Source of the DNA: Lentisphaerota bacterium
GTDB lineage: Bacteria > Verrucomicrobiota > Lentisphaeria > Victivallales > UBA1829
Reading direction: 5' to 3'
NCBI GenBank assembly: GCA_015061915.1
Contig: SUVR01000012.1
Location: 1-64,000, forward strand
DNA length: 64,000 nt
A model generated the notes under the pieces. The model saw only the letters and a program-made list of their open reading frames with translations. It was not told the DNA's origin and searched no databases. How positions within the stretch are numbered: the stretch's first letter is position 1; each line of letters opens with the position of its first letter. The position numbers and the translations under genes are program-made. Shown piece after piece: positions 1-64,000 of the stretch.

Positions 1-50
1 CCCTGAAACATGATTTTTCGTGACTTTTTCAAGAAAAAATCACAGCCGAT

Positions 51-71
51 GCGTCAAAATTGGTTTGACGC
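51..71. repeat. 8-bp perfect inverted repeat GCGTCAAA/TTTGACGC
   Basis: GCGTCAAA (51-58) and TTTGACGC (64-71) are perfect reverse complements around a 5-base centre. The flanks carry A/T-rich partial repeats (TGATTTTT at 11 and AAAAATCA ending near 41). It lies in a stretch with no gene before the terminators at 98-165. It could be an operator or hairpin of an upstream gene outside the window; nothing here decides. Confidence 0.45.
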
Positions 72-97
72 TGAAAAAATCAACTTTTTAACAAGAT

Positions 98-129
98 GAG
101 CCAAAACGTTTTGAAATTGGCTCTTTTTT
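98..129 (+). terminator. rho-independent terminator (plus strand)
   Basis: Stem GAGCCAA (98-104) pairs with TTGGCTC (117-123) and is followed by a run of six T. It would end a plus-strand transcript whose gene lies left of the window. Confidence 0.75.
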
Positions 130-131
130 AC

Positions 132-165
132 AAAAAAAGAGTGCCAACCCCACGGGCTGACACTC
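132..165 (-). terminator. rho-independent terminator of the metK-ahcY operon
   Basis: Read on the minus strand, GAGTGTCAGCC (165-155) pairs with GGTTGGCACTC (149-139), with one mismatch, and seven T follow (138-132). It lies just after the stop of the zinc-ribbon gene at 196 and back to back with the plus-strand terminator at 98. Confidence 0.8.
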
Positions 166-195
166 CATCATTGTTTTATTTTTCCAGTCAATGCG

Positions 196-450
196 TTACA
201 TCAACACACACGCCAGAATCACCGCCAGCAGGACCGCCCCGACAGCAGCTCCGCCGATGATGATCCAGCGCCGGTTCTTCTCCCAGAAAGAGGGTTCCGG
301 TTCCGGCTTGTGTTCCGTCACTTTGAAGACCGTCTGACCATCCTGCCGGATGCGGAAAAGTTCATTGCATCCGGGACACGGGATCATCTGCCCTTCAAAT
401 TCGTCCTCCACATTGTAACTTCTTTTGCAGTAAGGACATCTCGTTTTCAT
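196..450 (-). CDS. small zinc-ribbon membrane protein
   Basis: This is an 84-residue protein. The N-terminus has CPYC (Cys5, Cys8) and CPGC (Cys25, Cys28), a four-cysteine zinc ribbon of the MJ0042 style. Residues about 62-83 form one strongly hydrophobic segment, so the ribbon should face the cytoplasm on a single C-terminal anchor. It is the last gene of the metK operon, 21 bases after the ahcY stop, with GGAG upstream of the ATG. A terminator follows at 132-165. The function is unknown and a link to methylation is only suggested by position. A similar Cys4-plus-membrane layout recurs at 62362-62967. Confidence 0.75.
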   Translation of the reverse strand: MKTRCPYCKRSYNVEDEFEGQMIPCPGCNELFRIRQDGQTVFKVTEHKPEPEPSFWEKNRRWIIIGGAAVGAVLLAVILACVLM

Positions 451-471
451 GGTCTTGCTTTCTCCAAACGA

Positions 472-1881
472 TCAGTAACGGTAATGTTCGCTCTTGTAAG
501 GACCTTCCACCGGTACGCCGATATAGTCCGCCTGTTCCGGCGTCAGCACGGAGAGATGAGCGCCCAGCTTTGCCAGATGCAGTTTTGCAACTTCCTCATC
601 CAACTTCTTGGAAAGGCGGGTCACGCCGACCGGGTGATCGTTCTTCGCCAGTTCGATCTGAGCGAGGGTCTGGTTCGCAAAGGAGCAGCTCATCACAAAG
701 TTGGGGTGACCGGTGGCGCAACCCAGATTGACCAGACGCCCTTCCGCCAGCAGATAGATGCTGTGGCCATCCGGGAACGTGAACTTGTGAACGGGACATT
801 CCGAGCCCTTAATCTCCGTAATTTTGATCCCTTCCCACGCCTTCAGACCGGCAACATCGATCTCATCGTCAAAATGTCCGATATTGCAGACGATCGCCTG
901 ATCTTTCATCTTTGACATATGTTCGGCAGTAATGATCCGCACGTTTCCGGTGCAGGTCACAAAAAGATCGGCAGTGGGGAGCATTTCCTCCACGGTTGCG
1001 ACCTGATACCCCGCCATACACGCCTGAAGCGCACAGATGGGGTCGACTTCCGTCACAGCGACCCGGGCGCGTTCGTTGTTCAGGGCTTCCGCACAACCTT
1101 TGCCCACATCGCCGTAACCGCAGACAACCGCCTGTTTCCCGGCGAGCAGCACATCCAGCGCCCGCTTGATGCCGTCCGTCAAAGAGTGACGGCAGCCGTA
1201 AATATTGTCGAACTTGGACTTTGTCACGGAGTCGTTCACGTTGATCCCCGGGAAGAGCAGCGTGCCTTCCTGTTCCATCCGGAGCAGACGATGCACGCCC
1301 GTGGTGGTTTCTTCCGACACGCCGCGGATCTTTTTGACGATCCGGTGGAAGTGACCGGGATCTTCCTTTGCGATCCGTTTCAGCAGGTTCAGGATGACCT
1401 GTTCCTCCGCGCTGCCTGCGGCATGATCCAGAAACGCCGGGTCATCCTCGCCTCTCACGCCCCAATGAATGAGGAGAGTGGCATCGCCGCCATCATCCAC
1501 GATCTGGTCCGGACCGGAGCCGTCGGGCCATGTCATCGCCCGGTAGGTGCAATCCCAATATTCTTCCAGAGATTCCCCCTTCCACGCGAAAACCGGCACG
1601 CCCCGTGCGGCAATGGCAGCAGCGGCGTGGTCCTGCGTGGAGAAAATATTACAGGACGCCCAGCGGACATCCGCCCCCAGTTCGACCAGCGTTTCGATCA
1701 GCACAGCAGTCTGGATCGTCATGTGCAGACTGCCCATGATCTTGATCCCCGCCAGCGGTTTTTCTGCGCCATACTGCGCGCGGACCGCCATCAGACCGGG
1801 CATTTCATATTCTGCGATCTCGATTTCCCGGCGCCCGAAGTCCGCCAGAGCGATGTCTTTCACCTTGTAGTCATTCATCAT
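472..1881 (-). CDS. ahcY: adenosylhomocysteinase (SAH hydrolase)
   Basis: It splits S-adenosylhomocysteine reversibly to homocysteine and adenosine in the cytosol, relieving product inhibition of methyltransferases. The 469 residues match the family length. Visible hallmarks are the NAD-binding motif GYGDVGKG (255-262), the HMT substrate segment near residue 53, the [15 protein letters not shown] stretch (about 212-226) and a C-terminal HYRY tail. The start overlaps the end of the pfkB-family gene by 11 bases, so translation is probably coupled. The second ATG at 1878 has the better distance to GGAG and may be the true start. It sits in one operon with metK and the PfkB kinase. Confidence 0.97.
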
Positions 1882-2857
1882 TTTTCTCCATATCCGTAAA
1901 TTTCTGTTTTAATTTTTCCAATGTTTCATCCGTGAGCCGCGCCCCGAGAGTCTGCACCAGTTCCGCCGCCGCGGCAGAGGCAAATCTTCCACAGAGCGAC
2001 AGAGATTTTTTCTGCATCAAACCATACAGAAAACCCGCCTGCCAGAGATCCCCTGCCCCGGTCGTATCAACTGGATTTTCAACAAGTTCTGCTTTAACAG
2101 AAATTGTCTTTCCATTCTGCCGGATCAAGGCGCCATCCCGTCCCAGTTTCAGGGCAACAAGGGGCGCAAAAACAGACAGACGATCCAGCAACTCCGCATT
2201 GCTCCCCTGCCCTGCAAACGCCTCCGCCTCCTCCCGGTTGCAGAAGAGAACGGCACACTTTTTCAGCAGATCCGGCAGCAGACTTTCCCGATACTTTGCC
2301 ACCAGTTCAAAGGACGCCAGATCAAAAGCAACGGGAATGGCAAGCCGTTCCGCGATCTCAAAAATTTTCAGGGTCAGCGGCTCATCATAAAGCATATACC
2401 CTTCAAAGAGCAGCAGGTCGACACCTGCAAAATCCTGTTCCTGCAGATCCTCCGGTGCGATAGCGGCAGAGGCCCCGAGAAAAGTCCGCATGGTCCGTTC
2501 CGAGTCCGGCGTCACCATACTGATACAGCGTCCTGTCGGCAGCTCCTGATGGGTTTTGATGGCGGATATATCGCCCCGGAAATGCTGTTTGCAATAGTCG
2601 CCATCCTCATCTCTGCCCACCATCCCGATCAGGCGGGAATCAATCCCCCACGCTGCGAGGGCATCCAGCGTATTGGGAGCCGACCCGCCGGGAGCAAACT
2701 TCACGCCCGGCAGTTTGACAGCAAGGGAACGGGAAAAGTCAGCCGTAACGGTATCGGAACCGCCTTTTCTGCCGGGGACGTTCTGCGCAAGGAACGAGTC
2801 ATCCACGCAGGAAAGAATATCCAGCAGCAAGGTTCCGACACCAAGGATGCGGGGCAT
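1871..2857 (-). CDS. PfkB-family kinase, probably adenosine kinase
   Basis: This 328-residue ribokinase/PfkB-family sugar kinase has the N-terminal Gly-rich substrate motif ([10 protein letters not shown], about 55-64) and the C-terminal anion-hole motif DTTGAGD (264-270), whose last Asp is the catalytic base. Bacterial adenosine kinases belong to this family. Its place between metK and ahcY, 3 bases after metK and overlapping ahcY, argues that it phosphorylates the adenosine released by AhcY. The substrate is inferred from context; another nucleoside or a sugar cannot be excluded. Confidence 0.82.
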
Positions 2858-2860
2858 TTT

Positions 2861-4054
2861 TCAGACTTTCTGCAATTTTTCCGCGGCGGCTTTCAGAGCT
2901 TCGGCACAATCGGTCTTTTCCCACGGGAACGCCACATCTGTTCTGCCGAAATGTCCGTTGCTTGCGGACGCGCGATAACTCCAGTTTGCGGGGTGACGCA
3001 GATCGAGAGTTTTCAAGATGCCCGCCGGAGAAAGATCGAACTGTTCCACGACCAGTTTCGCCAGTGTTTCGTCATCCAGTTTTCCGGTACCGTAGGTATC
3101 AAGATTGACCGAGAGGGGTTGAGCGTAACCGATGGCATAGGAAACCTGAATTTCGCATTTATCCGCAAGCCCGGCTGCCACAATATTTTTGGCAATGTAA
3201 CGGCACATATAAGCGGCAGAACGGTCCACTTTCGTGGGGTCCTTGCCGGAGAATGCACCACCGCCGTGACTGCCCACGCCGCCATAGGTATCCACAATGA
3301 TCTTGCGTCCGGTCAGCCCTGTATCGCCGGTGGGACCGCCGATGACAAATCTGCCGGTGGGGTTGATGTGATACACAATATCATCCGAAAGGAAGCGGGC
3401 GGGAATAACCTTTTTGACCACATCCTTCACCAGCGACTCCAGCGCTTCTTTCTGCATATCCGGAGTGTGCTGGTGGGAGACAACAATGGTGGTCACCCGG
3501 ACCGGTTTGCCGTCCTTGTACTCCATGGAGACCTGACTCTTGGCATCGGGGCGGAGGAAGGGGTATTTTTCCGGCTGTTCGTGACGCAGCCGCGCCAGTT
3601 CCGCCACGATCTTGTGCGCATAAAGGATGGTGGCAGGCATCAGTTCTTCCGTTTCATTGCTGGCATAACCGAACATCATGCCCTGGTCACCGGCACCCTG
3701 CGCGTGATTTTCCGATTCCGTCACGCCCTGAGAAATATCGGGGGACTGAGCATGGATACAGACAAAAATCTTGCAGTTGTCGGCAGAGAACCCGATCTCC
3801 GGATCATTGTAACCGATGTCCCGGACCACGCCGCGTGCGACTTCTGCCCAGGGGACAACAGCTTTGGTTGTGATCTCGCCGGAAATCACGATCAGGTCGG
3901 TCGTGCAAAGTGTTTCACAGGCAACCCGGCTCTGGGGATCCTGCGCAAGACAGGCGTCCAGAATTGCGTCAGAGATCTGGTCTGCAACTTTATCGGGATG
4001 TCCTTCCGAAACGGATTCGGAAGTAAATATGTGATTTGCTCTGATTTTGCTCAT
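2861..4054 (-). CDS. metK: S-adenosylmethionine synthetase
   Basis: It makes S-adenosylmethionine from methionine and ATP in the cytosol. The 397 residues span the usual three-domain enzyme. Visible signatures are [11 protein letters not shown] at the N-terminus (ATP binding), [12 protein letters not shown] in the middle and [16 protein letters not shown] (the P-loop-like signature). It is the first gene of the minus-strand SAM-cycle operon. GGAG precedes the ATG, and a good sigma-70 promoter lies about 45 bases upstream. No SAM riboswitch fold was recognised in the short leader. Confidence 0.97.
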
Positions 4055-4097
4055 CTTTTCAACTCCATTCTATGTGTTTTCAAACATTATTTTCTTT

Positions 4098-4126
4098 ACT
4101 ATAGCACGTTCTTCATGCTTTTTCAA
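4098..4126 (-). promoter_or_regulatory. sigma-70 promoter of metK operon
   Basis: On the minus strand, TTGAAA (4126-4121), 17 bases and TATAGT (4103-4098) lie just upstream of metK. The rest of the 344-base stretch 4055-4398 is A/T rich; it also holds a candidate plus-strand promoter at 4241 and two copies of TTTGACGCT (4215, 4314). Confidence 0.7.
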
Positions 4127-4240
4127 GCTGTTTTGCATATTTTCAAACGCAGCTATATTTTTTATTTTTGTTTATATTTTTTTATTGACTTTTATTTTTC
4201 AGAAGGTATTTTTATTTGACGCTACATTTAATCGTATATT

Positions 4241-4269
4241 TTGTGCGTATCTTACAGGATAAGTATATT
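4241..4269 (+). promoter_or_regulatory. candidate promoter of the 4399 gene
   Basis: TTGTGC (4241-4246), 17 bases and TATATT (4264-4269) lie 130 bases before the ATG at 4399. The long leader contains a TTTGAC/GTCAAA inverted repeat (4314-4347). Confidence 0.45.
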
Positions 4270-4398
4270 GCAAAACAAGACATCAAAAAAATAAACAGAA
4301 ACTGCAAAAACTGTTTGACGCTGCCGCCCTTTGAAAGACCAGTCAAATGCAAGATAAACAAATTAAAACCCGAAAAATAACGAAAGGAACAAATTGAA

Positions 4399-4890
4399 AT
4401 GTTCGGTTGTCACAACTGCGAAAAGAAACCGGCACCCGGTACCCCTTACGAACAATCTCCCTGTGCGACTTGCAAGACCTTGAAAAATCCACCACCGGCA
4501 TCGCATTACCGTGATGATCCGGGAACATTTCAGGTATTGAGTGTTCAGCACCCGAGTCAGAAGGAACCGCAGTCAAACAGAGTTGAAACGGGAGACCCTT
4601 CGGAATTTTTCACAACGGTGATCCGTGCATTTTCCCAGTCACTGCGTATCCTTGTCAATCTGAAAGAAAAGCATCCCCGAACCTACCGTATTCTTGAAGC
4701 AAAACTGGATGATCCCAGCCTTTCCTACGCCGATCTCGCTCTGCGTTTTTCCTGCCGGAAACAAAATGTGCAATACCACTTAAAAAAAGCAGTTTCGTTC
4801 TGTCCGGAGCTTTCCTATGCACTTTTGATCGACAGCCGTTTTTCTCCGGGTCATCCCTCGATCAAAAAGAGATATTTGACGAAAAATTAA
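4399..4890 (+). CDS. Cys4 zinc-binding / helix-turn-helix protein of unknown family
   Basis: This 163-residue protein was not recognised. The first 25 residues hold CHNC (Cys4, Cys7) and CATC (Cys22, Cys25), a likely zinc knuckle. Residues about 105-131 (SYADLALRFSCRKQNVQYHL) look like a helix-turn-helix of the sigma-region-4 or phage-regulator type, and a basic tail follows. A DNA-binding switch for the two genes downstream is plausible inference. The gap to the next gene is 66 bases. A remnant of a mobile element is possible, but no integrase or capsid gene is nearby. Confidence 0.6.
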   Translation: MFGCHNCEKKPAPGTPYEQSPCATCKTLKNPPPASHYRDDPGTFQVLSVQHPSQKEPQSNRVETGDPSEFFTTVIRAFSQSLRILVNLKEKHPRTYRILEAKLDDPSLSYADLALRFSCRKQNVQYHLKKAVSFCPELSYALLIDSRFSPGHPSIKKRYLTKN

Positions 4891-4956
4891 CATATTTCAA
4901 CAAAATATAAACAACTATAAAAGAACAAATCTTACAGGAGCAATCGGAGAAAAATC

Positions 4957-5811
4957 ATGAGTTTGAAAGAAAAAATCATCAGCGGGATCAATGAGATCCG
5001 AACGGGAAACAAGATCACCTATGAATGTCTTTTGCTGTTAAGCAGTACCGATTTAGCGAAATGGCAGCTGAGTGTCGGAGAGTCTGCGCCATGGATCGCA
5101 CCGGACGCCGAGATCCGGAGTTTGAACAAAACCTATCTTGCAGACGGCAGCTGGACGCTGCGGGTTATTGCCGAAATCAGTGCCCGAAATAAAGTCTGCC
5201 CCACGATCCGGCTGAATGAGAATGACATTCTGCAAACAGTGGAAGAAAGTTATGATGTCAGCGCAGTCTTTTTTCCGCTGGAATGGTTCGGCTGCCGTAC
5301 AGCCACGGCAGCGGATTGTCCGCCGTTTACCGATACTTCCATGGAAACGATCAGCGGAGGCAAAACGAAATATCTGGCACTTGACGGCACCTGGGCGACG
5401 CCGGGTATGATCCTTGCGATCAATGGGACACCTCTGTGTTTTTCCTCCACGGGGCAACTGCTTCATTCTGCCGATCCGGGCAGCATGGATTTCAGTAAAT
5501 CGCCTTTTTCCGATGAGATCCCGGCAGCATTTATGCGTCAATCCATCTCCACCCGCCTTTACCGGTGCTGCTTCTACACCCGGAAAGAGATGCACAAAAT
5601 CGATGGTTTTTGCGGTGTCAATGGAAAATTCGGAAACCGCTGCCACATCAAAGGTGCGGACACGGGTCGCTGGCTGGCAAAAGCACAGCGTTTGAAACAA
5701 GTTACGGCGATGAACGGCAAAACATTCACCCGCGTGGAACGGGTCATGATCGAAGCACCCGGCGATCTGCACTGGGATTGTGAACGGAACGGAGGGATCT
5801 GGACATGGTGA
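4957..5811 (+). CDS. hypothetical protein, 284 residues
   Basis: No family was recognised. The protein has no signal peptide or membrane segment. It is moderately Cys- and Trp-rich, with a beta-rich middle (ALDGTWATPGMILAINGTPL) and a C-terminal segment containing GVNGKFGNRCHIKG. GGAG precedes the ATG by 8 bases. The stop overlaps the start of the next gene by 7 bases, so the two are translated together. The pairing with a coiled-coil partner is compatible with a structural or appendage role, but that is weak inference. Confidence 0.6.
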   Translation: MSLKEKIISGINEIRTGNKITYECLLLLSSTDLAKWQLSVGESAPWIAPDAEIRSLNKTYLADGSWTLRVIAEISARNKVCPTIRLNENDILQTVEESYDVSAVFFPLEWFGCRTATAADCPPFTDTSMETISGGKTKYLALDGTWATPGMILAINGTPLCFSSTGQLLHSADPGSMDFSKSPFSDEIPAAFMRQSISTRLYRCCFYTRKEMHKIDGFCGVNGKFGNRCHIKGADTGRWLAKAQRLKQVTAMNGKTFTRVERVMIEAPGDLHWDCERNGGIWTW

Positions 5812-6521
5812 ACAACCTGAAAGAACAGATCGAAGTATTGCAGAAACGCCTTGCTGTTCTGGAAAAGAAACGGTTGATCGCCGGTGCAAATCTCCGCATA
5901 ACAGAAGTTACGGAAGATATGACGCTGATCGAACAGGTACGGTCAGATGAGAACAGTGAATCATTTTCCGGCACAACAGACGAAGCCGGAAGTATTTTTG
6001 AAACGCCGTCAGCTGCTGATCTGACTGTCGGTGACGGTCTCGTACTGAGAGATAATGGTCTGCAGCGTGTTATTGAAATTGATCCGGCATTTTTGAACGC
6101 TACCGCTCCGGAAGAATATACTGCACAAACCACAGATTTCCCATTCCGGATACGCCCGGACGATACACAGCCGGACGACAGCACTTCAAGGCGATTTCTG
6201 CTTTGCGCCGGAGGAAACGAAGCGGAAGGTATGCCGGAAGCATTGGTGTATGCCGGTACAGCGACGCCGCTGCACATTCAGAAACAGGTTTTTACGGTGG
6301 AGCGCGACAGCTGCGCATTTCTCCGGATCACATTGAATCCCGGCCCTTCCGCTGTCAGCCCCGGAACACCGGATGCGGAATTTGCAGTGGAGGATTCTTT
6401 TCCGGATCCGGATACAACACAATATATCGTTCCGATCGCAAAAATTCTGTTCCGCAAAGGCAATGTTCAGATCCAGCAAATGCAGTTCGGAAATGTCTAT
6501 ATTGCGGGTAGAATAATCTGA
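5805..6521 (+). CDS. hypothetical coiled-coil protein, 238 residues
   Basis: The first 30 residues form an amphipathic coiled coil (NLKEQIEVLQKRLAVLEKKR). An acidic, Asp/Thr-rich, beta-like body follows, and it ends in an IPIAKILF...QIQQMQFGNVYI segment. That layout (coiled coil, beta body, terminal beta motif) resembles trimeric phage or appendage fibre proteins, which is suggestive only. It overlaps the previous gene by 7 bases and is the last of this three-gene unit. No clear terminator follows. Confidence 0.55.
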   Translation: MVNNLKEQIEVLQKRLAVLEKKRLIAGANLRITEVTEDMTLIEQVRSDENSESFSGTTDEAGSIFETPSAADLTVGDGLVLRDNGLQRVIEIDPAFLNATAPEEYTAQTTDFPFRIRPDDTQPDDSTSRRFLLCAGGNEAEGMPEALVYAGTATPLHIQKQVFTVERDSCAFLRITLNPGPSAVSPGTPDAEFAVEDSFPDPDTTQYIVPIAKILFRKGNVQIQQMQFGNVYIAGRII

Positions 6522-6559
6522 CCTGACGAAAAAACAATGTGATTTTCTCCTTCTGACGC

Positions 6560-6588
6560 TTGATTTTTACATTATCAAAATGTAATGT
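6560..6588 (+). promoter_or_regulatory. sigma-70-like promoter with palindromic operator
   Basis: TTGATT (6560-6565), 17 bases and TAATGT (6583-6588). A perfect palindrome, TTACATT-atcaa-AATGTAA (6567-6585), fills the spacer and touches the -10, the usual position for a repressor operator. It would drive the RND operon, whose start is 98 bases downstream. Confidence 0.5.
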
Positions 6589-6600
6589 ACCGCACTTTTA

Positions 6601-6629
6601 TGCAATAAAATCTGCAGTCGATGCGTTAT
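6601..6629 (+). promoter_or_regulatory. shared bipartite element, copy 1 (RND operon)
   Basis: TGCAATAAA (6601-6609), 12 bases and TGCGTTAT (6622-6629). The same two words at the same spacing recur at 11130-11158 before the small secreted protein. An alternative-sigma (ECF-like) promoter or a two-component-regulator site would explain it. The distance to the pump adaptor ATG is 56 bases. Confidence 0.6.
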
Positions 6630-6685
6630 TGTTTTCAGAAGTATAAACTGGTCCCCGCCATGTTTCAAAGCAGAAGGATTGAAAA

Positions 6686-7975
6686 ATGAAAAAGATTTTG
6701 TGGCTCTTGATCGAGTGTCTTATTGCCGTTGTTCTGATTGGCGGCTCTGTTTGGTATTTTATGTATGCAAAGTCCGACAGCGGTCAGAAGGGCGGCAGAC
6801 GGAATGCGGTTCCGGTCGTGATCACCAAATCAATTTCACGGCAAACAGTCCCGGTCAATATTGAATCGTTGGGTAATACAGTTGCCAATGAATCAATCGT
6901 TCTGACTGCGACGACGCAGGAGATCGTGCGGGCGATCAATTTTTCGGAAGGACAATTTGTCAAAAAAGGACAAACGCTTGTATGTCTGGAGAGTGAGTTG
7001 GAAAAAGTTGCACTGGAACAGGCAAAACTGGCACAACAGGAAGCGGAGCTGGATCTGAAAGAAGCCGGGCTGGCACAGGAAGAAGCTGAACTGAAGCTGA
7101 ATGAAGCGAAACTGAAGTTGAACGAAGCCGAGCTGGACATGAAGGAAGCCGAACGGGAAAAGGAACGACTGGAACGGCTTTATATGGATAATGCGATTTC
7201 TGAAAAAGACTTTGACGCTCAAAGCACCCAGTTCGACCGGGCAAAGATCCAGATGGAAAGTGCAAAAGCCCAGATGGCTACCACAAAAAATAACGTGGAA
7301 AGTGCGATCAACAATGTGGAAAAGGCGAACACCAAGCTGCAAACCGCAAAAGCGCAGGTGGCAAGCGCGGAAACAGAGCTGGCTGACCGGATCGTGACCG
7401 CCCCCTATGACGGGATCATCGGGAAGCGCCAGATCAGCCTCGGCGCCCTGGTTTCCCCGGGAACGCCGATCGCCACACTGGATGACATTACAAAGATCAA
7501 AGTTGACTTCAATGTTCCGGAAAAGCATCTTGCCGATCTTTCCCGCGGTCAGAAATTCTATGCAAAAAGCGTGGCTTACCCCGGCAAAAAATTTGAAGGA
7601 ACGATCCAGCTGATTGATACCCACTTGAACAGCACCACCCGCAGCGTGGAAGTCCGGGGCATCCTGAACAATGTAAAAGATGAACAGGGGGATTGGATGC
7701 TTCAGCCCGGTATGCTGCTTTATCTGACAATCGAACTCGGTTCGGCAGAACAGATCGTGGTGCCGGAAAAGGCTGTGCAGAGTCTGGGCGAGATCCATTA
7801 CATCTATGTCTATAATCCGGAAACCAAAAAAGTTGCCCGCCGGGAAGTGACCACCGGAAACCGGGCTTCCGGTAATGTTATCCTCATCTCCGGTGCAAAT
7901 GCGGGTGAGATCTATGTGGATGAAGGGATCTCCAAACTTGCCAACGGTGTTACGGTCCAGCTTGCAGGAGAATAA
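6686..7975 (+). CDS. RND efflux periplasmic adaptor (membrane fusion protein)
   Basis: This 429-residue HlyD/AcrA-family subunit links an inner-membrane RND pump to an outer-membrane channel. An N-terminal hydrophobic segment (about 4-27) anchors or exports it. A lipoyl half-domain, a long coiled coil (about 105-235), the second lipoyl half (TAPYDGIIGKRQISLGALV), a beta-barrel and a membrane-proximal domain follow in order. The first coiled-coil helix is unusually regular, with seven-residue units of the type EAELKLN/EAKLKLN/EAELDMK. AGAAGG precedes the ATG. The pump gene follows after 3 bases. Substrates cannot be read from sequence. Confidence 0.93.
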   Translation: MKKILWLLIECLIAVVLIGGSVWYFMYAKSDSGQKGGRRNAVPVVITKSISRQTVPVNIESLGNTVANESIVLTATTQEIVRAINFSEGQFVKKGQTLVCLESELEKVALEQAKLAQQEAELDLKEAGLAQEEAELKLNEAKLKLNEAELDMKEAEREKERLERLYMDNAISEKDFDAQSTQFDRAKIQMESAKAQMATTKNNVESAINNVEKANTKLQTAKAQVASAETELADRIVTAPYDGIIGKRQISLGALVSPGTPIATLDDITKIKVDFNVPEKHLADLSRGQKFYAKSVAYPGKKFEGTIQLIDTHLNSTTRSVEVRGILNNVKDEQGDWMLQPGMLLYLTIELGSAEQIVVPEKAVQSLGEIHYIYVYNPETKKVARREVTTGNRASGNVILISGANAGEIYVDEGISKLANGVTVQLAGE

Positions 7976-7978
7976 GTT

Positions 7979-10900
7979 ATGACGATCTGCCGTTTTTCCA
8001 TTATCCGACCGGTCGTTACGATCGTTTTTATGCTGTTGCTGGTCGTGTTCGGCTACCTTTGTATGAATACGCTGGCGGTCCGGGAATATCCGGATATTGA
8101 TACTCCCACAATCTCCATCCGGACGAACTATGACGGAGCATCTGCGAGCGTTGTCGAAACCAAGATCACCCGTATCATTGAAGATGCCGTCGCCGGGATC
8201 GAAGGTCTGGACAATATCTCCTCCAACAGTATGGACGGCAGATCCAATGTCACACTGGAATTCAAAACCGAACGGGACATTGACGCCGCCGCAAACGACG
8301 TGCGGGATAAAGTCAGCCGGGTTTTGAAAAATCTGCCGGACGAAGCAGACGCCCCGGTTGTGGCAAAATATGACTCCAGCGGGATGCCTGTTCTGATCGT
8401 AGCGCTTACCAGCACAAAACGGACACCGATGGAACTGACTGACTATGCAGACCGCTATCTGGTGGACCGCTATTCGGTGATCGATGGCGTTGCCAGTGCA
8501 GATATTTTCGGGGCACAGGAGCAATCCATGCGTATCTGGCTGGACCGTCTCAATATGGCTGCCCGCGGGATCACGGTAAATGATATTCAGAATGTCCTGA
8601 GGTCTGAGAACCTCGAAAGCCCCGGCGGCAGAATTGAATCCAACGAACGGGAATTTGTGGTGCGTGTCAACCGCCGCTACCATACCACTGCCGACTTCTC
8701 CAATATGGTTCTGAAACAGAACGATAAAGGCGACTTCATCCGGCTCGGTGATGTGGCAAAAGTGGAACTCGCCCCCCGCAGCCTGCGCCAGAGTTTCACT
8801 TCCAACAAAGAACCCATGATCACGATCGGTATTTCCAAGCAGTCGACCGCCAACACCTTGAGCGTGGTCCTCGGAGCAAAAGAGCTGACGGAAAAGATCA
8901 GTGCCGACCTGCCGGACGATATGAAGATGGAAGTGCTGCGGGACGATTCGCTGTTCATTCAGGCGGCAATTGATGAAGTGATCGAATCTCTGATTATCAC
9001 TGCCATTCTGGTGCTGCTGATCATCTTCCTGTTCCTGGGCGATCTCCGCGCATCTCTGATCCCCGCATTTACGGTCCCCATCTCGCTGATCGCCTCGTTT
9101 ATTGTTCTCTCCCTCGCCGGGTACAGTATCAACCTGTTGACCCTGCTGGCGCTGGTCCTTGCGATCGGTCTGGTGGTGGACGATACGATCGTGATGCTGG
9201 AAAACATCCATCGTCGCATCAAAAACGGTGAACCGCCGATGGTGGCTGCGGTCCGGGGTGCAGACCAGGTGATTTTTGCGGTCATCGCCACGACGGTGGT
9301 TCTGATCGCCGTCTTCATGCCGATCTGTCTGTGGGAAGGAAAAACGGGAAAACTCTTTGCGGAATTCGCCGTTGCGATCTCCGCTGCGGTATGTTTCTCC
9401 AGTGTGGTGGCGCTGACACTGACCCCAATGCTTTGCTCAAAAATGCTGAAACAGGAAAATAAATCCTCCCTGATGACCCGTGTAGTCAATGCGGTGATCG
9501 GCTTCTTTGAGAAGATCTATGACTACTCTCTCCGGACAGTCGCAAAAGCAAAGATCATAACCATTGCCGCCTTCATTGCGATCTGTATCCTCACCGTTTG
9601 GGGGTGGATGAACCTGCCTTCGGAATACGAACCGGAAGAAGACCGGGCAGTGATCATGCTGCGGATGCAAGCGCCGGAAGGTACCAACTATTATACCATG
9701 TCCGGATATGCGAACCAGACAACAGATGTGGTCTTTCCCCTGCTCGAACAGGGACTTGCCAAAAACCTGATGGTGGTTGTCCCGACTTTCGGTGACTCGG
9801 AAGGTGCAGTCAACCGCGGCTTTGCCATTTTGGAATTGCAGGAATGGGCAAACCGGAACAAGTCTGCACGGGAGATCCTTGACAAACTGCGCGGCGATTT
9901 GAACACGATCCCCGGGTTGCCGATCCAGCCATTTCTGCCGAACGGGATCGGATCCCGCGGAAACCCGGTACAATTTGTCATTGGCGGTCCGGAGTATCCG
10001 GAACTGGTGAAGTGGCGTGATATTATATTGGATAAATGCAAATCCTATCCGGGCTTCGTGGATATTCAATGGGACTACAAGGAAACCACCCCGCAGCTTC
10101 ACGTGGACATTGACACAAAACGGGCTGATGAACTGGGCATCTCCACAGAGGAGATCGGGGTCGCACTGGAAACAATGCTCGGCTCGAAAAAAGTCACCAC
10201 TTTCGTTGACCGGGGACAGGAATATGATGTGGTGCTTCAGGCGGATCGTCACAGCCGTGCCACCCCGGACAATCTGAGCAATATTTATGTCCGCTCCAAG
10301 CACTCCGGTGAACTGATCCCCCTCAGCAATGTGGTCACGATCAAGGAAAAGGGCGATGCGGGCAGACTTTCCCGTTACAACCGTGTCCGTGCGATCACGA
10401 TCAGCGGGAACGTGGCACCCGGTTATGCCTTGAGTGATGTACTGGACTTTCTGGAAAAGACGGCAAAGGAAAACCTGCCGGAATACCGCCAGATCTTCTA
10501 CAAAGGACAGTCCAAAGACATGAAAGAAAGTTCTTCTTCCATGCTTTACATCTTTGCGCTTGCCCTGCTGGTCTCCTATCTGGCTCTGGCGGCTCAGTTT
10601 GAATCCTTCCTCTGCCCTCTGATCGTAATGTTTACCGTTCCGCTGGGAATGGTGGGGGCGATCGCCGCACTGATGGCAATGGGATTGACCATGAACATCT
10701 ACACGCAGATCGGGATCATTATGCTGATCGGTCTGGCGGCAAAGAACGGGATTCTTATCGTGGAATTTGCCAACCAGCTGCGGGACGCAGGAAAGCCCTT
10801 TGAAGAAGCGCTCTTTGAAGCATCAAAACTGCGACTGCGCCCCATCCTTATGACGGCGATCAGTACGGTTATCGGCGCTGTGCCGCTGCTGCTCGCCTCC

Positions 10901-11089
10901 GGTGCCGGTGCTGCCAGTCGGAAATGTCTCGGTGCCGTAATCGTTTACGGTGGTCTCTCATCCTGCGTACTGACGCTGTTCATCGTGCCGGTGGCGTACC
11001 TGGCTTTGGCAAAGTGGGAACGCTCTCCGAAAGCTCTTGAACGGGAACTGGATAAACTGGAAAAAAAGACTCCGGACAACGAAATTTAA
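7979..11089 (+). CDS. RND multidrug efflux pump, inner-membrane transporter
   Basis: The 1036-residue length is typical of the HAE1 (AcrB/MexB) group: twelve membrane segments with two large periplasmic loops. The N-terminal helix, the TM4 motif GLVVDDTIVMLENIHRR with the proton-relay Asp pair, and the FxGDxR-type loop after TM2 (FLGDLRASLIP) are visible. It uses the proton gradient to expel substrates through the adaptor encoded immediately upstream. No TolC-type outer-membrane gene follows, so the channel must be encoded elsewhere. A plain A-run after the stop is not a convincing terminator. Confidence 0.96.
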   Translation: MTICRFSIIRPVVTIVFMLLLVVFGYLCMNTLAVREYPDIDTPTISIRTNYDGASASVVETKITRIIEDAVAGIEGLDNISSNSMDGRSNVTLEFKTERDIDAAANDVRDKVSRVLKNLPDEADAPVVAKYDSSGMPVLIVALTSTKRTPMELTDYADRYLVDRYSVIDGVASADIFGAQEQSMRIWLDRLNMAARGITVNDIQNVLRSENLESPGGRIESNEREFVVRVNRRYHTTADFSNMVLKQNDKGDFIRLGDVAKVELAPRSLRQSFTSNKEPMITIGISKQSTANTLSVVLGAKELTEKISADLPDDMKMEVLRDDSLFIQAAIDEVIESLIITAILVLLIIFLFLGDLRASLIPAFTVPISLIASFIVLSLAGYSINLLTLLALVLAIGLVVDDTIVMLENIHRRIKNGEPPMVAAVRGADQVIFAVIATTVVLIAVFMPICLWEGKTGKLFAEFAVAISAAVCFSSVVALTLTPMLCSKMLKQENKSSLMTRVVNAVIGFFEKIYDYSLRTVAKAKIITIAAFIAICILTVWGWMNLPSEYEPEEDRAVIMLRMQAPEGTNYYTMSGYANQTTDVVFPLLEQGLAKNLMVVVPTFGDSEGAVNRGFAILELQEWANRNKSAREILDKLRGDLNTIPGLPIQPFLPNGIGSRGNPVQFVIGGPEYPELVKWRDIILDKCKSYPGFVDIQWDYKETTPQLHVDIDTKRADELGISTEEIGVALETMLGSKKVTTFVDRGQEYDVVLQADRHSRATPDNLSNIYVRSKHSGELIPLSNVVTIKEKGDAGRLSRYNRVRAITISGNVAPGYALSDVLDFLEKTAKENLPEYRQIFYKGQSKDMKESSSSMLYIFALALLVSYLALAAQFESFLCPLIVMFTVPLGMVGAIAALMAMGLTMNIYTQIGIIMLIGLAAKNGILIVEFANQLRDAGKPFEEALFEASKLRLRPILMTAISTVIGAVPLLLASGAGAASRKCLGAVIVYGGLSSCVLTLFIVPVAYLALAKWERSPKALERELDKLEKKTPDNEI

Positions 11090-11129
11090 GTACCGTTTCA
11101 AAAAAAAATCAAAATATTCTGTTTCTTTC

Positions 11130-11158
11130 TGCAATAAAGGTTTCCGGTATTGCGTTAT
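11130..11158 (+). promoter_or_regulatory. shared bipartite element, copy 2 (secreted basic protein)
   Basis: TGCAATAAA (11130-11138), 12 bases and TGCGTTAT (11151-11158), 70 bases before the ATG at 11229. Both words and the spacing match 6601-6629; the 12 bases between them differ. A -10-like TATAGT (11156-11161) overlaps the second word. Confidence 0.6.
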
Positions 11159-11228
11159 AGTGGTTGAAGCACGATCGTTCAACAACTTGTAACTGACAAC
11201 AGGAACCGAATCAGAAAGGAACAGAACT

Positions 11229-11798
11229 ATGAAGAAACTCCTTACCGCTCTTTTCGCTGCCGGCCTTGCTTTCTCCGTGATCGCTCAGGATGCACCGGTA
11301 AAACCCGAAGGCAAATGCCCTCCCCCGAAATGTGAAAACGGCAAACGCGGACCCCGTTTCCAAAAGCCCCGTTTCTCTCCCGAACAGAAAGTCCAGTGGG
11401 AAAATGTTGGCAAGCTGAAAGCAAAGTACCCCAAAGAAATGGAAGAGATCGATTCCATGCGCAAAGCCGCTTGGAAGCAGCTTGCAGATGCAAATGTCAA
11501 GTTCTTTGAACTGGCAGAAAAAGAAGGTCTGGATGTCCCCGGTCTGAAGAAGTGGCAGCACGGCAAAAAAATGAGAGCCTTCTTCCAGAAGTACGGAAAG
11601 GAACTCAAAGAGATCCGCGAACTGCGCAAAACAGATCCGAAAGCCGCCCGTGAGAAAATGGTGGAACTCTTCAAGAAAGAAGGGATCGAAAAGCCCATGT
11701 TTCATAAAGGTCCCCGCAAAGGTCCCAAAGGTCCGGAATGCCGCGGTCCCCGCAAAGGTCCCCGCGACTGCAAAAAACCGGCTTGCGATAAAAAGTAA
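11229..11798 (+). CDS. small secreted Lys/Pro-rich protein, possibly a Spy/CpxP-like envelope protein
   Basis: This 189-residue protein has a clear signal peptide (MKKLLTALFAAGLAFSVIAQ). The mature part is highly basic. CPPPKC follows the signal, residues about 55-150 form long charged helices, and the tail has repeated GPRKGP units with three more Cys. Small size, helices and an EKMVELFKKEG-type segment recall periplasmic Spy/CpxP/ZraP proteins, but I do not see their LTxxQ motif, so this is tentative. It shares an upstream element with the RND operon. A strong terminator follows. The Cys- and Lys-rich tail could bind metal or polyanions. Confidence 0.7.
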   Translation: MKKLLTALFAAGLAFSVIAQDAPVKPEGKCPPPKCENGKRGPRFQKPRFSPEQKVQWENVGKLKAKYPKEMEEIDSMRKAAWKQLADANVKFFELAEKEGLDVPGLKKWQHGKKMRAFFQKYGKELKEIRELRKTDPKAAREKMVELFKKEGIEKPMFHKGPRKGPKGPECRGPRKGPRDCKKPACDKK

Positions 11799-11822
11799 GT
11801 TCTGATCAAGACCACTCCTTGG

Positions 11823-11859
11823 GCACGTCCGGAGAAGAAATTTTCCGGCGTGCTTTTTT
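11823..11859 (+). terminator. rho-independent terminator
   Basis: Stem GCACG-t-CCGG (11823-11832) pairs with CCGG-CGTGC (11845-11853) and six T follow. It ends the transcript of the small secreted protein. Confidence 0.85.
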
Positions 11860-11880
11860 CATTTTAAACATTTTTTCCGT

Positions 11881-11908
11881 TTGCATTGCGCACAACCGGT
11901 GTTATAGT
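11881..11908 (+). promoter_or_regulatory. sigma-70 promoter of the GH78 gene
   Basis: TTGCAT (11881-11886), 16 bases and TATAGT (11903-11908), 60 bases before the chosen ATG. Confidence 0.7.
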
Positions 11909-11967
11909 ATGAATACAAGGTTTTGAGAACACAAACAGACACAAGCAATAAGGAGCATGAAAAACTC

Positions 11968-14631
11968 ATGTTGACTGCACATCGTCTCAAGGTCGAATAC
12001 AAGACCAACCCCATCGGTATGGATGAACGGATCCCCCGTTTCTCCTATGAACTGACCGGCACTGCCAATGCACAATCCGCCTACAAAATCGTTGTCAGGA
12101 AAGAAGATGGCGAACAGGTGTGGGACTCCGGTTTTGTGGAAGATGACCGCTGCGCACAGATCCCCTATCTCGGCAAACCGCTGGATACCTTCACCCGCTA
12201 TACTTGGAGCGTTCAGCTCAAGGATGAAAACGGAAAAGTCTCCCCCGCCAGCAAAGAAAAGGCGTTCTTTGAAACCGGTTTCATCGATACCCCCTGGACC
12301 GGCAAATGGATCAGCCGCAACGATGGCATGGGCAATCTCCGGGATGTGCGCCGCCTGTTCCGCCGCTTTGAGGTCAAAAAGAAAGTGGCGAAAGCGCGCC
12401 TCTACACCACCGCGCTGGGGCTTTATCAGGCATACATCAACGGCAAAAATGTCACCGAAGATATTTTCACCCCCGGCTGGACGGACTACTACAACCGCGT
12501 GCAGTATCAGGCATACGATGTGACGAAGCTCATCAAACAGGGCGTCAATGTGCTTGCCGACCTGTTGGCGGAAGGCTGGTTCTGCGGCTTGATCGCACGG
12601 AACTGGAACGGCGGTGATGTGACATATGGTCCCCACCCGGCGCTCCGCCAGGAACTGCACCTGACCTATGCCGACGGCACAACGGAAAAGATCGTTTCCG
12701 ATGAAAACTACCGTGTCCAGACCAATCCTGCCTGCAGCGGGGAACGCCTTAGCGATATTTATCTCGGCGAAACCTTTGATGCGCTGGAAGATCCCTACGC
12801 CTGGATGACTGCTAAAGAACCCACCCGGGATGAATACTGCGCCAAGGTTCTGGAAGGCGAACACGCCCGGATCTTCTACAAGGATGTGATCAACCGCAGC
12901 GCCTTCCCAACCATCGAATGGCAGAGTGGCGCCCCCATCCGCCGGATCATGGCGCTGAAACCGGTCTCCATCAAAAAGCGCAAAGAAGCCGCAACATACA
13001 TTGTGGACTTCGGTCAGAACCTGACCGGTCGGGAACGGATCAAACTGAAAAAGACGGTCCGCGGTACGGTCATTACGATCCGTCACGGCGAAATGCTGAA
13101 TGAAGACGGCTCCCTCTATACCTCCAATCTGCGCAAAGCGCTGGCAACCACAACATACATTGCAGGCAACAACAAAAACGTGGTTTATGAGCCAACCTTC
13201 ACCTGGTACGGCTTCCGTTACCTTGAGATCAGCGGATGGCCCGGCGAACTGACGAAAGACAACATCGAAGCCCATGTGATCCACTCCCAACTGGAAGAAG
13301 TGGGGGCGTTCGAGTGCTCTGATCCCCTCATCAACAAGCTGTTCCAGAACATTGTCTGGGGTCAGCGCGGCAACTTCCTGGATGTCCCGACAGACTGCCC
13401 CCAGCGCGACGAACGCCTCGGCTGGACCGGCGATACACAGGTCTTTGCCAATGTGGCGACCTACAACATGAACTGTCCAGAATTCTACACCAAGTGGATC
13501 AAAGACCTGAACCTTTGCAGCGAAACGATCGAAGGCTTCAAGTCCTGGGCGCCGGACCAGTACCGCTGCTTCACCGACGGCTTCTTCGGCTCTTTCTTCT
13601 CCACCGGCTGGGCGGATGCCGGGATCGTCTGCCCGGATGTCATGCTCCGGAAGTATGGCGACACCCGTCTGTTGGAAGCATTTTATACCAACATGAAGGA
13701 CTACCTGCTGGCGCAGATCCGTTACGCCGATAACAAGCTCATCGTGAGCAACACCCGTTATCACGACTGGCTGAATCTGGATGACCCGACCTCCGATCCT
13801 CTGCTCTGCACGGCTTATATGGCAGGCATGATGAAGGTTGTGGCACATCACGCAGAACTGCTTGGCAAGAAAGAAGATGCAATCTATCTTTCCAATCTGG
13901 CAGAAGCAGTGAAGGAAGCGTTCCAGAAGGAATTTTTCAAGAACAACAAGCTGGTGGAAACTTCCCAGACGGCAGCTCTGCTGACACTGCACTTTGACCT
14001 TGCCCCCGAAAAAGCATACAAAAATGTCTGCAAGCAACTGGTCAAAAGTATCAAGGATACCCACAAACTGCACCTTTCCACGGGCTTCCTCGGCACTCCC
14101 CTGCTGCTGCCGGTACTGACAAAGATCGGCGAGATCGATCTGGCGTACGACCTGCTCTCCCAGACCTCCTACCCCGGCTGGCTCTACCCCGTAACGCAGG
14201 GCGCCACCACCATGTGGGAACGCTGGAACAGCTGGAACGAAGATTCCGGATTCGGCGATATTCACATGAACTCCTTTAATCACTACGCTTACGGCGCAGT
14301 GGGCGAATGGTTCTACGAAACGATCTGCGGCATCCAGCCCATGACCGATAAACTGGAATATGCCGGATTCAAACATTTCCGCCTTGCACCCCGTTTCGGC
14401 AAGAAACTGGATCACGCCATGGCAACGTATCACTCACAGTATGGCGAGATCATTTCCGGTTGGCGCAGGGATGAAAATATGATCATCTGGCTGTTTAAGG
14501 TTCCCGTCGGGACCACGGCAGAAGTCGACCTGCCGGGCGCAGAGATCGCCCTCAGCGTCGCCGGACTCCGGAAGGTCGATGGCAAGTATATCGCAACACC
14601 GGGTGAATACCAGGTGGTAATCATGGACTGA
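11968..14631 (+). CDS. alpha-L-rhamnosidase, GH78
   Basis: It releases terminal alpha-L-rhamnose from glycans or glycosides. The 887-residue protein has the bacterial GH78 layout: an N-terminal beta domain beginning LKVEYKTNPIGMDERIPRFS, further beta-sandwich modules, the (alpha/alpha)6 catalytic domain and a C-terminal beta domain. The catalytic signature DCPQRDERLGWTGD is intact, with Glu482 in the general-acid position. No signal peptide is present, so it acts in the cytosol. I chose ATG 11968 because the protein then begins as the family does and AGGAG stands 12 bases upstream; a frame upstream would need a TTG start. It stands alone, with its own promoter and terminator. Confidence 0.93.
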   Translation: MLTAHRLKVEYKTNPIGMDERIPRFSYELTGTANAQSAYKIVVRKEDGEQVWDSGFVEDDRCAQIPYLGKPLDTFTRYTWSVQLKDENGKVSPASKEKAFFETGFIDTPWTGKWISRNDGMGNLRDVRRLFRRFEVKKKVAKARLYTTALGLYQAYINGKNVTEDIFTPGWTDYYNRVQYQAYDVTKLIKQGVNVLADLLAEGWFCGLIARNWNGGDVTYGPHPALRQELHLTYADGTTEKIVSDENYRVQTNPACSGERLSDIYLGETFDALEDPYAWMTAKEPTRDEYCAKVLEGEHARIFYKDVINRSAFPTIEWQSGAPIRRIMALKPVSIKKRKEAATYIVDFGQNLTGRERIKLKKTVRGTVITIRHGEMLNEDGSLYTSNLRKALATTTYIAGNNKNVVYEPTFTWYGFRYLEISGWPGELTKDNIEAHVIHSQLEEVGAFECSDPLINKLFQNIVWGQRGNFLDVPTDCPQRDERLGWTGDTQVFANVATYNMNCPEFYTKWIKDLNLCSETIEGFKSWAPDQYRCFTDGFFGSFFSTGWADAGIVCPDVMLRKYGDTRLLEAFYTNMKDYLLAQIRYADNKLIVSNTRYHDWLNLDDPTSDPLLCTAYMAGMMKVVAHHAELLGKKEDAIYLSNLAEAVKEAFQKEFFKNNKLVETSQTAALLTLHFDLAPEKAYKNVCKQLVKSIKDTHKLHLSTGFLGTPLLLPVLTKIGEIDLAYDLLSQTSYPGWLYPVTQGATTMWERWNSWNEDSGFGDIHMNSFNHYAYGAVGEWFYETICGIQPMTDKLEYAGFKHFRLAPRFGKKLDHAMATYHSQYGEIISGWRRDENMIIWLFKVPVGTTAEVDLPGAEIALSVAGLRKVDGKYIATPGEYQVVIMD

Positions 14632-14655
14632 ACTGTGATTTAAACGACACAAAAT

Positions 14656-14690
14656 GACCGGATCGGCTGGGTGCTGATCCGGTCGTTTTT
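14656..14690 (+). terminator. rho-independent terminator
   Basis: GACCGGATC (14656-14664) pairs perfectly with GATCCGGTC (14676-14684) and G plus five T follow. It ends the GH78 transcript. Confidence 0.88.
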
Positions 14691-14731
14691 CTTTTATTCC
14701 GGATTTTTTTCATTTATTTTTGATTCCGGGC

Positions 14732-14759
14732 TTGATTTTTTCAAAAATGGGGCTACATT
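14732..14759 (+). promoter_or_regulatory. sigma-70 promoter of tRNA-Ser
   Basis: TTGATT (14732-14737), 16 bases and TACATT (14754-14759), 35 bases before the mature tRNA. Confidence 0.6.
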
Positions 14760-14794
14760 GTAGACTATACACTTTACTGTTTGACAACAGTTCC

Positions 14795-14886
14795 GGAGAG
14801 ATGCCTGAGTGGCCGAAAGGAACGGTTTGCTAAACCGTCGTAGGGATCAAACCCTACCGCGGGTTCGAATCCCGCTCTCTCCGCCA
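14795..14886 (+). tRNA. tRNA-Ser (anticodon GCU)
   Basis: Acceptor GGAGAGA (14795-14801) pairs with TCTCTCC (14876-14882), the discriminator is G, and CCA is encoded (14884-14886). The anticodon loop reads TTGCTAA in the stem ACGGT/ACCGT, giving anticodon GCT for AGC/AGU codons. The long variable arm typical of serine tRNAs (TAGGG...CCCTA) and the GGTTCGAATCC T-arm are clear. A T-rich tail right after the CCA probably ends transcription. The following 230 bases to 15116 hold no gene that I can support. Confidence 0.97.
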
Positions 14887-15116
14887 TTTTTTTTGCCCCC
14901 TTTCTAATCTTGCTGAAAAAATCATCCTTGCTATTATTTTGTAAAACTCGTTGACTCAAAGGCTTTTACAACATTCCTGCCAGTGTGTAAGAAACACACG
15001 CAGACTCTGAAATTAGACCTTGCGAATTTTTCCAATTACTGAAAAATTTTATTTGATTGGTATTGAATAGTATCCTGAGGCTTCAGAGCAAAAAAGTGAA
15101 GTCCGACCTGTCCGTA

Positions 15117-16853
15117 TCAGTCCGTTAAAATGTCAGCCGGAGGTGCCGGGGCGCGTGGGATCTCCACATTATTCCGGTGAATACTGGAGAAGTCGGCAAA
15201 AAAGGCATAGATCACAAACACAGCCGCCAGCAGAGCGATACCCGCATATTTTGCGCCAGCCCACGGTGTCAGATCGGTAGTCTTCGCATCCTGCGGGAGA
15301 TAATCTGTTTCCTGTGGCGAGACTTTCCCGATGATCAGCATGGCAGCAACGAGGATCAGCAGAACAATCGCCACAAAATGATATTCGCTCATCACATTCT
15401 GGATCCGGTTGAACGGCGGCAGGAAGTATCCGGCGGCAATCAGAACGATCCCGGCGATCAAAGCAAATTTTGCAGCCTTTGCCGGAACCCGTTTGGTCAG
15501 CATACCGACAGCAACCACGGTCAGGATCGGGATGAAGTAAATTGCATTCATCTTCTGCAGATAGTTGAAGATCCCGCCCGTTTCCGCCAGCAGCGGTGCA
15601 ACTGCAATCGAAATGACCGTGATGATCACGCCGAACCAGCGTCCCGCCCGGACCACATGGCGGTCATCCGCATTTTTCCGGACCAGTTGTTTATAGATTC
15701 CGAGGCTGAACAGGGTGCAGGTACTGTTCAATGCGGAGTTGAAGCTGGAAAGGATCGCCCCCAGCAGAACGGCAGCAAAAAATCCGGTCAGCCATTCCGG
15801 CAGCACAAAATTGACCAGCGAACCGTATGCTTTATCCGAGGCGATCGTGCCATCCGGTGCGATATTTCCCAACTGAAACCCCTTCATCAACATAATTGCG
15901 GCAATGATCCCGGGGATCACCAGGTACAACGGTCCGAGCAGTTTCAGCGCCCCGGTCAACAGGACTCCTTTCTGCCCTTCCCCCAGCGATTTCGCTCCGA
16001 ACGTGCGCTGAATGATCTGCTGATTGGTACACCAGTAAAAAACATTGATGAAAAAGATCCCCGTAAAGAGCGTGAAAAATGGTACGCTGGATCCGTTTGA
16101 ACCGATGGAATTCAATCTTCCGCTGCTGCGGGCAGTTTCAACAAACGTGTTGACACCTTCCGAAAAACTCCCGGTTCCCTCAATGATCGTTCCGGACGGA
16201 TCCGGCACGCCGCCCAACATATAAAAAGCGAAACCGGTAATCAGCAGTCCACCGGCAAGCAGACCGATCCCGTTCAGCGTATCGGAAACTGCGCAGGACG
16301 CCAGCCCGCCCCAGATCGCATAGATCGATCCGATCACAGCCACCAAAATCACAACACACCAGAGGGCCTGCGTTTCCGATGAAAAACCGAACAGATCCTG
16401 CAGTTGCAGAACATCCATCATTCCACGGGCGCCGGTGTAAAGAATGATCGGCAGCAGGATCACGGCATACGCTGAAAGAAAGATGATGTTGCAGATCAGC
16501 TCGGTACCATGATCAAACCGTTGTGCCAGGAATTCCGGCACGGTCGTTACTCCGGCTTTCAGAAAACGGGGCAGAAAAAAGAGTGCCATCAACACCAGTG
16601 CAACCACAGCGCAAACTTCCCACGCCATCACGGAAAGACCGTCCGTAAAAGCAGATCCGTTCAACCCCACCAGCTGTTCGGTGGAAAGGTTGGTCAACAG
16701 GAGCGACCCCGCAATAAAAGGAAATGTCAGCGACCGTCCGGCAAGAAAAAAACCGTCCCTGCTGGCAAATTCATTCTTGCGTGTGAGATACCAGGTAAGC
16801 CCGCCGACCAGGGCTGTAAAAAACAGAAAAGAAAAAATCGTGGAAAATGTCAT
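15117..16853 (-). CDS. sodium:solute symporter (SSS family)
   Basis: This 578-residue inner-membrane protein has about 14 hydrophobic helices in the SSS (SglT/PutP) layout. The start is MTFSTIFSFLFFTALVGGLTWYLTR; the family segments GRSLTFPFIAGSLLLTNLS (substrate/sodium site, TM1) and IYAIWGGLASCAVSDTLNG (TM5) are visible. It couples sodium entry to uptake of a small solute, probably a sugar; the substrate is not evident. AGGAGATGAGACA precedes the ATG. It is divergent from the nfeD operon and has no same-strand partner nearby. Confidence 0.93.
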   Translation of the reverse strand: MTFSTIFSFLFFTALVGGLTWYLTRKNEFASRDGFFLAGRSLTFPFIAGSLLLTNLSTEQLVGLNGSAFTDGLSVMAWEVCAVVALVLMALFFLPRFLKAGVTTVPEFLAQRFDHGTELICNIIFLSAYAVILLPIILYTGARGMMDVLQLQDLFGFSSETQALWCVVILVAVIGSIYAIWGGLASCAVSDTLNGIGLLAGGLLITGFAFYMLGGVPDPSGTIIEGTGSFSEGVNTFVETARSSGRLNSIGSNGSSVPFFTLFTGIFFINVFYWCTNQQIIQRTFGAKSLGEGQKGVLLTGALKLLGPLYLVIPGIIAAIMLMKGFQLGNIAPDGTIASDKAYGSLVNFVLPEWLTGFFAAVLLGAILSSFNSALNSTCTLFSLGIYKQLVRKNADDRHVVRAGRWFGVIITVISIAVAPLLAETGGIFNYLQKMNAIYFIPILTVVAVGMLTKRVPAKAAKFALIAGIVLIAAGYFLPPFNRIQNVMSEYHFVAIVLLILVAAMLIIGKVSPQETDYLPQDAKTTDLTPWAGAKYAGIALLAAVFVIYAFFADFSSIHRNNVEIPRAPAPPADILTD

Positions 16854-16971
16854 TGTCTCATCTCCTGTATCAAAAGTTTTTTCCTGCTCTTCATCTCACA
16901 AGCTTTTGACCTCTTTTTTTTATCATAGTTTCAAGTTTCTCAAGAATCTTTCTGTTTTTTTCAGAATGTAC

Positions 16972-16999
16972 TTGAAAAGGGGATAAAGGACGCTATATT
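16972..16999 (+). promoter_or_regulatory. sigma-70 promoter of the nfeD operon
   Basis: TTGAAA (16972-16977), 16 bases and TATATT (16994-16999), preceded by GC. The leader to the nfeD start is about 30 bases. Confidence 0.7.
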
Positions 17000-17029
17000 T
17001 AAGCAATTTAACAAATTAAAAAAGAAAGG

Positions 17030-17488
17030 ATGCTCAAAGTGTTTTTCAGCCCCGTGTTTCTCTGGTTCATTGCCGGTGTAATCCTCATTCTCGCAGAATT
17101 TATGATCCCCGGATTCGTGATCTGCTTTTTCGGCATTGCCGCGCTGATCGTTGCAGGGTTGGTGTGGTTGATCCCCGCCTTGTCCGTCACTGGACAACTG
17201 CTGATCTTTGCAGCATTGGGCGTGGTTCTCCTCCTCCTCTGCCGTTTGCTGCTGCCCCGGGCGTTCCGCGGCAAAAAGGATGATGACGAACTGGATATTG
17301 ACAGCGACAATATCGCAGGATCCTCCTGTGTCTGCACCGAAGCAATCTCTCCGCAGGCCGCAGGAAAAGTCGAATTTCGTGGATCGACCTGGCTCGCCGT
17401 TGCCGACAGCCTGATCGCTCCCGGTGAAAACTGCACAGTCCTGAGCAGAAACAATCTGACACTGAAAGTTGTAAAAAAAGAACAGTAA
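17030..17488 (+). CDS. NfeD-like membrane protein
   Basis: The 152 residues carry three or four hydrophobic helices in the first 90 residues (with the family stretch ILAEFMIPGFVI), then a soluble beta-barrel (OB-fold) of about 60 residues ending in LKVVKKEQ. NfeD proteins partner SPFH/stomatin proteins, and such a gene follows after 22 bases. The ATG sits directly on GAAAGG, too close for a normal site; GTG at 17039 has better spacing and may be the real start. Confidence 0.85.
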   Translation: MLKVFFSPVFLWFIAGVILILAEFMIPGFVICFFGIAALIVAGLVWLIPALSVTGQLLIFAALGVVLLLLCRLLLPRAFRGKKDDDELDIDSDNIAGSSCVCTEAISPQAAGKVEFRGSTWLAVADSLIAPGENCTVLSRNNLTLKVVKKEQ

Positions 17489-17510
17489 CATAACAAAGGA
17501 GATAAAAAAT

Positions 17511-18437
17511 ATGGAAGCTCTTATCACTTGTATTATTATCGTTGCCCTTGTCATTTTCCTTCTGATCAAAACTGCAAAGGTCGTTCCCCAGAAGGAAGCA
17601 TGGCTGGTCGAACGCCTCGGAAAATATCACTCCACGCTGACCGCCGGCTTGCATATCCTCATCCCCTTCATTGACCGAATTGCTTATCAGCAGGACCTGA
17701 AGGAAGAAGCGATCGATGTTCCGCCCCAGCAGTGTGTCACCCGCGACAACATCACCGTGGAAGTGGACGGCTTGCTTTATCTGCAGGTGATCGATCCGAT
17801 CAAGGCAAGTTACGGTATCTCCAATTATCTTTTTGCCTGTGTTCAGCTTGCTCAAACTACGCTGCGTTCCGAAATCGGCAAACTGGATCTGGACCGCACC
17901 TTTGAAGAACGGGCTGCCATCAATGCTGCAATTTGTGCGGAACTGGACAAAGCCTCCGATCCCTGGGGCGTGAAAGTCACACGTTATGAGATCAAAACGA
18001 TCAAACCGCCTCTGTCTGTACTGGATGCTATGGAAAAACAGATGCGTGCCGAACGGGAAAAACGCGCACAAATCGCTGAATCTGAAGGGGAACGGCAGGC
18101 AAAGATCAATCGCGCCGATGGTGAAAGATGTGAAGCGATCTCTCTCTCCGAAGGGGAAAAGCAGAGACGGATCAACGAAGCAGAGGGTAAGGCGGAAGAA
18201 ATCCGCCTGGTGGCAGATGCCACGGCAAAAGGAATCGCCACCATTGCCGCCGCGATCCGCAATGAAGGCGGCAGTGAAGCAGTCAACCTGCAGCTGGCGG
18301 AAAAGTATATCGCCGAGTTCGGCAAACTGGCAAAAGAATGTAACACGCTGGTCATCCCCAGCAATCTTGCCGATGTAGCCGGATTCGTGAAAGGCGCAAG
18401 CAAAGTGCTGGAACTGGATAAAAATCAGAAAAATTGA
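17511..18437 (+). CDS. SPFH/stomatin-like membrane protease-associated protein (QmcA-like)
   Basis: This 308-residue protein has an N-terminal membrane anchor (about 4-20). The SPFH/band-7 domain follows (starting near VVPQKEAWLVERLGKYH and running through DRTFEERAAINAAI), then a charged helical stretch with AEREKRAQIAESEGERQAKI, typical of paraslipins. Such proteins assemble into membrane-bound rings that organise proteases or protein complexes. Pairing with NfeD directly upstream is the usual arrangement. The DtxR-family gene follows 15 bases later. Confidence 0.92.
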   Translation: MEALITCIIIVALVIFLLIKTAKVVPQKEAWLVERLGKYHSTLTAGLHILIPFIDRIAYQQDLKEEAIDVPPQQCVTRDNITVEVDGLLYLQVIDPIKASYGISNYLFACVQLAQTTLRSEIGKLDLDRTFEERAAINAAICAELDKASDPWGVKVTRYEIKTIKPPLSVLDAMEKQMRAEREKRAQIAESEGERQAKINRADGERCEAISLSEGEKQRRINEAEGKAEEIRLVADATAKGIATIAAAIRNEGGSEAVNLQLAEKYIAEFGKLAKECNTLVIPSNLADVAGFVKGASKVLELDKNQKN

Positions 18438-18452
18438 TTTCGGGGATATAAA

Positions 18453-19118
18453 ATGCAACTGACGGAAAGTATGGAAGATTATCTGGAGGCGATCGCTGAA
18501 CTGACCGCCGTCGATGGACACGCACACGTGAAGGAAATCGCAGAGAAACTGGCGGTAAAACTGCCCTCTGTTACCGGTGCGCTGCGCCAGCTGGCGGCAC
18601 AGGGATTGATCATCTACAATTCCCGCTATCCCGTTCAGTTGACCGATGCAGGAAAAGTGGTGGCTGATGAAGTCGTCCGCCGCCACTCGATCCTTAAAAA
18701 ATTCTTCTCTGACATCCTCGGTCTGCCGCCCGAACAGGCTACCGAAACAGCGTGCCGTCTGGAACACGTGGTTGACAGCGATACCATCGAGCGTTTCATC
18801 ATCTTCTCCGAAGCGATCGAAAACCGTACAGATGCCAGGAAGTTGCAGACTTATCTTTCCGAGGCCGTTTCCCTGCTCAACAAAGCAGAAACCGGCAGTC
18901 TCAAAGTTCTTACGACATTCTCGCCCGGTGAAACGGTGGTCGTTAAACAGTATGGCAGAAATCTCTCCGGGACTGAACCGGGGCTGCCTCCCCTGGAAAG
19001 CGAACTGATCCTTTGCGGGGCATCTCTGGACAAAACCCTGCTGAACCTGCAGCAGGGCGAAAATACCCTCTCTCTCCCTATGGAACTTGCCGAAAACATC
19101 TGGGCAGAAAAACTCTAA
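18453..19118 (+). CDS. DtxR/MntR-family metal-dependent regulator
   Basis: The 221-residue repressor-type protein has an N-terminal winged helix (MEDYLEAIAELTAVDGHAHVKEIAEKL is the family opening, with the recognition helix around PSVTGALRQL). A dimerisation/metal domain (RRHSILKKFFSDILGLPP, then EHVVDSDTIERF) follows, and then a C-terminal FeoA/SH3-like domain. Members sense Mn(II) or Fe(II). It sits inside an operon of membrane and sugar-nucleotide genes rather than next to a metal transporter, which is odd. Confidence 0.9.
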   Translation: MQLTESMEDYLEAIAELTAVDGHAHVKEIAEKLAVKLPSVTGALRQLAAQGLIIYNSRYPVQLTDAGKVVADEVVRRHSILKKFFSDILGLPPEQATETACRLEHVVDSDTIERFIIFSEAIENRTDARKLQTYLSEAVSLLNKAETGSLKVLTTFSPGETVVVKQYGRNLSGTEPGLPPLESELILCGASLDKTLLNLQQGENTLSLPMELAENIWAEKL

Positions 19119-19137
19119 TCAAAGAAATGGCTGTTTT

Positions 19138-20130
19138 ATGAAAAGTACAGATAAACTCTTTGCCGTGATTATGGCGGGCGGAAAGGGAGAACGGCTGTGG
19201 CCATTGAGTACGGAACAGCGTCCGAAGCCCCTGATCCCGCTGGATGGCGATTTGACGCTGCTGGAGGGAACCGTTCAGCGCTTGTTTCCCTTGTTGCTGC
19301 CGGATCATATTTTTGTGATCGCAGATGAATATTCCGCTCCCGCCATCCGCTCCCTTCTGACGATCCCACCGGAAAACGTGATCGCAGAACCCTGCCGGAG
19401 AAATACCGCTCCCTGCGTGGCACTGGCGACGGCACTGGTCAAACGGAAATCGCCGGATGCCGTGATCATTATGCTTCCGGCAGATCACCTGATCTCGCCC
19501 GTAACAGAATTTCAGGATGATTTGAAACGCGCAATCGAAACGGCGTTGGAAGATCACCTTGTCACCCTCGGCGTACAGCCCACGTACCCTGCCCCGGTCT
19601 TCGGCTACATCCGGGCGGGAGAAGAAATTTCCGACCGAACTCACCGTGTGGATGAGTTCAAGGAAAAACCCTGTGTGGAAGTGGCACAGCAATATCTTGA
19701 TGCGGGAAATTATTTTTGGAACTGCGGCATTTTCATCTGGAAAGTCGCCGCCATCGAACGGGCGTTCAACCGCTTTCTCCCGGCGCTGGGGGAAAAGATC
19801 GCCGTATGGTCGAACGGCAAAGATTATACGGAAGATTTTGCCGATTGTGAGAAAATCTCCATCGATTACGGGATCATGGAAAAAGCGGACAACGTGGCAG
19901 TGCGGAAAGTCACCTTCAACTGGAGCGATGTCGGCACGCCCGAATCGCTGTACGATCTGTTTCCCAAAGATACCGCAGGCAACGCGATCCGTGCGCAAAA
20001 CGCTGACTTGCGCGACAGCTCCGGCAACCTGATCTGCTGCGATGACGGCACCGAGATCCGCATCTCCGGATTGAACAACTTTACCGTGATCAAGTCCGGT
20101 CACGGCTTGCTGATCAAGCCCCGGTCCTGA
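19138..20130 (+). CDS. manC: mannose-1-phosphate guanylyltransferase
   Basis: It makes GDP-mannose from mannose-1-phosphate and GTP, feeding polysaccharide or fucose nucleotide synthesis. The 330-residue protein lacks the C-terminal isomerase domain of bifunctional forms. Visible motifs are AGGKGERLWPLS (nucleotide-binding loop), LPADH (residues around 120), FKEKP and the segment NYFWNCGIFIW. I chose ATG 19138 because the protein then opens at the conserved strand; the ribosome site is weak. The stop abuts the convergent flavoprotein gene with no gap. Confidence 0.93.
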   Translation: MKSTDKLFAVIMAGGKGERLWPLSTEQRPKPLIPLDGDLTLLEGTVQRLFPLLLPDHIFVIADEYSAPAIRSLLTIPPENVIAEPCRRNTAPCVALATALVKRKSPDAVIIMLPADHLISPVTEFQDDLKRAIETALEDHLVTLGVQPTYPAPVFGYIRAGEEISDRTHRVDEFKEKPCVEVAQQYLDAGNYFWNCGIFIWKVAAIERAFNRFLPALGEKIAVWSNGKDYTEDFADCEKISIDYGIMEKADNVAVRKVTFNWSDVGTPESLYDLFPKDTAGNAIRAQNADLRDSSGNLICCDDGTEIRISGLNNFTVIKSGHGLLIKPRS

Positions 20131-20787
20131 TCAATCTGCCGTAACCAGTTTTCTGCCCAGCTCAAAGGCTTTCCGGCAATCTTCGGGGAAACGGGTCGCC
20201 CGGACGGATTTTTTATGTTCCGCATCGAACAGGGGTGCATCGTACTTGCCGTAGTCGTCAAACTGGAATGTATCGCAAACATAAAGTACTTCAGGCGAAG
20301 AATTTTTGAGCAATCGCGCACCGAATCCCGGCACCACGCCGAGATGTTCGGGATAATGGAACTCCGCCAGACGGTCCTTCGGCACATTCATGGTATAAAC
20401 AAACGCCAGCGGGACCGTTTTCGGAGCAAGAGACGTGTATTCGGGATCGTACCGGAGAACCGGGAAGAAAAGGCGTTCGATAAAATTACGGCAGAGTCCG
20501 GTCTCCCCGCCGAAGTAAACCGGACTCCCCACCAACAGCCCGTCGCAGGCAAGGATCTTTTCCAGAACCGGAGTCAGGTCATCATTCAGCGCACATTTGC
20601 CGTAGGATTTTCCGCCCTTGAGCTTACAGGCAAAACAGCTTTTACATCCGGAAAAATTCAGGTCGGCAAGGTGGATCAGTTCCGTTTCCGCCCCGGCATC
20701 CTGCGCACCTTTCAAGGCATGAGTCAGGACCTCTGCGGTATTACCTTTTTTCCGGGGACTGCCATTGATTGCGATGATTTTCTTCAT
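20131..20787 (-). CDS. NADPH-dependent FMN reductase / flavodoxin-like protein
   Basis: This 218-residue cytosolic flavoprotein begins IAINGSPRKKGNTAEVL, the FMN phosphate-binding loop of the family. A Cys-rich segment (GCKSCFACKLKGGKSYGKC) recalls iron-sulfur flavoproteins, followed by DGLLVGSPVYFGG for flavin contact. I chose ATG 20787 because GGAG lies 9 bases upstream and the flavin loop starts right there. A promoter is visible. It probably reduces quinones or similar small electrophiles; the actual substrate is unknown. The ABM-family gene is divergent from it. Confidence 0.88.
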   Translation of the reverse strand: MKKIIAINGSPRKKGNTAEVLTHALKGAQDAGAETELIHLADLNFSGCKSCFACKLKGGKSYGKCALNDDLTPVLEKILACDGLLVGSPVYFGGETGLCRNFIERLFFPVLRYDPEYTSLAPKTVPLAFVYTMNVPKDRLAEFHYPEHLGVVPGFGARLLKNSSPEVLYVCDTFQFDDYGKYDAPLFDAEHKKSVRATRFPEDCRKAFELGRKLVTAD

Positions 20788-20819
20788 AAAACGATGCTCC
20801 TTCTGTTGATTCCACGAAT

Positions 20820-20847
20820 AATATAACAAAACAGCAGGAGAAATCAA
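20820..20847 (-). promoter_or_regulatory. sigma-70 promoter of the flavoprotein gene
   Basis: On the minus strand TTGATT (20847-20842), 16 bases and TATATT (20825-20820). Confidence 0.7.
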
Positions 20848-20890
20848 ATGTTCCCGCCGTAAAAATGATTGAGAAAACACAAATTCAGCC

Positions 20891-20918
20891 TTGAAAAGAT
20901 GTGAAGCGGTGCTATTTT
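20891..20918 (+). promoter_or_regulatory. sigma-70 promoter of the ABM-family gene
   Basis: TTGAAA (20891-20896), 16 bases and TATTTT (20913-20918), 34 bases before the ATG. Confidence 0.65.
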
Positions 20919-20951
20919 TTCTCACAAACACAACAACCATGGAGGTAAATT

Positions 20952-21254
20952 ATGATCTTTGTGATCGCCACATCCAAACTGAAACCGGGCTGTAAGGCAG
21001 ACTTCATTGCGGCAGCTAAAGCAAACTATGAAAACGTCCGGGCGGAAGATGGCTGTATCTTCTACCATCTGAACGAGCCTACCGATGCCGGAGTTGGCGC
21101 GCCGGTGGATCCGGATGAATGTGTCTATGTGGAATGTTGGGAAAGTGCCGAACACCTGCAGAAACATTTGCAGCAGCCCCACATGAAAGCCTTTATCGAA
21201 AAGGTGAAAGATATGCGGGTCTCCTCCAGTTTGAAGGTGGTCAAGCCTGCGTAA
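20952..21254 (+). CDS. antibiotic biosynthesis monooxygenase (ABM) domain protein
   Basis: The 100-residue single-domain protein is of the YgiN-like ferredoxin-fold type: IFVIATSKLKPGCKADFIAAA at the start, EDGCIFYHL in the core, VECWESAEHLQKHLQQPHMKAF at the end. Members form dimers and act as quinol monooxygenases or small-molecule oxidases. GGAGG precedes the ATG. The divergent flavoprotein neighbour suggests a joint role in quinone or oxidative detoxification, which is inference. Confidence 0.9.
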   Translation: MIFVIATSKLKPGCKADFIAAAKANYENVRAEDGCIFYHLNEPTDAGVGAPVDPDECVYVECWESAEHLQKHLQQPHMKAFIEKVKDMRVSSSLKVVKPA

Positions 21255-21280
21255 TCGAACACACACACAGCAGACAGCAA

Positions 21281-21316
21281 AAAAGCGGCAGCCTTCCGGC
21301 TTGCCGCTTTTTTTTT
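21281..21316. terminator. bidirectional terminator
   Basis: GCGGCA-GCC (21285-21293) pairs with GGC-t-TGCCGC (21298-21307). Nine T follow on the plus strand, and A-runs on the left make it work on the minus strand as well. It separates the convergent ABM gene and the 397-residue secreted protein gene. Confidence 0.85.
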
Positions 21317-21334
21317 ACACGCACAACGTTTGCG

Positions 21335-22528
21335 TTATTTATTATTGATACGGACCTCCATGCCGATCGCTTTCGCCGCAAGCGCCATGGCAATGGGATC
21401 TTTCAGTTCTTTGCGTTTCAGGACCGCCTCAATGTAATACTTAAGCAACGGGTGCTGTTTGGAAATAGACTGGATCGACCACTGGGCAGCGCTCGCCACA
21501 ATACCGTTCATCAGTTTACGCTGATCTTCCGGTGTCGGCTTGGCGATCTTTTTGTAGTCCCCCACCGTAATTCCTTTCTGTACCAGAGAAAGCGCGTTCA
21601 GAACCTTCAGCACCGGCGTCCGGGTTCCACGCACCATAAACTCCGCCCAACAGACATCCAGCTGCCAGGCTTCGCTTACCTGATCGACAACAAAAGGATT
21701 CTTCTTCATACTTTCAAATTGTTTCTTCAAATCAGCCGGCACATACTTCGCTGCCTCCGGAGAAACAAAATTCAGCACAAAATATCCATAGAAATTCTCC
21801 TGCGCATCCGTCAACTTTGCCACCATATCGGCAAAGGGCTTGACCATTTGAGGATTCTCCTGAAGCAGGAAGCAGAAAAATGCCAACTGGGGGATCGGGT
21901 TGAAATAATTTTTCTCTTTCTTCTGCTGTTCCGGAATCTTTTTCAGATAAAAACGGAAGGCGGGCAGAATGTTTTGCGGTGACGGCGAACGGTAGTTATT
22001 GGTTAACGATTGAAACGCTTTTTCATCCGATACAGGGGGCGGTAATGTCGTGGTAAGTTCCACGCTTGCAGAATCTTTTGCCGTTTTTCGGGCATGTTGA
22101 TCGACCAGTTTCAATGTAATTTTATGAACTCCTACCGGGTCTTCCGGTTCAAAAACGATCCCCAGATGCTGAGGCAGGAGGAATACTCCGGCAGAATCAC
22201 CCCGCAGCGGGATGCTCTGTTCCGCAAGGGGAACGGTCTGTTTTTTGCCATCCGGTGCGATCAGCTCAAGTTCTCCTTTCAACTTGACCGTATTCTTCCG
22301 GACCTTTGCTCCGTAGAAGACAATATACACACGAAACGGTTCACCGACTGCCACTTTTCCCAAAGAAGGAAAAAACGGCGGCCGTTCGGGCAGGATCCCG
22401 GCAAACTGATCTTCCACGTTCACAGCTTTGGTCAGCACAAGTTTTGCCGAGAAATTCGGGGTGTCAGCTGCCGCATAGAGCGACAATGTAAAAACGGCGA
22501 GCAATACGGCAAGAAATGCTTTTTTCAT
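21335..22528 (-). CDS. secreted hypothetical protein, 397 residues
   Basis: A signal peptide is evident (MKKAFLAVLLAVFTLSLYAAA). Residues about 25-165 look like a beta-sandwich domain (FRVYIVFYGAKV, HKITLKLVDQHA). The C-terminal 220 residues are helical and lack obvious repeats. No family was recognised. AAAGGAG precedes the ATG. It lies downstream of the other two secreted protein genes on the same strand, behind a terminator at 22621, so it is a separate unit. A role in glycan handling outside the cell is inferred only from the neighbours. Confidence 0.7.
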   Translation of the reverse strand: MKKAFLAVLLAVFTLSLYAAADTPNFSAKLVLTKAVNVEDQFAGILPERPPFFPSLGKVAVGEPFRVYIVFYGAKVRKNTVKLKGELELIAPDGKKQTVPLAEQSIPLRGDSAGVFLLPQHLGIVFEPEDPVGVHKITLKLVDQHARKTAKDSASVELTTTLPPPVSDEKAFQSLTNNYRSPSPQNILPAFRFYLKKIPEQQKKEKNYFNPIPQLAFFCFLLQENPQMVKPFADMVAKLTDAQENFYGYFVLNFVSPEAAKYVPADLKKQFESMKKNPFVVDQVSEAWQLDVCWAEFMVRGTRTPVLKVLNALSLVQKGITVGDYKKIAKPTPEDQRKLMNGIVASAAQWSIQSISKQHPLLKYYIEAVLKRKELKDPIAMALAAKAIGMEVRINNK

Positions 22529-22620
22529 ATTTTCTCCTTTGTTTCTGATTATTTTCGTAATACAAAACTACAATATAACTGCTTAAAAAAAATACAAGTC
22601 TTTTTTGGAAAAATGTATAA

Positions 22621-22653
22621 AAAAAGACCTGCAGTTTGTGCCGCAGGTCTTTT
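22621..22653. terminator. rho-independent terminator
   Basis: AAAAGACCTGC (22622-22632) pairs with GCAGGTCTTTT (22643-22653). Read on the minus strand it ends the 793-residue protein transcript with a T-run; the T-rich right side could also act on the plus strand. Confidence 0.8.
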
Positions 22654-22683
22654 CGTTTTTGATCGAGCGATCAGTGGGAAAGA

Positions 22684-25065
22684 TTATTTCCCGAAGTTGG
22701 TGATCCGTTCAGAAAGATATTTTCTGCGGAGTTCATCCACTTCGTGGGTCAGACCTTTCCAGCGGGGGAGAGCCTTGTTATAGACTTCTGCAACTTCCGC
22801 ATCGGTCATATCATACTTGACCATCTTTGCGTATGCGGCGAGTTCCGCTTCCAGAGGAGCGAGCGCCTTCTGGTAGAAGTCGGGGTCGCCGATAACGGAA
22901 TCTTCCCAGATGCGGAAGAGGTTTTCGTTCACACCGGGTTCCTGCCGGATATTCATATAGGAACGGTAGGTGCGGAAGATGATCCCCTTGCGGATCTCAT
23001 TGAGCTGCTTATCCGTCAGGTTGAAACGGAGGTTGCCCCATGCAGATGCGGAGTGGATCCCCTGGCTGCCGCCCCAGCTGAAGCCGCCGGCTTTGGACCA
23101 CGCGAGGCAGTCAAAGCGCCAGTCGGTACCGGCTGCGGGCAGTTTGTTGTAGTAGAGATCCCAGCCGAAGAACATATGCAGAACATAATCCGTATCGGAG
23201 AATTCCACTTCGGAACGGAATCCGGTGGTGGGGTTTTTCTGCATATCGGGACGGGTTGCGTTTTTGTTATTGTAGGTTGTCTGGAACATAAATGTAACAC
23301 CGGCGGTGGGGCTGCTGCCCATGCAGACATAAGGCTGGTTCACGCCGGGAGCAAAGTACATTTCTGTGCCGATACCGCGGGCAAAGCCCTGTTCGATTGC
23401 CCGTGCCTTGGAGTCATTCGTACGCAGGAAAATATGCACACCATCCCGGTCACAGACAGTGGAGACTTCCATCATATCTTCCAGAATTGCACCATCTTCC
23501 GCCTTGACAACGCCACGGTCACCGGTGGAAACGTCTGTTTCCAGGAAGTCCATGCTGCCCTTGTACGGAATATCGCAATACTGTTTTTCCAGTTTCGGAT
23601 AAATCTTGCGCCATTCGGAAATATTCCGGATGGGCTTTTCAGAGTACACCACATTGATCCGGCGTTCCACCGGCTTGGCAAAGTAGGTTTCATATTTTGC
23701 CGTGTACTTTTCTGCAAGAGGCGTCATGTTCCAGACGGAGAGGGTCTGGCGCGCGAGGCTCAGATAGATGGTGGCTTCATCCTTGCGGGGGAGTTTCGCC
23801 GCAGAGATCACGGCTTCGGGATCTTTGCCGGTGAGCAGTGCTTCATAAGCAAGCAAACGGGTTTTCTGAACCGGGTTCAGTTTTTCGTTCTTTGCATATT
23901 CCGCAGCTGCCTTTGCGGCATCCGCTTTTCTGCCGATGCCGCCGAGGGCGATCACATAGACGCACTGCATATCATAGTCCATCATCAGCGGGGTTCCGGC
24001 GAAATATTCACAAAGCGTAACCGTCATCGGATAATCGCCCAGCTGGAAGGCTGTTTTGAGGGGGCGTCCGCCATGATAGCCGCCGACCTTGACCAGAGCA
24101 GGAAGTCCGGCAGTCGCTTTGCGGGCTTTCTGTGCGATCTCAGATTTTCCGGTAAGGAAGTATTTTGCAACGATGTTGTAACGCAGATTCGCCCGGTTTT
24201 TCTCGTCTGTGATATAAGCCATTGCGCGATCTTTGTACTTGTTCCATTCTTTTCCTGCAAAATAGGAAAGTTCATCGTACTCGTTGGCATAATCCTTCCA
24301 GAATGGGATGGCATCTGCGGGCTTGCCGAATTCGTATGCCAGGTCAGACGCAAAGGGGGTTGCATGAACCTTGTAATACTTCATGGCTTCCCGGGCAGCG
24401 TTCATGGCATCTTCATAACGGAACTGATAACGGAAGACTCTGGCGAGCTGGAGGCAGGCATTTGCTTTGTCATTCACGTGCATATCCAACGCCATGCCAT
24501 TGCGAGCCCAGGCTTCCGCTTCCGTCCAGTTTTCGCAGTCGCAATAGTACTGGATCAGGCGGGTGATCGCGCCGTGGTACTTCTGGGAATTTGTGAAAGC
24601 AGGATCATCCAGGATCATTTTGGAAACGACCGGCATGACCTTGTGGATCGTATCGTAGTTGTAGATCCCGATTTGAGTCCAGGGCGGATTTTCCGTAAAT
24701 TTCAATGCCTGAACGTAGGCGGCATAACGGATTGCATTGTCCGTTTTCATATCCGGGCGTTCGGCAAATTTCAGAACATTCTCGATCCGGGTGTCGTAAT
24801 GAACCTTCTTCTTGTTCATCATGCCGACGTAGTCCTGAAATTCTTTCATGCGGGCTTTTGCTTCCGCAGCGGCTTTCTTTTTGGCTTCTTCCGCTTTCTT
24901 TCTTGCTTCCGCAGCGGCTTTTCTGGCAGCTTCTGCTTCGGCTTTTTTCTTTGCTTCGGCTTCTGCTTTCACAGCAGCGGCATCTTTAGCGGCAGGAGCA
25001 GCCTGCAGGGGAGCGGCAGCACAGAAAGCGGCGAGCAATGAATAAGTAAGGATATTGTGTTTCAT
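22684..25065 (-). CDS. secreted protein with Ala/Lys/Glu helix, helical repeats and CBM9-like C-terminus
   Basis: This 793-residue protein has a signal peptide ending near LQAAPA. Residues about 25-70 are an almost pure Ala/Lys/Glu/Arg helix. Residues 90-450 hold repeated helix pairs of TPR type (NWTEAEAWARNGMALDM, YEDAMNAAREAMKYYK, KADAAKAAAEYAKNEK). From about 480 on, a beta-rich domain (DGVHIFLRTNDSKARAIEQG, TEMYFAPGVN) resembles the CBM9/DOMON-like module found with sugar-binding enzymes. It follows the 630-residue gene by 13 bases in one operon. Scaffolding or carbohydrate capture is plausible; the domain calls are by eye. Confidence 0.72.
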   Translation of the reverse strand: MKHNILTYSLLAAFCAAAPLQAAPAAKDAAAVKAEAEAKKKAEAEAARKAAAEARKKAEEAKKKAAAEAKARMKEFQDYVGMMNKKKVHYDTRIENVLKFAERPDMKTDNAIRYAAYVQALKFTENPPWTQIGIYNYDTIHKVMPVVSKMILDDPAFTNSQKYHGAITRLIQYYCDCENWTEAEAWARNGMALDMHVNDKANACLQLARVFRYQFRYEDAMNAAREAMKYYKVHATPFASDLAYEFGKPADAIPFWKDYANEYDELSYFAGKEWNKYKDRAMAYITDEKNRANLRYNIVAKYFLTGKSEIAQKARKATAGLPALVKVGGYHGGRPLKTAFQLGDYPMTVTLCEYFAGTPLMMDYDMQCVYVIALGGIGRKADAAKAAAEYAKNEKLNPVQKTRLLAYEALLTGKDPEAVISAAKLPRKDEATIYLSLARQTLSVWNMTPLAEKYTAKYETYFAKPVERRINVVYSEKPIRNISEWRKIYPKLEKQYCDIPYKGSMDFLETDVSTGDRGVVKAEDGAILEDMMEVSTVCDRDGVHIFLRTNDSKARAIEQGFARGIGTEMYFAPGVNQPYVCMGSSPTAGVTFMFQTTYNNKNATRPDMQKNPTTGFRSEVEFSDTDYVLHMFFGWDLYYNKLPAAGTDWRFDCLAWSKAGGFSWGGSQGIHSASAWGNLRFNLTDKQLNEIRKGIIFRTYRSYMNIRQEPGVNENLFRIWEDSVIGDPDFYQKALAPLEAELAAYAKMVKYDMTDAEVAEVYNKALPRWKGLTHEVDELRRKYLSERITNFGK

Positions 25066-25078
25066 ATTTCGCAGTTCC

Positions 25079-26971
25079 TTATTTGCTGTATTCCATGAGG
25101 ATCATGATGTGGTTGATCATCTCCAGACGTGCAGTCGCGAGATCGAACGAGTCGGAATCCATTTCCGCCAGGAGCTTAAGTGCCTTCTTGGCAGCGGCAT
25201 GAGCCGGATAGCTCTTGCTGCCGATGAGCGGGCGGGCAAGCTGCTGGAGCTTGGTGGCGTAACGGATGTCATCCATCCCTTCGCGGAAGGCTTCCCATGC
25301 GAGGGTATCCAGCACGCCATCGCCATGACCGTACACAAAGTTCATGGATTTGTATGTGGACCCGCGAACGTCATTGTACCCGTTCAAGTGGTGTGCGTAG
25401 TTGAAGTGGCAGCTGAAACCGCCGCGATAAGCACCCAGACCGTACTGGCGGCGGATGAATGCCGGGTTTTCAACGCCCACGTGCTGACAGGCATACCAGC
25501 CGAAGTAGGAATCGCCGCCGAGGAAGTTCAGTTTTTCCGTAGCATTGGATGTACTGGAATCCGGATTGACCGGAGGCCAGAACAGGTCGGCAAGATAGCA
25601 GCCGGCGGAGTAGCCGTGGCGGCTGTTGATCATGAATCTGAAGCCTTCGTTTTTGTAGATATCCACCATAGGACGGATCCCTTTGAGGGTGGAGAGGCCG
25701 TATTCATCGCCCCAACTGCCGAACATCAGGAAGTCGTTGCCGTAGCGGGCACGCATTTGCTTACTCGATGTTCTGGCATGGTAGCGCATATCCGCCGGAC
25801 GCCCCAACTTCATACTGCAACCAGCAAACTGCGTCTTCATACCGGCAGCCTTGTCGATGTCCGGACGATGGTCAGATTCCCGGTGATTCGGGGTAACTTC
25901 GCCGTGACGGTAGAAGTTTTTCAGCAGGGAGATCAACTGTTTTTCCGCCAGCGCCTGATCGTTGCCGTTGATCTGACGGATCAGCTCAAAACTGATGTAT
26001 TCGCAGAAGAACACGAGGAAGTCTTTTTCAATATCAAAGTAAGTCTTCGGTTCGGGCAGCACAAAGGGCAGCACGCGGACTTCCACCGGAATGGAGCCTA
26101 CATTTTTTCCGTCCTTCGTCTTGAGAGCGATTGCGCCCTTGTAAAGACCGGCAGCCTGTTTGGCATCGGCATGGACCGTCAGGAAGAACTGCTTGAATTC
26201 GCCTTCGTTCAGCGTGGCACCCTTGAAGACAGGAGCGTCCGTGAAGTTAGGCTTCATGCTGCAGAAGGTTTCATCCAGACGGTATCCGCCGGCGTTTTCA
26301 ATGCGATTTTCGATGGCGCGGGGAGCGGTCAGCCAGCGATAAGTCACGGTGCCGTCCGCTTCGGTCAAACGGGCGTAGTTGCCGACTTTTTCCGTATCGA
26401 CCTTGATCAGATCTTCATCGTTGAGCAGGAGTTCCGGGCAGAGTTTCAAGCCGGGATCCTGGAAGTAGCTGTACCAGCCGTTGCCGTTCTGATACCAGAC
26501 CTTGATGGTCTTCAGGTCCAGTTTATCTTTGGGCAGCACTTTGCCATCCGCAGATTTCAGGTCGCTGACGATAAAATCGACTTTGCCCAGATCTTTCAGG
26601 GCATAGATCAGGAAGGAGCCGGGTTCGTACTCATCCTGCGCCATCACAACACGCACCGGAACACCCGCTTCGCCATCGAACGGATAGACGTCCGGCAGGT
26701 ACTGGGTTTCACTTGTGGGAGAAACGCTGTAATGAACAAGGTTCGCCGGGTTACCGGAGAAATCGCTTCCGACACGGACAACGTTGATTTTCTGTTTTTC
26801 CGTCTTGGCGCGTTTGGCATGAGCGGCAAAATCGCCCTGTTTCTGCGCACAGATCTCCGGATACTTCCCGAGCCATTCTTTCGTCTGCTCCGGGGTCGGC
26901 ACTTCAACCTGTGCGGCGAGGGAAAACGCCAGACAGGAGAAGACAACTGCAAGCATGGTTTTTGGTTTCAA
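25079..26971 (-). CDS. secreted GH123/DUF4091-like glycoside hydrolase
   Basis: A signal peptide is present (MLAVVFSCLAFSLAAQ with two preceding Lys). Residues about 90-300 look like the N-terminal beta domain (GVPVRVVMAQDEYEPGSFLIYAL). A TIM-barrel-like part follows (MFGSWGDEYGLSTL, GGDSYFGWYACQ), and the end reads TLAWEAFREGMDDIRYATKLQQL, the typical close of DUF4091/GH123-type proteins. The glycosidase role is inference from this layout. The best start is TTG 26971, because AAAGG lies 9 bases upstream and the Lys-containing signal-peptide head is then kept; ATG 26956 is the alternative. Confidence 0.7.
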   Translation of the reverse strand: MKPKTMLAVVFSCLAFSLAAQVEVPTPEQTKEWLGKYPEICAQKQGDFAAHAKRAKTEKQKINVVRVGSDFSGNPANLVHYSVSPTSETQYLPDVYPFDGEAGVPVRVVMAQDEYEPGSFLIYALKDLGKVDFIVSDLKSADGKVLPKDKLDLKTIKVWYQNGNGWYSYFQDPGLKLCPELLLNDEDLIKVDTEKVGNYARLTEADGTVTYRWLTAPRAIENRIENAGGYRLDETFCSMKPNFTDAPVFKGATLNEGEFKQFFLTVHADAKQAAGLYKGAIALKTKDGKNVGSIPVEVRVLPFVLPEPKTYFDIEKDFLVFFCEYISFELIRQINGNDQALAEKQLISLLKNFYRHGEVTPNHRESDHRPDIDKAAGMKTQFAGCSMKLGRPADMRYHARTSSKQMRARYGNDFLMFGSWGDEYGLSTLKGIRPMVDIYKNEGFRFMINSRHGYSAGCYLADLFWPPVNPDSSTSNATEKLNFLGGDSYFGWYACQHVGVENPAFIRRQYGLGAYRGGFSCHFNYAHHLNGYNDVRGSTYKSMNFVYGHGDGVLDTLAWEAFREGMDDIRYATKLQQLARPLIGSKSYPAHAAAKKALKLLAEMDSDSFDLATARLEMINHIMILMEYSK

Positions 26972-27009
26972 TTCTGAAGCCTTTCTGTTAATTATGGGGA
27001 CTCAGACTT

Positions 27010-27037
27010 ATGATAGCATATTTTCTTTAAAAGTCAA
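27010..27037 (-). promoter_or_regulatory. sigma-70 promoter of the secreted gene pair
   Basis: On the minus strand TTGACT (27037-27032), 16 bases and TATCAT (27015-27010), 39 bases before the TTG start. Confidence 0.75.
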
Positions 27038-27081
27038 GCAATAAAAATCTCCGGCACATCACATTATCTACCGGAAACACA

Positions 27082-28128
27082 TCACTTCCGTTCCGGGAGC
27101 AGAAAATCGCACTGCTCAAACGCATAACCGCGGATCTGCCCCTTGTCGTAGGCGTCGTCCACAATGTAATTGACCGCATAGATCATGCCGTCGGGGAACT
27201 GCACCCAGCCGGAGTAGCCGCAGTCCGAAAAGGGGGAGCGGTCATAGTCCAGCGGGAAGATCTTTGTCTGACAATCCCGGTACCCTTCCCCAAGGAGGGA
27301 TTCCACATGGGTGAAGGCACCCATAAAGTTCTGCGTCCACCAGCCGAGCCAGCCTTTTCCGCCCTGACAGAGCCGGAACGTGATCAGCACCGAACCATCC
27401 TGCAAAATCCCGCCGATGGGACGGTGACACCCCGGCAGCGGGAATTCCGTCACCGGTCCCCAAGTCTCGCCGTTGTCCCGGGAGATCGTCTTCATACAGG
27501 GCAGTCCGAGGTGACTGTTCTCCCGGAGCAGGCAGACGAGGGTATCGTTTTCCAGTTCCACAATACATCCTTCGCAGAACTGATAGCCCTTTTTCCGGGC
27601 AACGGTGACTTCTTCCGACCAGGTCTTGCCGCCATCATCGGAGTAATAGAGAAACTGTCCCAGCTCATCGTTGATCCGGTAATGGGAGGAGTAGATGAGG
27701 CGCCCGTTTTTCAGTTCGCGCAGTTTATCCGGCGCAATGCTGCTGCCGGGGAGTGGTCCGGCATAACGCCATGTTTCGCCGTTGTCTGCCGAAGTCCAGA
27801 GTTCCGCTTTCATGCACTCGCTGATACCCTCATTCTGTGCGGCTTTCGTGGGGATCACGGCGGCGAGCGTACCATTTTTCAATAAGGTAATGCGGGGGGA
27901 GTCGTACCAGAATCCCTTGCCGTCGGAAGGTGGCGTAATGTACGAGCGGGACCAGGTCTTTCCCCGGTCGTCCGAGATGGAACAGACGGCAATGCTGTGT
28001 GTGCCGACTGCGTGGTGGGTCTTTTCAATATACACACAAACCATACGGTTGTTGTCCGGGCAGAGTGCCACATCCGGCCACGCTTCGTAGTAGTCCGGGT
28101 GATTGCTGATCGTATAACGCTGAAACAT
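27082..28128 (-). CDS. BNR-repeat sialidase-like protein
   Basis: The 348-residue beta-propeller protein has four Asp-box motifs: SDDRGKTW, SADNGETW, SDDGGKTW and SRDNGETW. There is no signal peptide, so it is cytosolic. The set is typical of exo-sialidase (GH33) and related BNR families; I did not locate a clear Arg triad, so the true substrate could be another sugar. AGGAG precedes the ATG. It lies downstream of the AraC gene on the same strand and has its own promoter at 28169-28197. No terminator separates it from the next gene downstream. Confidence 0.82.
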   Translation of the reverse strand: MFQRYTISNHPDYYEAWPDVALCPDNNRMVCVYIEKTHHAVGTHSIAVCSISDDRGKTWSRSYITPPSDGKGFWYDSPRITLLKNGTLAAVIPTKAAQNEGISECMKAELWTSADNGETWRYAGPLPGSSIAPDKLRELKNGRLIYSSHYRINDELGQFLYYSDDGGKTWSEEVTVARKKGYQFCEGCIVELENDTLVCLLRENSHLGLPCMKTISRDNGETWGPVTEFPLPGCHRPIGGILQDGSVLITFRLCQGGKGWLGWWTQNFMGAFTHVESLLGEGYRDCQTKIFPLDYDRSPFSDCGYSGWVQFPDGMIYAVNYIVDDAYDKGQIRGYAFEQCDFLLPERK

Positions 28129-28168
28129 AATTTTTCTCCTGAATCAAAGATTGAGTTTAGAGTATGGC

Positions 28169-28197
28169 AATATAGTTCAGCAATCTCAAAAAAGCAA
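28169..28197 (-). promoter_or_regulatory. sigma-70 promoter of the sialidase-like gene
   Basis: On the minus strand TTGCTT (28197-28192), 17 bases and TATATT (28174-28169). Confidence 0.6.
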
Positions 28198-28222
28198 ACC
28201 GGAACGGAGAAAAAAAGTTGTT

Positions 28223-29002
28223 TCAGCGTCGGTGCATCTCCCGGTAAGTTCCCGGCGGGACACCATAGACTTTTTTGAATTCCCGGGAAAAATGGAAACG
28301 GTCGTGGAACCCGCAGCGCTCGCAGATCTGGTCGATGCTGACGGCAGAATGGGCAAGCAGTTGTGCCGCCTGAGCATATCGCAGACTCAATACATATTTA
28401 TAGGGCGATGTGCCGGTGATCTCCTTGAACTTCCGCAGAAAAAGATTGGTGGACATCCCGGCACGGGCGGCAAGATCACCGAGCGACCACTCGTTCCCCG
28501 GATCGCTCTTGAGCCTTGCACAGATATCATCCATGATCCGGTCGCCGGGAACAGTCAGAAGATCCCCTTTCTGAAGTTTCGTCATGGCTTTCGAGACAAG
28601 GGCAATGATCTTGAGTGCGAGGAACTGACCGGAGGAACCTTTCTCCCGCATCTCCGCCATAATCTCATCGGCAAGAGCAAGATCGCCTTCCTCCAGCTCA
28701 ATACAGCGGTACCGGAAATGTTCGCCACCACGGAGGTGGACCGCCTCAAAATGCACATAAAACTGGTCCGTTTCCTGCTCGCACCAGGTACGGAGACCGC
28801 ACTCCGGCGGGATCACATAGAATTTATCCGGCTCAATGGCGACTTTTTTTCCATCCACCCAGAGCCCGGCTCCGGCACTGCTGTTCCGGTAGAGCCGCCA
28901 GAAATTTCCGGAAAGGATATAGTTGTTCCAATATTCCGGCATAAGGCGGGCGATCCAGAAAGCATCCAGCTTCAAGGTGGGGTACTCTGTGATATTCTTC
29001 AT
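28223..29002 (-). CDS. AraC-family transcriptional regulator
   Basis: This protein of about 259 residues has an N-terminal cupin-like sensor (around KFYVIPPECGLRTWCE). The C-terminal double helix-turn-helix contains LAARAGMSTNLFLRKFKEITGTSP and CGFHDRFHFSREFKKVYGVPP. It probably activates the divergent GH29 fucosidase gene and the sialidase-like gene in response to a sugar. A frame open to 29074 would start upstream of the likely minus-strand -10 (TATACT near 29064), so I used the ATG at 29002, which has GGA 7 bases upstream; ATG 29023 is possible. Confidence 0.88.
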   Translation of the reverse strand: MKNITEYPTLKLDAFWIARLMPEYWNNYILSGNFWRLYRNSSAGAGLWVDGKKVAIEPDKFYVIPPECGLRTWCEQETDQFYVHFEAVHLRGGEHFRYRCIELEEGDLALADEIMAEMREKGSSGQFLALKIIALVSKAMTKLQKGDLLTVPGDRIMDDICARLKSDPGNEWSLGDLAARAGMSTNLFLRKFKEITGTSPYKYVLSLRYAQAAQLLAHSAVSIDQICERCGFHDRFHFSREFKKVYGVPPGTYREMHRR

Positions 29003-29034
29003 ATTCATTTCCATAATCTTCATAGATTTTTTAT

Positions 29035-29063
29035 TTGCATTTGAATAATTATGTGCATATAGT
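29035..29063 (+). promoter_or_regulatory. sigma-70 promoter of the fucosidase gene
   Basis: TTGCAT (29035-29040), 17 bases and TATAGT (29058-29063), 49 bases before the ATG. The same A/T-rich core holds the divergent -10 of the AraC gene, so both promoters are within about 10 bases of each other. Confidence 0.7.
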
Positions 29064-29111
29064 ATAACATACACGCCCTGTAATCAGAAATCAAATTCAA
29101 GGAGAAGAAAG

Positions 29112-30437
29112 ATGAGCGAAAATTACGGACACGGCGATCTGAGCTGGTTCAAGCACGACCGGTTCGGGATGTTTATCCACTACGGTCTCTACTCCATGCC
29201 CGCACGGCACGAATGGATCCGGAGCATCGAACAGTACAAAGATGAAGATTACCACGTCTTCTTCAAGTACTTCAACCCCGATCTTTTTGAACCGCAGGTC
29301 TGGGCAAAGGCTGCCCGCGAAGCCGGGATGAAATATGTGGTCTTCACCACGAAACACCATGAAGGCTTCTGTATGTGGGATACCAAGTATACCGACTTCA
29401 AGATCACCAATACCCCCTTCGGACGCGATATGCTCCGGGAAGTGGTGGACGCATTCCGCGCAGAAGGGATCCGGATCGGCTTCTATTATTCTCTCATCGA
29501 CTGGAATCACCCGGATTTCACGGTGGACTGCTTCCATCCCCGCAAATGCGAGCCGAAAGAAGTCGTTGACAAACTCAACGAAGGCAGAGATATGAAGCGG
29601 TATCAGGACTACATGATCAATCAGATCACCGAACTGCTCACCAACTACGGCAAGATCGATGTGATGTGGTTCGACTTCTCCTATCCCGAAAACAAGTTCC
29701 CCGATGGACGCGAAGGCGGCGGCAAAGGTCACAAGGACTGGGACAGCGAACGGATCATCAAGACCGTCCGCAGCCTCCAGCCCCATATTATCGTGGACAA
29801 CCGTCTGGACCTGCCCGGCAGCGGCGACATCCTGACCCCCGAACAGTACACCCCCACCGGCAACGTGCTGGAAGACAACCGGGGCGACAACACCATCGGG
29901 GCGTGGGAAGGATGTCAGACCTTCTCCGGCTCCTGGGGCTATCACAGAGATGAAATGACCTGGAAGTCCGATGAACAGTGCATCAAAATGCTCATCGATC
30001 ACGTGTCACGGGACGGCAACCTGCTCATGAACGTGGGTCCGACCTCCAGAGGTTATCTGGACTACCGGGCAATGGACCGCCTCAGCGCTTACGCCAACTG
30101 GATGCGTTACAACTCCCGCTCCATCTACGGCTGCGGTCAGGCTCCGGCAGAATTTCAGGAAGGCGAAGGCTATCGCCTGACTTACAACAAGGAAACAAAC
30201 CGGTTGTACATCCATATCTACAGCTGGCCCTACCGTATGCTCCACGTGAAGAGCCTGAAGGATAAAGTGGCGTTCATGCAGCTGCTCCACGACGGCAGCG
30301 AACTCGCCTACTCCTCCTCCGAAGTGCCCGTCTGCGGCGGCAAAATCACACACAAAGATGACTCCATCTCCATCTATCTGCCGGTCAACAAGCCGGAAAA
30401 TATGATCGTGCCGGTCATCGAAGTGATGCTGAAGTAA
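29112..30437 (+). CDS. alpha-L-fucosidase, GH29
   Basis: It removes alpha-linked L-fucose from glycans. The 441-residue protein opens DLSWFKHDRFGMFIHYGLYSMP and has KYVVFTTKHHEGF, both conserved in GH29. The nucleophile motif VMWFDFS places Asp188 in the catalytic position. The catalytic barrel is followed by a short C-terminal beta domain. No signal peptide is present, so the substrate must be imported. GGAG precedes the ATG. It is divergent from the AraC regulator, and a strong terminator follows. Confidence 0.94.
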   Translation: MSENYGHGDLSWFKHDRFGMFIHYGLYSMPARHEWIRSIEQYKDEDYHVFFKYFNPDLFEPQVWAKAAREAGMKYVVFTTKHHEGFCMWDTKYTDFKITNTPFGRDMLREVVDAFRAEGIRIGFYYSLIDWNHPDFTVDCFHPRKCEPKEVVDKLNEGRDMKRYQDYMINQITELLTNYGKIDVMWFDFSYPENKFPDGREGGGKGHKDWDSERIIKTVRSLQPHIIVDNRLDLPGSGDILTPEQYTPTGNVLEDNRGDNTIGAWEGCQTFSGSWGYHRDEMTWKSDEQCIKMLIDHVSRDGNLLMNVGPTSRGYLDYRAMDRLSAYANWMRYNSRSIYGCGQAPAEFQEGEGYRLTYNKETNRLYIHIYSWPYRMLHVKSLKDKVAFMQLLHDGSELAYSSSEVPVCGGKITHKDDSISIYLPVNKPENMIVPVIEVMLK

Positions 30438-30488
30438 TCAGCTGAAGAAACAAAGATGCCGCAGCGCCCGGAAAGGGCGGCGGTCCCA

Positions 30489-30524
30489 CCCCGGTCAGCC
30501 GAGAGCTGACCGGGGCATTTTTTT
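30489..30524 (+). terminator. rho-independent terminator of the fucosidase gene
   Basis: CCCCGGTCAGC (30489-30499) pairs perfectly with GCTGACCGGGG (30505-30515) around a 5-base loop; CA and seven T follow. It is the left hairpin of the inverted-repeat element. Confidence 0.93.
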
Positions 30525-30572
30525 GCGCGGAAAAAAGCCTTTTATTAACAGCTCAAGCCTCCCCGCCCGCGC

Positions 30573-30621
30573 AAAAAAAGAGCCGGAGCTGCAGTGCGCC
30601 CAGCGCACCGCCTGCTCCGGC
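30573..30621 (-). terminator. rho-independent terminator of the panC/lactonase operon
   Basis: On the minus strand GCCGGAGC (30621-30614) pairs with GCTCCGGC (30589-30582), enclosing a second stem GTGCGC/GCGCAC, and TC plus seven T follow (30579-30573). It is the right hairpin of the inverted-repeat element. Confidence 0.85.
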
Positions 30622-30654
30622 GGACCGCCGCCCTTCCGGGCGCGGATCATCCCG

Positions 30655-31698
30655 TCACTGCCACTCGATGCAGAGGGGACGGGGCTCATTCGTGATGTCG
30701 CATCCCTCCAGATAGGAGAGTTTTCCGGTTTCCTGATCGTAAGAGAACAGGCAGATTTTGTCTGAAAACTCGTTGGAGACGGCGAACTGTGTTCCGGACG
30801 GGAGGAAATTGATGTCTCTGGGGCTGTCGCCGTGGGCGTCCACGATGTCATACAACGCCAGCACGCCGGGCTTCACGATCCGGTAACAGGCAATGGAATC
30901 GTAGCCGCGATTGGACGCAAAGAGGAACCGTTCATCCGGTGAAAACCGGATCGCCGCTGCCTTGGTGGTGGCGGTACAGTTTTCCGGCAGGCTGGTGAAC
31001 TTGCCCAGCGCTTCCAGTTTACCATTGCTGTACGAACAGCAGGTAACGCTGTTGCCCAGTTCGTTTACGATGTACGCCGTTGTTCCGGCGGCATCGAAAA
31101 TGATATGTCTCGGACCGTCTCCGGGATCGCTCACAAAAATCTGTACGCCGTCAATGTCGATCCCCTTCCCCGCCTGATAGGGGTAGAGGAACACCCGGTC
31201 AACGCCCAGATCCACCACGCAGAGCCATTTACCGTCCGGGGTAAAACGGGTGCAGTGGGTATGGGCGCATTCCTGACGGTCCGTCCGGGGACCGACCGGA
31301 TAGCTGTTATGATCGGCAACCAGCGTCCGTTCGGCGATCGATCCGTCCGCCGCCAGTTTGAACTCGGCAAACGTCCCGGTCAGATAATTGGCGGCATAAA
31401 GGTATGCGCCGTCGGGCGATGTGGTCACATGGCAGGTTGCAACGCCGCAGGATTCCATCCGGTTCAGTTCTGTCAGCGTGTTATCCTCATTGATCCGGAA
31501 CGCAGCAGCACCGCCACCCTTCCCGGCGATATTCCACGTAGAGTAGAGAAAGTTTCCGTAGAAGCAATGATAGTTCGCCCCGGGAAGCGGAGCGAGAGCC
31601 AGCGTTTCGAGCTTACCGACCGTTTCCGTCTCCCGGCAGAGGAAGATCCCGCCGCCTTCTCCGGCACAACCGCAGCTGTAAAAAAGATTGCCTGCCAT
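30655..31698 (-). CDS. lactonase, seven-bladed beta-propeller (6-phosphogluconolactonase-like)
   Basis: This 347-residue protein of the YbhE/Pgl propeller family has repeated blade motifs such as TTSPDGAYLYAANYLTG, RFTPDGKWLCVVDLG and RFSPDERFLFASNRG, with the family signature GPRHIIFD. It may open 6-phosphogluconolactone or another sugar lactone. No signal peptide is seen. It is the last gene of the operon, 9 bases after panC, and its terminator lies in the inverted-repeat element. Confidence 0.88.
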   Translation of the reverse strand: MAGNLFYSCGCAGEGGGIFLCRETETVGKLETLALAPLPGANYHCFYGNFLYSTWNIAGKGGGAAAFRINEDNTLTELNRMESCGVATCHVTTSPDGAYLYAANYLTGTFAEFKLAADGSIAERTLVADHNSYPVGPRTDRQECAHTHCTRFTPDGKWLCVVDLGVDRVFLYPYQAGKGIDIDGVQIFVSDPGDGPRHIIFDAAGTTAYIVNELGNSVTCCSYSNGKLEALGKFTSLPENCTATTKAAAIRFSPDERFLFASNRGYDSIACYRIVKPGVLALYDIVDAHGDSPRDINFLPSGTQFAVSNEFSDKICLFSYDQETGKLSYLEGCDITNEPRPLCIEWQ

Positions 31699-31707
31699 GG
31701 TGTCACC

Positions 31708-32562
31708 TTACCGCATTTTGATCTGAATATTATCGATCAGCCGGGTCTTGCCGAAGACCGCCGCAACAGCGATGGTAATGTGTTTGACCGCCGGAGATTC
31801 CCGGGGCAGCATGGTTTCCGCATCCAGCACTTCCACATAATCCACGATCCCGCCGGCGGCAGAGATGGATTCCTTCACCAGCAGCCGGGCAGTTTCCGGA
31901 TCGATCTGGCTGTTCTCCAGTTCCGCCTTCGCCTGATGCAGGGAACGGGAGATGGAAAGCGCCCGCTGTTTTTCATCTTCGGAAAGATATTTGTTGCGGG
32001 AGCTGAGGGCAAGACCGGATTCTTCCCGGATAATGGGAGAAACCACGATCTTCACGGGGAAATTCAGGTCCCGGACCATCCGTTTGATCACGGCAGCCTG
32101 CTGGGCATCTTTCTGCCCGAACACCGCCAGATCCGGCAGTGCGGCATTGAACAGCTTGGCAACAACCGTAGTCACGCCCCGGAAGTGGATCGGACGGGTG
32201 AGACCGCAGAGACCTTTGCTGATCTTTTCCTCCTGCACCCAGCAGGTGAGATCACCGGCATACATATCATTGACAGCCGGAGCGAAGATCACATCCACAT
32301 CCTTACTTTCGCAAAGGGCTTTATCCCGTTCAAAATCACGGGGATAGCAGTCATAATCCTCATTGGGCCCGAACTGGGTGGGGTTGACAAAAATCGAAAC
32401 AGCGATGGCATCCGCACCGTTTTTGCGGGCGGTGTCGATCAGGGAAAGATGACCTTCATGAAGGAAGCCCATCGTTGGGATCAAGCCCACGGTCTTTCCC
32501 TGTTTTTTTGCGTCCATGCTCCATTTCTGGAGTTCGGGAATGGAATGAATGACCTGTGCCAT
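31708..32562 (-). CDS. panC: pantothenate synthetase
   Basis: It joins pantoate and beta-alanine with ATP to make pantothenate. The 284 residues show PTMGFLHEGHLSL (HIGH-type nucleotide motif), VSIFVNPTQFGPNEDYDCYPR, GVTTVVAKLFN and FGQKDAQQ, all strongly conserved. The C-terminal domain with SSRNKYLSEDE is complete. It lies 24 bases after the malic enzyme gene in a minus-strand operon. panB and panD are not in the window. Confidence 0.97.
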   Translation of the reverse strand: MAQVIHSIPELQKWSMDAKKQGKTVGLIPTMGFLHEGHLSLIDTARKNGADAIAVSIFVNPTQFGPNEDYDCYPRDFERDKALCESKDVDVIFAPAVNDMYAGDLTCWVQEEKISKGLCGLTRPIHFRGVTTVVAKLFNAALPDLAVFGQKDAQQAAVIKRMVRDLNFPVKIVVSPIIREESGLALSSRNKYLSEDEKQRALSISRSLHQAKAELENSQIDPETARLLVKESISAAGGIVDYVEVLDAETMLPRESPAVKHITIAVAAVFGKTRLIDNIQIKMR

Positions 32563-32586
32563 AATATTTCCTGCCTTTCTCTGAAC

Positions 32587-33927
32587 TTACTTGAGGGCGG
32601 CTGCAATGCGTGCGGCGACTTCTTTTTCGTATGCGTCAAGATCATTGATCTGAACCCGTGCCACGCCCGTTTCCATAGCGGCGGAGGCAACCATTTTTGC
32701 AACACGGGGAACAACCCGGATGTCAAAGGGTTTCGGAATCACGAAGGTACTCTTGAGGGGGCATTTCCCTTCAAACACGCCCAGTGCTGCTTCTCTGGGA
32801 TAGGCGGCGGTCAGGGTCTTGTAGATCTCTTCCGGCATTTCTTCACTGACAATGGAGGCAAGCGCTTTGGAGGCGGCGAGCTTCATAGCTTCATTGATGT
32901 CGCTGGCGCGGGTATCGAGGGCACCGCGGAAGATGCCGGGGAAGCCGAGAACGTTGTTGACCTGGTTACAGAAGTCGGATCTGCCCGTACCGGCAACGGC
33001 AGCACCGGCGGCAAGGGCTTCATCCGGGAAGATTTCGGGCGTGGGGTTCGCCATAGCAAACACGATCGCACCGGGTGCCATAGAGCGGACCATCTCCGGC
33101 GTCACAGCACCGGCAACAGACACACCCACAAACACGTCAGCACCCTTCATGGCATCGGCGAGAGTACGCATTTCCGTTTCGTGAGCAAAACGCTTTTTCT
33201 GTTCGTTCAGATCGGTTCTGCCCGCATGGATCACGCCCTTGGAGTCACAGATCGTGAACTTGGCGCGGTCTGCACCGGCGGAAACATAATATTCTGCACA
33301 GGCGATCCCGGCGGCACCGGCACCGTTCATCACGAAACGGCAGTCTTCGATCTTCTTGCCGACAACTTTCAGGGCGTTCAGGATCCCGGAAAGGGAGATG
33401 ATCGCCGTGCCGTGCTGGTCGTCGTGAAAAACGGGGATCCCCATTGCCTTTTTGAGAGCGGGTTCCACTTTGAAACAGGCAGGCGCACCGATATCTTCCA
33501 GATTGATCCCGCCAAAGGTAGGTTCGATGGGCTTGACAGCTGCGATCAGTTTTTCCGGATCAGTCTTGCCTTCTTCGTTGAACACGCCGCCGAGGCAGAG
33601 AGGAACGGCATCAATATCGGCAAATTTCTTGAAGAGAACGGCTTTTCCTTCCATGACCGGCAGACCGGCTTCCGGACCGATATTGCCCAGACCGAGAACG
33701 GCAGTACCATCGCTGACCACAGCCACGCTGTTGCCGCGACCGGTATATTTCCAGACATTGTCCGGCTGATTCTTGATTTCCGTACAGGGGATGGCGACAC
33801 CGGGCGTATATGCGAGGGAAAGGTCATCCTGCGTTTCACAGGGTTTTGAGGGGATCACGACCAGTTTGCCGGGGCGCGGTTCTTCGTGGTAGCGGCAGCT
33901 GGCGGCTTTCAGTTCTTCTTGTGTCAT
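32587..33927 (-). CDS. malic enzyme (malate dehydrogenase, decarboxylating)
   Basis: It oxidises malate to pyruvate and CO2, usually making NADPH. This short form (446 residues, no phosphotransacetylase extension) shows AYTPGVAIPC (N-terminal substrate loop), GTAVLGLGNIGPEAGLPVMEGKA (malic-enzyme signature), HDDQHGTA (metal site) and the NAD(P) fold starting FVMNGAGAAGIA. I chose ATG 33927 because GGAG is 9 bases upstream; the frame is open to a TTG at 33942. Confidence 0.95.
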   Translation of the reverse strand: MTQEELKAASCRYHEEPRPGKLVVIPSKPCETQDDLSLAYTPGVAIPCTEIKNQPDNVWKYTGRGNSVAVVSDGTAVLGLGNIGPEAGLPVMEGKAVLFKKFADIDAVPLCLGGVFNEEGKTDPEKLIAAVKPIEPTFGGINLEDIGAPACFKVEPALKKAMGIPVFHDDQHGTAIISLSGILNALKVVGKKIEDCRFVMNGAGAAGIACAEYYVSAGADRAKFTICDSKGVIHAGRTDLNEQKKRFAHETEMRTLADAMKGADVFVGVSVAGAVTPEMVRSMAPGAIVFAMANPTPEIFPDEALAAGAAVAGTGRSDFCNQVNNVLGFPGIFRGALDTRASDINEAMKLAASKALASIVSEEMPEEIYKTLTAAYPREAALGVFEGKCPLKSTFVIPKPFDIRVVPRVAKMVASAAMETGVARVQINDLDAYEKEVAARIAAALK

Positions 33928-33981
33928 GGTTTCTTTCTCCAAAGTTATTTTGAAATTTTGTTATGATTTTGTTTGAAGGGA

Positions 33982-34740
33982 TCACAGCCTCACGGGGATC
34001 CCGTTGTCCTTCAGATATTGTTTTGTTTCACGGATCGTATATGTTCCGAAATGAAAAATACTGGCAGCCAGAACGGCATCTGCTTTTCCGTTCTGCAGAA
34101 CATCGAGCAAATGTTTCAGCGTTCCAGCCCCGCCGGACGCGATCACCGGCACAGCAACAGCCTCCGCAACGGCGCGGGTCAGTTCGCTGTCATAACCGTC
34201 TTTTGTTCCGTCCGCATCCATACTGGTCAACAGGATCTCCCCGGCGCCAAGAGAGACCGCCTGCCGGATCCAGTCAAGCGCATCCAGCCCGGCGGAGGTC
34301 CGTCCGCCGTGGGTGAAGACTTCCCATCCGCCTCCGGACTTCCGTCTGGCATCCACCGCCAGCACCACGCACTGACTGCCGAAACGCTCCGCACACTGCC
34401 GGATCAGATCCGGATTCCGGATCGCCGCAGTATTGACTGCCACTTTATCGGCACCGCAGGTCAGCATGAGCCGCATATCCTCCGGCGTACGGATCCCGCC
34501 GCCGACCGTAAAGGGAACAAAGACTTTTTCTGCGGTCTTGCGCACCATATCACAAACCGTGTTCCGGTTGTCACAACTGGCGGTGATATCCAGAAACACC
34601 AGTTCATCTGCGCCCTGCCGGTCATACTCCACCGCACATTCCACAGGGTCCCCGGCGTCCCGGAGATGAAGAAAATTTGTTCCCTTGACCACTCTGCCGT
34701 TATTGACATCCAGACAGGGAATGATCCGTTTGGCTAACAT
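33982..34740 (-). CDS. hisF: imidazole glycerol phosphate synthase, cyclase subunit
   Basis: It closes the imidazole ring in histidine synthesis, using ammonia from HisH. The 252-residue (beta/alpha)8 barrel begins [12 protein letters not shown]. The catalytic Asp residues Asp11 and Asp130 (VVLAVDARR) are present, with phosphate loops [10 protein letters not shown] and ASGGAG. It is complete. No other his gene lies in the window; its place between a membrane protein and the malic enzyme is an unusual split of the pathway. Confidence 0.97.
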
Positions 34741-34769
34741 AGAAATTCAGACTCCTGATTTGGTCATTT

Positions 34770-35939
34770 TCACTTATCGGTTCCGGTATTCAGATTAACT
34801 TCAGAATCCCCGCCGGGCAGCGGAAGCCGGTCAAAAAGCTGTCCGCCATTGATACAGCCCGTAAGCAGAACAATGATGCTCCACAATACAACGATCACAT
34901 AACTGTACCACTTTTTGATTTTTCCGCCAAGCACAAGCCGCAACAGATTTTCCACAAGACACACCACAAAGATCCCACCGAAAAGCACGATCAATACGGC
35001 AATGAGACGGCGCCCGGAAGGGATCGACAAATTCCAGCCGGTACTGTTATGCTCCAGTCTGGTATGAGTGTAAACAACCGGGCGGGCAGCAATGGGCATC
35101 CCGGCAAGAAAATTTCCCAACTCCTTTCCGTACCCGTTTCCGGAGATTTCTCCGGCTTTCTGCCAAATATCGAACTCCGATGCCCGGACAATCCCCCTGC
35201 CAGTCTTTTTCTCCAGCCACATCCCGTTTTTTGTCATCGGGACAAGTTCCGCAAGGGGAGTCTGCAACGCATTTTTTGCATCCTGCGGCGTACCGAAACA
35301 GAGCGTACCGCCATTCCGGACATATTCTGAAACCGCTTCAAAAGATTTTGCATACCAGCGGGTAAAGTCTGTTTTGTAAAGAAGGATCACACGGTAAGGC
35401 TCCAGCTGCAGGACCGTCACCGGCAATCTATCGCCGGAAATACGCTCCACGGCACAACGGTTGGGGAAACCCGCCAGATTACAGTAATCGGTTATGCTGG
35501 AAACACCGGAAAAATAAAGTTCATCCGTCACCGTCAAATGCAGTTGATCATTCTTTTCCCAAGGAAGCACATAAATTTCACTGTCTGCGATCTTTGCCAT
35601 ACCTCCGGCTGAAACCGTATAGGAACGGGAACCGTCATACTGAAACGGGAAACGGCATTGCTGGACCGATTTTGCAGGAGCAAAAAATTCCGCACTGAAA
35701 TATTCATTCTCCCCTTTCGCCGCTCCCGACCGGAGTGAAACGATCAGATATTGATCCTGATCTCCCGTGTTCTCAAGCTCAAAACAAAGATGCGCTCCCG
35801 CTCCCGCAGGCAGAAGAGAAAGGCTGCCGGCTCCGGTTGTGATCCGGGCTTTCGTTATGGAAAGATCCTGTGCAAGGACTGTCGAAAAAACGGAAATCAG
35901 AAAAAACAGAATCGAAATATTGCGAACTGCGGATCTCAT
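34770..35939 (-). CDS. membrane-anchored hypothetical protein with exported N-terminal part
   Basis: This protein of about 389 residues opens with a signal peptide (ISILFFLISVFSTVLAQ). A beta-rich exported domain follows (ITTGAGSLSLLPAGAG), then a Rossmann-like stretch with YVRNGGTLCFGT that recalls GATase/DUF4350-type membrane proteins. Two C-terminal membrane helices (RRLIAVLIVLFGGIFVVCLV and WYSYVIVVLWSIIVLL) are clear. I placed the start at ATG 35939, with GGAAGG 8 bases before it. It is the first gene of the operon ending in the lactonase. The function is unknown. Confidence 0.7.
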   Translation of the reverse strand: MRSAVRNISILFFLISVFSTVLAQDLSITKARITTGAGSLSLLPAGAGAHLCFELENTGDQDQYLIVSLRSGAAKGENEYFSAEFFAPAKSVQQCRFPFQYDGSRSYTVSAGGMAKIADSEIYVLPWEKNDQLHLTVTDELYFSGVSSITDYCNLAGFPNRCAVERISGDRLPVTVLQLEPYRVILLYKTDFTRWYAKSFEAVSEYVRNGGTLCFGTPQDAKNALQTPLAELVPMTKNGMWLEKKTGRGIVRASEFDIWQKAGEISGNGYGKELGNFLAGMPIAARPVVYTHTRLEHNSTGWNLSIPSGRRLIAVLIVLFGGIFVVCLVENLLRLVLGGKIKKWYSYVIVVLWSIIVLLTGCINGGQLFDRLPLPGGDSEVNLNTGTDK

Positions 35940-35973
35940 ATCGATCACCTTCCGGGGTTGTTTTTATTTACTT

Positions 35974-36009
35974 CATTAGATAATATACAACACCTTTTCA
36001 AAAAAGCAA
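35974..36009 (-). promoter_or_regulatory. promoter of the hisF operon with CATTAGATAA element
   Basis: On the minus strand TTGCTT (36009-36004), 16 bases and TATATT (35987-35982). CATTAGATAA (35974-35983) overlaps the -10 and initiation region; its reverse complement TTATCTAATG sits at 36103-36112 across the start codon of the divergent regulator. TACAACACC also occurs twice, at 35986 and 36087. Confidence 0.65.
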
Positions 36010-36047
36010 GGCTTCCGAAAAAACTTAAAAAAAATATCAAAATCCAC

Positions 36048-36076
36048 TTGAAAAACAAAAACAACGGAACAATAGT
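36048..36076 (+). promoter_or_regulatory. promoter of the GntR/LacI-type regulator operon
   Basis: TTGAAA (36048-36053), 17 bases and AATAGT (36071-36076), 34 bases before the ATG. The repeated TACAACACC (36087-36095) and the TTATCTAATG element (36103-36112) lie just downstream of the expected start of transcription. Confidence 0.55.
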
Positions 36077-36109
36077 ATAACAAAAGTACAACACCGGAGA
36101 TTTTATCTA

Positions 36110-37174
36110 ATGGATTTGACACACTATCCGAAACAGGAACGGATCGTTGCTGAACTGCGGCAGGAAATCGCGGAGGGCAGGCACGGAAATGACGGCTCAC
36201 CCTTTATGACCACACGGTTTCTGATGGAGTATAAGAATATCTCCCTGAAAACCGCACACCGGATCCTGGGGCAGCTCTGCACGGATGGTTTGTTGATCGT
36301 TCGCGGAAAACGGTATTATCTCCAACAGACCGGCAAGCTGCATCAAGCCCGCACCAAACAGCGGATCGGTCTGCTGCTGACCCGTCTGGATACGCCGTAT
36401 TTTTCCAATCTTGCGGCAAACCTGGAAGAAATTTGCCGATCCAGGGGGGCAGAATTGACCATCGCTATCAGCAACTATGATAAAGACCTGGAGCGCAGCA
36501 AGTTGGATTCCTTCATCCGCAATGGTGTTTCCGGCATTATCGCCTGTCCGTGGGCTGATACGGAAAATGGGAATGTCTACCGGAAACTGCCCGTTCCATA
36601 CGTTCTGGTGGGCGGCACCCTGCCTGGACTGGAAAGCGATGCTGTGCTGGTGGACAACCATACCGCCGGTAAAGCGACCGCAGAACATCTGCTTCAGACC
36701 GGCTGCCGGGAATTTTTCTATGTCTGCCCCGAAAAACTGAAAAACGATCAACGTCTTGCCGGTTTCCGCAGCGGCCTTGCGGAGGCAGGGATCATTCTTT
36801 CCTCCGAACGGATCATTCCTCTCAAAGACGAAAACAGCAGTATGCAGGAACTGATGATCTTTCTGGAATGTGCCGCACGGCGAAAAGTCAAGACCGGCGT
36901 TTTCTGTTATCACGATCTCTTTGCGGCAAACGTGATCCGGCACTGCCACGAAGCAAAAATCGCCATACCGGACACCTGCGCTGTTGCGGGCTTCGACAAT
37001 CTTCCGGTGGCATCTGCCATCTGGCCGCCACTGACCAGTACGGCGTATTCCATTCGGGGAATCGCCTCTGCCACCGCTGAAATTTTATTTGAACGCATCG
37101 CCGGAAACATTCCGGAACAGCCGGTCCGTTATCTGGAACCGGAACTGATCATACGGGAAAGTACATCAATCTGA
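36110..37174 (+). CDS. GntR-type winged-helix regulator with LacI-like sugar-binding domain
   Basis: The 354-residue regulator has a GntR-like winged helix in residues 1-75 (PKQERIVAELRQEIAEG, then TTRFLMEYKNISLKTAHRIL). A periplasmic-binding-protein-type effector domain follows (QRIGLLLTRLDTPYFSNLA, GVSGIIACPW, VLVDNHTAGKATAEHLL, AGFDNLPVA), as in AraR-type regulators. It probably represses its own operon and releases DNA on binding a sugar. Matching inverted elements at 35974 and 36103 are candidate operators, which would also put the divergent hisF operon under its reach. The six-gene sugar operon follows 36 bases downstream. Confidence 0.88.
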   Translation: MDLTHYPKQERIVAELRQEIAEGRHGNDGSPFMTTRFLMEYKNISLKTAHRILGQLCTDGLLIVRGKRYYLQQTGKLHQARTKQRIGLLLTRLDTPYFSNLAANLEEICRSRGAELTIAISNYDKDLERSKLDSFIRNGVSGIIACPWADTENGNVYRKLPVPYVLVGGTLPGLESDAVLVDNHTAGKATAEHLLQTGCREFFYVCPEKLKNDQRLAGFRSGLAEAGIILSSERIIPLKDENSSMQELMIFLECAARRKVKTGVFCYHDLFAANVIRHCHEAKIAIPDTCAVAGFDNLPVASAIWPPLTSTAYSIRGIASATAEILFERIAGNIPEQPVRYLEPELIIRESTSI

Positions 37175-37210
37175 ACATACAATAAAACAACAAACCAAAG
37201 GAGCTAAACT

Positions 37211-38269
37211 ATGGCAATCACTCAGACCGCGATCAGCTATTACGGGCTGAACTATGTGGAACACGCTGCCGCAGACTTTCAGGAAATGAAAGATCACGGC
37301 TGCACAACTGTTATCCTCGCCGTCACGGAATTCGACTTCGACTTCTGGCGTCCGAACATTCCCAAGATCGTGGACAAAGCACACGAAATGGGCTTGCGCG
37401 TCCTCATCGACCCGTGGGGCAACGGAAAGTATTTCGGCGGAGAACAGGTCAGTAAGTTCCTGCAGGACAATGTGGAAAACCGTCAGGTCTCCGCCCTCAC
37501 CGGCGAAAAACTGCCCTATGCCTGTTTCAACACAAACAGCTACCGGGACTACTTCAAAAACTTCTGTCTGACCCTTGCACGGGAAACAAAAGCGGACGGC
37601 TTCTTCTGGGACGAACCCCACTACGCCTTCCCCAAAGGTATCGCCTCCATCACCGGCGGCGTTGCAGATGACTGGACCTGCTACTGCCCCGTCTGCCGCA
37701 AGCGCTTTGAAGATTACTACGGCTACCCTATGCCCCGTTATATGACAAACGATGTCAAACAGTTCCGCTGGCGGGAAGCGCTGGTCGTTCTTTCCGACAC
37801 CTCCAAAGCGCTGAAAGAACTGAATCCGGAGCTGGAGATCACCTGCTGCGTCCACGCAACCCAGAACGGTTACTATGTTTCTGAATACCGCGGCTACGAC
37901 AACTGGGATATGGTCGCTGCCTGCCCCTACTTCGATGTTTTCTCCACCACGATCATCAACTGGGGTCTGCCCGAAGACTTCTTCCGGGACATCACCGAGC
38001 GGACCGTGGCAATCGCTCACAAGTACGGCAAGAAAGCCGAACGCTGGTTCATGGGTTACTACAAACAGCCCAAAGACTGGGATCAGGTGGCAAAGTGGGT
38101 CGATATTGCCGAAGAAGCCGGTGTGGACCGGATCGCAGCCTGGACTTATCGCGGCGGTCACGGCACCGTTGTGGGCGCTCCGGATGCCCTGAAGCTCTGG
38201 GATACCATCGGTGAAAACTACAAACGGGTCCTGAAAAAAGGTACTGCAAAAAAGAGTAAAAAGAAATAA
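37211..38269 (+). CDS. putative TIM-barrel glycosidase of unknown family
   Basis: This 352-residue cytosolic protein has repeated strand-helix units (CTTVILAVTEFDFDFW, GLRVLIDPWGNG, ADGFFWDEPHYAFP, AERWFMGYY, VDRIAAWTYRGG). The Asp-Glu pair in FWDEP and a Cys pair CYCPVC are conspicuous. The shape suggests a glycoside-hydrolase-like barrel; no family was recognised and the catalytic role is inference. The Lys-rich tail (KKGTAKKSKKK) is unusual. GGAG precedes the ATG. It is the first enzyme gene behind the regulator. Confidence 0.65.
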   Translation: MAITQTAISYYGLNYVEHAAADFQEMKDHGCTTVILAVTEFDFDFWRPNIPKIVDKAHEMGLRVLIDPWGNGKYFGGEQVSKFLQDNVENRQVSALTGEKLPYACFNTNSYRDYFKNFCLTLARETKADGFFWDEPHYAFPKGIASITGGVADDWTCYCPVCRKRFEDYYGYPMPRYMTNDVKQFRWREALVVLSDTSKALKELNPELEITCCVHATQNGYYVSEYRGYDNWDMVAACPYFDVFSTTIINWGLPEDFFRDITERTVAIAHKYGKKAERWFMGYYKQPKDWDQVAKWVDIAEEAGVDRIAAWTYRGGHGTVVGAPDALKLWDTIGENYKRVLKKGTAKKSKKK

Positions 38270-38285
38270 GATCAAGGAGCAGAAT

Positions 38286-39044
38286 ATGTCTGAACTCAAT
38301 GATTTCGGCTACGTGGAGAAAGCATTTGCCAACATCCGGGAAGTCGTGGAGAAACAGGGCGATAACATCAAGGCTGCCGCTGCGCTGATGGCGGATGCGA
38401 TCAAGAACGACCGCCTGATCAATGTCTATGCGGGCGGCGGACATACCACCCTTGCCATGGGGGAAATGTTCTTCCGGGCGGGCGGTCTTGCCAACATCAA
38501 CCCCCTGATGGAAACGGCGCTTTCCGTGTTCAATCAGGCGCTGAAATATCTGGAACTGGAACGGACCGTGAACTTCGGTGCTTCCATCATCAAATATTAC
38601 GATATTCAGGAAGGGGATGTGGTCCTGTTCTTCCACAATATCGGGATCAACCCGGCAACGATCGACGCCGCTATGGAAGTCAAAAAGCGTGGTGGAAAGA
38701 TCATTGCCGTTGCCAGCTCCTACTGGCAGGACGAAATGCCGGCGGACCACTTCATCCGTCATCCCTCCGGTAAAAATCTCTTCGACTTTGCCGATGTGTG
38801 CATTGACGACTACAACCCGGTGGGCGATGCCATCGTCAACGTGCCGGGTCTGGATACCCCCATCGCTCCCGTCTCCAACGTGGTGGACTTCACCATTGCC
38901 CACCTGCTGGAGATCGAAACGGTCCGCCAGTGTATCGAAATGGGCGTAACCCCGCCTGTCTGGAGCAGCGCCAACACCCCCGGCGGCGATGAAAAGAATG
39001 CAGCTTATCTCAAAAAATACAAACCCCAAATCAAGAGTCTGTAA
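38286..39044 (+). CDS. SIS-domain sugar phosphate binding protein (UPF0309-like)
   Basis: The 252-residue protein has a single SIS domain. NVYAGGGHTTLAMGEMFFRAGG is the sugar-phosphate loop and DVVLFFHNIGINPATIDAAMEVKKRGGKIIAVA the second SIS motif. Proteins of this type bind or isomerise phosphosugars, often amino sugars. Next to two GH20 genes a role in hexosamine phosphate handling is likely, as inference. GGAG precedes the ATG; the neighbours are 16 and 2 bases away. Confidence 0.85.
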   Translation: MSELNDFGYVEKAFANIREVVEKQGDNIKAAAALMADAIKNDRLINVYAGGGHTTLAMGEMFFRAGGLANINPLMETALSVFNQALKYLELERTVNFGASIIKYYDIQEGDVVLFFHNIGINPATIDAAMEVKKRGGKIIAVASSYWQDEMPADHFIRHPSGKNLFDFADVCIDDYNPVGDAIVNVPGLDTPIAPVSNVVDFTIAHLLEIETVRQCIEMGVTPPVWSSANTPGGDEKNAAYLKKYKPQIKSL

Positions 39045-39046
39045 CC

Positions 39047-39769
39047 ATGTGTTGTGAAGCAATGAATAAAGCACTGCTGGAACTCTGCGAAAAGTACAGT
39101 GTTTCCGCAAGAGGGACCATCTCTTTTAAGGATGGCAATTTCGTTCTGGAATGTACCTGCGGCAAGAAAACGATCCTGCTGCCCTGGCGTGTGGAACGCC
39201 GTTTCTTTGAACTCAAAAAGTTCCTGACGGATGGCACGCTGGAAGATCTTTCCACTCTCCGTTTCTGCACCGTCAAAAATGGCGGCTGCCTGAAAAAACA
39301 GATCGCCAAAGAACTGGATCTTGCCGCATTCTTTACCGGCAGCCCGGTGAAAAGCGTGTTCGCGGTCTGCGCCGGTGAAAAAGGTGCCGCTGCCAACATC
39401 ATCGCAAAACTGGCGAACGATGTAAACGTGAGCATTGAATGTTCCACCAAACTGCCCGCCGGAAACGATCCCATTGACCGGCACGAACTCATCGCCGCCC
39501 GGGGCGTTGCCTCCGATCAGACGGTCGATACTCAAACGCCCCACGCTTCGGTCTATGTCTATAACGACAAGGGTGAGTCCCGTTACACGGATACCGACAC
39601 CGAACTTTTCGGCTTCTCCTACGATGAGATCTGGACGATCCGCGCCGCTTTTGCCGCCCTCTCCGACACCAGCCTCTTTGATGTCTGGAACGACGCATAC
39701 GCCACCATGATGTGCGCCGCAGAAGCCGCCATCGCCTCCGATGAACAGAAAAAAGTCATGTTTCTTTAA
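39047..39769 (+). CDS. conserved-looking hypothetical protein, 240 residues
   Basis: No family was recognised. There is no signal peptide or membrane helix. Cys residues at the N-terminus (MCCEAM and CTCGKK) and a Cys-containing middle (RFCTVKNGGC) are notable, but no classic zinc motif is complete. The start codon follows the SIS stop after 2 bases, so translation is coupled; ATG 39062 is an alternative. Its fixed place between a SIS gene and a Gfo/Idh gene suggests a part in the same pathway, which is inference. Confidence 0.6.
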   Translation: MCCEAMNKALLELCEKYSVSARGTISFKDGNFVLECTCGKKTILLPWRVERRFFELKKFLTDGTLEDLSTLRFCTVKNGGCLKKQIAKELDLAAFFTGSPVKSVFAVCAGEKGAAANIIAKLANDVNVSIECSTKLPAGNDPIDRHELIAARGVASDQTVDTQTPHASVYVYNDKGESRYTDTDTELFGFSYDEIWTIRAAFAALSDTSLFDVWNDAYATMMCAAEAAIASDEQKKVMFL

Positions 39770-39787
39770 GCAGGGAGTCTTTACGCT

Positions 39788-40870
39788 ATGAAACCTTTGA
39801 AGATCGCAATGATGAGCCTGACACACGGGCATACCAGAAAATATTACCAGACCCTGCGGGACAACCCGAAACTGGACTGGGTCGCAAGCTGCGCCGAAGA
39901 TCAGCGGGCGAAGGATGTTTATGATCTCTACCAGACCGGCGTTCCCTGCTATCTCGACCCGGAACAGATGTTCGCAGAACACCCTGACATCGAAGCAGTT
40001 GTACTGGCATCCGCCAACAGTAAACACATGGAACAGGTCCGCTTCTGCGCCGAACGGGGGATCCACATCCTCTCCATGAAGATCCCCACCTTCAACATGG
40101 AAGAATATGACGAGATGATCGAACTGTGCGACAAAGCCGGGATCGTCTGTCAGGTGGAACTGGAAATGCACTACAACCCTGTGGTCCTCCGCCTCAAAAA
40201 ACTCCTGCAGGAAGGCGCAATCGGCAAGATCCTTGCCATTCAGGCGACCAACATCACCCTCTCCCCCGTCTGGGCATTCCCGTGGCAGGGCGTTCCGGAA
40301 GATTCTTTCGGCTGCCGCGTGCCGCTGAAGGACGGCGATCCCCGTTTCCGCGGCGGCGCCCTCTGTGACCATCCCCACATCTTTGACCTGATCCGCTGGC
40401 TCACCAACAGCGACTTTGACTACATCTACTCCCAGGTCGCCCCCAACCTCCGCAAGGATCTGCAGGTGGAGGATATGCTCCTCGCCAACGGCAAAATGAA
40501 AGACGGCACCGCCTTCCTCTTCGACCCCTCCTGGTCCCGACTGGAAGAACGGATCCCCGTCCCCGCTCCGGGCTGGGAAGTCTTCCCGAAGCGGATGGAA
40601 GTCAATCTGGTCATCACCGGGGAAAAAGGCGTGCTTGCCTGCGACTGCTTCGGTCCCAACGTGTACCACAACGGCGCACCCAACGACCGCTATACCGTCC
40701 AGTACACCTACTTTGACGAATGGATCGGACTCATTGATGAATTTGTGGATTGCTGCCGCAACGGCAAACAGCCCAAGATCAATCTCCGCTGGCACAAGCA
40801 GACCATCCAGGCAATGCTGGGCTGCTATGAAAGCGTCAGGAGCAACCAGCCGGTCAGCATCAATGCGTAA
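39788..40870 (+). CDS. Gfo/Idh/MocA-family oxidoreductase
   Basis: This 360-residue NAD(P)-dependent protein has an N-terminal Rossmann fold (LKIAMMSLTHGHTRKYY, then IEAVVLASANSKHMEQV). ILSMKIPTFNMEEYDEM stands at the usual EKP position, where the catalytic Lys is retained as Lys-Ile-Pro rather than Glu-Lys-Pro. The C-terminal alpha/beta sheet domain includes GGALCDHPHIFDLIRWL with its His. It would oxidise or epimerise a sugar. The GH109 N-acetylgalactosaminidases are relatives and the operon has two GH20 genes, but nothing shows that activity here. Confidence 0.87.
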   Translation: MKPLKIAMMSLTHGHTRKYYQTLRDNPKLDWVASCAEDQRAKDVYDLYQTGVPCYLDPEQMFAEHPDIEAVVLASANSKHMEQVRFCAERGIHILSMKIPTFNMEEYDEMIELCDKAGIVCQVELEMHYNPVVLRLKKLLQEGAIGKILAIQATNITLSPVWAFPWQGVPEDSFGCRVPLKDGDPRFRGGALCDHPHIFDLIRWLTNSDFDYIYSQVAPNLRKDLQVEDMLLANGKMKDGTAFLFDPSWSRLEERIPVPAPGWEVFPKRMEVNLVITGEKGVLACDCFGPNVYHNGAPNDRYTVQYTYFDEWIGLIDEFVDCCRNGKQPKINLRWHKQTIQAMLGCYESVRSNQPVSINA

Positions 40871-40887
40871 CCGAAAAGGATAACGCC

Positions 40888-42372
40888 ATGTCCTACTCTG
40901 AACATGAGATCCTGATGACCCGGATGAATCCCCGTCCGGTCCGTTTTGAACTGAACGGGGACAAGATCTGCCGTCTGGACAGTGCCGCAAACTTTGTGAT
41001 CAACACCCCGGAAAAACCGGAAGGGATCGAAAAGATCATCCGGCTTTTCTGGGATTGCGCCCCTGCCATCCGCTATGAAGTCGCCCCCTGCCCTCGCCGG
41101 AGCGGAGCGTATCAGGTGGAGATCGGGGAAAATACGGTCTCGATCACAGCACCCGATCGGGACGGTGTTCTGAACGCGCTGAAAACATTGCGTCAGCTTG
41201 CCGAGGAAGAACGGGGCGTTCTGCGTTTTCAGGCATACGAACTGCCCTGCTGCACCATCGAAGATGAACCCGCCATGACATTTCGCGCGCTTCATGTGTG
41301 CTGGTTTCCGGAAAATCAGCAGTATCAGATCGAACGCGCCATCCGGTACGCCGCATACTGCAAGTACAACTATGTGGTGCTGGAAACCTGGGGCGTGTTC
41401 CCCTTTGAGTCCGCCCCATTCCTTTGCTGGCAGGATAAAGCGCTGGACAGAAAAGAGTTGAAACGGATCATCACCGAAGCAAAAGAACTGGGGCTGACCA
41501 TTATTCCCCAGTTCAACATCCTCGGTCACGCCTCCGGGTCACGGGAAAACGGCGGCAAACACGTGGCGATCAACCGTTTCCCCGAATACGCCTCTCTCTT
41601 TGAGCCGGACGGATGGAGTTTCTGTCTTTCCAATCCCGAAACCCGGAAGATTCTTTCCGCCTGCGTCACGGAGATGTATGACTTCTTCGGCAAGCCCGGT
41701 TTCTTCCATATCGGCAGCGATGAAGCACGCCTGCTCGCCACCTGCCGCACCTGCCGCAGAGCGTCCCGCAAGGAACTGGTGAAAGATCACTTCCTGCACT
41801 TCCACGATCTGATGGCAGAACAGGGCGCACGGATCATGATGTGGCACGATATGCTGCTGGATAAAGAAGATCCCCGTTGGAACGGCTATATCGTCTGCGG
41901 TTCCGTCAAGGACGGTTTGACCGATCTTTACAAGGAACTGCCGAAAGATATTGTCATCTGCGACTGGCAGTACGGCTATCCGGAAGGCGAAGACGGCGCT
42001 GCACCCACCTGGGCGACCAGCAAATTTTTCAAGGAGAACGGGTACGATGTGCTGGTCTCACCCTGCCATAATCTCAAAGGCTTCTGTTCATTAGCAGAAC
42101 TCGCTGCCAACAAACCGCTTATGGGCGTTCTTGAAACGACCTGGTCCGAACTGGATACCGGTCTTTTCACCACGATCACAAAAGGTTCCGGCATTATCTG
42201 GAGCGGCGGTAATGCAGAACGCCTCAGCCCGAAGATCATGGATGCGTGGGCGCCGGACGATATGTGCATGATGCACCACCACATCCGGCAGATCGAAAAT
42301 GACATGGGAATCCGGGACTACTATGCCGCCGGACGCATTATGCTCCAACTTCCGGAAAAGATCCATCTGTAA
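40888..42372 (+). CDS. GH20 beta-N-acetylhexosaminidase-like enzyme (paralogue 1)
   Basis: The 494-residue protein has the N-terminal alpha/beta domain (GH20b-like, residues about 20-120) and a TIM barrel. Key features are AMTFRALHVCWFPENQ (first strand), IIPQFNILGHA (loop) and FFHIGSDEA, where Asp278-Glu279 match the catalytic pair of GH20. There is no signal peptide. It would remove terminal GlcNAc or GalNAc inside the cell. It forms a tandem with the next gene, to which it is clearly related along its length. Confidence 0.85.
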   Translation: MSYSEHEILMTRMNPRPVRFELNGDKICRLDSAANFVINTPEKPEGIEKIIRLFWDCAPAIRYEVAPCPRRSGAYQVEIGENTVSITAPDRDGVLNALKTLRQLAEEERGVLRFQAYELPCCTIEDEPAMTFRALHVCWFPENQQYQIERAIRYAAYCKYNYVVLETWGVFPFESAPFLCWQDKALDRKELKRIITEAKELGLTIIPQFNILGHASGSRENGGKHVAINRFPEYASLFEPDGWSFCLSNPETRKILSACVTEMYDFFGKPGFFHIGSDEARLLATCRTCRRASRKELVKDHFLHFHDLMAEQGARIMMWHDMLLDKEDPRWNGYIVCGSVKDGLTDLYKELPKDIVICDWQYGYPEGEDGAAPTWATSKFFKENGYDVLVSPCHNLKGFCSLAELAANKPLMGVLETTWSELDTGLFTTITKGSGIIWSGGNAERLSPKIMDAWAPDDMCMMHHHIRQIENDMGIRDYYAAGRIMLQLPEKIHL

Positions 42373-42390
42373 ATTATGAGGAGTCGATTT

Positions 42391-43878
42391 ATGACCGACC
42401 GAACCAAACATTTTCTTACAACCGACCTGATTCCGATCCCGAAGTCTGTCACCATCAACGAAGGCGACTTTGTGACGCTGGAGGACAGTCAGGAACTGAT
42501 CCTTCAGATCCCGGAAAACGCCGGATCTGAAAACGTACTGAACGATGACGCTTTCCAGTTCTGGAAGATCCGTTTCGCCATCCGCCGGGAAGTTCTTTCG
42601 GAAACGATCCATGCCGAAGGTTATGACCTTGAGATCAAAGCAGATAAAACGATCGTTCTCAAAGCTGCCGATCTCGCCGGTGCCCGGTTTGCCCTGCGCA
42701 CCATACGTCAGCTCGCTGTGCCGGAACGGGGTGTAAAACAGTTCTCAAAATTCATCGTCCCGCCCGCAAAGATCGTGGACTCTCCGGACATGGCGTTCCG
42801 CGGGGTCCACATCTGCTGGTTCCCCGAAACAAGGGCATTCGAGATCGAAAAAATGATCCGTCTTGCCGCCTATTACAAGTACAATTACATTGTGCTGGAA
42901 TCCTGGGGCGTATTCCCCTTTGAGTGCGCACCGTTCGTGGGCTGGAAAGATAAAATGGTGCCCCGCGCCGAGTTCAAGCGCCTGATCGCACTTGCCAACT
43001 CCTTCGGCATCACCATGATCCCGCAGCTGAACCTGAACGGTCACGCCTCCATGTCCCGCAACGGTACAGACAAGCACGCAACGCTGGATTTTGCGCCGGA
43101 ATATTCCTCCCTCTTTGAACCCAGCGGATGGTGCTGGTGTCTGACCAATCCGGAAACCCGCAAACTGCTCACGGAAATGGTACTGGAACTGCACGAATTC
43201 TTCGGCAAGCCGCCTTACTTTCACGCCGGTTGCGATGAAGCGTACGACATGGCGTCCTGCCCCTCCTGCGCAGAACACACGCCTGCCGAACTGCTGCAGG
43301 ATCATCTGGTCTATTTCAACGATCTCATCAAGGCGCAGGGCGCCCGCATGATGATCTGGCACGATATGCTCCTGCCCTGCGATATGGACTGGACCGGCTA
43401 CGTTGCTTGCGGCACAAAAGAAAACGGCACCTCCGAACTTTACAAGACCCTGCCCAAAGATATTATTATCTGCGACTGGCAGTACTGCGGCTGTGTCCCT
43501 GCCCGTGAACCGGACTTTGAATGGGCAAGCAGCAAGTTCTTCATGGATGCCGGATTCGATACCATGCTCTGCCCGTGGGACAATCCGCCCAATATGATCT
43601 CCCAGGGACGCTATATGGCAACTCACGGCGGATTCGGGCTGCTGGAAACCACCTGGCACACCTGTAAAGGCAATGCGTTCCTCAATATGTTCCGTACCGG
43701 AGCAATTGGCTCCTGGAGTGCGCTGAATCCGCGCGGCACGGAGTACCTCCACTGCCGTCAGAACGAAGCCCGCTATCTGCGGGATGTGGATACGGATATG
43801 GGCGCCGAACACTACGAGGAAGTCGGCAAGCTCACCGATTACCAGGTCCCGCCTTTCCGGGTACAAAACTGGGTGTAA
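42391..43878 (+). CDS. GH20 beta-N-acetylhexosaminidase-like enzyme (paralogue 2)
   Basis: The 495-residue protein shares the whole layout of the preceding gene: AFRGVHICWFPETRAF, MIPQLNLNGHASMSRNGT, YFHAGCDEAYD with Asp282-Glu283, then MMIWHDMLLP. Cys replaces the Gly or Ser at the position before the Asp-Glu pair. The first in-frame ATG (42376) lies inside GAGGAG, so ATG 42391, 8 bases after it, is the start. It closes the operon with a terminator at 43901. The two paralogues may cut different linkages. Confidence 0.85.
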   Translation: MTDRTKHFLTTDLIPIPKSVTINEGDFVTLEDSQELILQIPENAGSENVLNDDAFQFWKIRFAIRREVLSETIHAEGYDLEIKADKTIVLKAADLAGARFALRTIRQLAVPERGVKQFSKFIVPPAKIVDSPDMAFRGVHICWFPETRAFEIEKMIRLAAYYKYNYIVLESWGVFPFECAPFVGWKDKMVPRAEFKRLIALANSFGITMIPQLNLNGHASMSRNGTDKHATLDFAPEYSSLFEPSGWCWCLTNPETRKLLTEMVLELHEFFGKPPYFHAGCDEAYDMASCPSCAEHTPAELLQDHLVYFNDLIKAQGARMMIWHDMLLPCDMDWTGYVACGTKENGTSELYKTLPKDIIICDWQYCGCVPAREPDFEWASSKFFMDAGFDTMLCPWDNPPNMISQGRYMATHGGFGLLETTWHTCKGNAFLNMFRTGAIGSWSALNPRGTEYLHCRQNEARYLRDVDTDMGAEHYEEVGKLTDYQVPPFRVQNWV

Positions 43879-43900
43879 AAGTAACTTTCTGCTTCCAGTG

Positions 43901-43933
43901 GAGCGGCAGTCAGCGGATTGCCGCTCTTTTTTT
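43901..43933 (+). terminator. rho-independent terminator of the sugar operon
   Basis: GAGCGGCA (43901-43908) pairs perfectly with TGCCGCTC (43919-43926) and seven T follow. Confidence 0.9.
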
Positions 43934-43954
43934 GCGCTTTTTTCGGCAAGCCGC

Positions 43955-43983
43955 TTGCGATTTTTCAACATCCGTGATATAAT
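43955..43983 (+). promoter_or_regulatory. sigma-70 promoter of the epimerase gene
   Basis: TTGCGA (43955-43960), 17 bases and a consensus TATAAT (43978-43983), 35 bases before the ATG at 44019. Confidence 0.75.
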
Positions 43984-44018
43984 ACGCAATGAGTTGTATA
44001 AACGGAACGGAGAACGGC

Positions 44019-45002
44019 ATGAAAGGCAAAAAAATCATCGTCACCGGCGGTGCGGGATTCATCGGATCCGCCCTGACGGAACAGCTGCTGAAGCTGGGCT
44101 GCAAAGTTGTCTGCGTGGATAACTTCAGCATCGGCAGACGGGAGAATATTGCCGGTTTTCTTGCTCATCCGGACTACACGCTTGTGGAAGGCGACATCTG
44201 TGATACCGGTCTGATGAAAGAAGTCTGTTCCGGAGCAGATTATGTGCTGCATGAAGCGGCGCTCGGTTCCGTTCCCCGCTCCATCGCCAATCCATCGGCC
44301 TCGTATCAGGCGAACATCACCGGAACGGCAAGTGTGTTTCATGCGGCGGCACTCGGCGGCGTCAAGCGGATCGTTTTCGCCTCCAGCAGTTCCGTTTACG
44401 GCGACAGCACCGAACTGCCGAAACAGGAAGACCGGACCGGAAACGCCCTTTCGCCCTATGCGCTGACAAAAAAAGTCTGCGAACAGACAGCTTTGCTTTT
44501 CAAAGATTTATACCATATTGAGATCGTCGGGCTCCGCTACTTCAATGTCTTTGGAAGACGCCAGAATCCCGCCGGAGCATATGCCGCCGTGATTCCCCGT
44601 TTTATGGACGCCCTGCTTCGGAAAACATCGCCCGTCATCTATGGGGACGGCACAAACTCCCGGGACTTCACTTACATTGATGATGTGGTTCAGGCAAACC
44701 TGAACGCCCTAACCGCCCCCGGTATCAATGGAATGATGTTCAATGTGGCATCTGCACGGGCGATCACTCTGCTGGATCTTTTCTGTGCAGTCCGGGAAGC
44801 TCTTGCAGAACGGGATCCGGAGATCCGGAAAGTCCAGCCGGAATTTGCCCCGCCGAGGACAGGAGACATTCCTCACTCCCTCGCCGACATTTCAAAGGCA
44901 GAACGGCATCTCGGTTATCAGGTGCAGCTCTCCTTTGAGGATGCGATCCGCCGTACAGCCCTCTGGTATGCAGAAAACTCAGATCTTTCTAATGAAAAAT
45001 GA
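44019..45002 (+). CDS. NAD-dependent UDP-sugar 4-epimerase (WbpP/GalE-like)
   Basis: This 327-residue extended short-chain dehydrogenase has VTGGAGFIGSALTEQLL (NAD loop), the catalytic segment SSSSVYG, and YALTK with Tyr and Lys. HEAALGSVPRSIANP recalls the UDP-GlcNAc 4-epimerases (WbpP/TviC) rather than classic GalE. It would supply UDP-GalNAc or a uronic form for glycans. ATG 44019 has GGAG 6 bases before it; ATG 43989 would be too close to the transcription start. It is a single gene ahead of the ftsB-like operon. Confidence 0.9.
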   Translation: MKGKKIIVTGGAGFIGSALTEQLLKLGCKVVCVDNFSIGRRENIAGFLAHPDYTLVEGDICDTGLMKEVCSGADYVLHEAALGSVPRSIANPSASYQANITGTASVFHAAALGGVKRIVFASSSSVYGDSTELPKQEDRTGNALSPYALTKKVCEQTALLFKDLYHIEIVGLRYFNVFGRRQNPAGAYAAVIPRFMDALLRKTSPVIYGDGTNSRDFTYIDDVVQANLNALTAPGINGMMFNVASARAITLLDLFCAVREALAERDPEIRKVQPEFAPPRTGDIPHSLADISKAERHLGYQVQLSFEDAIRRTALWYAENSDLSNEK

Positions 45003-45003
45003 T

Positions 45004-45031
45004 TTGCAATACGCCGAAAGCGTGTTATATT
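45004..45031 (+). promoter_or_regulatory. sigma-70 promoter of the ftsB-tsaC-GH1-rsuA operon
   Basis: TTGCAA (45004-45009), 16 bases and TATATT (45026-45031), immediately after the epimerase stop. Confidence 0.72.
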
Positions 45032-45065
45032 ATTTCCGGAGCCTTATCATAACAAAGGATAAAAA

Positions 45066-45344
45066 ATGCTGAAAAAACTGGAAATCGTGATCATTACTCT
45101 TTTCGTGCTGGCGATCATCTCCGGCTCGATCATTCAGATCATTCCGGTTTACCTGCAGAAACGGCAGGCAGAACGGACTATCCAGGAAAAACAGCTGATT
45201 CTGGAAAAAGTGCAGGATGAATACCGTTCCCACCTGCAGGAAGTTCATGACCTGGAACACTCTCCCGCCGCTGTGGAAAAAGTGGCGCGTGAAAAGTTCA
45301 AATACTGCCGTCCCGGTGAAACGATCATCCTTTACACCGAGTGA
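45066..45344 (+). CDS. FtsB/DivIC-like septum formation initiator
   Basis: This 92-residue single-pass protein has an N-terminal membrane helix (about 8-28). A coiled coil follows (QKRQAERTIQEKQLILEKVQDEY), and the tail reads VEKVAREKFKYCRPGETIILY, which matches the DivIC/FtsB ending. It would sit in the FtsQ-FtsB-FtsL division complex. The next gene starts after 6 bases. Confidence 0.88.
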   Translation: MLKKLEIVIITLFVLAIISGSIIQIIPVYLQKRQAERTIQEKQLILEKVQDEYRSHLQEVHDLEHSPAAVEKVAREKFKYCRPGETIILYTE

Positions 45345-45350
45345 TCCTCT

Positions 45351-45944
45351 ATGTTGCAGCTTACGGAAGAACAAGCTCTTGCTCCGGCGCTGGATCTCCT
45401 TTCAAAATCCGGCACCGTTCTCCTTGCCCCGACCGAAACAGTCTACGGGCTGATCTGTGCGGCGGATGATGATGCCGCCAGAGAAAGGATCTATCAGCTC
45501 AAGCACAGACCCCAGAACAAAATGCTGGCAAACTTTGTGCCGTCGCTCGATACGGTCCGGCAAACTGTCGGTTCTGTTCCGGAGGTTGCAGAAAAGATCG
45601 CCGAATATTTCTGCCCCGGTCCGGTCACGCTGGTGATCCCGGATGGAAACGGCAGTACCTACGGCTTCCGGATTCCGGATCACCCGTTCATGCTCGCCCT
45701 GCTCCGGGCATACGGAAAAACACTTGCCTCCACCAGCGCCAATCTCTCCGGCGAACCGGCAGCTCTTTCCGTGCCGGAAGCCCTGCGCTCCCTGGACGGC
45801 GAAGTGGATCTTGCCATTGACGGCGGAACGATCCCCGCTGACTCCCTCGCCTCCACGGTGATTCTGGTCAATGCGGACAACAGCTGGAAGATCCTGCGGC
45901 AGGGGCCCGTCACAGAAAAAATGATCACAAGCATTTTAGAATAA
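45351..45944 (+). CDS. tsaC: L-threonylcarbamoyladenylate synthase (Sua5/YrdC family)
   Basis: It makes threonylcarbamoyl-AMP for the t6A37 modification of ANN-decoding tRNAs. The 197-residue single-domain form shows APTETVYGLICAADDD, YQLKHRPQNK (nucleotide site), CPGPVTLVI and STSANLSGEPA, all conserved. It lies between the ftsB-like and GH1 genes in one operon, with spacings of 6 and 16 bases. Confidence 0.95.
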   Translation: MLQLTEEQALAPALDLLSKSGTVLLAPTETVYGLICAADDDAARERIYQLKHRPQNKMLANFVPSLDTVRQTVGSVPEVAEKIAEYFCPGPVTLVIPDGNGSTYGFRIPDHPFMLALLRAYGKTLASTSANLSGEPAALSVPEALRSLDGEVDLAIDGGTIPADSLASTVILVNADNSWKILRQGPVTEKMITSILE

Positions 45945-45960
45945 GGGAGAAAGAATCTCT

Positions 45961-47259
45961 ATGTTTACAACCCGTCTGATGAAAGAAGTGATTTTTCCGG
46001 AGGATTTTATTTTCGGTGCCGGCGGTGCGGGACACCAGATCGAAGGCAATAACATCCACAGCCAGTTCCATGAATGGGAAACCACCAGGGACTGCTTCCC
46101 CGTTCGCGCCGGAAAGGCTTGCAACTGCTGGGAGATGTATCAGGAGGATATCGAACTTTTCAAGCGTCTCGGCTGGCAGATTTACCGCATGAGCATTGAA
46201 TGGAGCCGGATCGAACCGGAACAGGGGGTGTACGACTTCTCCGCCTTGAAACGGTATCTGGATATGCTGGAACGGCTGAACAACGCAGGGATCAAGGTCT
46301 CTCTGACCTGTCACCACTGGTCTCACCCGCTGTGGTTTGAAAAGTTGGGCGGCTTCGGGAAACGGGAAAATATCAAATATTTTCTGCGCCATCTGGATTT
46401 TCTGGTGCCGAAGATCAAAGATTACGTGTTCCAATGGAACGTGTTGAACGAAATTACCAACCACGGAACCAATCCAAAATCTTTCGACCTGATGAAAAAT
46501 CTGACCGTTGCCCATGCACTGGGGTATCATACCATCCAAAAGTACAGCAACGCTCCCGTCAGCACCACTCACGCTCTGGTCCACTGGCAACCCTACCGCA
46601 GTTACGATGAGTTCGACCGCATCGCTGCCAAGACGCTGGACTGGGCGACAAACGGCTATTTCATTCACGCTATAGAAACCGGGGAACTGGTCCTGCCTTA
46701 CACCGAAGCAGAATTTGTGCCGGAACTCAAGGGCGCTCTGGATTACTGGGCGATCAACTATTACACCCGACACATGGCAAGCGGAAGAACGGAAAACCTG
46801 ACCACACACCGCTTTGAGTTCGACCGCGTCAGCATGGTCAATGGCGATTCTTATCACGAAGAATTTTATCCCGATGCCTTCGTTCAGCACCTGCCCCGCT
46901 TCAAAAACAAGCCGGTCTGGATCTGCGAAAACGGCGTATCGGCGGATGATGACCGTTTCCGCATCCTCTATCTGGCACGCCATTTCGCCGCGCTGAAAGA
47001 GGCAATGGAGCTGGGTGTCGACCTACGCGGATACATCCACTGGTCCGCCATGGATAACTACGAATGGGGCAATTATTTCCCCCGTTTCGGACTGATCGAA
47101 GTGGATCGGGAGACCTTTGAACGCAGACCGAAACCCAGCAGCAGCTTTTACAAAGAAATCATTGAAGCTCACGGCATTACGGATGCGATCCGCAAAAAAT
47201 GGCTGGAACCACTCTGTGACTGGCAAACCTATAATTTCCCGATCAAGAAAGGCTCCTGA
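45961..47259 (+). CDS. GH1 beta-glucosidase / 6-phospho-beta-glucosidase-like enzyme
   Basis: The 432-residue cytosolic TIM-barrel enzyme has both GH1 glutamates: Glu164 in NVLNEITN (acid/base) and Glu323 in WICENG (nucleophile). The opening FPEDFIFGAGGAGHQIEG is the family N-terminus. It hydrolyses beta-linked glucosides or related sugars; phosphorylated substrates cannot be excluded. Its stop overlaps the next start (ATGA), so it is embedded in a housekeeping operon between tsaC and an rRNA pseudouridine synthase, which is unusual. Confidence 0.93.
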   Translation: MFTTRLMKEVIFPEDFIFGAGGAGHQIEGNNIHSQFHEWETTRDCFPVRAGKACNCWEMYQEDIELFKRLGWQIYRMSIEWSRIEPEQGVYDFSALKRYLDMLERLNNAGIKVSLTCHHWSHPLWFEKLGGFGKRENIKYFLRHLDFLVPKIKDYVFQWNVLNEITNHGTNPKSFDLMKNLTVAHALGYHTIQKYSNAPVSTTHALVHWQPYRSYDEFDRIAAKTLDWATNGYFIHAIETGELVLPYTEAEFVPELKGALDYWAINYYTRHMASGRTENLTTHRFEFDRVSMVNGDSYHEEFYPDAFVQHLPRFKNKPVWICENGVSADDDRFRILYLARHFAALKEAMELGVDLRGYIHWSAMDNYEWGNYFPRFGLIEVDRETFERRPKPSSSFYKEIIEAHGITDAIRKKWLEPLCDWQTYNFPIKKGS

Positions 47260-47972
47260 TGGAAGAGGAAAGTCTCAATCTGACAAAATATCTCAGTTCC
47301 GCCGGAGTTGCGTCGCGCCGTCATGCCGCCGAGTTGATCAAGGAGGGTCATGTGCTGGTAAACGGGGTTGTGGAAACGAATCCGGGTACGCGCATAACTT
47401 CTTCCGATGCTGTCATTTGTGACGGAAAGAAAGTCATCCCGCGCAAAGCTGCCCAGCGCCACTACATCATGCTGAACAAGCCCCGGGGCTATGTCTGTAC
47501 GAACAGCGATGATCATGCGGCAAAGAAGGCAGTTGACCTGATCCAACTGACCGATGGCGCCCGCCTCTTCTCGGCAGGGCGTCTCGATAAAAACAGCGAG
47601 GGTTTGATCCTCTTTTCCGATGACGGCGACTTTGTGGAAAAACTGACCCACCCCCGCCACAACGTCCGCAAGACCTATGAAGTCAGTACGGACCAGCCGC
47701 TGACCGAACAGGATATCTCCCGTATGCTCAAGGGAATACAGAATGCGGGCGACACCCTCCGCGCCCTCAGCGTCACGCCCCTCTCTCCCAGCAAATACCG
47801 GCTTGTCCTCGGCGAAGGGAAGAACCGGGAGATCCGCCGGATGATGGAGGCTCTGGGCAGAACGACCAAGCGTCTGAAACGGGTCGCAGTCGGAAAATTG
47901 CGTCTCTCCGGCGTGGATGTGGGCGAATGGCGGGAACTGACCGCAGCTGAAAAGGCGCTGGCATTGCAATAA
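47259..47972 (+). CDS. rRNA pseudouridine synthase, RsuA/RluB family
   Basis: The 237-residue protein has an N-terminal S4 RNA-binding domain (NLTKYLSSAGVASRRHAAELIKEG), then the catalytic domain with AGRLDKNSEGLILFSDDGD containing the catalytic Asp, and EGKNREIRRMMEALG near the end. It modifies a uridine in 16S or 23S rRNA; which one is not evident. It overlaps the GH1 gene by one base. No clear terminator follows. Confidence 0.94.
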   Translation: MEEESLNLTKYLSSAGVASRRHAAELIKEGHVLVNGVVETNPGTRITSSDAVICDGKKVIPRKAAQRHYIMLNKPRGYVCTNSDDHAAKKAVDLIQLTDGARLFSAGRLDKNSEGLILFSDDGDFVEKLTHPRHNVRKTYEVSTDQPLTEQDISRMLKGIQNAGDTLRALSVTPLSPSKYRLVLGEGKNREIRRMMEALGRTTKRLKRVAVGKLRLSGVDVGEWRELTAAEKALALQ

Positions 47973-48019
47973 ATGCCATTTTTTTCTCATTTATTTCCGG
48001 ACAAAAGCCTGATTTGTGT

Positions 48020-48047
48020 TTGCTTTTCTCTATTAAAGAGTTATATT
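48020..48047 (+). promoter_or_regulatory. sigma-70 promoter of the kinase genes
   Basis: TTGCTT (48020-48025), 16 bases and TATATT (48042-48047), 64 bases before the ATG at 48111. Confidence 0.65.
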
Positions 48048-48110
48048 ACTGACATAACTTTCAGAATAACTTACAGCAGCTTGCTGTTTTTTTATACAGG
48101 AGCAGTCACA

Positions 48111-49151
48111 ATGACTGATTCGCCCGAAACACAGAATGATCATGTTCAGACCTGCGGCAGGACAACTGAACTGCTTGCAGCAACACCCTGTTCCTGCGGC
48201 GGCACGTTTATCTATGACACTTGCCGGAAAGTAAGCATATGCAACAACTGCCAGCGTGTCCGGCGTATGACATCCAAGCTCCAGTTGGAACCCGGCGATG
48301 TGGTTGCGGACAGATACAAACTGCTGAAACTCCTCGGCAAAGGCGGCATGGGCTCTCTTTTTCTCTGCGCCCCTCTGGACGATCCGGAAAAACGTTTCGC
48401 CCTCAAAACACTGACGAATACCCCGAATCATAAGGCCTCGGAAACCCAACAGAAGCGGCTGGTGCGGGAAGCAAAACTCCTGAGTTCTCTCGATCACAAA
48501 AACATCGTCAAAGTCTATGATGCCTGGCAGGATGATTTCAGCACCTATGTCTTGATGGAATACATCAACGGTTCCAATTTGGAACAGATCAAACAGGGTG
48601 GAGAATACGATTTCAACGAAGCAACGGCACTGCAGATCATGTGGCTGCTTGCGGACGCCCTTCAGTATGCGTGGGAAACTCATAAGATCCTGCACCGGGA
48701 TATCAAGCCTGCCAATGTTATGATCGATGAATGGGGGCATATCCGTCTTCTGGACTTCGGGATCGCAAAATCGCTGGACACCACCGATACCACGGCAGTC
48801 ACGATCCAGGGACACGGTCTCGGCACGCCCGGGTATATGAGTCCGGAACAATTTTCCAATCAGGATGAACTGAATTGCGCCACGGATATTTACAGTCTCG
48901 GTGCAACGATTTATTTCCTTCTGACCGGTAAGCCGCCCTATGTCGGCAAGAATGTCATGGAGATTTTTGAACAGATCCTGACCGGGGAACCGGTCCCCCT
49001 GCATGAAGTCAATCCTGCAATTTCCGAAAATATGTCCATGCTTGTTGCGGGTATGCTGAAACGCCATACCTATGAACGCCCGTTCAGCTGGAAAAAGTTG
49101 AAACTGGATATCGACCTTGTGGCGGAAGGGAAGCCGCCGAAGCCGAATTGA
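48111..49151 (+). CDS. soluble Ser/Thr protein kinase with N-terminal Cys-rich ribbon
   Basis: The 346-residue Hanks-type kinase has no membrane segment. Residues 15-47 hold six cysteines (15, 27, 29, 38, 44, 47) and probably form a zinc ribbon. The kinase domain has the Gly loop GKGGMG (76-81), Lys99, HRDIKPAN (Asp197) and DFG (215-217), so it should be active. The activation segment contains several Thr. ATG 48111 was chosen for AGGAG upstream; the open frame before it has no good start. The transmembrane kinase follows 29 bases later. Targets are unknown. Confidence 0.9.
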   Translation: MTDSPETQNDHVQTCGRTTELLAATPCSCGGTFIYDTCRKVSICNNCQRVRRMTSKLQLEPGDVVADRYKLLKLLGKGGMGSLFLCAPLDDPEKRFALKTLTNTPNHKASETQQKRLVREAKLLSSLDHKNIVKVYDAWQDDFSTYVLMEYINGSNLEQIKQGGEYDFNEATALQIMWLLADALQYAWETHKILHRDIKPANVMIDEWGHIRLLDFGIAKSLDTTDTTAVTIQGHGLGTPGYMSPEQFSNQDELNCATDIYSLGATIYFLLTGKPPYVGKNVMEIFEQILTGEPVPLHEVNPAISENMSMLVAGMLKRHTYERPFSWKKLKLDIDLVAEGKPPKPN

Positions 49152-49180
49152 TCTCCCCTTCAGGAAGGTAACGCATAAAT

Positions 49181-52100
49181 ATGTCTTTCACGCTGCAGAA
49201 AGGTGATATGATTGATAAATACTGTATCGAGCGTTGTCTCGGTTCAGGCGGTATGGGGGCGGTATATCTTGTCCGTCACACTCAGTTGAATGCGTTGCGG
49301 GCGATGAAAGTGCTGCACACCAGCACCGCAGAGGAAGATCCGGAATTCCGGGAGCGCTTTATCCGGGAAGCGAAATTTGCGGCAAAGATCCAACACACCA
49401 ATATCGTATCTGTTATGGATGTGGAACTGGAGTCCGATTCCGGCTTTTCCTACATCGTGATGGAGTATATCGAAGGTCAGACGGTTTGTGATATTCTTCA
49501 GCAGGGACCGATCTCTGAAAAACAGGCGATCCATATCATCATTGAAGCCGCAAAAGGGCTTGCCTATGCAGCAGAAAACGGGATCGTTCACCGGGACATC
49601 AAACCGGCGAACATCATGATCAAAAAGACCGGGGAAGTAAAACTGGCTGATATGGGGATCGCCAAAAATATCAATCACACCGGCAATACCTTGAGTCTGA
49701 CAATGGAAGGGACCATGATCGGCACACCGGCGTATGCCTCTCCGGAACAGTGCCGCTGCGCACGGGATGTGGATACTCGGGCTGATATTTACAGTCTCGG
49801 TGCAACGCTTTACGAAATGCTGACCGGAAAACCGCCCTTCTCCGGAAAAAACGAGTTTGATGTCATTGCAAAAGTCCTCAAGCGTATGCCGGTCCCCATT
49901 GAACAGCTTGCCCCGAATATCAAGCCGGGGATCATTAAGCTCGTCCGGAAAATGATGGCAAAAGATCCTGCCGACCGCCCGCAGACGATGCTGGACCTGT
50001 TGGAAGAACTTTACAAATTTGAACGGCGCCAGAACAATATGCTGGAACCGCTCCAGCAGAAACTGATCGAAAAGCGTGCGGAAGAAGTGGCACAGAAGCG
50101 TTTAAGCGTGATCCTGAACACCACCCTCAAGGCTCGTCAGAAAAAAGCGATCTTCTATTCTGTTTCCGGTTTCATCCTGATCCTGGCGTTTTCCGTCGGG
50201 GCATTCTTCTACTACAAGAACAGACCGATCGAAAGCACGATCCAGGTCGGCGAACACCCGGCAGCAAAGATCATTGATCAGCAGAACCGGATCACGGAAG
50301 ACAGGGATCTGGGGATCGTTTTCAATAAGAATCTGAAAGTTTTGCTGCGTTTTCCGGCAAAGCTCCAGTTAACGGAATATCAGATCCCCGCAGGGATCAC
50401 CCGGATCGAAAATATGGCTTTCGCTGAAAACAACACGTTGAAAAAAATCGTGATCCCCGATTCTGTGACCAGCATCGGCGATAAAGCATTTCTGGATTGT
50501 ACGGCACTGGAGGAGATCGTCTTGCCGGATACGATCACGAAACTGAATTCGCAGACTTTTTCCGGCTGTACTGCGATGAAGAATATCGTGCTGCCGGATT
50601 CCCTTACGATGCTTGATGAGCGGACATTCAGTTGCTGTACCTCTTTGGAAAACCTGATTTTACCGGCTTCCGCCCAACAGGTGAAAGACGATTGCTTCAC
50701 GCTCTGCCGGAATCTGAAAAGCATTACGGTGCCGGAACAGCTTGCCGATCCGGAAAAAATCATTACCTGGGGGCTTCCGGAAAATTGTGCTGTCATTTGC
50801 AACGGAAAGGAAATCTTCCGCACCGGTCCGGAATCAGTCAAGGACAAAAGCGGGATCCGTTTCAGCAAAGACGGCAAAACGCTACTGCGGTATCCGCCGG
50901 AACTGGGCACGACCCATTACACCATTCCGGACGGCATCACCGGGATCGGCGAAAAGGCATTTTCCGGCTGTACCGATCTGAAAGTGGTTATGATTCCGCC
51001 AAGTGTTGTTTTCATTGATCATAATGCGTTCTCCGGCGTTCAGGCGGTCAAATTGCTGCCGGGAAATGCGACCTTTGAAATGGATGCCGCCGGAGCCCTG
51101 ATCGACAAACAGGAAAAACGCCTTGTCTACTTTCCCCGCAGCTACAAAGGTAAATACGTCATTCCGGATACCGTGCGTGCCATCTGCAACCATGTTTTTT
51201 ACCATTGCGCAGTAACGGAACTGGTCGTACCGGAAAGTGTGGAAGAAATTGAAGACAGAGCATTTTCAAACTGCAACGCCCTGCTCTCTCTGACCATTCC
51301 GGAAAAGTTTTTTGACACCCGGATCGACACCTGGAACCTTCCCCGGGATTGTCAGGTCAACAATCTGAATGAAGAGGAAGAAGAAGAATTGGAAGCACCG
51401 GAAGCGCAGAAAGCACAGGTCGCCGCTACTCCGGTACAAGTCGCCGCAGCTCCCGCCGCTCCGGTTGTCCGGGAGTTTCCATTGGATATGGAAAAAATCA
51501 ATGCCGATAAAAAGCGCGGGATCGTTTTTTCCGCAAATAACCGTTCTCTCCTGCGTTATCCCACCGGTCTTCCGGATAAATCCTACACGGTTCCGGATGG
51601 TATCACGAGTTTGGATCAGAATGCCTTTTTTGCGGCACAACATTTGACCGAAGTCACACTGCCCAAGAGCCTGCGTTACATCGGTCCCGGTGCATTTTCC
51701 TCCACCGGGATGAGCAAGATCCTACTGCCGGAAAATATCAGCGGCTTTTCCGGAACTTCATTCGGACTGCTGGAAGTGACGCTGTCACCGGAAAATAAAT
51801 TTCTGATCCAACACAAGGATGGCACGATCACAACCAACGGCAAGGAAAAAACATTGTTGTATGTCCCTAAAACGCTGCAGGGAACCTACATTGTTCCGGA
51901 AGATGTGACAACGCTGCCCTATGCTGCTTTTTACTATTGTAAAAATCTGAAAACGATCAAGCTGCACAACGGGATAAAATCGATCAGTCCCTCCGTATTC
52001 AACTCCTGTGCCTCGCTCCGGGTAATGCAGTTACCAACGGGAATGACATCGATCCCGGGCAGTCTTTTCCTGCACTGCTCATCGCTGAAATATGTCACGA

Positions 52101-52456
52101 TCCCGGATACGGTCAAAGTCATTGGCGATCTGGCTTTCTTCGGCTGCTATCAGTTGGATGATGTTCAACTGCCAGCGGGGCTCACCCGGATCGGCGGTCA
52201 GGCGTTTCAGGAGTGTGCCTCCATGCGAAAGATCAAACTGCCGGATTCCCTCGTATTGATCGGCGGTCAGGCATTCAGCGGCTGTTCATCTTTGAAAGAA
52301 GTCACAATCCCGGACAGCGTGGAAAGTATCGGTCACGGTGCTTTTTCCGGCTGTACCGCCCTCAAGAGCATCAGTTTTCCCGCCCGTTTCTCCCGCGACT
52401 ACATCCGGAAGCTGGGGCTGCCATCCGACTGCAAGATCAAACGCCGCCCAAAATAA
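49181..52456 (+). CDS. transmembrane Ser/Thr kinase with triplicated BspA-type leucine-rich-repeat ectodomain
   Basis: In this 1091-residue protein, residues 13-280 form a Hanks-type kinase: Gly loop GSGGMG (21-26), Lys43, HRDIKPAN (Asp139) and DMG (157-159) instead of DFG. A charged linker and one membrane helix (about 325-344) follow. The outer part, 345-1091, consists of LRR_5-type repeats (IVIPDSVTSIGDKAF, VTIPDSVESIGHGAF). It falls into three similar modules starting near 380, 555 and 790, each opening with a GI.F....LLR.P pattern and closing with a LP.(D/E/N)C pattern; an acidic and Ala/Pro-rich linker (about 728-763) separates modules two and three. It looks like a receptor kinase whose ligand is unknown. 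Confidence 0.92.
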   Translation: MSFTLQKGDMIDKYCIERCLGSGGMGAVYLVRHTQLNALRAMKVLHTSTAEEDPEFRERFIREAKFAAKIQHTNIVSVMDVELESDSGFSYIVMEYIEGQTVCDILQQGPISEKQAIHIIIEAAKGLAYAAENGIVHRDIKPANIMIKKTGEVKLADMGIAKNINHTGNTLSLTMEGTMIGTPAYASPEQCRCARDVDTRADIYSLGATLYEMLTGKPPFSGKNEFDVIAKVLKRMPVPIEQLAPNIKPGIIKLVRKMMAKDPADRPQTMLDLLEELYKFERRQNNMLEPLQQKLIEKRAEEVAQKRLSVILNTTLKARQKKAIFYSVSGFILILAFSVGAFFYYKNRPIESTIQVGEHPAAKIIDQQNRITEDRDLGIVFNKNLKVLLRFPAKLQLTEYQIPAGITRIENMAFAENNTLKKIVIPDSVTSIGDKAFLDCTALEEIVLPDTITKLNSQTFSGCTAMKNIVLPDSLTMLDERTFSCCTSLENLILPASAQQVKDDCFTLCRNLKSITVPEQLADPEKIITWGLPENCAVICNGKEIFRTGPESVKDKSGIRFSKDGKTLLRYPPELGTTHYTIPDGITGIGEKAFSGCTDLKVVMIPPSVVFIDHNAFSGVQAVKLLPGNATFEMDAAGALIDKQEKRLVYFPRSYKGKYVIPDTVRAICNHVFYHCAVTELVVPESVEEIEDRAFSNCNALLSLTIPEKFFDTRIDTWNLPRDCQVNNLNEEEEEELEAPEAQKAQVAATPVQVAAAPAAPVVREFPLDMEKINADKKRGIVFSANNRSLLRYPTGLPDKSYTVPDGITSLDQNAFFAAQHLTEVTLPKSLRYIGPGAFSSTGMSKILLPENISGFSGTSFGLLEVTLSPENKFLIQHKDGTITTNGKEKTLLYVPKTLQGTYIVPEDVTTLPYAAFYYCKNLKTIKLHNGIKSISPSVFNSCASLRVMQLPTGMTSIPGSLFLHCSSLKYVTIPDTVKVIGDLAFFGCYQLDDVQLPAGLTRIGGQAFQECASMRKIKLPDSLVLIGGQAFSGCSSLKEVTIPDSVESIGHGAFSGCTALKSISFPARFSRDYIRKLGLPSDCKIKRRPK

Positions 52457-52480
52457 AAAAAGATGAAAAGCGACATACAA

Positions 52481-52514
52481 AAAAGCCCCGGAACATTTCT
52501 GTTTGCCGGGGCTT
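52481..52514. terminator. terminator between the LRR kinase and EF-G-like genes
   Basis: AAGCCCCGG (52483-52491) pairs perfectly with CCGGGGCTT (52506-52514). The T-run is stronger when read on the minus strand, so it mainly ends the EF-G-like gene; it can also slow the kinase transcript. Confidence 0.8.
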
Positions 52515-52549
52515 GTGTTTTGTTATGAACGGCTCAGCTCAACGCCGGA

Positions 52550-54583
52550 TCATTCATCATCATCCTGATTTTCGGCTGCGAATTTGGCAATGATCTCCGC
52601 CTGTACGTTTGCCGGTACATTTTCATAGCGGGCAAATTCCACTTCATGAGAACCTTTCCCCTGTGTCATGGAACGCAGTTCCGTTGCATAACGGAGGATC
52701 TCCGCACGGGGGATCTCGGTATCAAGCACGCAGAGACCGTCTTCCGATCCCATACCGAGGATCCTGCCGCGTTTGTGGTTCAGGTTGCCGGTAATATCGC
52801 CGGTATAGGCTTCCGGAACGGTGATCTTAACGTGCATAACAGGTTCCATCAAAACGGGTTTTGCCTTGCTCATTGCATCCTTGAACGCGCGTCTCGTGGC
52901 GATCTTGAACGCCATTTCGGAGGAGTCCACATCATGATGTTTGCCATCGAACACGGTCACGCGCATCTTTTCCACCACGCATCCGGCGAGCGGACCGCGC
53001 GCCATGGCTTCCAGAACGCCTTTTTCAACGGCAGGGATGTAGTTTTTCGGAATGGAGCCGCCAACGACTGCATTGACAAATTCAAACTCTTCCGCAGGTT
53101 CGATCCGCAGATGCACTTCTGCAAACTGACCGTGACCGCCGGACTGCTTTTTGTGGCGGTATGCGGCTTCGCCTCTGGCATTGATCGTTTCCCGGTACGG
53201 GATCTTCGGCGGATCCAGCTGCACTTCAACTTTTGCGATGGCTTTCAGGTTGCGGACCGCATTCATCAGGTGTTGTTCGCCCATGCCCTGAAGCAGCGTT
53301 TCGTGGGTTTCATCGCAGCGCTGCAGCTTGATCGTGGGATCACATTCCGCCAGTTTCTGGATGCCCTGTACGATCTTATCTTCATCGCCGCTGCGGACGG
53401 CGCGAATCGCATAGGAGATGACCGGGTTCGGGTAGAGCTGACGACTCATGGCGTGATTGTTGGTCAGGGATTCACCCAGCGTATCGCCGGTCTTGGTACC
53501 TTTCAGTTTGGCGATCCCGCAAATACAGCCGGGGCAGACCTGATCCACCGGGATCTGGTTCTTGCCGTTCAGCAGAACAAGCTGACCGAGGTGTTCTTTG
53601 TTCTGGGTGTTCAGATTGAAAATATCCTGATTGGACTTGATCGTTCCGGTCAGAACCCGGAAGTACGCCATCTGTCCGATAAAGGAATCCAGTGCGCTCT
53701 TGAACACAAACGCAGCAGCATCGCCGTCTTCCTTCGGTTCCACCACCGTGCCGTCGGCGGCGGGGCGGATCCGTTCCAGCGGGTTCGGCATAAGATAGGT
53801 CAGACCGTTCATCATCTCACTGACACCGATATCTTTCGCTGCACTGGTGGCAAAGACAGGAACCAGATCGCCGGCAAAGATGGCATTGTGCAGACCTTTG
53901 GAGATCTCTTCTTCCGTAAGGCTCTCGCCGCCGAGGTAGCGTTCCATCAGTTCTTCATTGGATTCCGCCACGGTATCCAGCAGCTGTTCTTTATACTTGG
54001 CGACCATATCTTTCAGGTCATCCGGGATCTCACTTTCCGGCGTGGTCAGGACGCTGACGACACGGGAGAGGTTTTCTTCTTTTCCCACCGGCAGAGTCAT
54101 CGGCACACAAACGGTCTTGCCGTATGCTTCCTGCAGCTGATCGAGTACCCGGAAGAAATCGGTCTGGGTACGGTCAAGACGGTTCACGACCACCAGTTTC
54201 GGGATCTTGAATTCTTTGGCATAGCGCCATGCACGGGTGGTACCGATTTCGATCCCGGCATCGCCATCCAGCACGATCGCGGCAAAACCGCAGGACCGGA
54301 ACGCAGAAATGACTTCCCCGACGAACTCGCCGTAGCCGGGGGTATCCGTAAAGAAGAAATGATTTCCTTCCCACGAACAGTTCAGGTAAGCAGAATAAAT
54401 ACTGGAACGTTTCTCCTGTTCATCGGGGGTAAAGTCGGAGACACTCGTTCCTGTATCAACAGAACCGAGCCGCTCCACTGCACCTGCCTTAAATAACATG
54501 AGGTCACAGAGAGTAGTTTTGCCGGACCCATTATGTCCAGCCACAGCAAAGTTGCGGATTTTTCCGGGGTTTTCGATCTTCAT
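52550..54583 (-). CDS. elongation factor G-like GTPase (EF-G paralogue)
   Basis: The 677-residue translation-factor GTPase has GHNGSGKTTL (P-loop), DTPGYGEF (G3) and NRLDR in place of the usual NKxD G4 motif. GGHGQFAEVHLRIEP (domain IV start) and RGRILGMG near the C-terminus are visible. It is shorter and more divergent than canonical EF-G, fitting the EF-G-like/EF-G2 group, whose role (recycling, stress or tetracycline-like protection) varies. GGAG precedes the ATG and a promoter lies upstream. The canonical fusA should lie elsewhere. Confidence 0.93.
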   Translation of the reverse strand: MKIENPGKIRNFAVAGHNGSGKTTLCDLMLFKAGAVERLGSVDTGTSVSDFTPDEQEKRSSIYSAYLNCSWEGNHFFFTDTPGYGEFVGEVISAFRSCGFAAIVLDGDAGIEIGTTRAWRYAKEFKIPKLVVVNRLDRTQTDFFRVLDQLQEAYGKTVCVPMTLPVGKEENLSRVVSVLTTPESEIPDDLKDMVAKYKEQLLDTVAESNEELMERYLGGESLTEEEISKGLHNAIFAGDLVPVFATSAAKDIGVSEMMNGLTYLMPNPLERIRPAADGTVVEPKEDGDAAAFVFKSALDSFIGQMAYFRVLTGTIKSNQDIFNLNTQNKEHLGQLVLLNGKNQIPVDQVCPGCICGIAKLKGTKTGDTLGESLTNNHAMSRQLYPNPVISYAIRAVRSGDEDKIVQGIQKLAECDPTIKLQRCDETHETLLQGMGEQHLMNAVRNLKAIAKVEVQLDPPKIPYRETINARGEAAYRHKKQSGGHGQFAEVHLRIEPAEEFEFVNAVVGGSIPKNYIPAVEKGVLEAMARGPLAGCVVEKMRVTVFDGKHHDVDSSEMAFKIATRRAFKDAMSKAKPVLMEPVMHVKITVPEAYTGDITGNLNHKRGRILGMGSEDGLCVLDTEIPRAEILRYATELRSMTQGKGSHEVEFARYENVPANVQAEIIAKFAAENQDDDE

Positions 54584-54664
54584 GATCCATTGCTCCTTTC
54601 GTCAGTGTGAAACCTTAAAATTATTGTAAGAGAACATTTCCAGCATTCGTTGGAATCCGTTGTA

Positions 54665-54693
54665 ATCATAACACGCGTTTTTTTCGTTGTCAA
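54665..54693 (-). promoter_or_regulatory. sigma-70 promoter of the EF-G-like gene
   Basis: On the minus strand TTGACA (54693-54688), 17 bases and TATGAT (54670-54665), near-consensus. Confidence 0.8.
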
Positions 54694-54744
54694 ACGGCTT
54701 TTCTGAATTTTTTTCGGATTTTTTGCCCTTTCTGACCATTCTGC

Positions 54745-54773
54745 TTGCTTTTTTGACAATTTTGTGGTAAATT
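54745..54773 (+). promoter_or_regulatory. sigma-70 promoter of the isomerase-pnuT-TPK operon
   Basis: TTGCTT (54745-54750), 17 bases and TAAATT (54768-54773), 44 bases before the ATG. No thiamine-pyrophosphate riboswitch fits into this short leader. Confidence 0.6.
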
Positions 54774-54817
54774 ATAAGCGTATTTTTGATTTTTTTTTGA
54801 ACAAGGAGCTGTCTTTT

Positions 54818-55711
54818 ATGAAAGTGACACTGGCAAACCTGACCGATTTCGGATGTTTCAATGACATCCCGGAATATTACCATAATTATATCTTTGAAGA
54901 ATGGCGCACCCACGGCGCAGATAAAATGGTCTTCACCGTTGCCATGATGGAAAAAGCTGTCCTTGATCCCGAATTTGCTGCCCGATTCATCAAAAAAGCG
55001 GCGGACCACGGCTTGCAATTCACCGATGCACACGTGCCGTGGTATCCGGTCTGGGCGCTCAACACGCCACCGGAATATAAAGAGGAGATGTTGAAAAACA
55101 ACTCCCGTGCGCTGGAACTCTGCGGAGAATGTGGAGCAAAAACGCTGACGATCCACGTGGGTGACAATATCTGCCGGAATACCTCGTTCGATCCTCAAAA
55201 GGCGCACGACTGGCTGGATGCCACACTGGAAAAACTGATCCCGGTCGCTGAAAAAAACAAGGTCGTTCTCTGTATTGAAAACATCATCGCCCCCACCGAC
55301 CAGCCGGATGAACTGCTGCGCTGTTTCGCAAAATTCTCCTCGCCGTACTTCGGCTGCTGTTACGACTCCGGTCATGCCAACGTGATGGAAAGCTTCCCCG
55401 GCAAAGATCCGCAGCGGCTCTGCTCCTGGATCAAAGACACTCTCTGGCAGGGGAACCCGAAATATTATGATGGCGATACCATCACGGCTCTGCTGCCCCA
55501 TATCGTTACCTGTCACCTGCACGATAATGACGGATACGAAGATCAGCACCTTCCGCCGGGACGCGGCACGGTCAAGTGGGATCATGTGCTTTCTTCGCTG
55601 GAACAGGCGCCCCGTCTGCTGACGATCCAGAACGAAGCCAATGCCCTGCGCGATGGCGGCACCTCCATCGCCGCCATGCACGAAGCCTTCCGGAAAGTCG
55701 GGTTCCAATGA
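54818..55711 (+). CDS. sugar phosphate isomerase/epimerase (xylose-isomerase-like barrel)
   Basis: This 297-residue TIM barrel has the metal-site pattern of the AP-endonuclease-2 superfamily: Glu in LCIENI, YDSGHANVM with Asp and His, and THIVTCHLHDN with two His and Asp near the C-terminus. It would interconvert ketoses or related sugars. AAGGAG precedes the ATG by about 11 bases; the upstream open frame was rejected as lacking a site. The stop overlaps the transporter start (ATGA). Its link to thiamine genes is unexplained. Confidence 0.87.
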   Translation: MKVTLANLTDFGCFNDIPEYYHNYIFEEWRTHGADKMVFTVAMMEKAVLDPEFAARFIKKAADHGLQFTDAHVPWYPVWALNTPPEYKEEMLKNNSRALELCGECGAKTLTIHVGDNICRNTSFDPQKAHDWLDATLEKLIPVAEKNKVVLCIENIIAPTDQPDELLRCFAKFSSPYFGCCYDSGHANVMESFPGKDPQRLCSWIKDTLWQGNPKYYDGDTITALLPHIVTCHLHDNDGYEDQHLPPGRGTVKWDHVLSSLEQAPRLLTIQNEANALRDGGTSIAAMHEAFRKVGFQ

Positions 55712-56412
55712 AAAAACTTTTCTCCGATGCCCTGAAAGGCTGGTCCCTTCCTGATCTTCTGCTGCTCTCCACGGCAGCTGTTCTCCTGCTCGCGCTGATG
55801 ATTTACGACGGCGCACAGGATGTGATTGGTGTCATCAGCGCTCTGACCGGGATCCTTTACACGCTGCTTGCCGGAAAAGGGAAAGCACTCTGTTACATCT
55901 TCGGGATTATCAACACGATCCTTTACGGATATGTGGCGTACGCCGGAGGTGTCTATGGCGACATGGCATTGAACTGGCTTTATTATCTGCCGATGATGTT
56001 CGTGGGACTTTACACCTGGAGCAGACATACGGAAACGGCTTCCGGCGGCGTGTTCCGTAAAAAGCTGACATCCTTCCAGCGGATGCGGATCATCGGTCTT
56101 ACCGGGATCGGGTGGCTGATCCTGTGGTCGCTGCTGGACTACTCCGGCGGTTCTTCCCCCATCCTCGATGGAGCAACGACTGCCTTGAGCATCGCTGCCA
56201 TGATCCTCGGCGTGATGCGCTGTTTTGAACAGTGGCTTGCCTGGACCGCCGTCAATACCCTCTCCATCCTTATGTGGTTCCGGCTCTGGCAACGGGGAGA
56301 AGGCAGCCTTTCCACACTCATCATGTGGGGTGTATTCCTCATTTGCGGGATCATCTTTACAGTGCAATGGCTGAAGAAAAAAGAAGATGAACCGGCGGAG
56401 GCGGCACAATGA
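55708..56412 (+). CDS. PnuC-family transporter, probably thiamine (PnuT)
   Basis: This inner-membrane protein of about 234 residues has seven or so helices. The family stretch is GDMALNWLYYLPMMFVGLYTW, and the C-terminal helix contains EQWLAWTAVNTLSI. PnuC relatives move vitamins by facilitated diffusion, and phosphorylation inside traps them. The thiamine pyrophosphokinase gene overlapping its end argues for thiamine rather than nicotinamide riboside. That assignment is inference from context. The start overlaps the isomerase stop by 4 bases. Confidence 0.87.
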   Translation: MKKLFSDALKGWSLPDLLLLSTAAVLLLALMIYDGAQDVIGVISALTGILYTLLAGKGKALCYIFGIINTILYGYVAYAGGVYGDMALNWLYYLPMMFVGLYTWSRHTETASGGVFRKKLTSFQRMRIIGLTGIGWLILWSLLDYSGGSSPILDGATTALSIAAMILGVMRCFEQWLAWTAVNTLSILMWFRLWQRGEGSLSTLIMWGVFLICGIIFTVQWLKKKEDEPAEAAQ

Positions 56413-57038
56413 ATGTAGTCATCGTTGCAGACGGCACTTTTCCGACACATCCCCTGCCCCTTTCTGCGTTGAAAGAAGCCGACATCATCATTGCCTGCGA
56501 CGGTGCGGCAAAAACATTGCTTCATGCCGGGTTCATGCCTCATTGTGTGGTGGGCGATCTGGATACACTGGAGAAAGAGATCCAGCAACAACTGAAAGAC
56601 CGTCTGGAACATGAGACCGAACAGGAGACAAACGACTTGAGCAAAGCGTTCCGCTCCGCCTTGAGAAAGATGTCTGCAGCCGATACCCTCACCATTCTCG
56701 GCGCCACAGGGAAGCGGGAAGATCACACACTGGGCAATCTTTCACTCCTTGCCGATTTCGCCGGACAACACAGCAGGATCCGTCTGCTGACCGATCATGG
56801 AACATTTCTGCCGGTGACCGGTACAGCCGTGATCCCGTGCCATCCCGGTCAGGCGGTCTCCTTCTTCAATCCCACGGGGAATCCGGTCCGGCTCACCGGT
56901 AACAATCTGAAATATCCGGTTTGTGATCTTGCACTCGACCGCTGGTGGACCGCTACCCTCAACACGGCAACGGCAGACACCCTTGAACTGAAAACAACCC
57001 CCGCCGATGCCACGGTGATCGTGTTCCTGAATCATTGA
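56409..57038 (+). CDS. thiamine pyrophosphokinase
   Basis: It transfers pyrophosphate from ATP to thiamine, giving thiamine pyrophosphate. The 209-residue protein shows ACDGAAKTLL, VVGDLDTL (metal-binding Asp pair), TNDLSKAF and LGATGKREDHTLGN, all family landmarks. The C-terminal beta domain is present. GGAGG precedes the ATG, which overlaps the transporter stop. With the PnuC-type transporter it makes an uptake-and-trap pair. Confidence 0.93.
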   Translation: MNVVIVADGTFPTHPLPLSALKEADIIIACDGAAKTLLHAGFMPHCVVGDLDTLEKEIQQQLKDRLEHETEQETNDLSKAFRSALRKMSAADTLTILGATGKREDHTLGNLSLLADFAGQHSRIRLLTDHGTFLPVTGTAVIPCHPGQAVSFFNPTGNPVRLTGNNLKYPVCDLALDRWWTATLNTATADTLELKTTPADATVIVFLNH

Positions 57039-57044
57039 TCGCAC

Positions 57045-57072
57045 TTGATTTTTTGTTCTTCCGTGCTATATT
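57045..57072 (+). promoter_or_regulatory. sigma-70 promoter of the 57103 gene
   Basis: TTGATT (57045-57050), 16 bases and TATATT (57067-57072), right after the thiamine pyrophosphokinase stop. Confidence 0.72.
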
Positions 57073-57102
57073 ATACGCTCATTTTCAATACGGAGAAGAA
57101 CA

Positions 57103-57753
57103 ATGACAAAAGAATATTACACAAGTTTCGGTAAAGACCAATGGAACCGCGAAGACTGGCTCGTGGTCCGCAGCCCGCGCTGGGAAGATGTGAGCCACTG
57201 GCTCCAGAACGATGACTGCATTGCAAATTATGTACCGGATGACCTGAAGCCGGAAGATATGCAGATGGGACGCGACCGGACCGGCGAAAGCTATATCAGT
57301 ATGCTCCTGAAACAGCCGGTCACCGGCAGCGTCCGCCTTTCCACGACCTGCGCTTTCGACAGCCGTATGGCTCCCCTGATCGTGCTTTCCCGGGAATTGG
57401 GTCCGGTCCACCATGAACATCTGGAAGTGGTGCTGTACGACCGGGGCGTGAACCTGTGGCATCATTTCTACAAGGACGGCAAGCCCTCCTGGAAGCTGCT
57501 CTCCTTCATCGAGCTGGATCTGGCGATCGGGGAAAAGCACATCCTTACCGCCGAGATGATCTTCACCCACAAGGGCAGATTCCTCCTGATGGGATGCGAT
57601 GGAAAAACATTCGGATGCCGGATCGCAGACGACTGGCCCGAAACTTATTATGTGGGCTTCACCGGTTGCGAAGGCAGAAACCGGTTCTACGATTTCCGTG
57701 TCATTCCCGGCAGAACCGACTCCGAGGCAATGAAGGAGCGGGTCTCCGATTAA
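57103..57753 (+). CDS. hypothetical beta-rich protein, possibly concanavalin-like
   Basis: The 216-residue cytosolic protein has no recognised family. Alternating beta-like segments (GSVRLSTTCAFD, HEHLEVVLYDRGVNLWHHF, GEKHILTAEMIFTHKGRFLLMGCDG, YYVGFTGCEGRNRFYDFRV) suggest a lectin-like jelly roll of the type that binds sugars. GGAGAAGAAC precedes the ATG. It is a single-gene unit with its own promoter. Its terminator-like hairpin lies inside the end of the convergent transporter gene. Confidence 0.65.
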   Translation: MTKEYYTSFGKDQWNREDWLVVRSPRWEDVSHWLQNDDCIANYVPDDLKPEDMQMGRDRTGESYISMLLKQPVTGSVRLSTTCAFDSRMAPLIVLSRELGPVHHEHLEVVLYDRGVNLWHHFYKDGKPSWKLLSFIELDLAIGEKHILTAEMIFTHKGRFLLMGCDGKTFGCRIADDWPETYYVGFTGCEGRNRFYDFRVIPGRTDSEAMKERVSD

Positions 57754-57765
57754 GTCTGAAAAAAA

Positions 57766-59178
57766 TTATGCTCCAAGAAGACCGGTCAGCTTATCCAGCA
57801 GTCCGGTCTTTTTCAGCATCCCGATCGCCCAGATCGTCAGGATGACCAGCGGCAGGCCCCAGCGCAGATAGTGCCGCACGATCCACGGGAACTTCCAGCC
57901 GATCCCGGTGTTCAGTTCCCCGTAGAAATTCTTTGCGCCCCAGCCGTAACGGTTCATACAGAACACAGTCAGATAAAGCGCCCCGAGAGGCAGCAGGTTA
58001 TCGCTCACGATAAAGTCTTCCAAGTCAAGCACATTGGTTCCTTCACCCAGAGGTTGAAAACTTTTCCACAGATTGAACCCGAGAATACAGGGCATTGAAA
58101 GGATCAGCAGAGCGCCCCCGAAAACCGAACAGGATTTTTTCCGTTCCCACTTGAGTTCATCGATCCCGAACGCCGCCAGATTTTCAAACACAGCGATCAG
58201 CGTGGAAAGGGCGGCAATGCTCAAAAACAGGAAGAACAGGCATCCCCAGAACGCGCCGAAGGGCATACTCTGGAACACATTGGGAAGCGTTACAAAAATC
58301 AGCGCCGGTCCCTGTCCGGGGTCGATATTGAACGCAGCGCAGGCGGGGAACACGATCAAACCGGAGCAGATCGCCATAGAGGTATCCAACACCGTGATCC
58401 ACACCCCTTCCTGCGGCAGAGAGCGGTCCCGCCCGATATAACTGCCGCAGATGGCAATGCTGCCGATGCCGAGACTGAGCGTAAAAAACGCCTGTGCCAT
58501 AGCCGCGTGGACCGTTTCCAGAAGACCGTTCCGGATAAAATGTTCCGGGCTGGGATCCAGGAAAAAGTTGATCCCCTCACCCGCATTTGGCAGGGAAAGA
58601 GAACGGACAACCAGCAGGATCAGTAGAAAAAACAGTCCGATCATCATGTACTTGATGGATTTTTCAATGGTCTTCCGGACACCGCCCATACAGATCACAA
58701 TCGTCAGCACCGTCACGAACACGGTATAACCGATCTGTTTCCACGGATTTTCAAGGAAAGATCCGAAGTAAGCGCCGCACTCCGCCGGGGTCATGCCGTT
58801 GAAGACACCGCGCACAAAGTCCACCGCATACGCCAGCAACCACCCGGTGACCGGAGCGTAGAACATCAACAGGATCAGATTCCCCGCGAACAGTACATAG
58901 GCAAATCCGGACCAGCGGAAACGGGTCTCCGGATTCTGCAGATTCCGGAAAGCGCCGGGATAGGTGCTGCGCCCTGCTCTGCCGAGAGAAAGTTCCATCA
59001 GCAGCACGGGGAAACCGAGGATCGCCAGAAAGAAAAAGTAAAGCAGCACAAAAAGTCCGCCGCCGTATTGTCCCACGATATACGGGAAACGCCACACGTT
59101 ACCGAGCCCGATCGCGCAGCCGGCTGTCATCAGAATAAAACCCAAACGGGATGCAAAAAGTTCACGCTGTTGTGCCAT
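57766..59178 (-). CDS. sodium:neurotransmitter-type symporter (NSS/LeuT family)
   Basis: The 470-residue inner-membrane protein has 11-12 helices in the LeuT fold. The N-terminus carries the family signature AGCAIGLGNVWRFPYIVGQYGGG with the sodium and substrate site of TM1. TM6 (AFFTLSLGIGSIAICGSYIG) has the broken-helix Gly/Ser pattern. It imports amino acids or related amines with sodium. ATG 59178 was chosen over a TTG two codons earlier; AGGA stands 10 bases upstream. A palindrome overlaps its -10. Confidence 0.94.
   Translation of the reverse strand: MAQQRELFASRLGFILMTAGCAIGLGNVWRFPYIVGQYGGGLFVLLYFFFLAILGFPVLLMELSLGRAGRSTYPGAFRNLQNPETRFRWSGFAYVLFAGNLILLMFYAPVTGWLLAYAVDFVRGVFNGMTPAECGAYFGSFLENPWKQIGYTVFVTVLTIVICMGGVRKTIEKSIKYMMIGLFFLLILLVVRSLSLPNAGEGINFFLDPSPEHFIRNGLLETVHAAMAQAFFTLSLGIGSIAICGSYIGRDRSLPQEGVWITVLDTSMAICSGLIVFPACAAFNIDPGQGPALIFVTLPNVFQSMPFGAFWGCLFFLFLSIAALSTLIAVFENLAAFGIDELKWERKKSCSVFGGALLILSMPCILGFNLWKSFQPLGEGTNVLDLEDFIVSDNLLPLGALYLTVFCMNRYGWGAKNFYGELNTGIGWKFPWIVRHYLRWGLPLVILTIWAIGMLKKTGLLDKLTGLLGA
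57778..57813 (+). terminator. plus-strand terminator inside the convergent transporter gene
   Basis: AAGACCGG (57778-57785) pairs perfectly with CCGGTCTT (57803-57810) and three more T follow. It would end the 57103 transcript. It lies within the last codons of the opposite-strand transporter gene (stop at 57766). Confidence 0.55.
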
Positions 59179-59205
59179 AATCAAAAAATCCTGTTGTTGT
59201 GTTAT

Positions 59206-59250
59206 TTTACATTATTTTGTAAATATACTGCAAGACATACCATTTTGCAA
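59206..59250 (-). promoter_or_regulatory. promoter of the NSS transporter with palindrome TTTACA/TGTAAA
   Basis: On the minus strand TTGCAA (59250-59245), 17 bases and TATATT (59227-59222). The inverted repeat TTTACA-ttattt-TGTAAA (59206-59223) begins at the -10 and covers the start site, an operator-like position. Confidence 0.65.
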
Positions 59251-59291
59251 CCCGGACAAAACATTTTTCCAAAAAAGGTCTTTTTTCACGC

Positions 59292-59319
59292 TTGACTTTT
59301 CCGGTGTCCGGGGTAAAGT
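59292..59319 (+). promoter_or_regulatory. sigma-70 promoter of the nitrilase-GDPD gene
   Basis: TTGACT (59292-59297), 16 bases and TAAAGT (59314-59319), 45 bases before the ATG. Confidence 0.68.
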
Positions 59320-59364
59320 AATCCGGAACACAGAGAAAAATCAATCAACGTGAGGAAAAACGGT

Positions 59365-60978
59365 ATGAAACTTTGTGCGCTCCAGATCCCCTTCGCCTAC
59401 AATGAGGCAGATTGCGATGCTTCCGTCCGGTTCGCCATCGAACAGCTCAAACAGTGTGATGAATCCTGCGACATCATCCTGACTCCCGAATACACCAACG
59501 CCCCGGCAAATTTTGAAAAAGGTGCCTGTATCCCGTACACAAAAAAGTTCACGGACGAACTGTTGACGACCGCAAAGGAAACGGCACGCCGCTGCAACGC
59601 CATTGTGGCGGTCAACTATGTGAGCGAAGCGGAAGAAGGTATATTCCGCAACACCACGGCTGTCTTTGACCGACAGGGAAACGAGGCGGGACATTTCTAC
59701 AAACAGCATCTGCCCCGCGCGGAACGGAACATCAATCTGCTGGATGAGACATACACCCGCAAGTTCCGCCGCCCGGACATCGTTACGGTGGATGGGATCC
59801 GGTTCGGGTTCCTAATCTGTTACGATACGTACTACACGGAATATGTGGCACACATCGCCAGCTGCAAGCCGGATATTGTGCTGGTCTCCTCCTTCCAGCG
59901 GGCGGAACGCCCCGAGATCCTGCGGATCCAGAATCAGCATCTTGCCTTTTATTGCAACTGCTATGTACTGCGCGCCTCCGTCTCCATGGGGGAAAACGCC
60001 ACCACCGGCGGCATATCCATGGCGGTCACGCCCGAAGGAACGATTCTGGGCGAGTTCGGCAACAAACTGGGGCTGTTCACTTGCGAGATTGAGGACATCC
60101 ATCACAAATTTATGCGATCCAACAGCTTCGGCGGCAGCATGATCCCCAACGATAAATTCATCAGTCAGGGCAGAACGCCGTGGGCGTACCGGACCTGCGG
60201 CAGCCCGGTGATCGAACCGGAATCCACCCTGCCCTATCCCCGGATCTGCGCACACCGGGGCTTCAATACCGTTGCGCCGGAAAACACCCTGCCCGCTTTC
60301 GGTGCCGCCATCGCTCTCGGGGCGGAAGAGATCGAACTGGATGTGCGGTTCTCCTCTGACGGCGTCCCGGTCGTCTGTCACGATGACCGCCTTGACCGGG
60401 TATCCGATGGCACCGGGCTGGTTCAGGACAAAACGTTTGCCGAACTGAAAGCGCTGGACTTCGGCAGCCGTTTCGGCGAGCGTTTCAAAGGTTTGCCGAT
60501 CGCCTCCTTTGAAGAAGTGCTGGCAAAATTCTCCCGCCAGACCATCATCAACCTGCATATCAAAAATTTCGGTCCGGTGGAAGAAAAATATCCGGCAGAC
60601 AAGTTCCAAAAGATCGTGGACCTGCTGGAAAAATATGATTTTCTGGACAATGTCTATCTTATGGCGACCTCCGGGGTCATGGAAACCGCCATGGAGATCG
60701 CGCCGGACATCCCCCGCTGCATGAGTGCCGATCCCGATCCCTGGAAGATCGTGGACCGCGCCATTGAATGGAAGTGCAGCAAGGTCCAGCTCTTTGCCCC
60801 TTATTACAATCAGGAAATGATCGACAAAGCCCACGCAAACGGCATCCGCTGCAACATTTTCTACTGCGACGACCCGGCAAAAGCGGAAGAACTTTTTGCT
60901 ATGGGGATCGATACCATCCTTACCAACGATTATCTTGCAATCGCAAATGTTTTGAAGAGAATCAAAGAAAAGGAATAA
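59365..60978 (+). CDS. fused carbon-nitrogen hydrolase (nitrilase) and glycerophosphodiester phosphodiesterase
   Basis: The 537-residue cytosolic protein has two complete catalytic domains in one frame. Residues 1-285 form a nitrilase-superfamily amidohydrolase with triad Glu42 (TPEY), Lys113 (FYKQHLP) and Cys152 (FLICYD). Residues 293-535 form a GDPD domain: ICAHRGFNTVAPENT with His297-Arg298, EIELDVRFSSDG with Glu324 and Asp326, and CHDDRLDRVSDGTG with His339. GAGGA precedes ATG 59365. The gene for a beta-helix protein follows 4 bases on. Such a fusion suggests a substrate with both an amide and a phosphodiester; no known example came to mind. Confidence 0.93.
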   Translation: MKLCALQIPFAYNEADCDASVRFAIEQLKQCDESCDIILTPEYTNAPANFEKGACIPYTKKFTDELLTTAKETARRCNAIVAVNYVSEAEEGIFRNTTAVFDRQGNEAGHFYKQHLPRAERNINLLDETYTRKFRRPDIVTVDGIRFGFLICYDTYYTEYVAHIASCKPDIVLVSSFQRAERPEILRIQNQHLAFYCNCYVLRASVSMGENATTGGISMAVTPEGTILGEFGNKLGLFTCEIEDIHHKFMRSNSFGGSMIPNDKFISQGRTPWAYRTCGSPVIEPESTLPYPRICAHRGFNTVAPENTLPAFGAAIALGAEEIELDVRFSSDGVPVVCHDDRLDRVSDGTGLVQDKTFAELKALDFGSRFGERFKGLPIASFEEVLAKFSRQTIINLHIKNFGPVEEKYPADKFQKIVDLLEKYDFLDNVYLMATSGVMETAMEIAPDIPRCMSADPDPWKIVDRAIEWKCSKVQLFAPYYNQEMIDKAHANGIRCNIFYCDDPAKAEELFAMGIDTILTNDYLAIANVLKRIKEKE

Positions 60979-60982
60979 GACC

Positions 60983-62014
60983 ATGTTTCTCCCTGCTGAC
61001 CGCACCCTCGCCGACTTTCCCCGTCTGGCAAACGAAACCGATGATGCACCCCGTATCCAGCGCGCCATTGACGCCTGCCCCTCCGGTGTTCTTTACATCC
61101 CCGGCGGGATCTACGAGATCGCCACGCCTGTGTGTGTGAAAAATCTCTGTTCTCTGCTGCTGCACAAGTCCGCCGTCCTCCGCGCCGTGAAGGAGATGGA
61201 TTTTGTCATGCGCGTGGAGTGCGCCATGCAGTGGGATAAATCCCTGCGGACGCCGGATATGCCCGAAGACTACAACCTCTTTGTCCGGGGTGGTCAGTTC
61301 GACGGCAACGGGCTGGCATCCTGCCTTGTTCTCTCCCATTATCACCACTTTACGCTGGCGGACACCACCTGTCTCAACGGCAAAAAGTACGGTCTGAAAG
61401 TGGACGATGAACAGCGTTACGGCTATGAACTGATCGTGAATAACCTTTACTGTAAGACGGTCATCCCCGGTCTGGCGGGAAATATCGGGGTCTATGTGAC
61501 CGGCGGCGACAGCCACTACACGGATGTGGTGGTCATCGACTACACCACCGGTTTCAAATTTGTGGAACACGGTTGGGCGTGCCGTCTGACCCGCTGCCAC
61601 GTCTGGGGCGGTCCGGTCCCACCGCCTGCCGAAGGCGAACTGCCGGAAATGCTCAAGGATTCCATCTGTTTTGATATCCAGTCCGACGGCTGCATCCTGC
61701 GGGACTGCTATGCCGATACCGGAGCGATCGGATTCAAGATCGCCGGAAACACCAGTCTGCTGGGATGCTATTATTTCAGCAATCCCAGATTCGGGCTGGA
61801 CAACATCACCTGCATCAAGCACGAGCGGGGACATCTCACCGTGGCGGAGTGCGCCTTCAACAAGACCGCCGAACACGTGAAGCTCTATGAAGGCGATGGC
61901 GTGAACGGGATCTGGTCCAACAACCATCTGCTGGCATTCCCTGAAGACACCCCCTGCCCCTTCTCCGGCAAGGCGGATGCCAAAGCGGAATACCGTCCAC
62001 TTGCCGGTATGTAA
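60983..62014 (+). CDS. right-handed beta-helix protein (pectate-lyase / GH28-like)
   Basis: The 343-residue protein opens like glycan-active beta-helices: DDAPRIQRAIDACPSGVLYIPGGIYEIATPV. Repeated rung-like segments follow (FVRGGQFDGNGLASCLVLSHYHHFTLADTT, CFDIQSDGCILRDCYADTGAIGFKIAGNT). No signal peptide is seen and I did not find a clear catalytic set, so the activity is open. It follows the nitrilase-GDPD gene by 4 bases and is translated from the same message. A terminator lies at 62030. Confidence 0.82.
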   Translation: MFLPADRTLADFPRLANETDDAPRIQRAIDACPSGVLYIPGGIYEIATPVCVKNLCSLLLHKSAVLRAVKEMDFVMRVECAMQWDKSLRTPDMPEDYNLFVRGGQFDGNGLASCLVLSHYHHFTLADTTCLNGKKYGLKVDDEQRYGYELIVNNLYCKTVIPGLAGNIGVYVTGGDSHYTDVVVIDYTTGFKFVEHGWACRLTRCHVWGGPVPPPAEGELPEMLKDSICFDIQSDGCILRDCYADTGAIGFKIAGNTSLLGCYYFSNPRFGLDNITCIKHERGHLTVAECAFNKTAEHVKLYEGDGVNGIWSNNHLLAFPEDTPCPFSGKADAKAEYRPLAGM

Positions 62015-62029
62015 GAGAAAAAAATAAAT

Positions 62030-62079
62030 CGCGGAGTAAAATCTTTTGCAAAAGATTCTTTTCCCCGCGCCCTTTTTTT
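62030..62079 (+). terminator. terminator of the nitrilase-GDPD operon
   Basis: GCGG (62031) and AATCTTTT (about 62040-62047) pair with AAAAGATT (62050-62057) and CCGC (62065-62068), with small bulges; CGCCC and seven T follow. The stretch from here to 62361 otherwise holds only the mini-gene and terminator at 62212-62317. Confidence 0.7.
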
Positions 62080-62211
62080 CAAAAACATTTATATGGATTG
62101 CACCACTTTTCAGTGTTCGCAATCCAGTTTTTTACGCTGCTCAATCCTTCGATCTTATCGAAAAAAATTCAGAACACCGTTCGATCTCTGCGCAGAAATT
62201 GATAAACACAT

Positions 62212-62244
62212 AAAAAACGCCCGCAGGGTAAAGGGCTGCGGGCG
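62212..62244 (-). terminator. rho-independent terminator (minus strand)
   Basis: On the minus strand CGCCCGCAG (62244-62236) pairs perfectly with CTGCGGGCG (62226-62218) and six T follow. It ends the transcript of the zinc-ribbon gene and mini-gene. Confidence 0.9.
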
Positions 62245-62281
62245 CTTCCATACATCTTCGACAGGTTTGTTTTCTTCACTG

Positions 62282-62317
62282 TCAGGTGCTGTTTTCGATC
62301 GGTACTGCTTCTGACAT
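62282..62317 (-). CDS. possible 11-codon mini-gene or frameshifted small gene
   Basis: An ATG at 62317 has an excellent site, AGGAGG, 5 bases upstream, stronger than that of most genes here. The frame encodes MSEAVPIENST and stops. A second frame continues with an acidic, protein-like stretch (APDSEENKPVEDVWKRPQP) up to the terminator at 62212-62244, so a small frameshifted gene is possible. It lies 44 bases after the zinc-ribbon gene stop on the same strand. Leader peptide, remnant or chance are all open. Confidence 0.35.
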   Translation of the reverse strand: MSEAVPIENST

Positions 62318-62361
62318 TTTTTCCTCCTTCCTTTTGATGAGGGGTTATGGTATTGTGAATG

Positions 62362-62967
62362 TTACTCCGCAAATATTCCGATCAGCGCAAAAGACCAAAG
62401 AAAAAAATCCAACGATAAATCAATCCAAAAAGCCATGCTGCCAATTTCCTTGCGCACACCGATTTGCTTCAGATTACACAGAAAAATGTGCATATTTCTC
62501 ACCAACAGAGGCGAATCACTCCCCATACGGCACTGTTTTTTCAGTCGAAACAGCTTTTTATTCATCTTTTTCGAGAGAACCGCATACCGGATCCAAATCC
62601 ACAATGGTGCAATACCGGGCAGCAGCATAAAAACAACAATCAGTGCGGATAAACTAATAACTCCCAACCAAATTGTCAAAGGGGATGAATGAAAAGTCCA
62701 AGCAAGGCTAAAAAATGGAGAAGCAATGATAAGACAGATCGGAGTGGTAACAAGAGGCAGAAGCAGCAATATCGCCACTCCCCACCACATAGTCCAAGGG
62801 TAGTACGGCTTCAGTTCGGTGTGGCATATCTCCTCAAATTCGGCGTCTGCATTCCAACTTCTGCCGCACTCGCAATGAACAAGCTCTTTTGTTTTGTAGA
62901 TGCGGGGATCCACACGGTACACATTGCCGCATTTGGGACAGGTGATTTTTGTTTTGTCGATAGCCAT
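62362..62967 (-). CDS. zinc-ribbon multi-pass membrane protein
   Basis: This 201-residue protein begins with ITCPKCGNVYRVDPRIY (Cys10, Cys13) and HCECG (Cys32, Cys34), an MJ0042-type zinc ribbon. Hydrophobic segments follow (VAILLLLPLVTTPICLIIASPF, LTIWLGVISLSALIVVFMLLPGIAPLWIWI, and one near the C-terminus), so it is a membrane protein with a cytosolic ribbon. The function is unknown. ATG 62967 was chosen because AGAAAG stands about 8 bases upstream. Confidence 0.72.
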   Translation of the reverse strand: MAIDKTKITCPKCGNVYRVDPRIYKTKELVHCECGRSWNADAEFEEICHTELKPYYPWTMWWGVAILLLLPLVTTPICLIIASPFFSLAWTFHSSPLTIWLGVISLSALIVVFMLLPGIAPLWIWIRYAVLSKKMNKKLFRLKKQCRMGSDSPLLVRNMHIFLCNLKQIGVRKEIGSMAFWIDLSLDFFLWSFALIGIFAE

Positions 62968-63433
62968 ACGTTTCACTTTCTGTTAAAGTTTTTTTCTGCA
63001 GCATTTTTTCAAACGCAAAACACTCCGTACTTATAAGGTTCTGATTTTTCGTTTTGTCACTTATATGACAGATTTTTCCGGTATGTTCCGGCATTTTTCA
63101 GTCGTTATTGCACCGTACGATCAATAACCGGTGAATATTCCCGGAGCATCCAAACTTTTTTCGGACTTTTTTGCAAAGGAAACAAAATCCGGACTTGCAT
63201 AAATCGTTCAAAATATTTTTCTATTTTGCTTGACAAAACTCAAACCACGAATGATTTATGACAGTTTTTGCGGTAAAAACACGCATATTCCGCAGAATTC
63301 CGCCCTGCAACAACCATTTACCATCCGAAAAAAGTTCAAGAAAAAATCGTTCCGGACTTGACTTGACAGCGGGAATGGTGTATTTTTTGGAAGTTTCGAT
63401 TTGTTAACTTAATCAGAAATCAGGAGAAATAAG
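62968..63433. other. 466-base intergenic region with divergent control signals
   Basis: No gene was found. It holds the promoter at 63358, the inverted repeat TGTCA-cttata-TGACA (63055-63070) and two direct copies of TCCGGACTTG (63188-63197 and 63351-63360), each near a copy of AATCGTTC. A TTGACA occurs near 63232 without a convincing -10. The repeats may be binding sites for a regulator of the oxidoreductase gene. Confidence 0.4.
63358..63386 (+). promoter_or_regulatory. sigma-70 promoter of the Gfo/Idh/MocA gene
   Basis: TTGACT (63358-63363), 17 bases and TATTTT (63381-63386), overlapping the second TCCGGACTTG copy. The ATG is 47 bases downstream. Confidence 0.68.
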
Positions 63434-64000
63434 ATGAGCGACCGCAAAGTAAAAGTCGGCGTTGTGGGGCTGGGCAACATGGGCAGCCAGCACCTTGTTT
63501 TTGTTTCCAACATCCCCACGATGGAACTGGCAGCGTGCTGTGACATCGTGCCGGAAAAAGCGCAGAAGGCTGGCGAAAAGTACAACATTCCGTACTTCAC
63601 CAACGCAGAAGACATGATGAAATCCGGGCTGATCGAAGCGATCATCATCGCGGTCCCCCATTACGATCACACCACCATTGCCATTGCGGCTTTTGAACAC
63701 GATCTGCACGTCCTCACGGAAAAACCGGTGGGCGTCCACAAGAACGATATTCTCAAGATGATCGCCGCACACAAGGCACATCCGGAAAAACGGTTTGCTG
63801 CCATGTTCCAGCAGCGGATGCTGCCCATCTACCAGAAGATCCGTCAGCTGGTCCAGCGGGGCGAACTGGGTGCGATCCAGCGTATCAACTGGATCATTAC
63901 GGACTGGTTCCGCTCTCAGGCGTATTACGATTCCGGGTCCTGGCGTGCCACATGGAAGGGCGAAGGCGGCGGCGTGCTGCTGAACCAGTGTCCCCACCAC
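63434..64000 (+). CDS. Gfo/Idh/MocA-family oxidoreductase (3' end outside window)
   Basis: The first 189 codons are visible and the frame stays open at the window edge. The Rossmann fold starts VKVGVVGLGNMGSQHL. The family motif appears as TEKPVG, with its Lys, and AIIIAVPHYDHTTIA precedes it. RINWIITDWFRSQAYYDSGSWR marks the start of the substrate domain, as in myo-inositol dehydrogenase relatives. AGGAG lies 7 bases before the ATG. It differs from the relative at 39788, which lacks the standard Glu-Lys-Pro. Confidence 0.92.
   Translation, partial: MSDRKVKVGVVGLGNMGSQHLVFVSNIPTMELAACCDIVPEKAQKAGEKYNIPYFTNAEDMMKSGLIEAIIIAVPHYDHTTIAIAAFEHDLHVLTEKPVGVHKNDILKMIAAHKAHPEKRFAAMFQQRMLPIYQKIRQLVQRGELGAIQRINWIITDWFRSQAYYDSGSWRATWKGEGGGVLLNQCPHH

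Follow-up and report, generated by a model that had tools for sequence, protein, structure and literature searches.

A nitrilase-type hydrolase joined to a glycerophosphodiester phosphodiesterase with an invariant histidine in its metal site: an apparently undescribed protein family of gut bacteria

Why a single polypeptide should combine a hydrolase of the nitrilase superfamily with a glycerophosphodiester phosphodiesterase (GDPD), and whether the two halves are likely to work on one and the same compound, are the questions raised by a gene of a Lentisphaerota bacterium (assembly GCA_015061915.1) contained in positions 1 to 64,000 of contig SUVR01000012.1, the whole 64,000-nucleotide stretch that was analysed and that is here called the window. 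The initial annotation of the locus, made by reading the sequence, described a single unbroken frame encoding both domains, and this is borne out by the open reading frame and by Pfam (table 1); the residues and motifs that it named, namely Glu42, Lys113 and Cys152 in the first half and HR, EIELD and HD in the second, are all found. The start is placed at ATG 59365, with an in-frame GTG 15 bases upstream as the alternative, and relatives of the protein likewise begin at the M-K position matching this ATG. A frame broken in the original reads had been named as one circumstance that would undo the description; full-length homologues (39-68% identity, plus one at 32%) recur in many independent assemblies, so that the frame is genuine and an assembly or frame artefact, or a sequencing error, is ruled out.

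Table 1. Features of the fusion gene and of its product (positions in the window).
Feature	Position	Strand	Basis
Fusion gene, CN_hydrolase + GDPD	59365..60978	+	537 aa + TAA; ORF, Pfam, full-length homologues
Probable ribosome-binding site, GAGGA	59352..59356	+	8 bases 5' of ATG; direct sequence reading
CN_hydrolase (nitrilase superfamily) domain, residues 1-257	59365..60135	+	PF00795, Foldseek
Catalytic Glu42 codon	59488..59490	+	92/92; E in 159/160 fusion rows, other row gapped
Catalytic Lys113 codon	59701..59703	+	Invariant, 92 aligned + 160 fusion rows
Second active-site Glu120 codon	59722..59724	+	Invariant, 92 aligned + 160 fusion rows
Catalytic Cys152 codon	59818..59820	+	Invariant, 92 aligned + 160 fusion rows
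Gln178-Arg179, clade-specific pair	59896..59901	+	160/160 fusion rows, 6/6 nested CN-only relatives; outgroups vary
Arg203, clade-specific	59971..59973	+	160/160 fusion rows; outgroups mostly Thr/Ala/Gly
Inter-domain segment, residues 258-290, predicted ordered	60136..60234	+	pLDDT 82-91 per 10-residue block over 251-290
GDPD domain, residues 291-537	60235..60975	+	PF03009, Foldseek
His297-Arg298 (HR motif)	60253..60258	+	92/92
Glu324-x-Asp326, metal ligands 1 and 2	60334..60342	+	92/92
His339-Asp340 (HD motif)	60379..60384	+	92/92
His398, at third metal ligand position (ttGDPD E119)	60556..60558	+	Alignment to 2pz0; 92/92

Proteins extending over both halves are found in the window's own order, in other members of its phylum and in many gut Clostridia. 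One scan of a genome collection left 80 loci, mostly of Clostridia and in part of Lentisphaeria, in gut metagenomes of ruminants and deer; homologues covering both halves are present at 79 of them, the exception (L113) consisting of the GDPD half alone, and another locus ends at a contig edge. A sample of the window's phylum gave a strong match in 27 of 241 genomes (in three by the GDPD half alone), and a sample of the clostridial class gave such a match in 26 of 341, some of them truncated or single-domain. The fusion thus occurs patchily, and in several clostridial genomes it is present twice. Overall, the fusion is present in roughly a hundred species, mainly gut bacteria and belonging to different phyla, a figure which is the sum of several, partly overlapping genome samples. 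An origin from a phage or a plasmid was considered and set aside, since neither collection yielded a match over the greater part of the protein; the matches listed there are to the GDPD half.

The N-terminal half matches the CN_hydrolase family PF00795 over residues 25-232 (E 5.9e-18, 65.6 bits against a curated cut-off of 23.2), and the alpha-beta-beta-alpha fold of nitrilases is recovered in its AlphaFold model, for which Foldseek, in a comparison made with the two-domain protein, returned mouse Nit2, N-carbamoylputrescine amidohydrolase and the Nesterenkonia amidase (TM 0.55-0.73 by target for Nit2 and others). The tetrad formed by Glu42, Lys113, Glu120 and Cys152 is constant in all 92 aligned family members. 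Fold and Glu-Lys-Glu-Cys site are thus common to the fusion and to Nit2/omega-amidase, deaminated glutathione amidase, N-carbamoylputrescine amidase and the Nesterenkonia amidase, whereas the identity to the solved PF00795 amidases is only about 14-19% in structure alignments and the fusions carry a signature of their own. Indeed, Tyr156, Gln178, Arg179 and Arg203 are constant in the 160 fusion rows of a wider alignment, in which certain genes are present twice, and in six CN-only relatives nested among the fusions; none of the 19 outgroup CN hydrolases that were compared carries the full set. Judging from the general layout of nitrilases, these residues would be placed around the pocket, and the signature suggests an anionic substrate for this half.

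A more precise name for either half is not provided by the NCBIfam equivalogs, since all of these models score below their cut-offs: those for the deaminated glutathione amidase, AguB and NAD synthetase branches at 25-27 bits against 355-479, and PRK09454, on the GDPD side, at 149 bits against 264. The superfamily also has fused or transferring members (apolipoprotein N-acyltransferase, the glutaminase half of NAD synthetase), a weak NAD+ synthase match is seen and CN-only relatives weakly match lnt, so that the nitrilase-like half might be thought of as an acyl- or amido-transfer enzyme, feeding a group to the GDPD half or using one derived from it. Such a role is very improbable: these matches all fall far under the curated cut-offs, no membrane segments are apparent, and a GDPD is a hydrolase without need for ammonia.

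The C-terminal half matches PF03009 over residues 297-522 (E 9.5e-34, 118 bits against a curated cut-off of 23.6), its closest solved folds being the TIM-barrel of 2pz0_A (TM 0.88 by target) and 3qvq, which contains sn-glycerol-3-phosphate. With the GDPD family (2PZ0 of T. tengcongensis, 3QVQ of O. antarctica, UgpQ-type enzymes) it shares the barrel and the HR, E-x-D and HD motifs and, by analogy, it probably also shares the glycerol-3-phosphate product. The catalytic histidine pair and the HR/EN/E-x-D/HD motifs are kept in 92 of 92 aligned sequences, among which His297, Arg298, Glu324, Asp326, His339, Asp340 and Lys400 show no variation; in the 160-row set, some ten rows, from a divergent subgroup of Clostridia, have Tyr instead of Lys400. 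However, the three acidic metal ligands (Glu, Asp, Glu) of the solved enzymes are not reproduced, the third position being occupied by His398 in every fusion (N-L-H-I-K for the N-I-E-I-K that includes Glu119 of ttGDPD). The metal of ttGDPD is bound by Glu44, Asp46 and Glu119 (PMC5095149), and alanine at any one of the three inactivates the enzyme, according to the passage of PMC4926365 that cites Shi et al. 2008. The C-terminal half is still a GDPD by fold and motifs, with a variant metal site. The initial annotation had taken both domains to be catalytically complete. Catalytic residues are indeed kept in both, but with His398 at the third ligand position throughout the family, that wording overstates the case for the GDPD half.

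Stand-alone GDPDs have Glu, Gln, Phe or other residues at position 398, and those on the tree that have His are the ones nested inside the fusion clade. An invariant histidine, at a position where loss of the acidic ligand is reported to abolish activity in ttGDPD, could mean that the exchange of Glu for His changed both metal and chemistry, the GDPD half then acting on a phosphodiester other than that of glycerol (perhaps an amide-bearing one) or serving mainly for recognition. This appears distinctly unlikely, given that His297, Arg298, Glu324, Asp326 and His339 are invariant and that histidine is itself able to bind metal.

Other departures at the same motif were observed among stand-alone GDPDs. 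A sister group (L002, L019, L021, L022, L025, L026 and L029) has I-Q-x-Y, with Gln for the metal-ligand Glu and Tyr for the Lys, and the window's own genome likewise encodes such a protein (G000:C21), its gene preceding a pair of RND-type efflux genes. Larger, divergent GDPDs of Clostridia (L060, L077, L081 and L098) have L-F-I-V at the metal-ligand motif and share contigs with fusions.

In the AlphaFold2 model of the whole protein (mean pLDDT 95.1, pTM 0.84) no disordered linker is found between the halves, and Arg270 and Tyr275 of the inter-domain segment are invariant in the alignment; Foldseek, when searched with this model, listed GDPDs first and nitrilase-type amidases next. The N-terminus is not signal-like by eye, and the protein is presumably soluble and cytoplasmic.

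Trees were inferred for each half by a quick maximum-likelihood procedure, with SH-aLRT supports only and many weak inner branches. In both, the fusions form one clade and the deep subgroups agree, which rules out a chance or recent fusion. Because this single clade is found in either tree, and because the GDPD-only and CN-only proteins that sit within it are nested offshoots, the joining of the domains must be old; it looks like one event, retained across phyla, and the nested single-domain proteins read as repeated loss of one half. Since such offshoots exist for both halves, their coupling is not always needed. The members from G262 and G231, which belong to the phylum of the window but to other lineages in it, cluster with the clostridial ones, a placement that suggests transfer between phyla.

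The genes surrounding the fusion in the window encode a thiamine pyrophosphokinase, a PnuC-type transporter, an isomerase-like TIM barrel, an SNF-type transporter (on the opposite strand) and a beta-helix protein. The last of these starts at 60983, 4 bases past the fusion stop, and its only Pfam match falls below the curated cut-off. From this closeness it had been argued at first that the substrate might be a polymer, for instance of the teichoic type. In favour of a joint degradation of some glycan polymer, teichoic-acid-like or not, by the fusion and the beta-helix protein, one could also cite the glycoside hydrolases or SASA esterases that adjoin some relatives. Yet the glycosidase neighbours are few and from different families, no beta-helix homologue is present near any other fusion fetched, and the fusion is without a signal-like N-terminus, so that a polymer substrate is scarcely probable and that part of the early argument is abandoned. 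More generally, no family is common to the 128 non-redundant operon-like neighbours, for which 198 Pfam families were matched, each in at most three members; the neighbourhoods are not conserved and provide no pathway partner that would confirm a substrate. Phosphoesterases (PHP, type I phosphodiesterase, metallophosphatase) are among several neighbours of other fusions and are seemingly enriched near as compared with far, an excess that carries little weight, since closeness to a fusion was itself the reason for choosing the query families.

Further observations concern the same region. In L010 (1577-2494) and L012 (574-1491) the gene immediately preceding the fusion encodes a relative of an AP_endonuc_2-type TIM barrel of the window (54794-55711), and a 216-aa protein without a Pfam match (window 57103-57753) has a homologue (E 2.4e-15) two genes upstream of the fusion on an Oscillospiraceae contig (L095, 4682-5263). 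At 55705-57038 the thiamine pyrophosphokinase gene begins within the PnuC-type transporter gene, a pairing that we take to indicate uptake of thiamine (PnuT-like) and not of nicotinamide riboside. The 1091-aa protein encoded at 49181-52456 is, by eye, serine/threonine kinase-like in its N-terminal portion, while its C-terminal portion is a long series of repeats similar to leucine-rich (BspA-like) ones.

The same kinds of enzyme are brought together in a different manner in a related genome (G048), where a possible operon (L174, 5869-11333) contains, in this order, a dehydrogenase similar to GlpA or to type-2 glycerol-3-phosphate oxidase, an FAD oxidoreductase, a DUF1667 protein, and then a CN hydrolase and two GDPDs as separate genes. 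Because the dehydrogenase does not reach the curated cut-off of its model, a function on glycerol-3-phosphate is likely, not certain. The CN hydrolase and the GDPD fall outside both fusion clades, and L174 is therefore a second, independent association of the same enzyme kinds; that the split operon is the ancestor of the fusion is contradicted by both half-trees. When the CN hydrolase of L174 was searched for in two further genome samples (240 and 291 genomes), no second operon of this kind came up. The dehydrogenase-oxidoreductase-DUF1667 trio is also present in the window's own genome (G000:C21:52910-55928).

How, then, might the two halves be used? From their sequences, both would be active as enzymes. 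The nitrilase-type domain would hydrolyse an amide-like C-N bond through the Cys-Glu-Lys(-Glu) mechanism, the clade-specific arginines holding a negatively charged group of the substrate, and the GDPD domain, with its metal probably held by Glu324, Asp326 and His398, would cut a glycerophosphodiester to glycerol-3-phosphate and an alcohol. The two steps would probably take place in series, in an order that can only be surmised, on a single glycerophospho-linked amide that the cell would import as a nutrient, of which a deacylated N-acyl- or N-carbamoyl-type glycerophosphoethanolamine is a guessed example, and the glycerol-3-phosphate released may be oxidized by the GlpA-like system of the host. 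We tentatively prefer this picture of a cytosolic two-step hydrolase, although we would put its chances a little short of even. Stepwise breakdown of a compound with both an amide and a phosphodiester, as originally proposed, survives the loss of the polymer argument, linked steps being favoured by the conserved residues, the one old fusion and the gene pair of G048.

Alternatively, two scavenging enzymes may have been joined merely for co-expression or stability, one acting on an unrelated small amide and the other on ordinary glycerophosphodiesters (GPE, GPC, GPG). Neighbourhoods that mix catabolic and housekeeping genes, with no common pathway, would be expected in this case, as would the persistence of single-domain members; on the other hand, one clade across phyla in which both halves are fully conserved and the signature is fixed, and a separate nitrilase-GDPD pair sharing one operon, are less easily accommodated, and we regard a mere joining of scavengers as rather unlikely, though deserving serious consideration.

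Action in series on one amide-bearing glycerophosphodiester has a counterpart in animals, where glycerophospho-N-acylethanolamines are catabolized by a GDE-type phosphodiesterase and then by the FAAH or NAAA amidase. The same two bond types are cut in sequence, but by separate enzymes, with amidases of other families; the likeness to the fusion is one of bond types. Nor are fusions of nitrilase domains unprecedented, NitFhit being one of them. Glutamine-dependent NAD synthetase (PMC3376133) likewise couples a nitrilase-type domain with another enzyme in one protein; differently from both, the partner here is a GDPD hydrolase. Compared with the solved GDPDs, in turn, the fusion has the invariant His398 in place of the third ligand Glu and a nitrilase domain in front.

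We found no account of the nitrilase-GDPD pairing, of its breadth or of the metal-site His in the open literature searched, although databases may list the architecture. Both domains are of known kinds, and the fused family is real and apparently undescribed. That it is a bifunctional family of gut Lentisphaeria and Clostridia, its GDPD metal site remodelled about a histidine, and that it degrades a specific, still unrecognized amide-bearing glycerophosphodiester in the gut of herbivores, is a possibility that we hold with more doubt than confidence. Should a single compound be the substrate of both halves, many gut bacteria would be using a nutrient class, the glycerophospho-linked amides, that has apparently not been followed so far. 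The histidine fixed at the metal site offers, for its part, a natural test of how much alteration the GDPD active site tolerates without loss of function.
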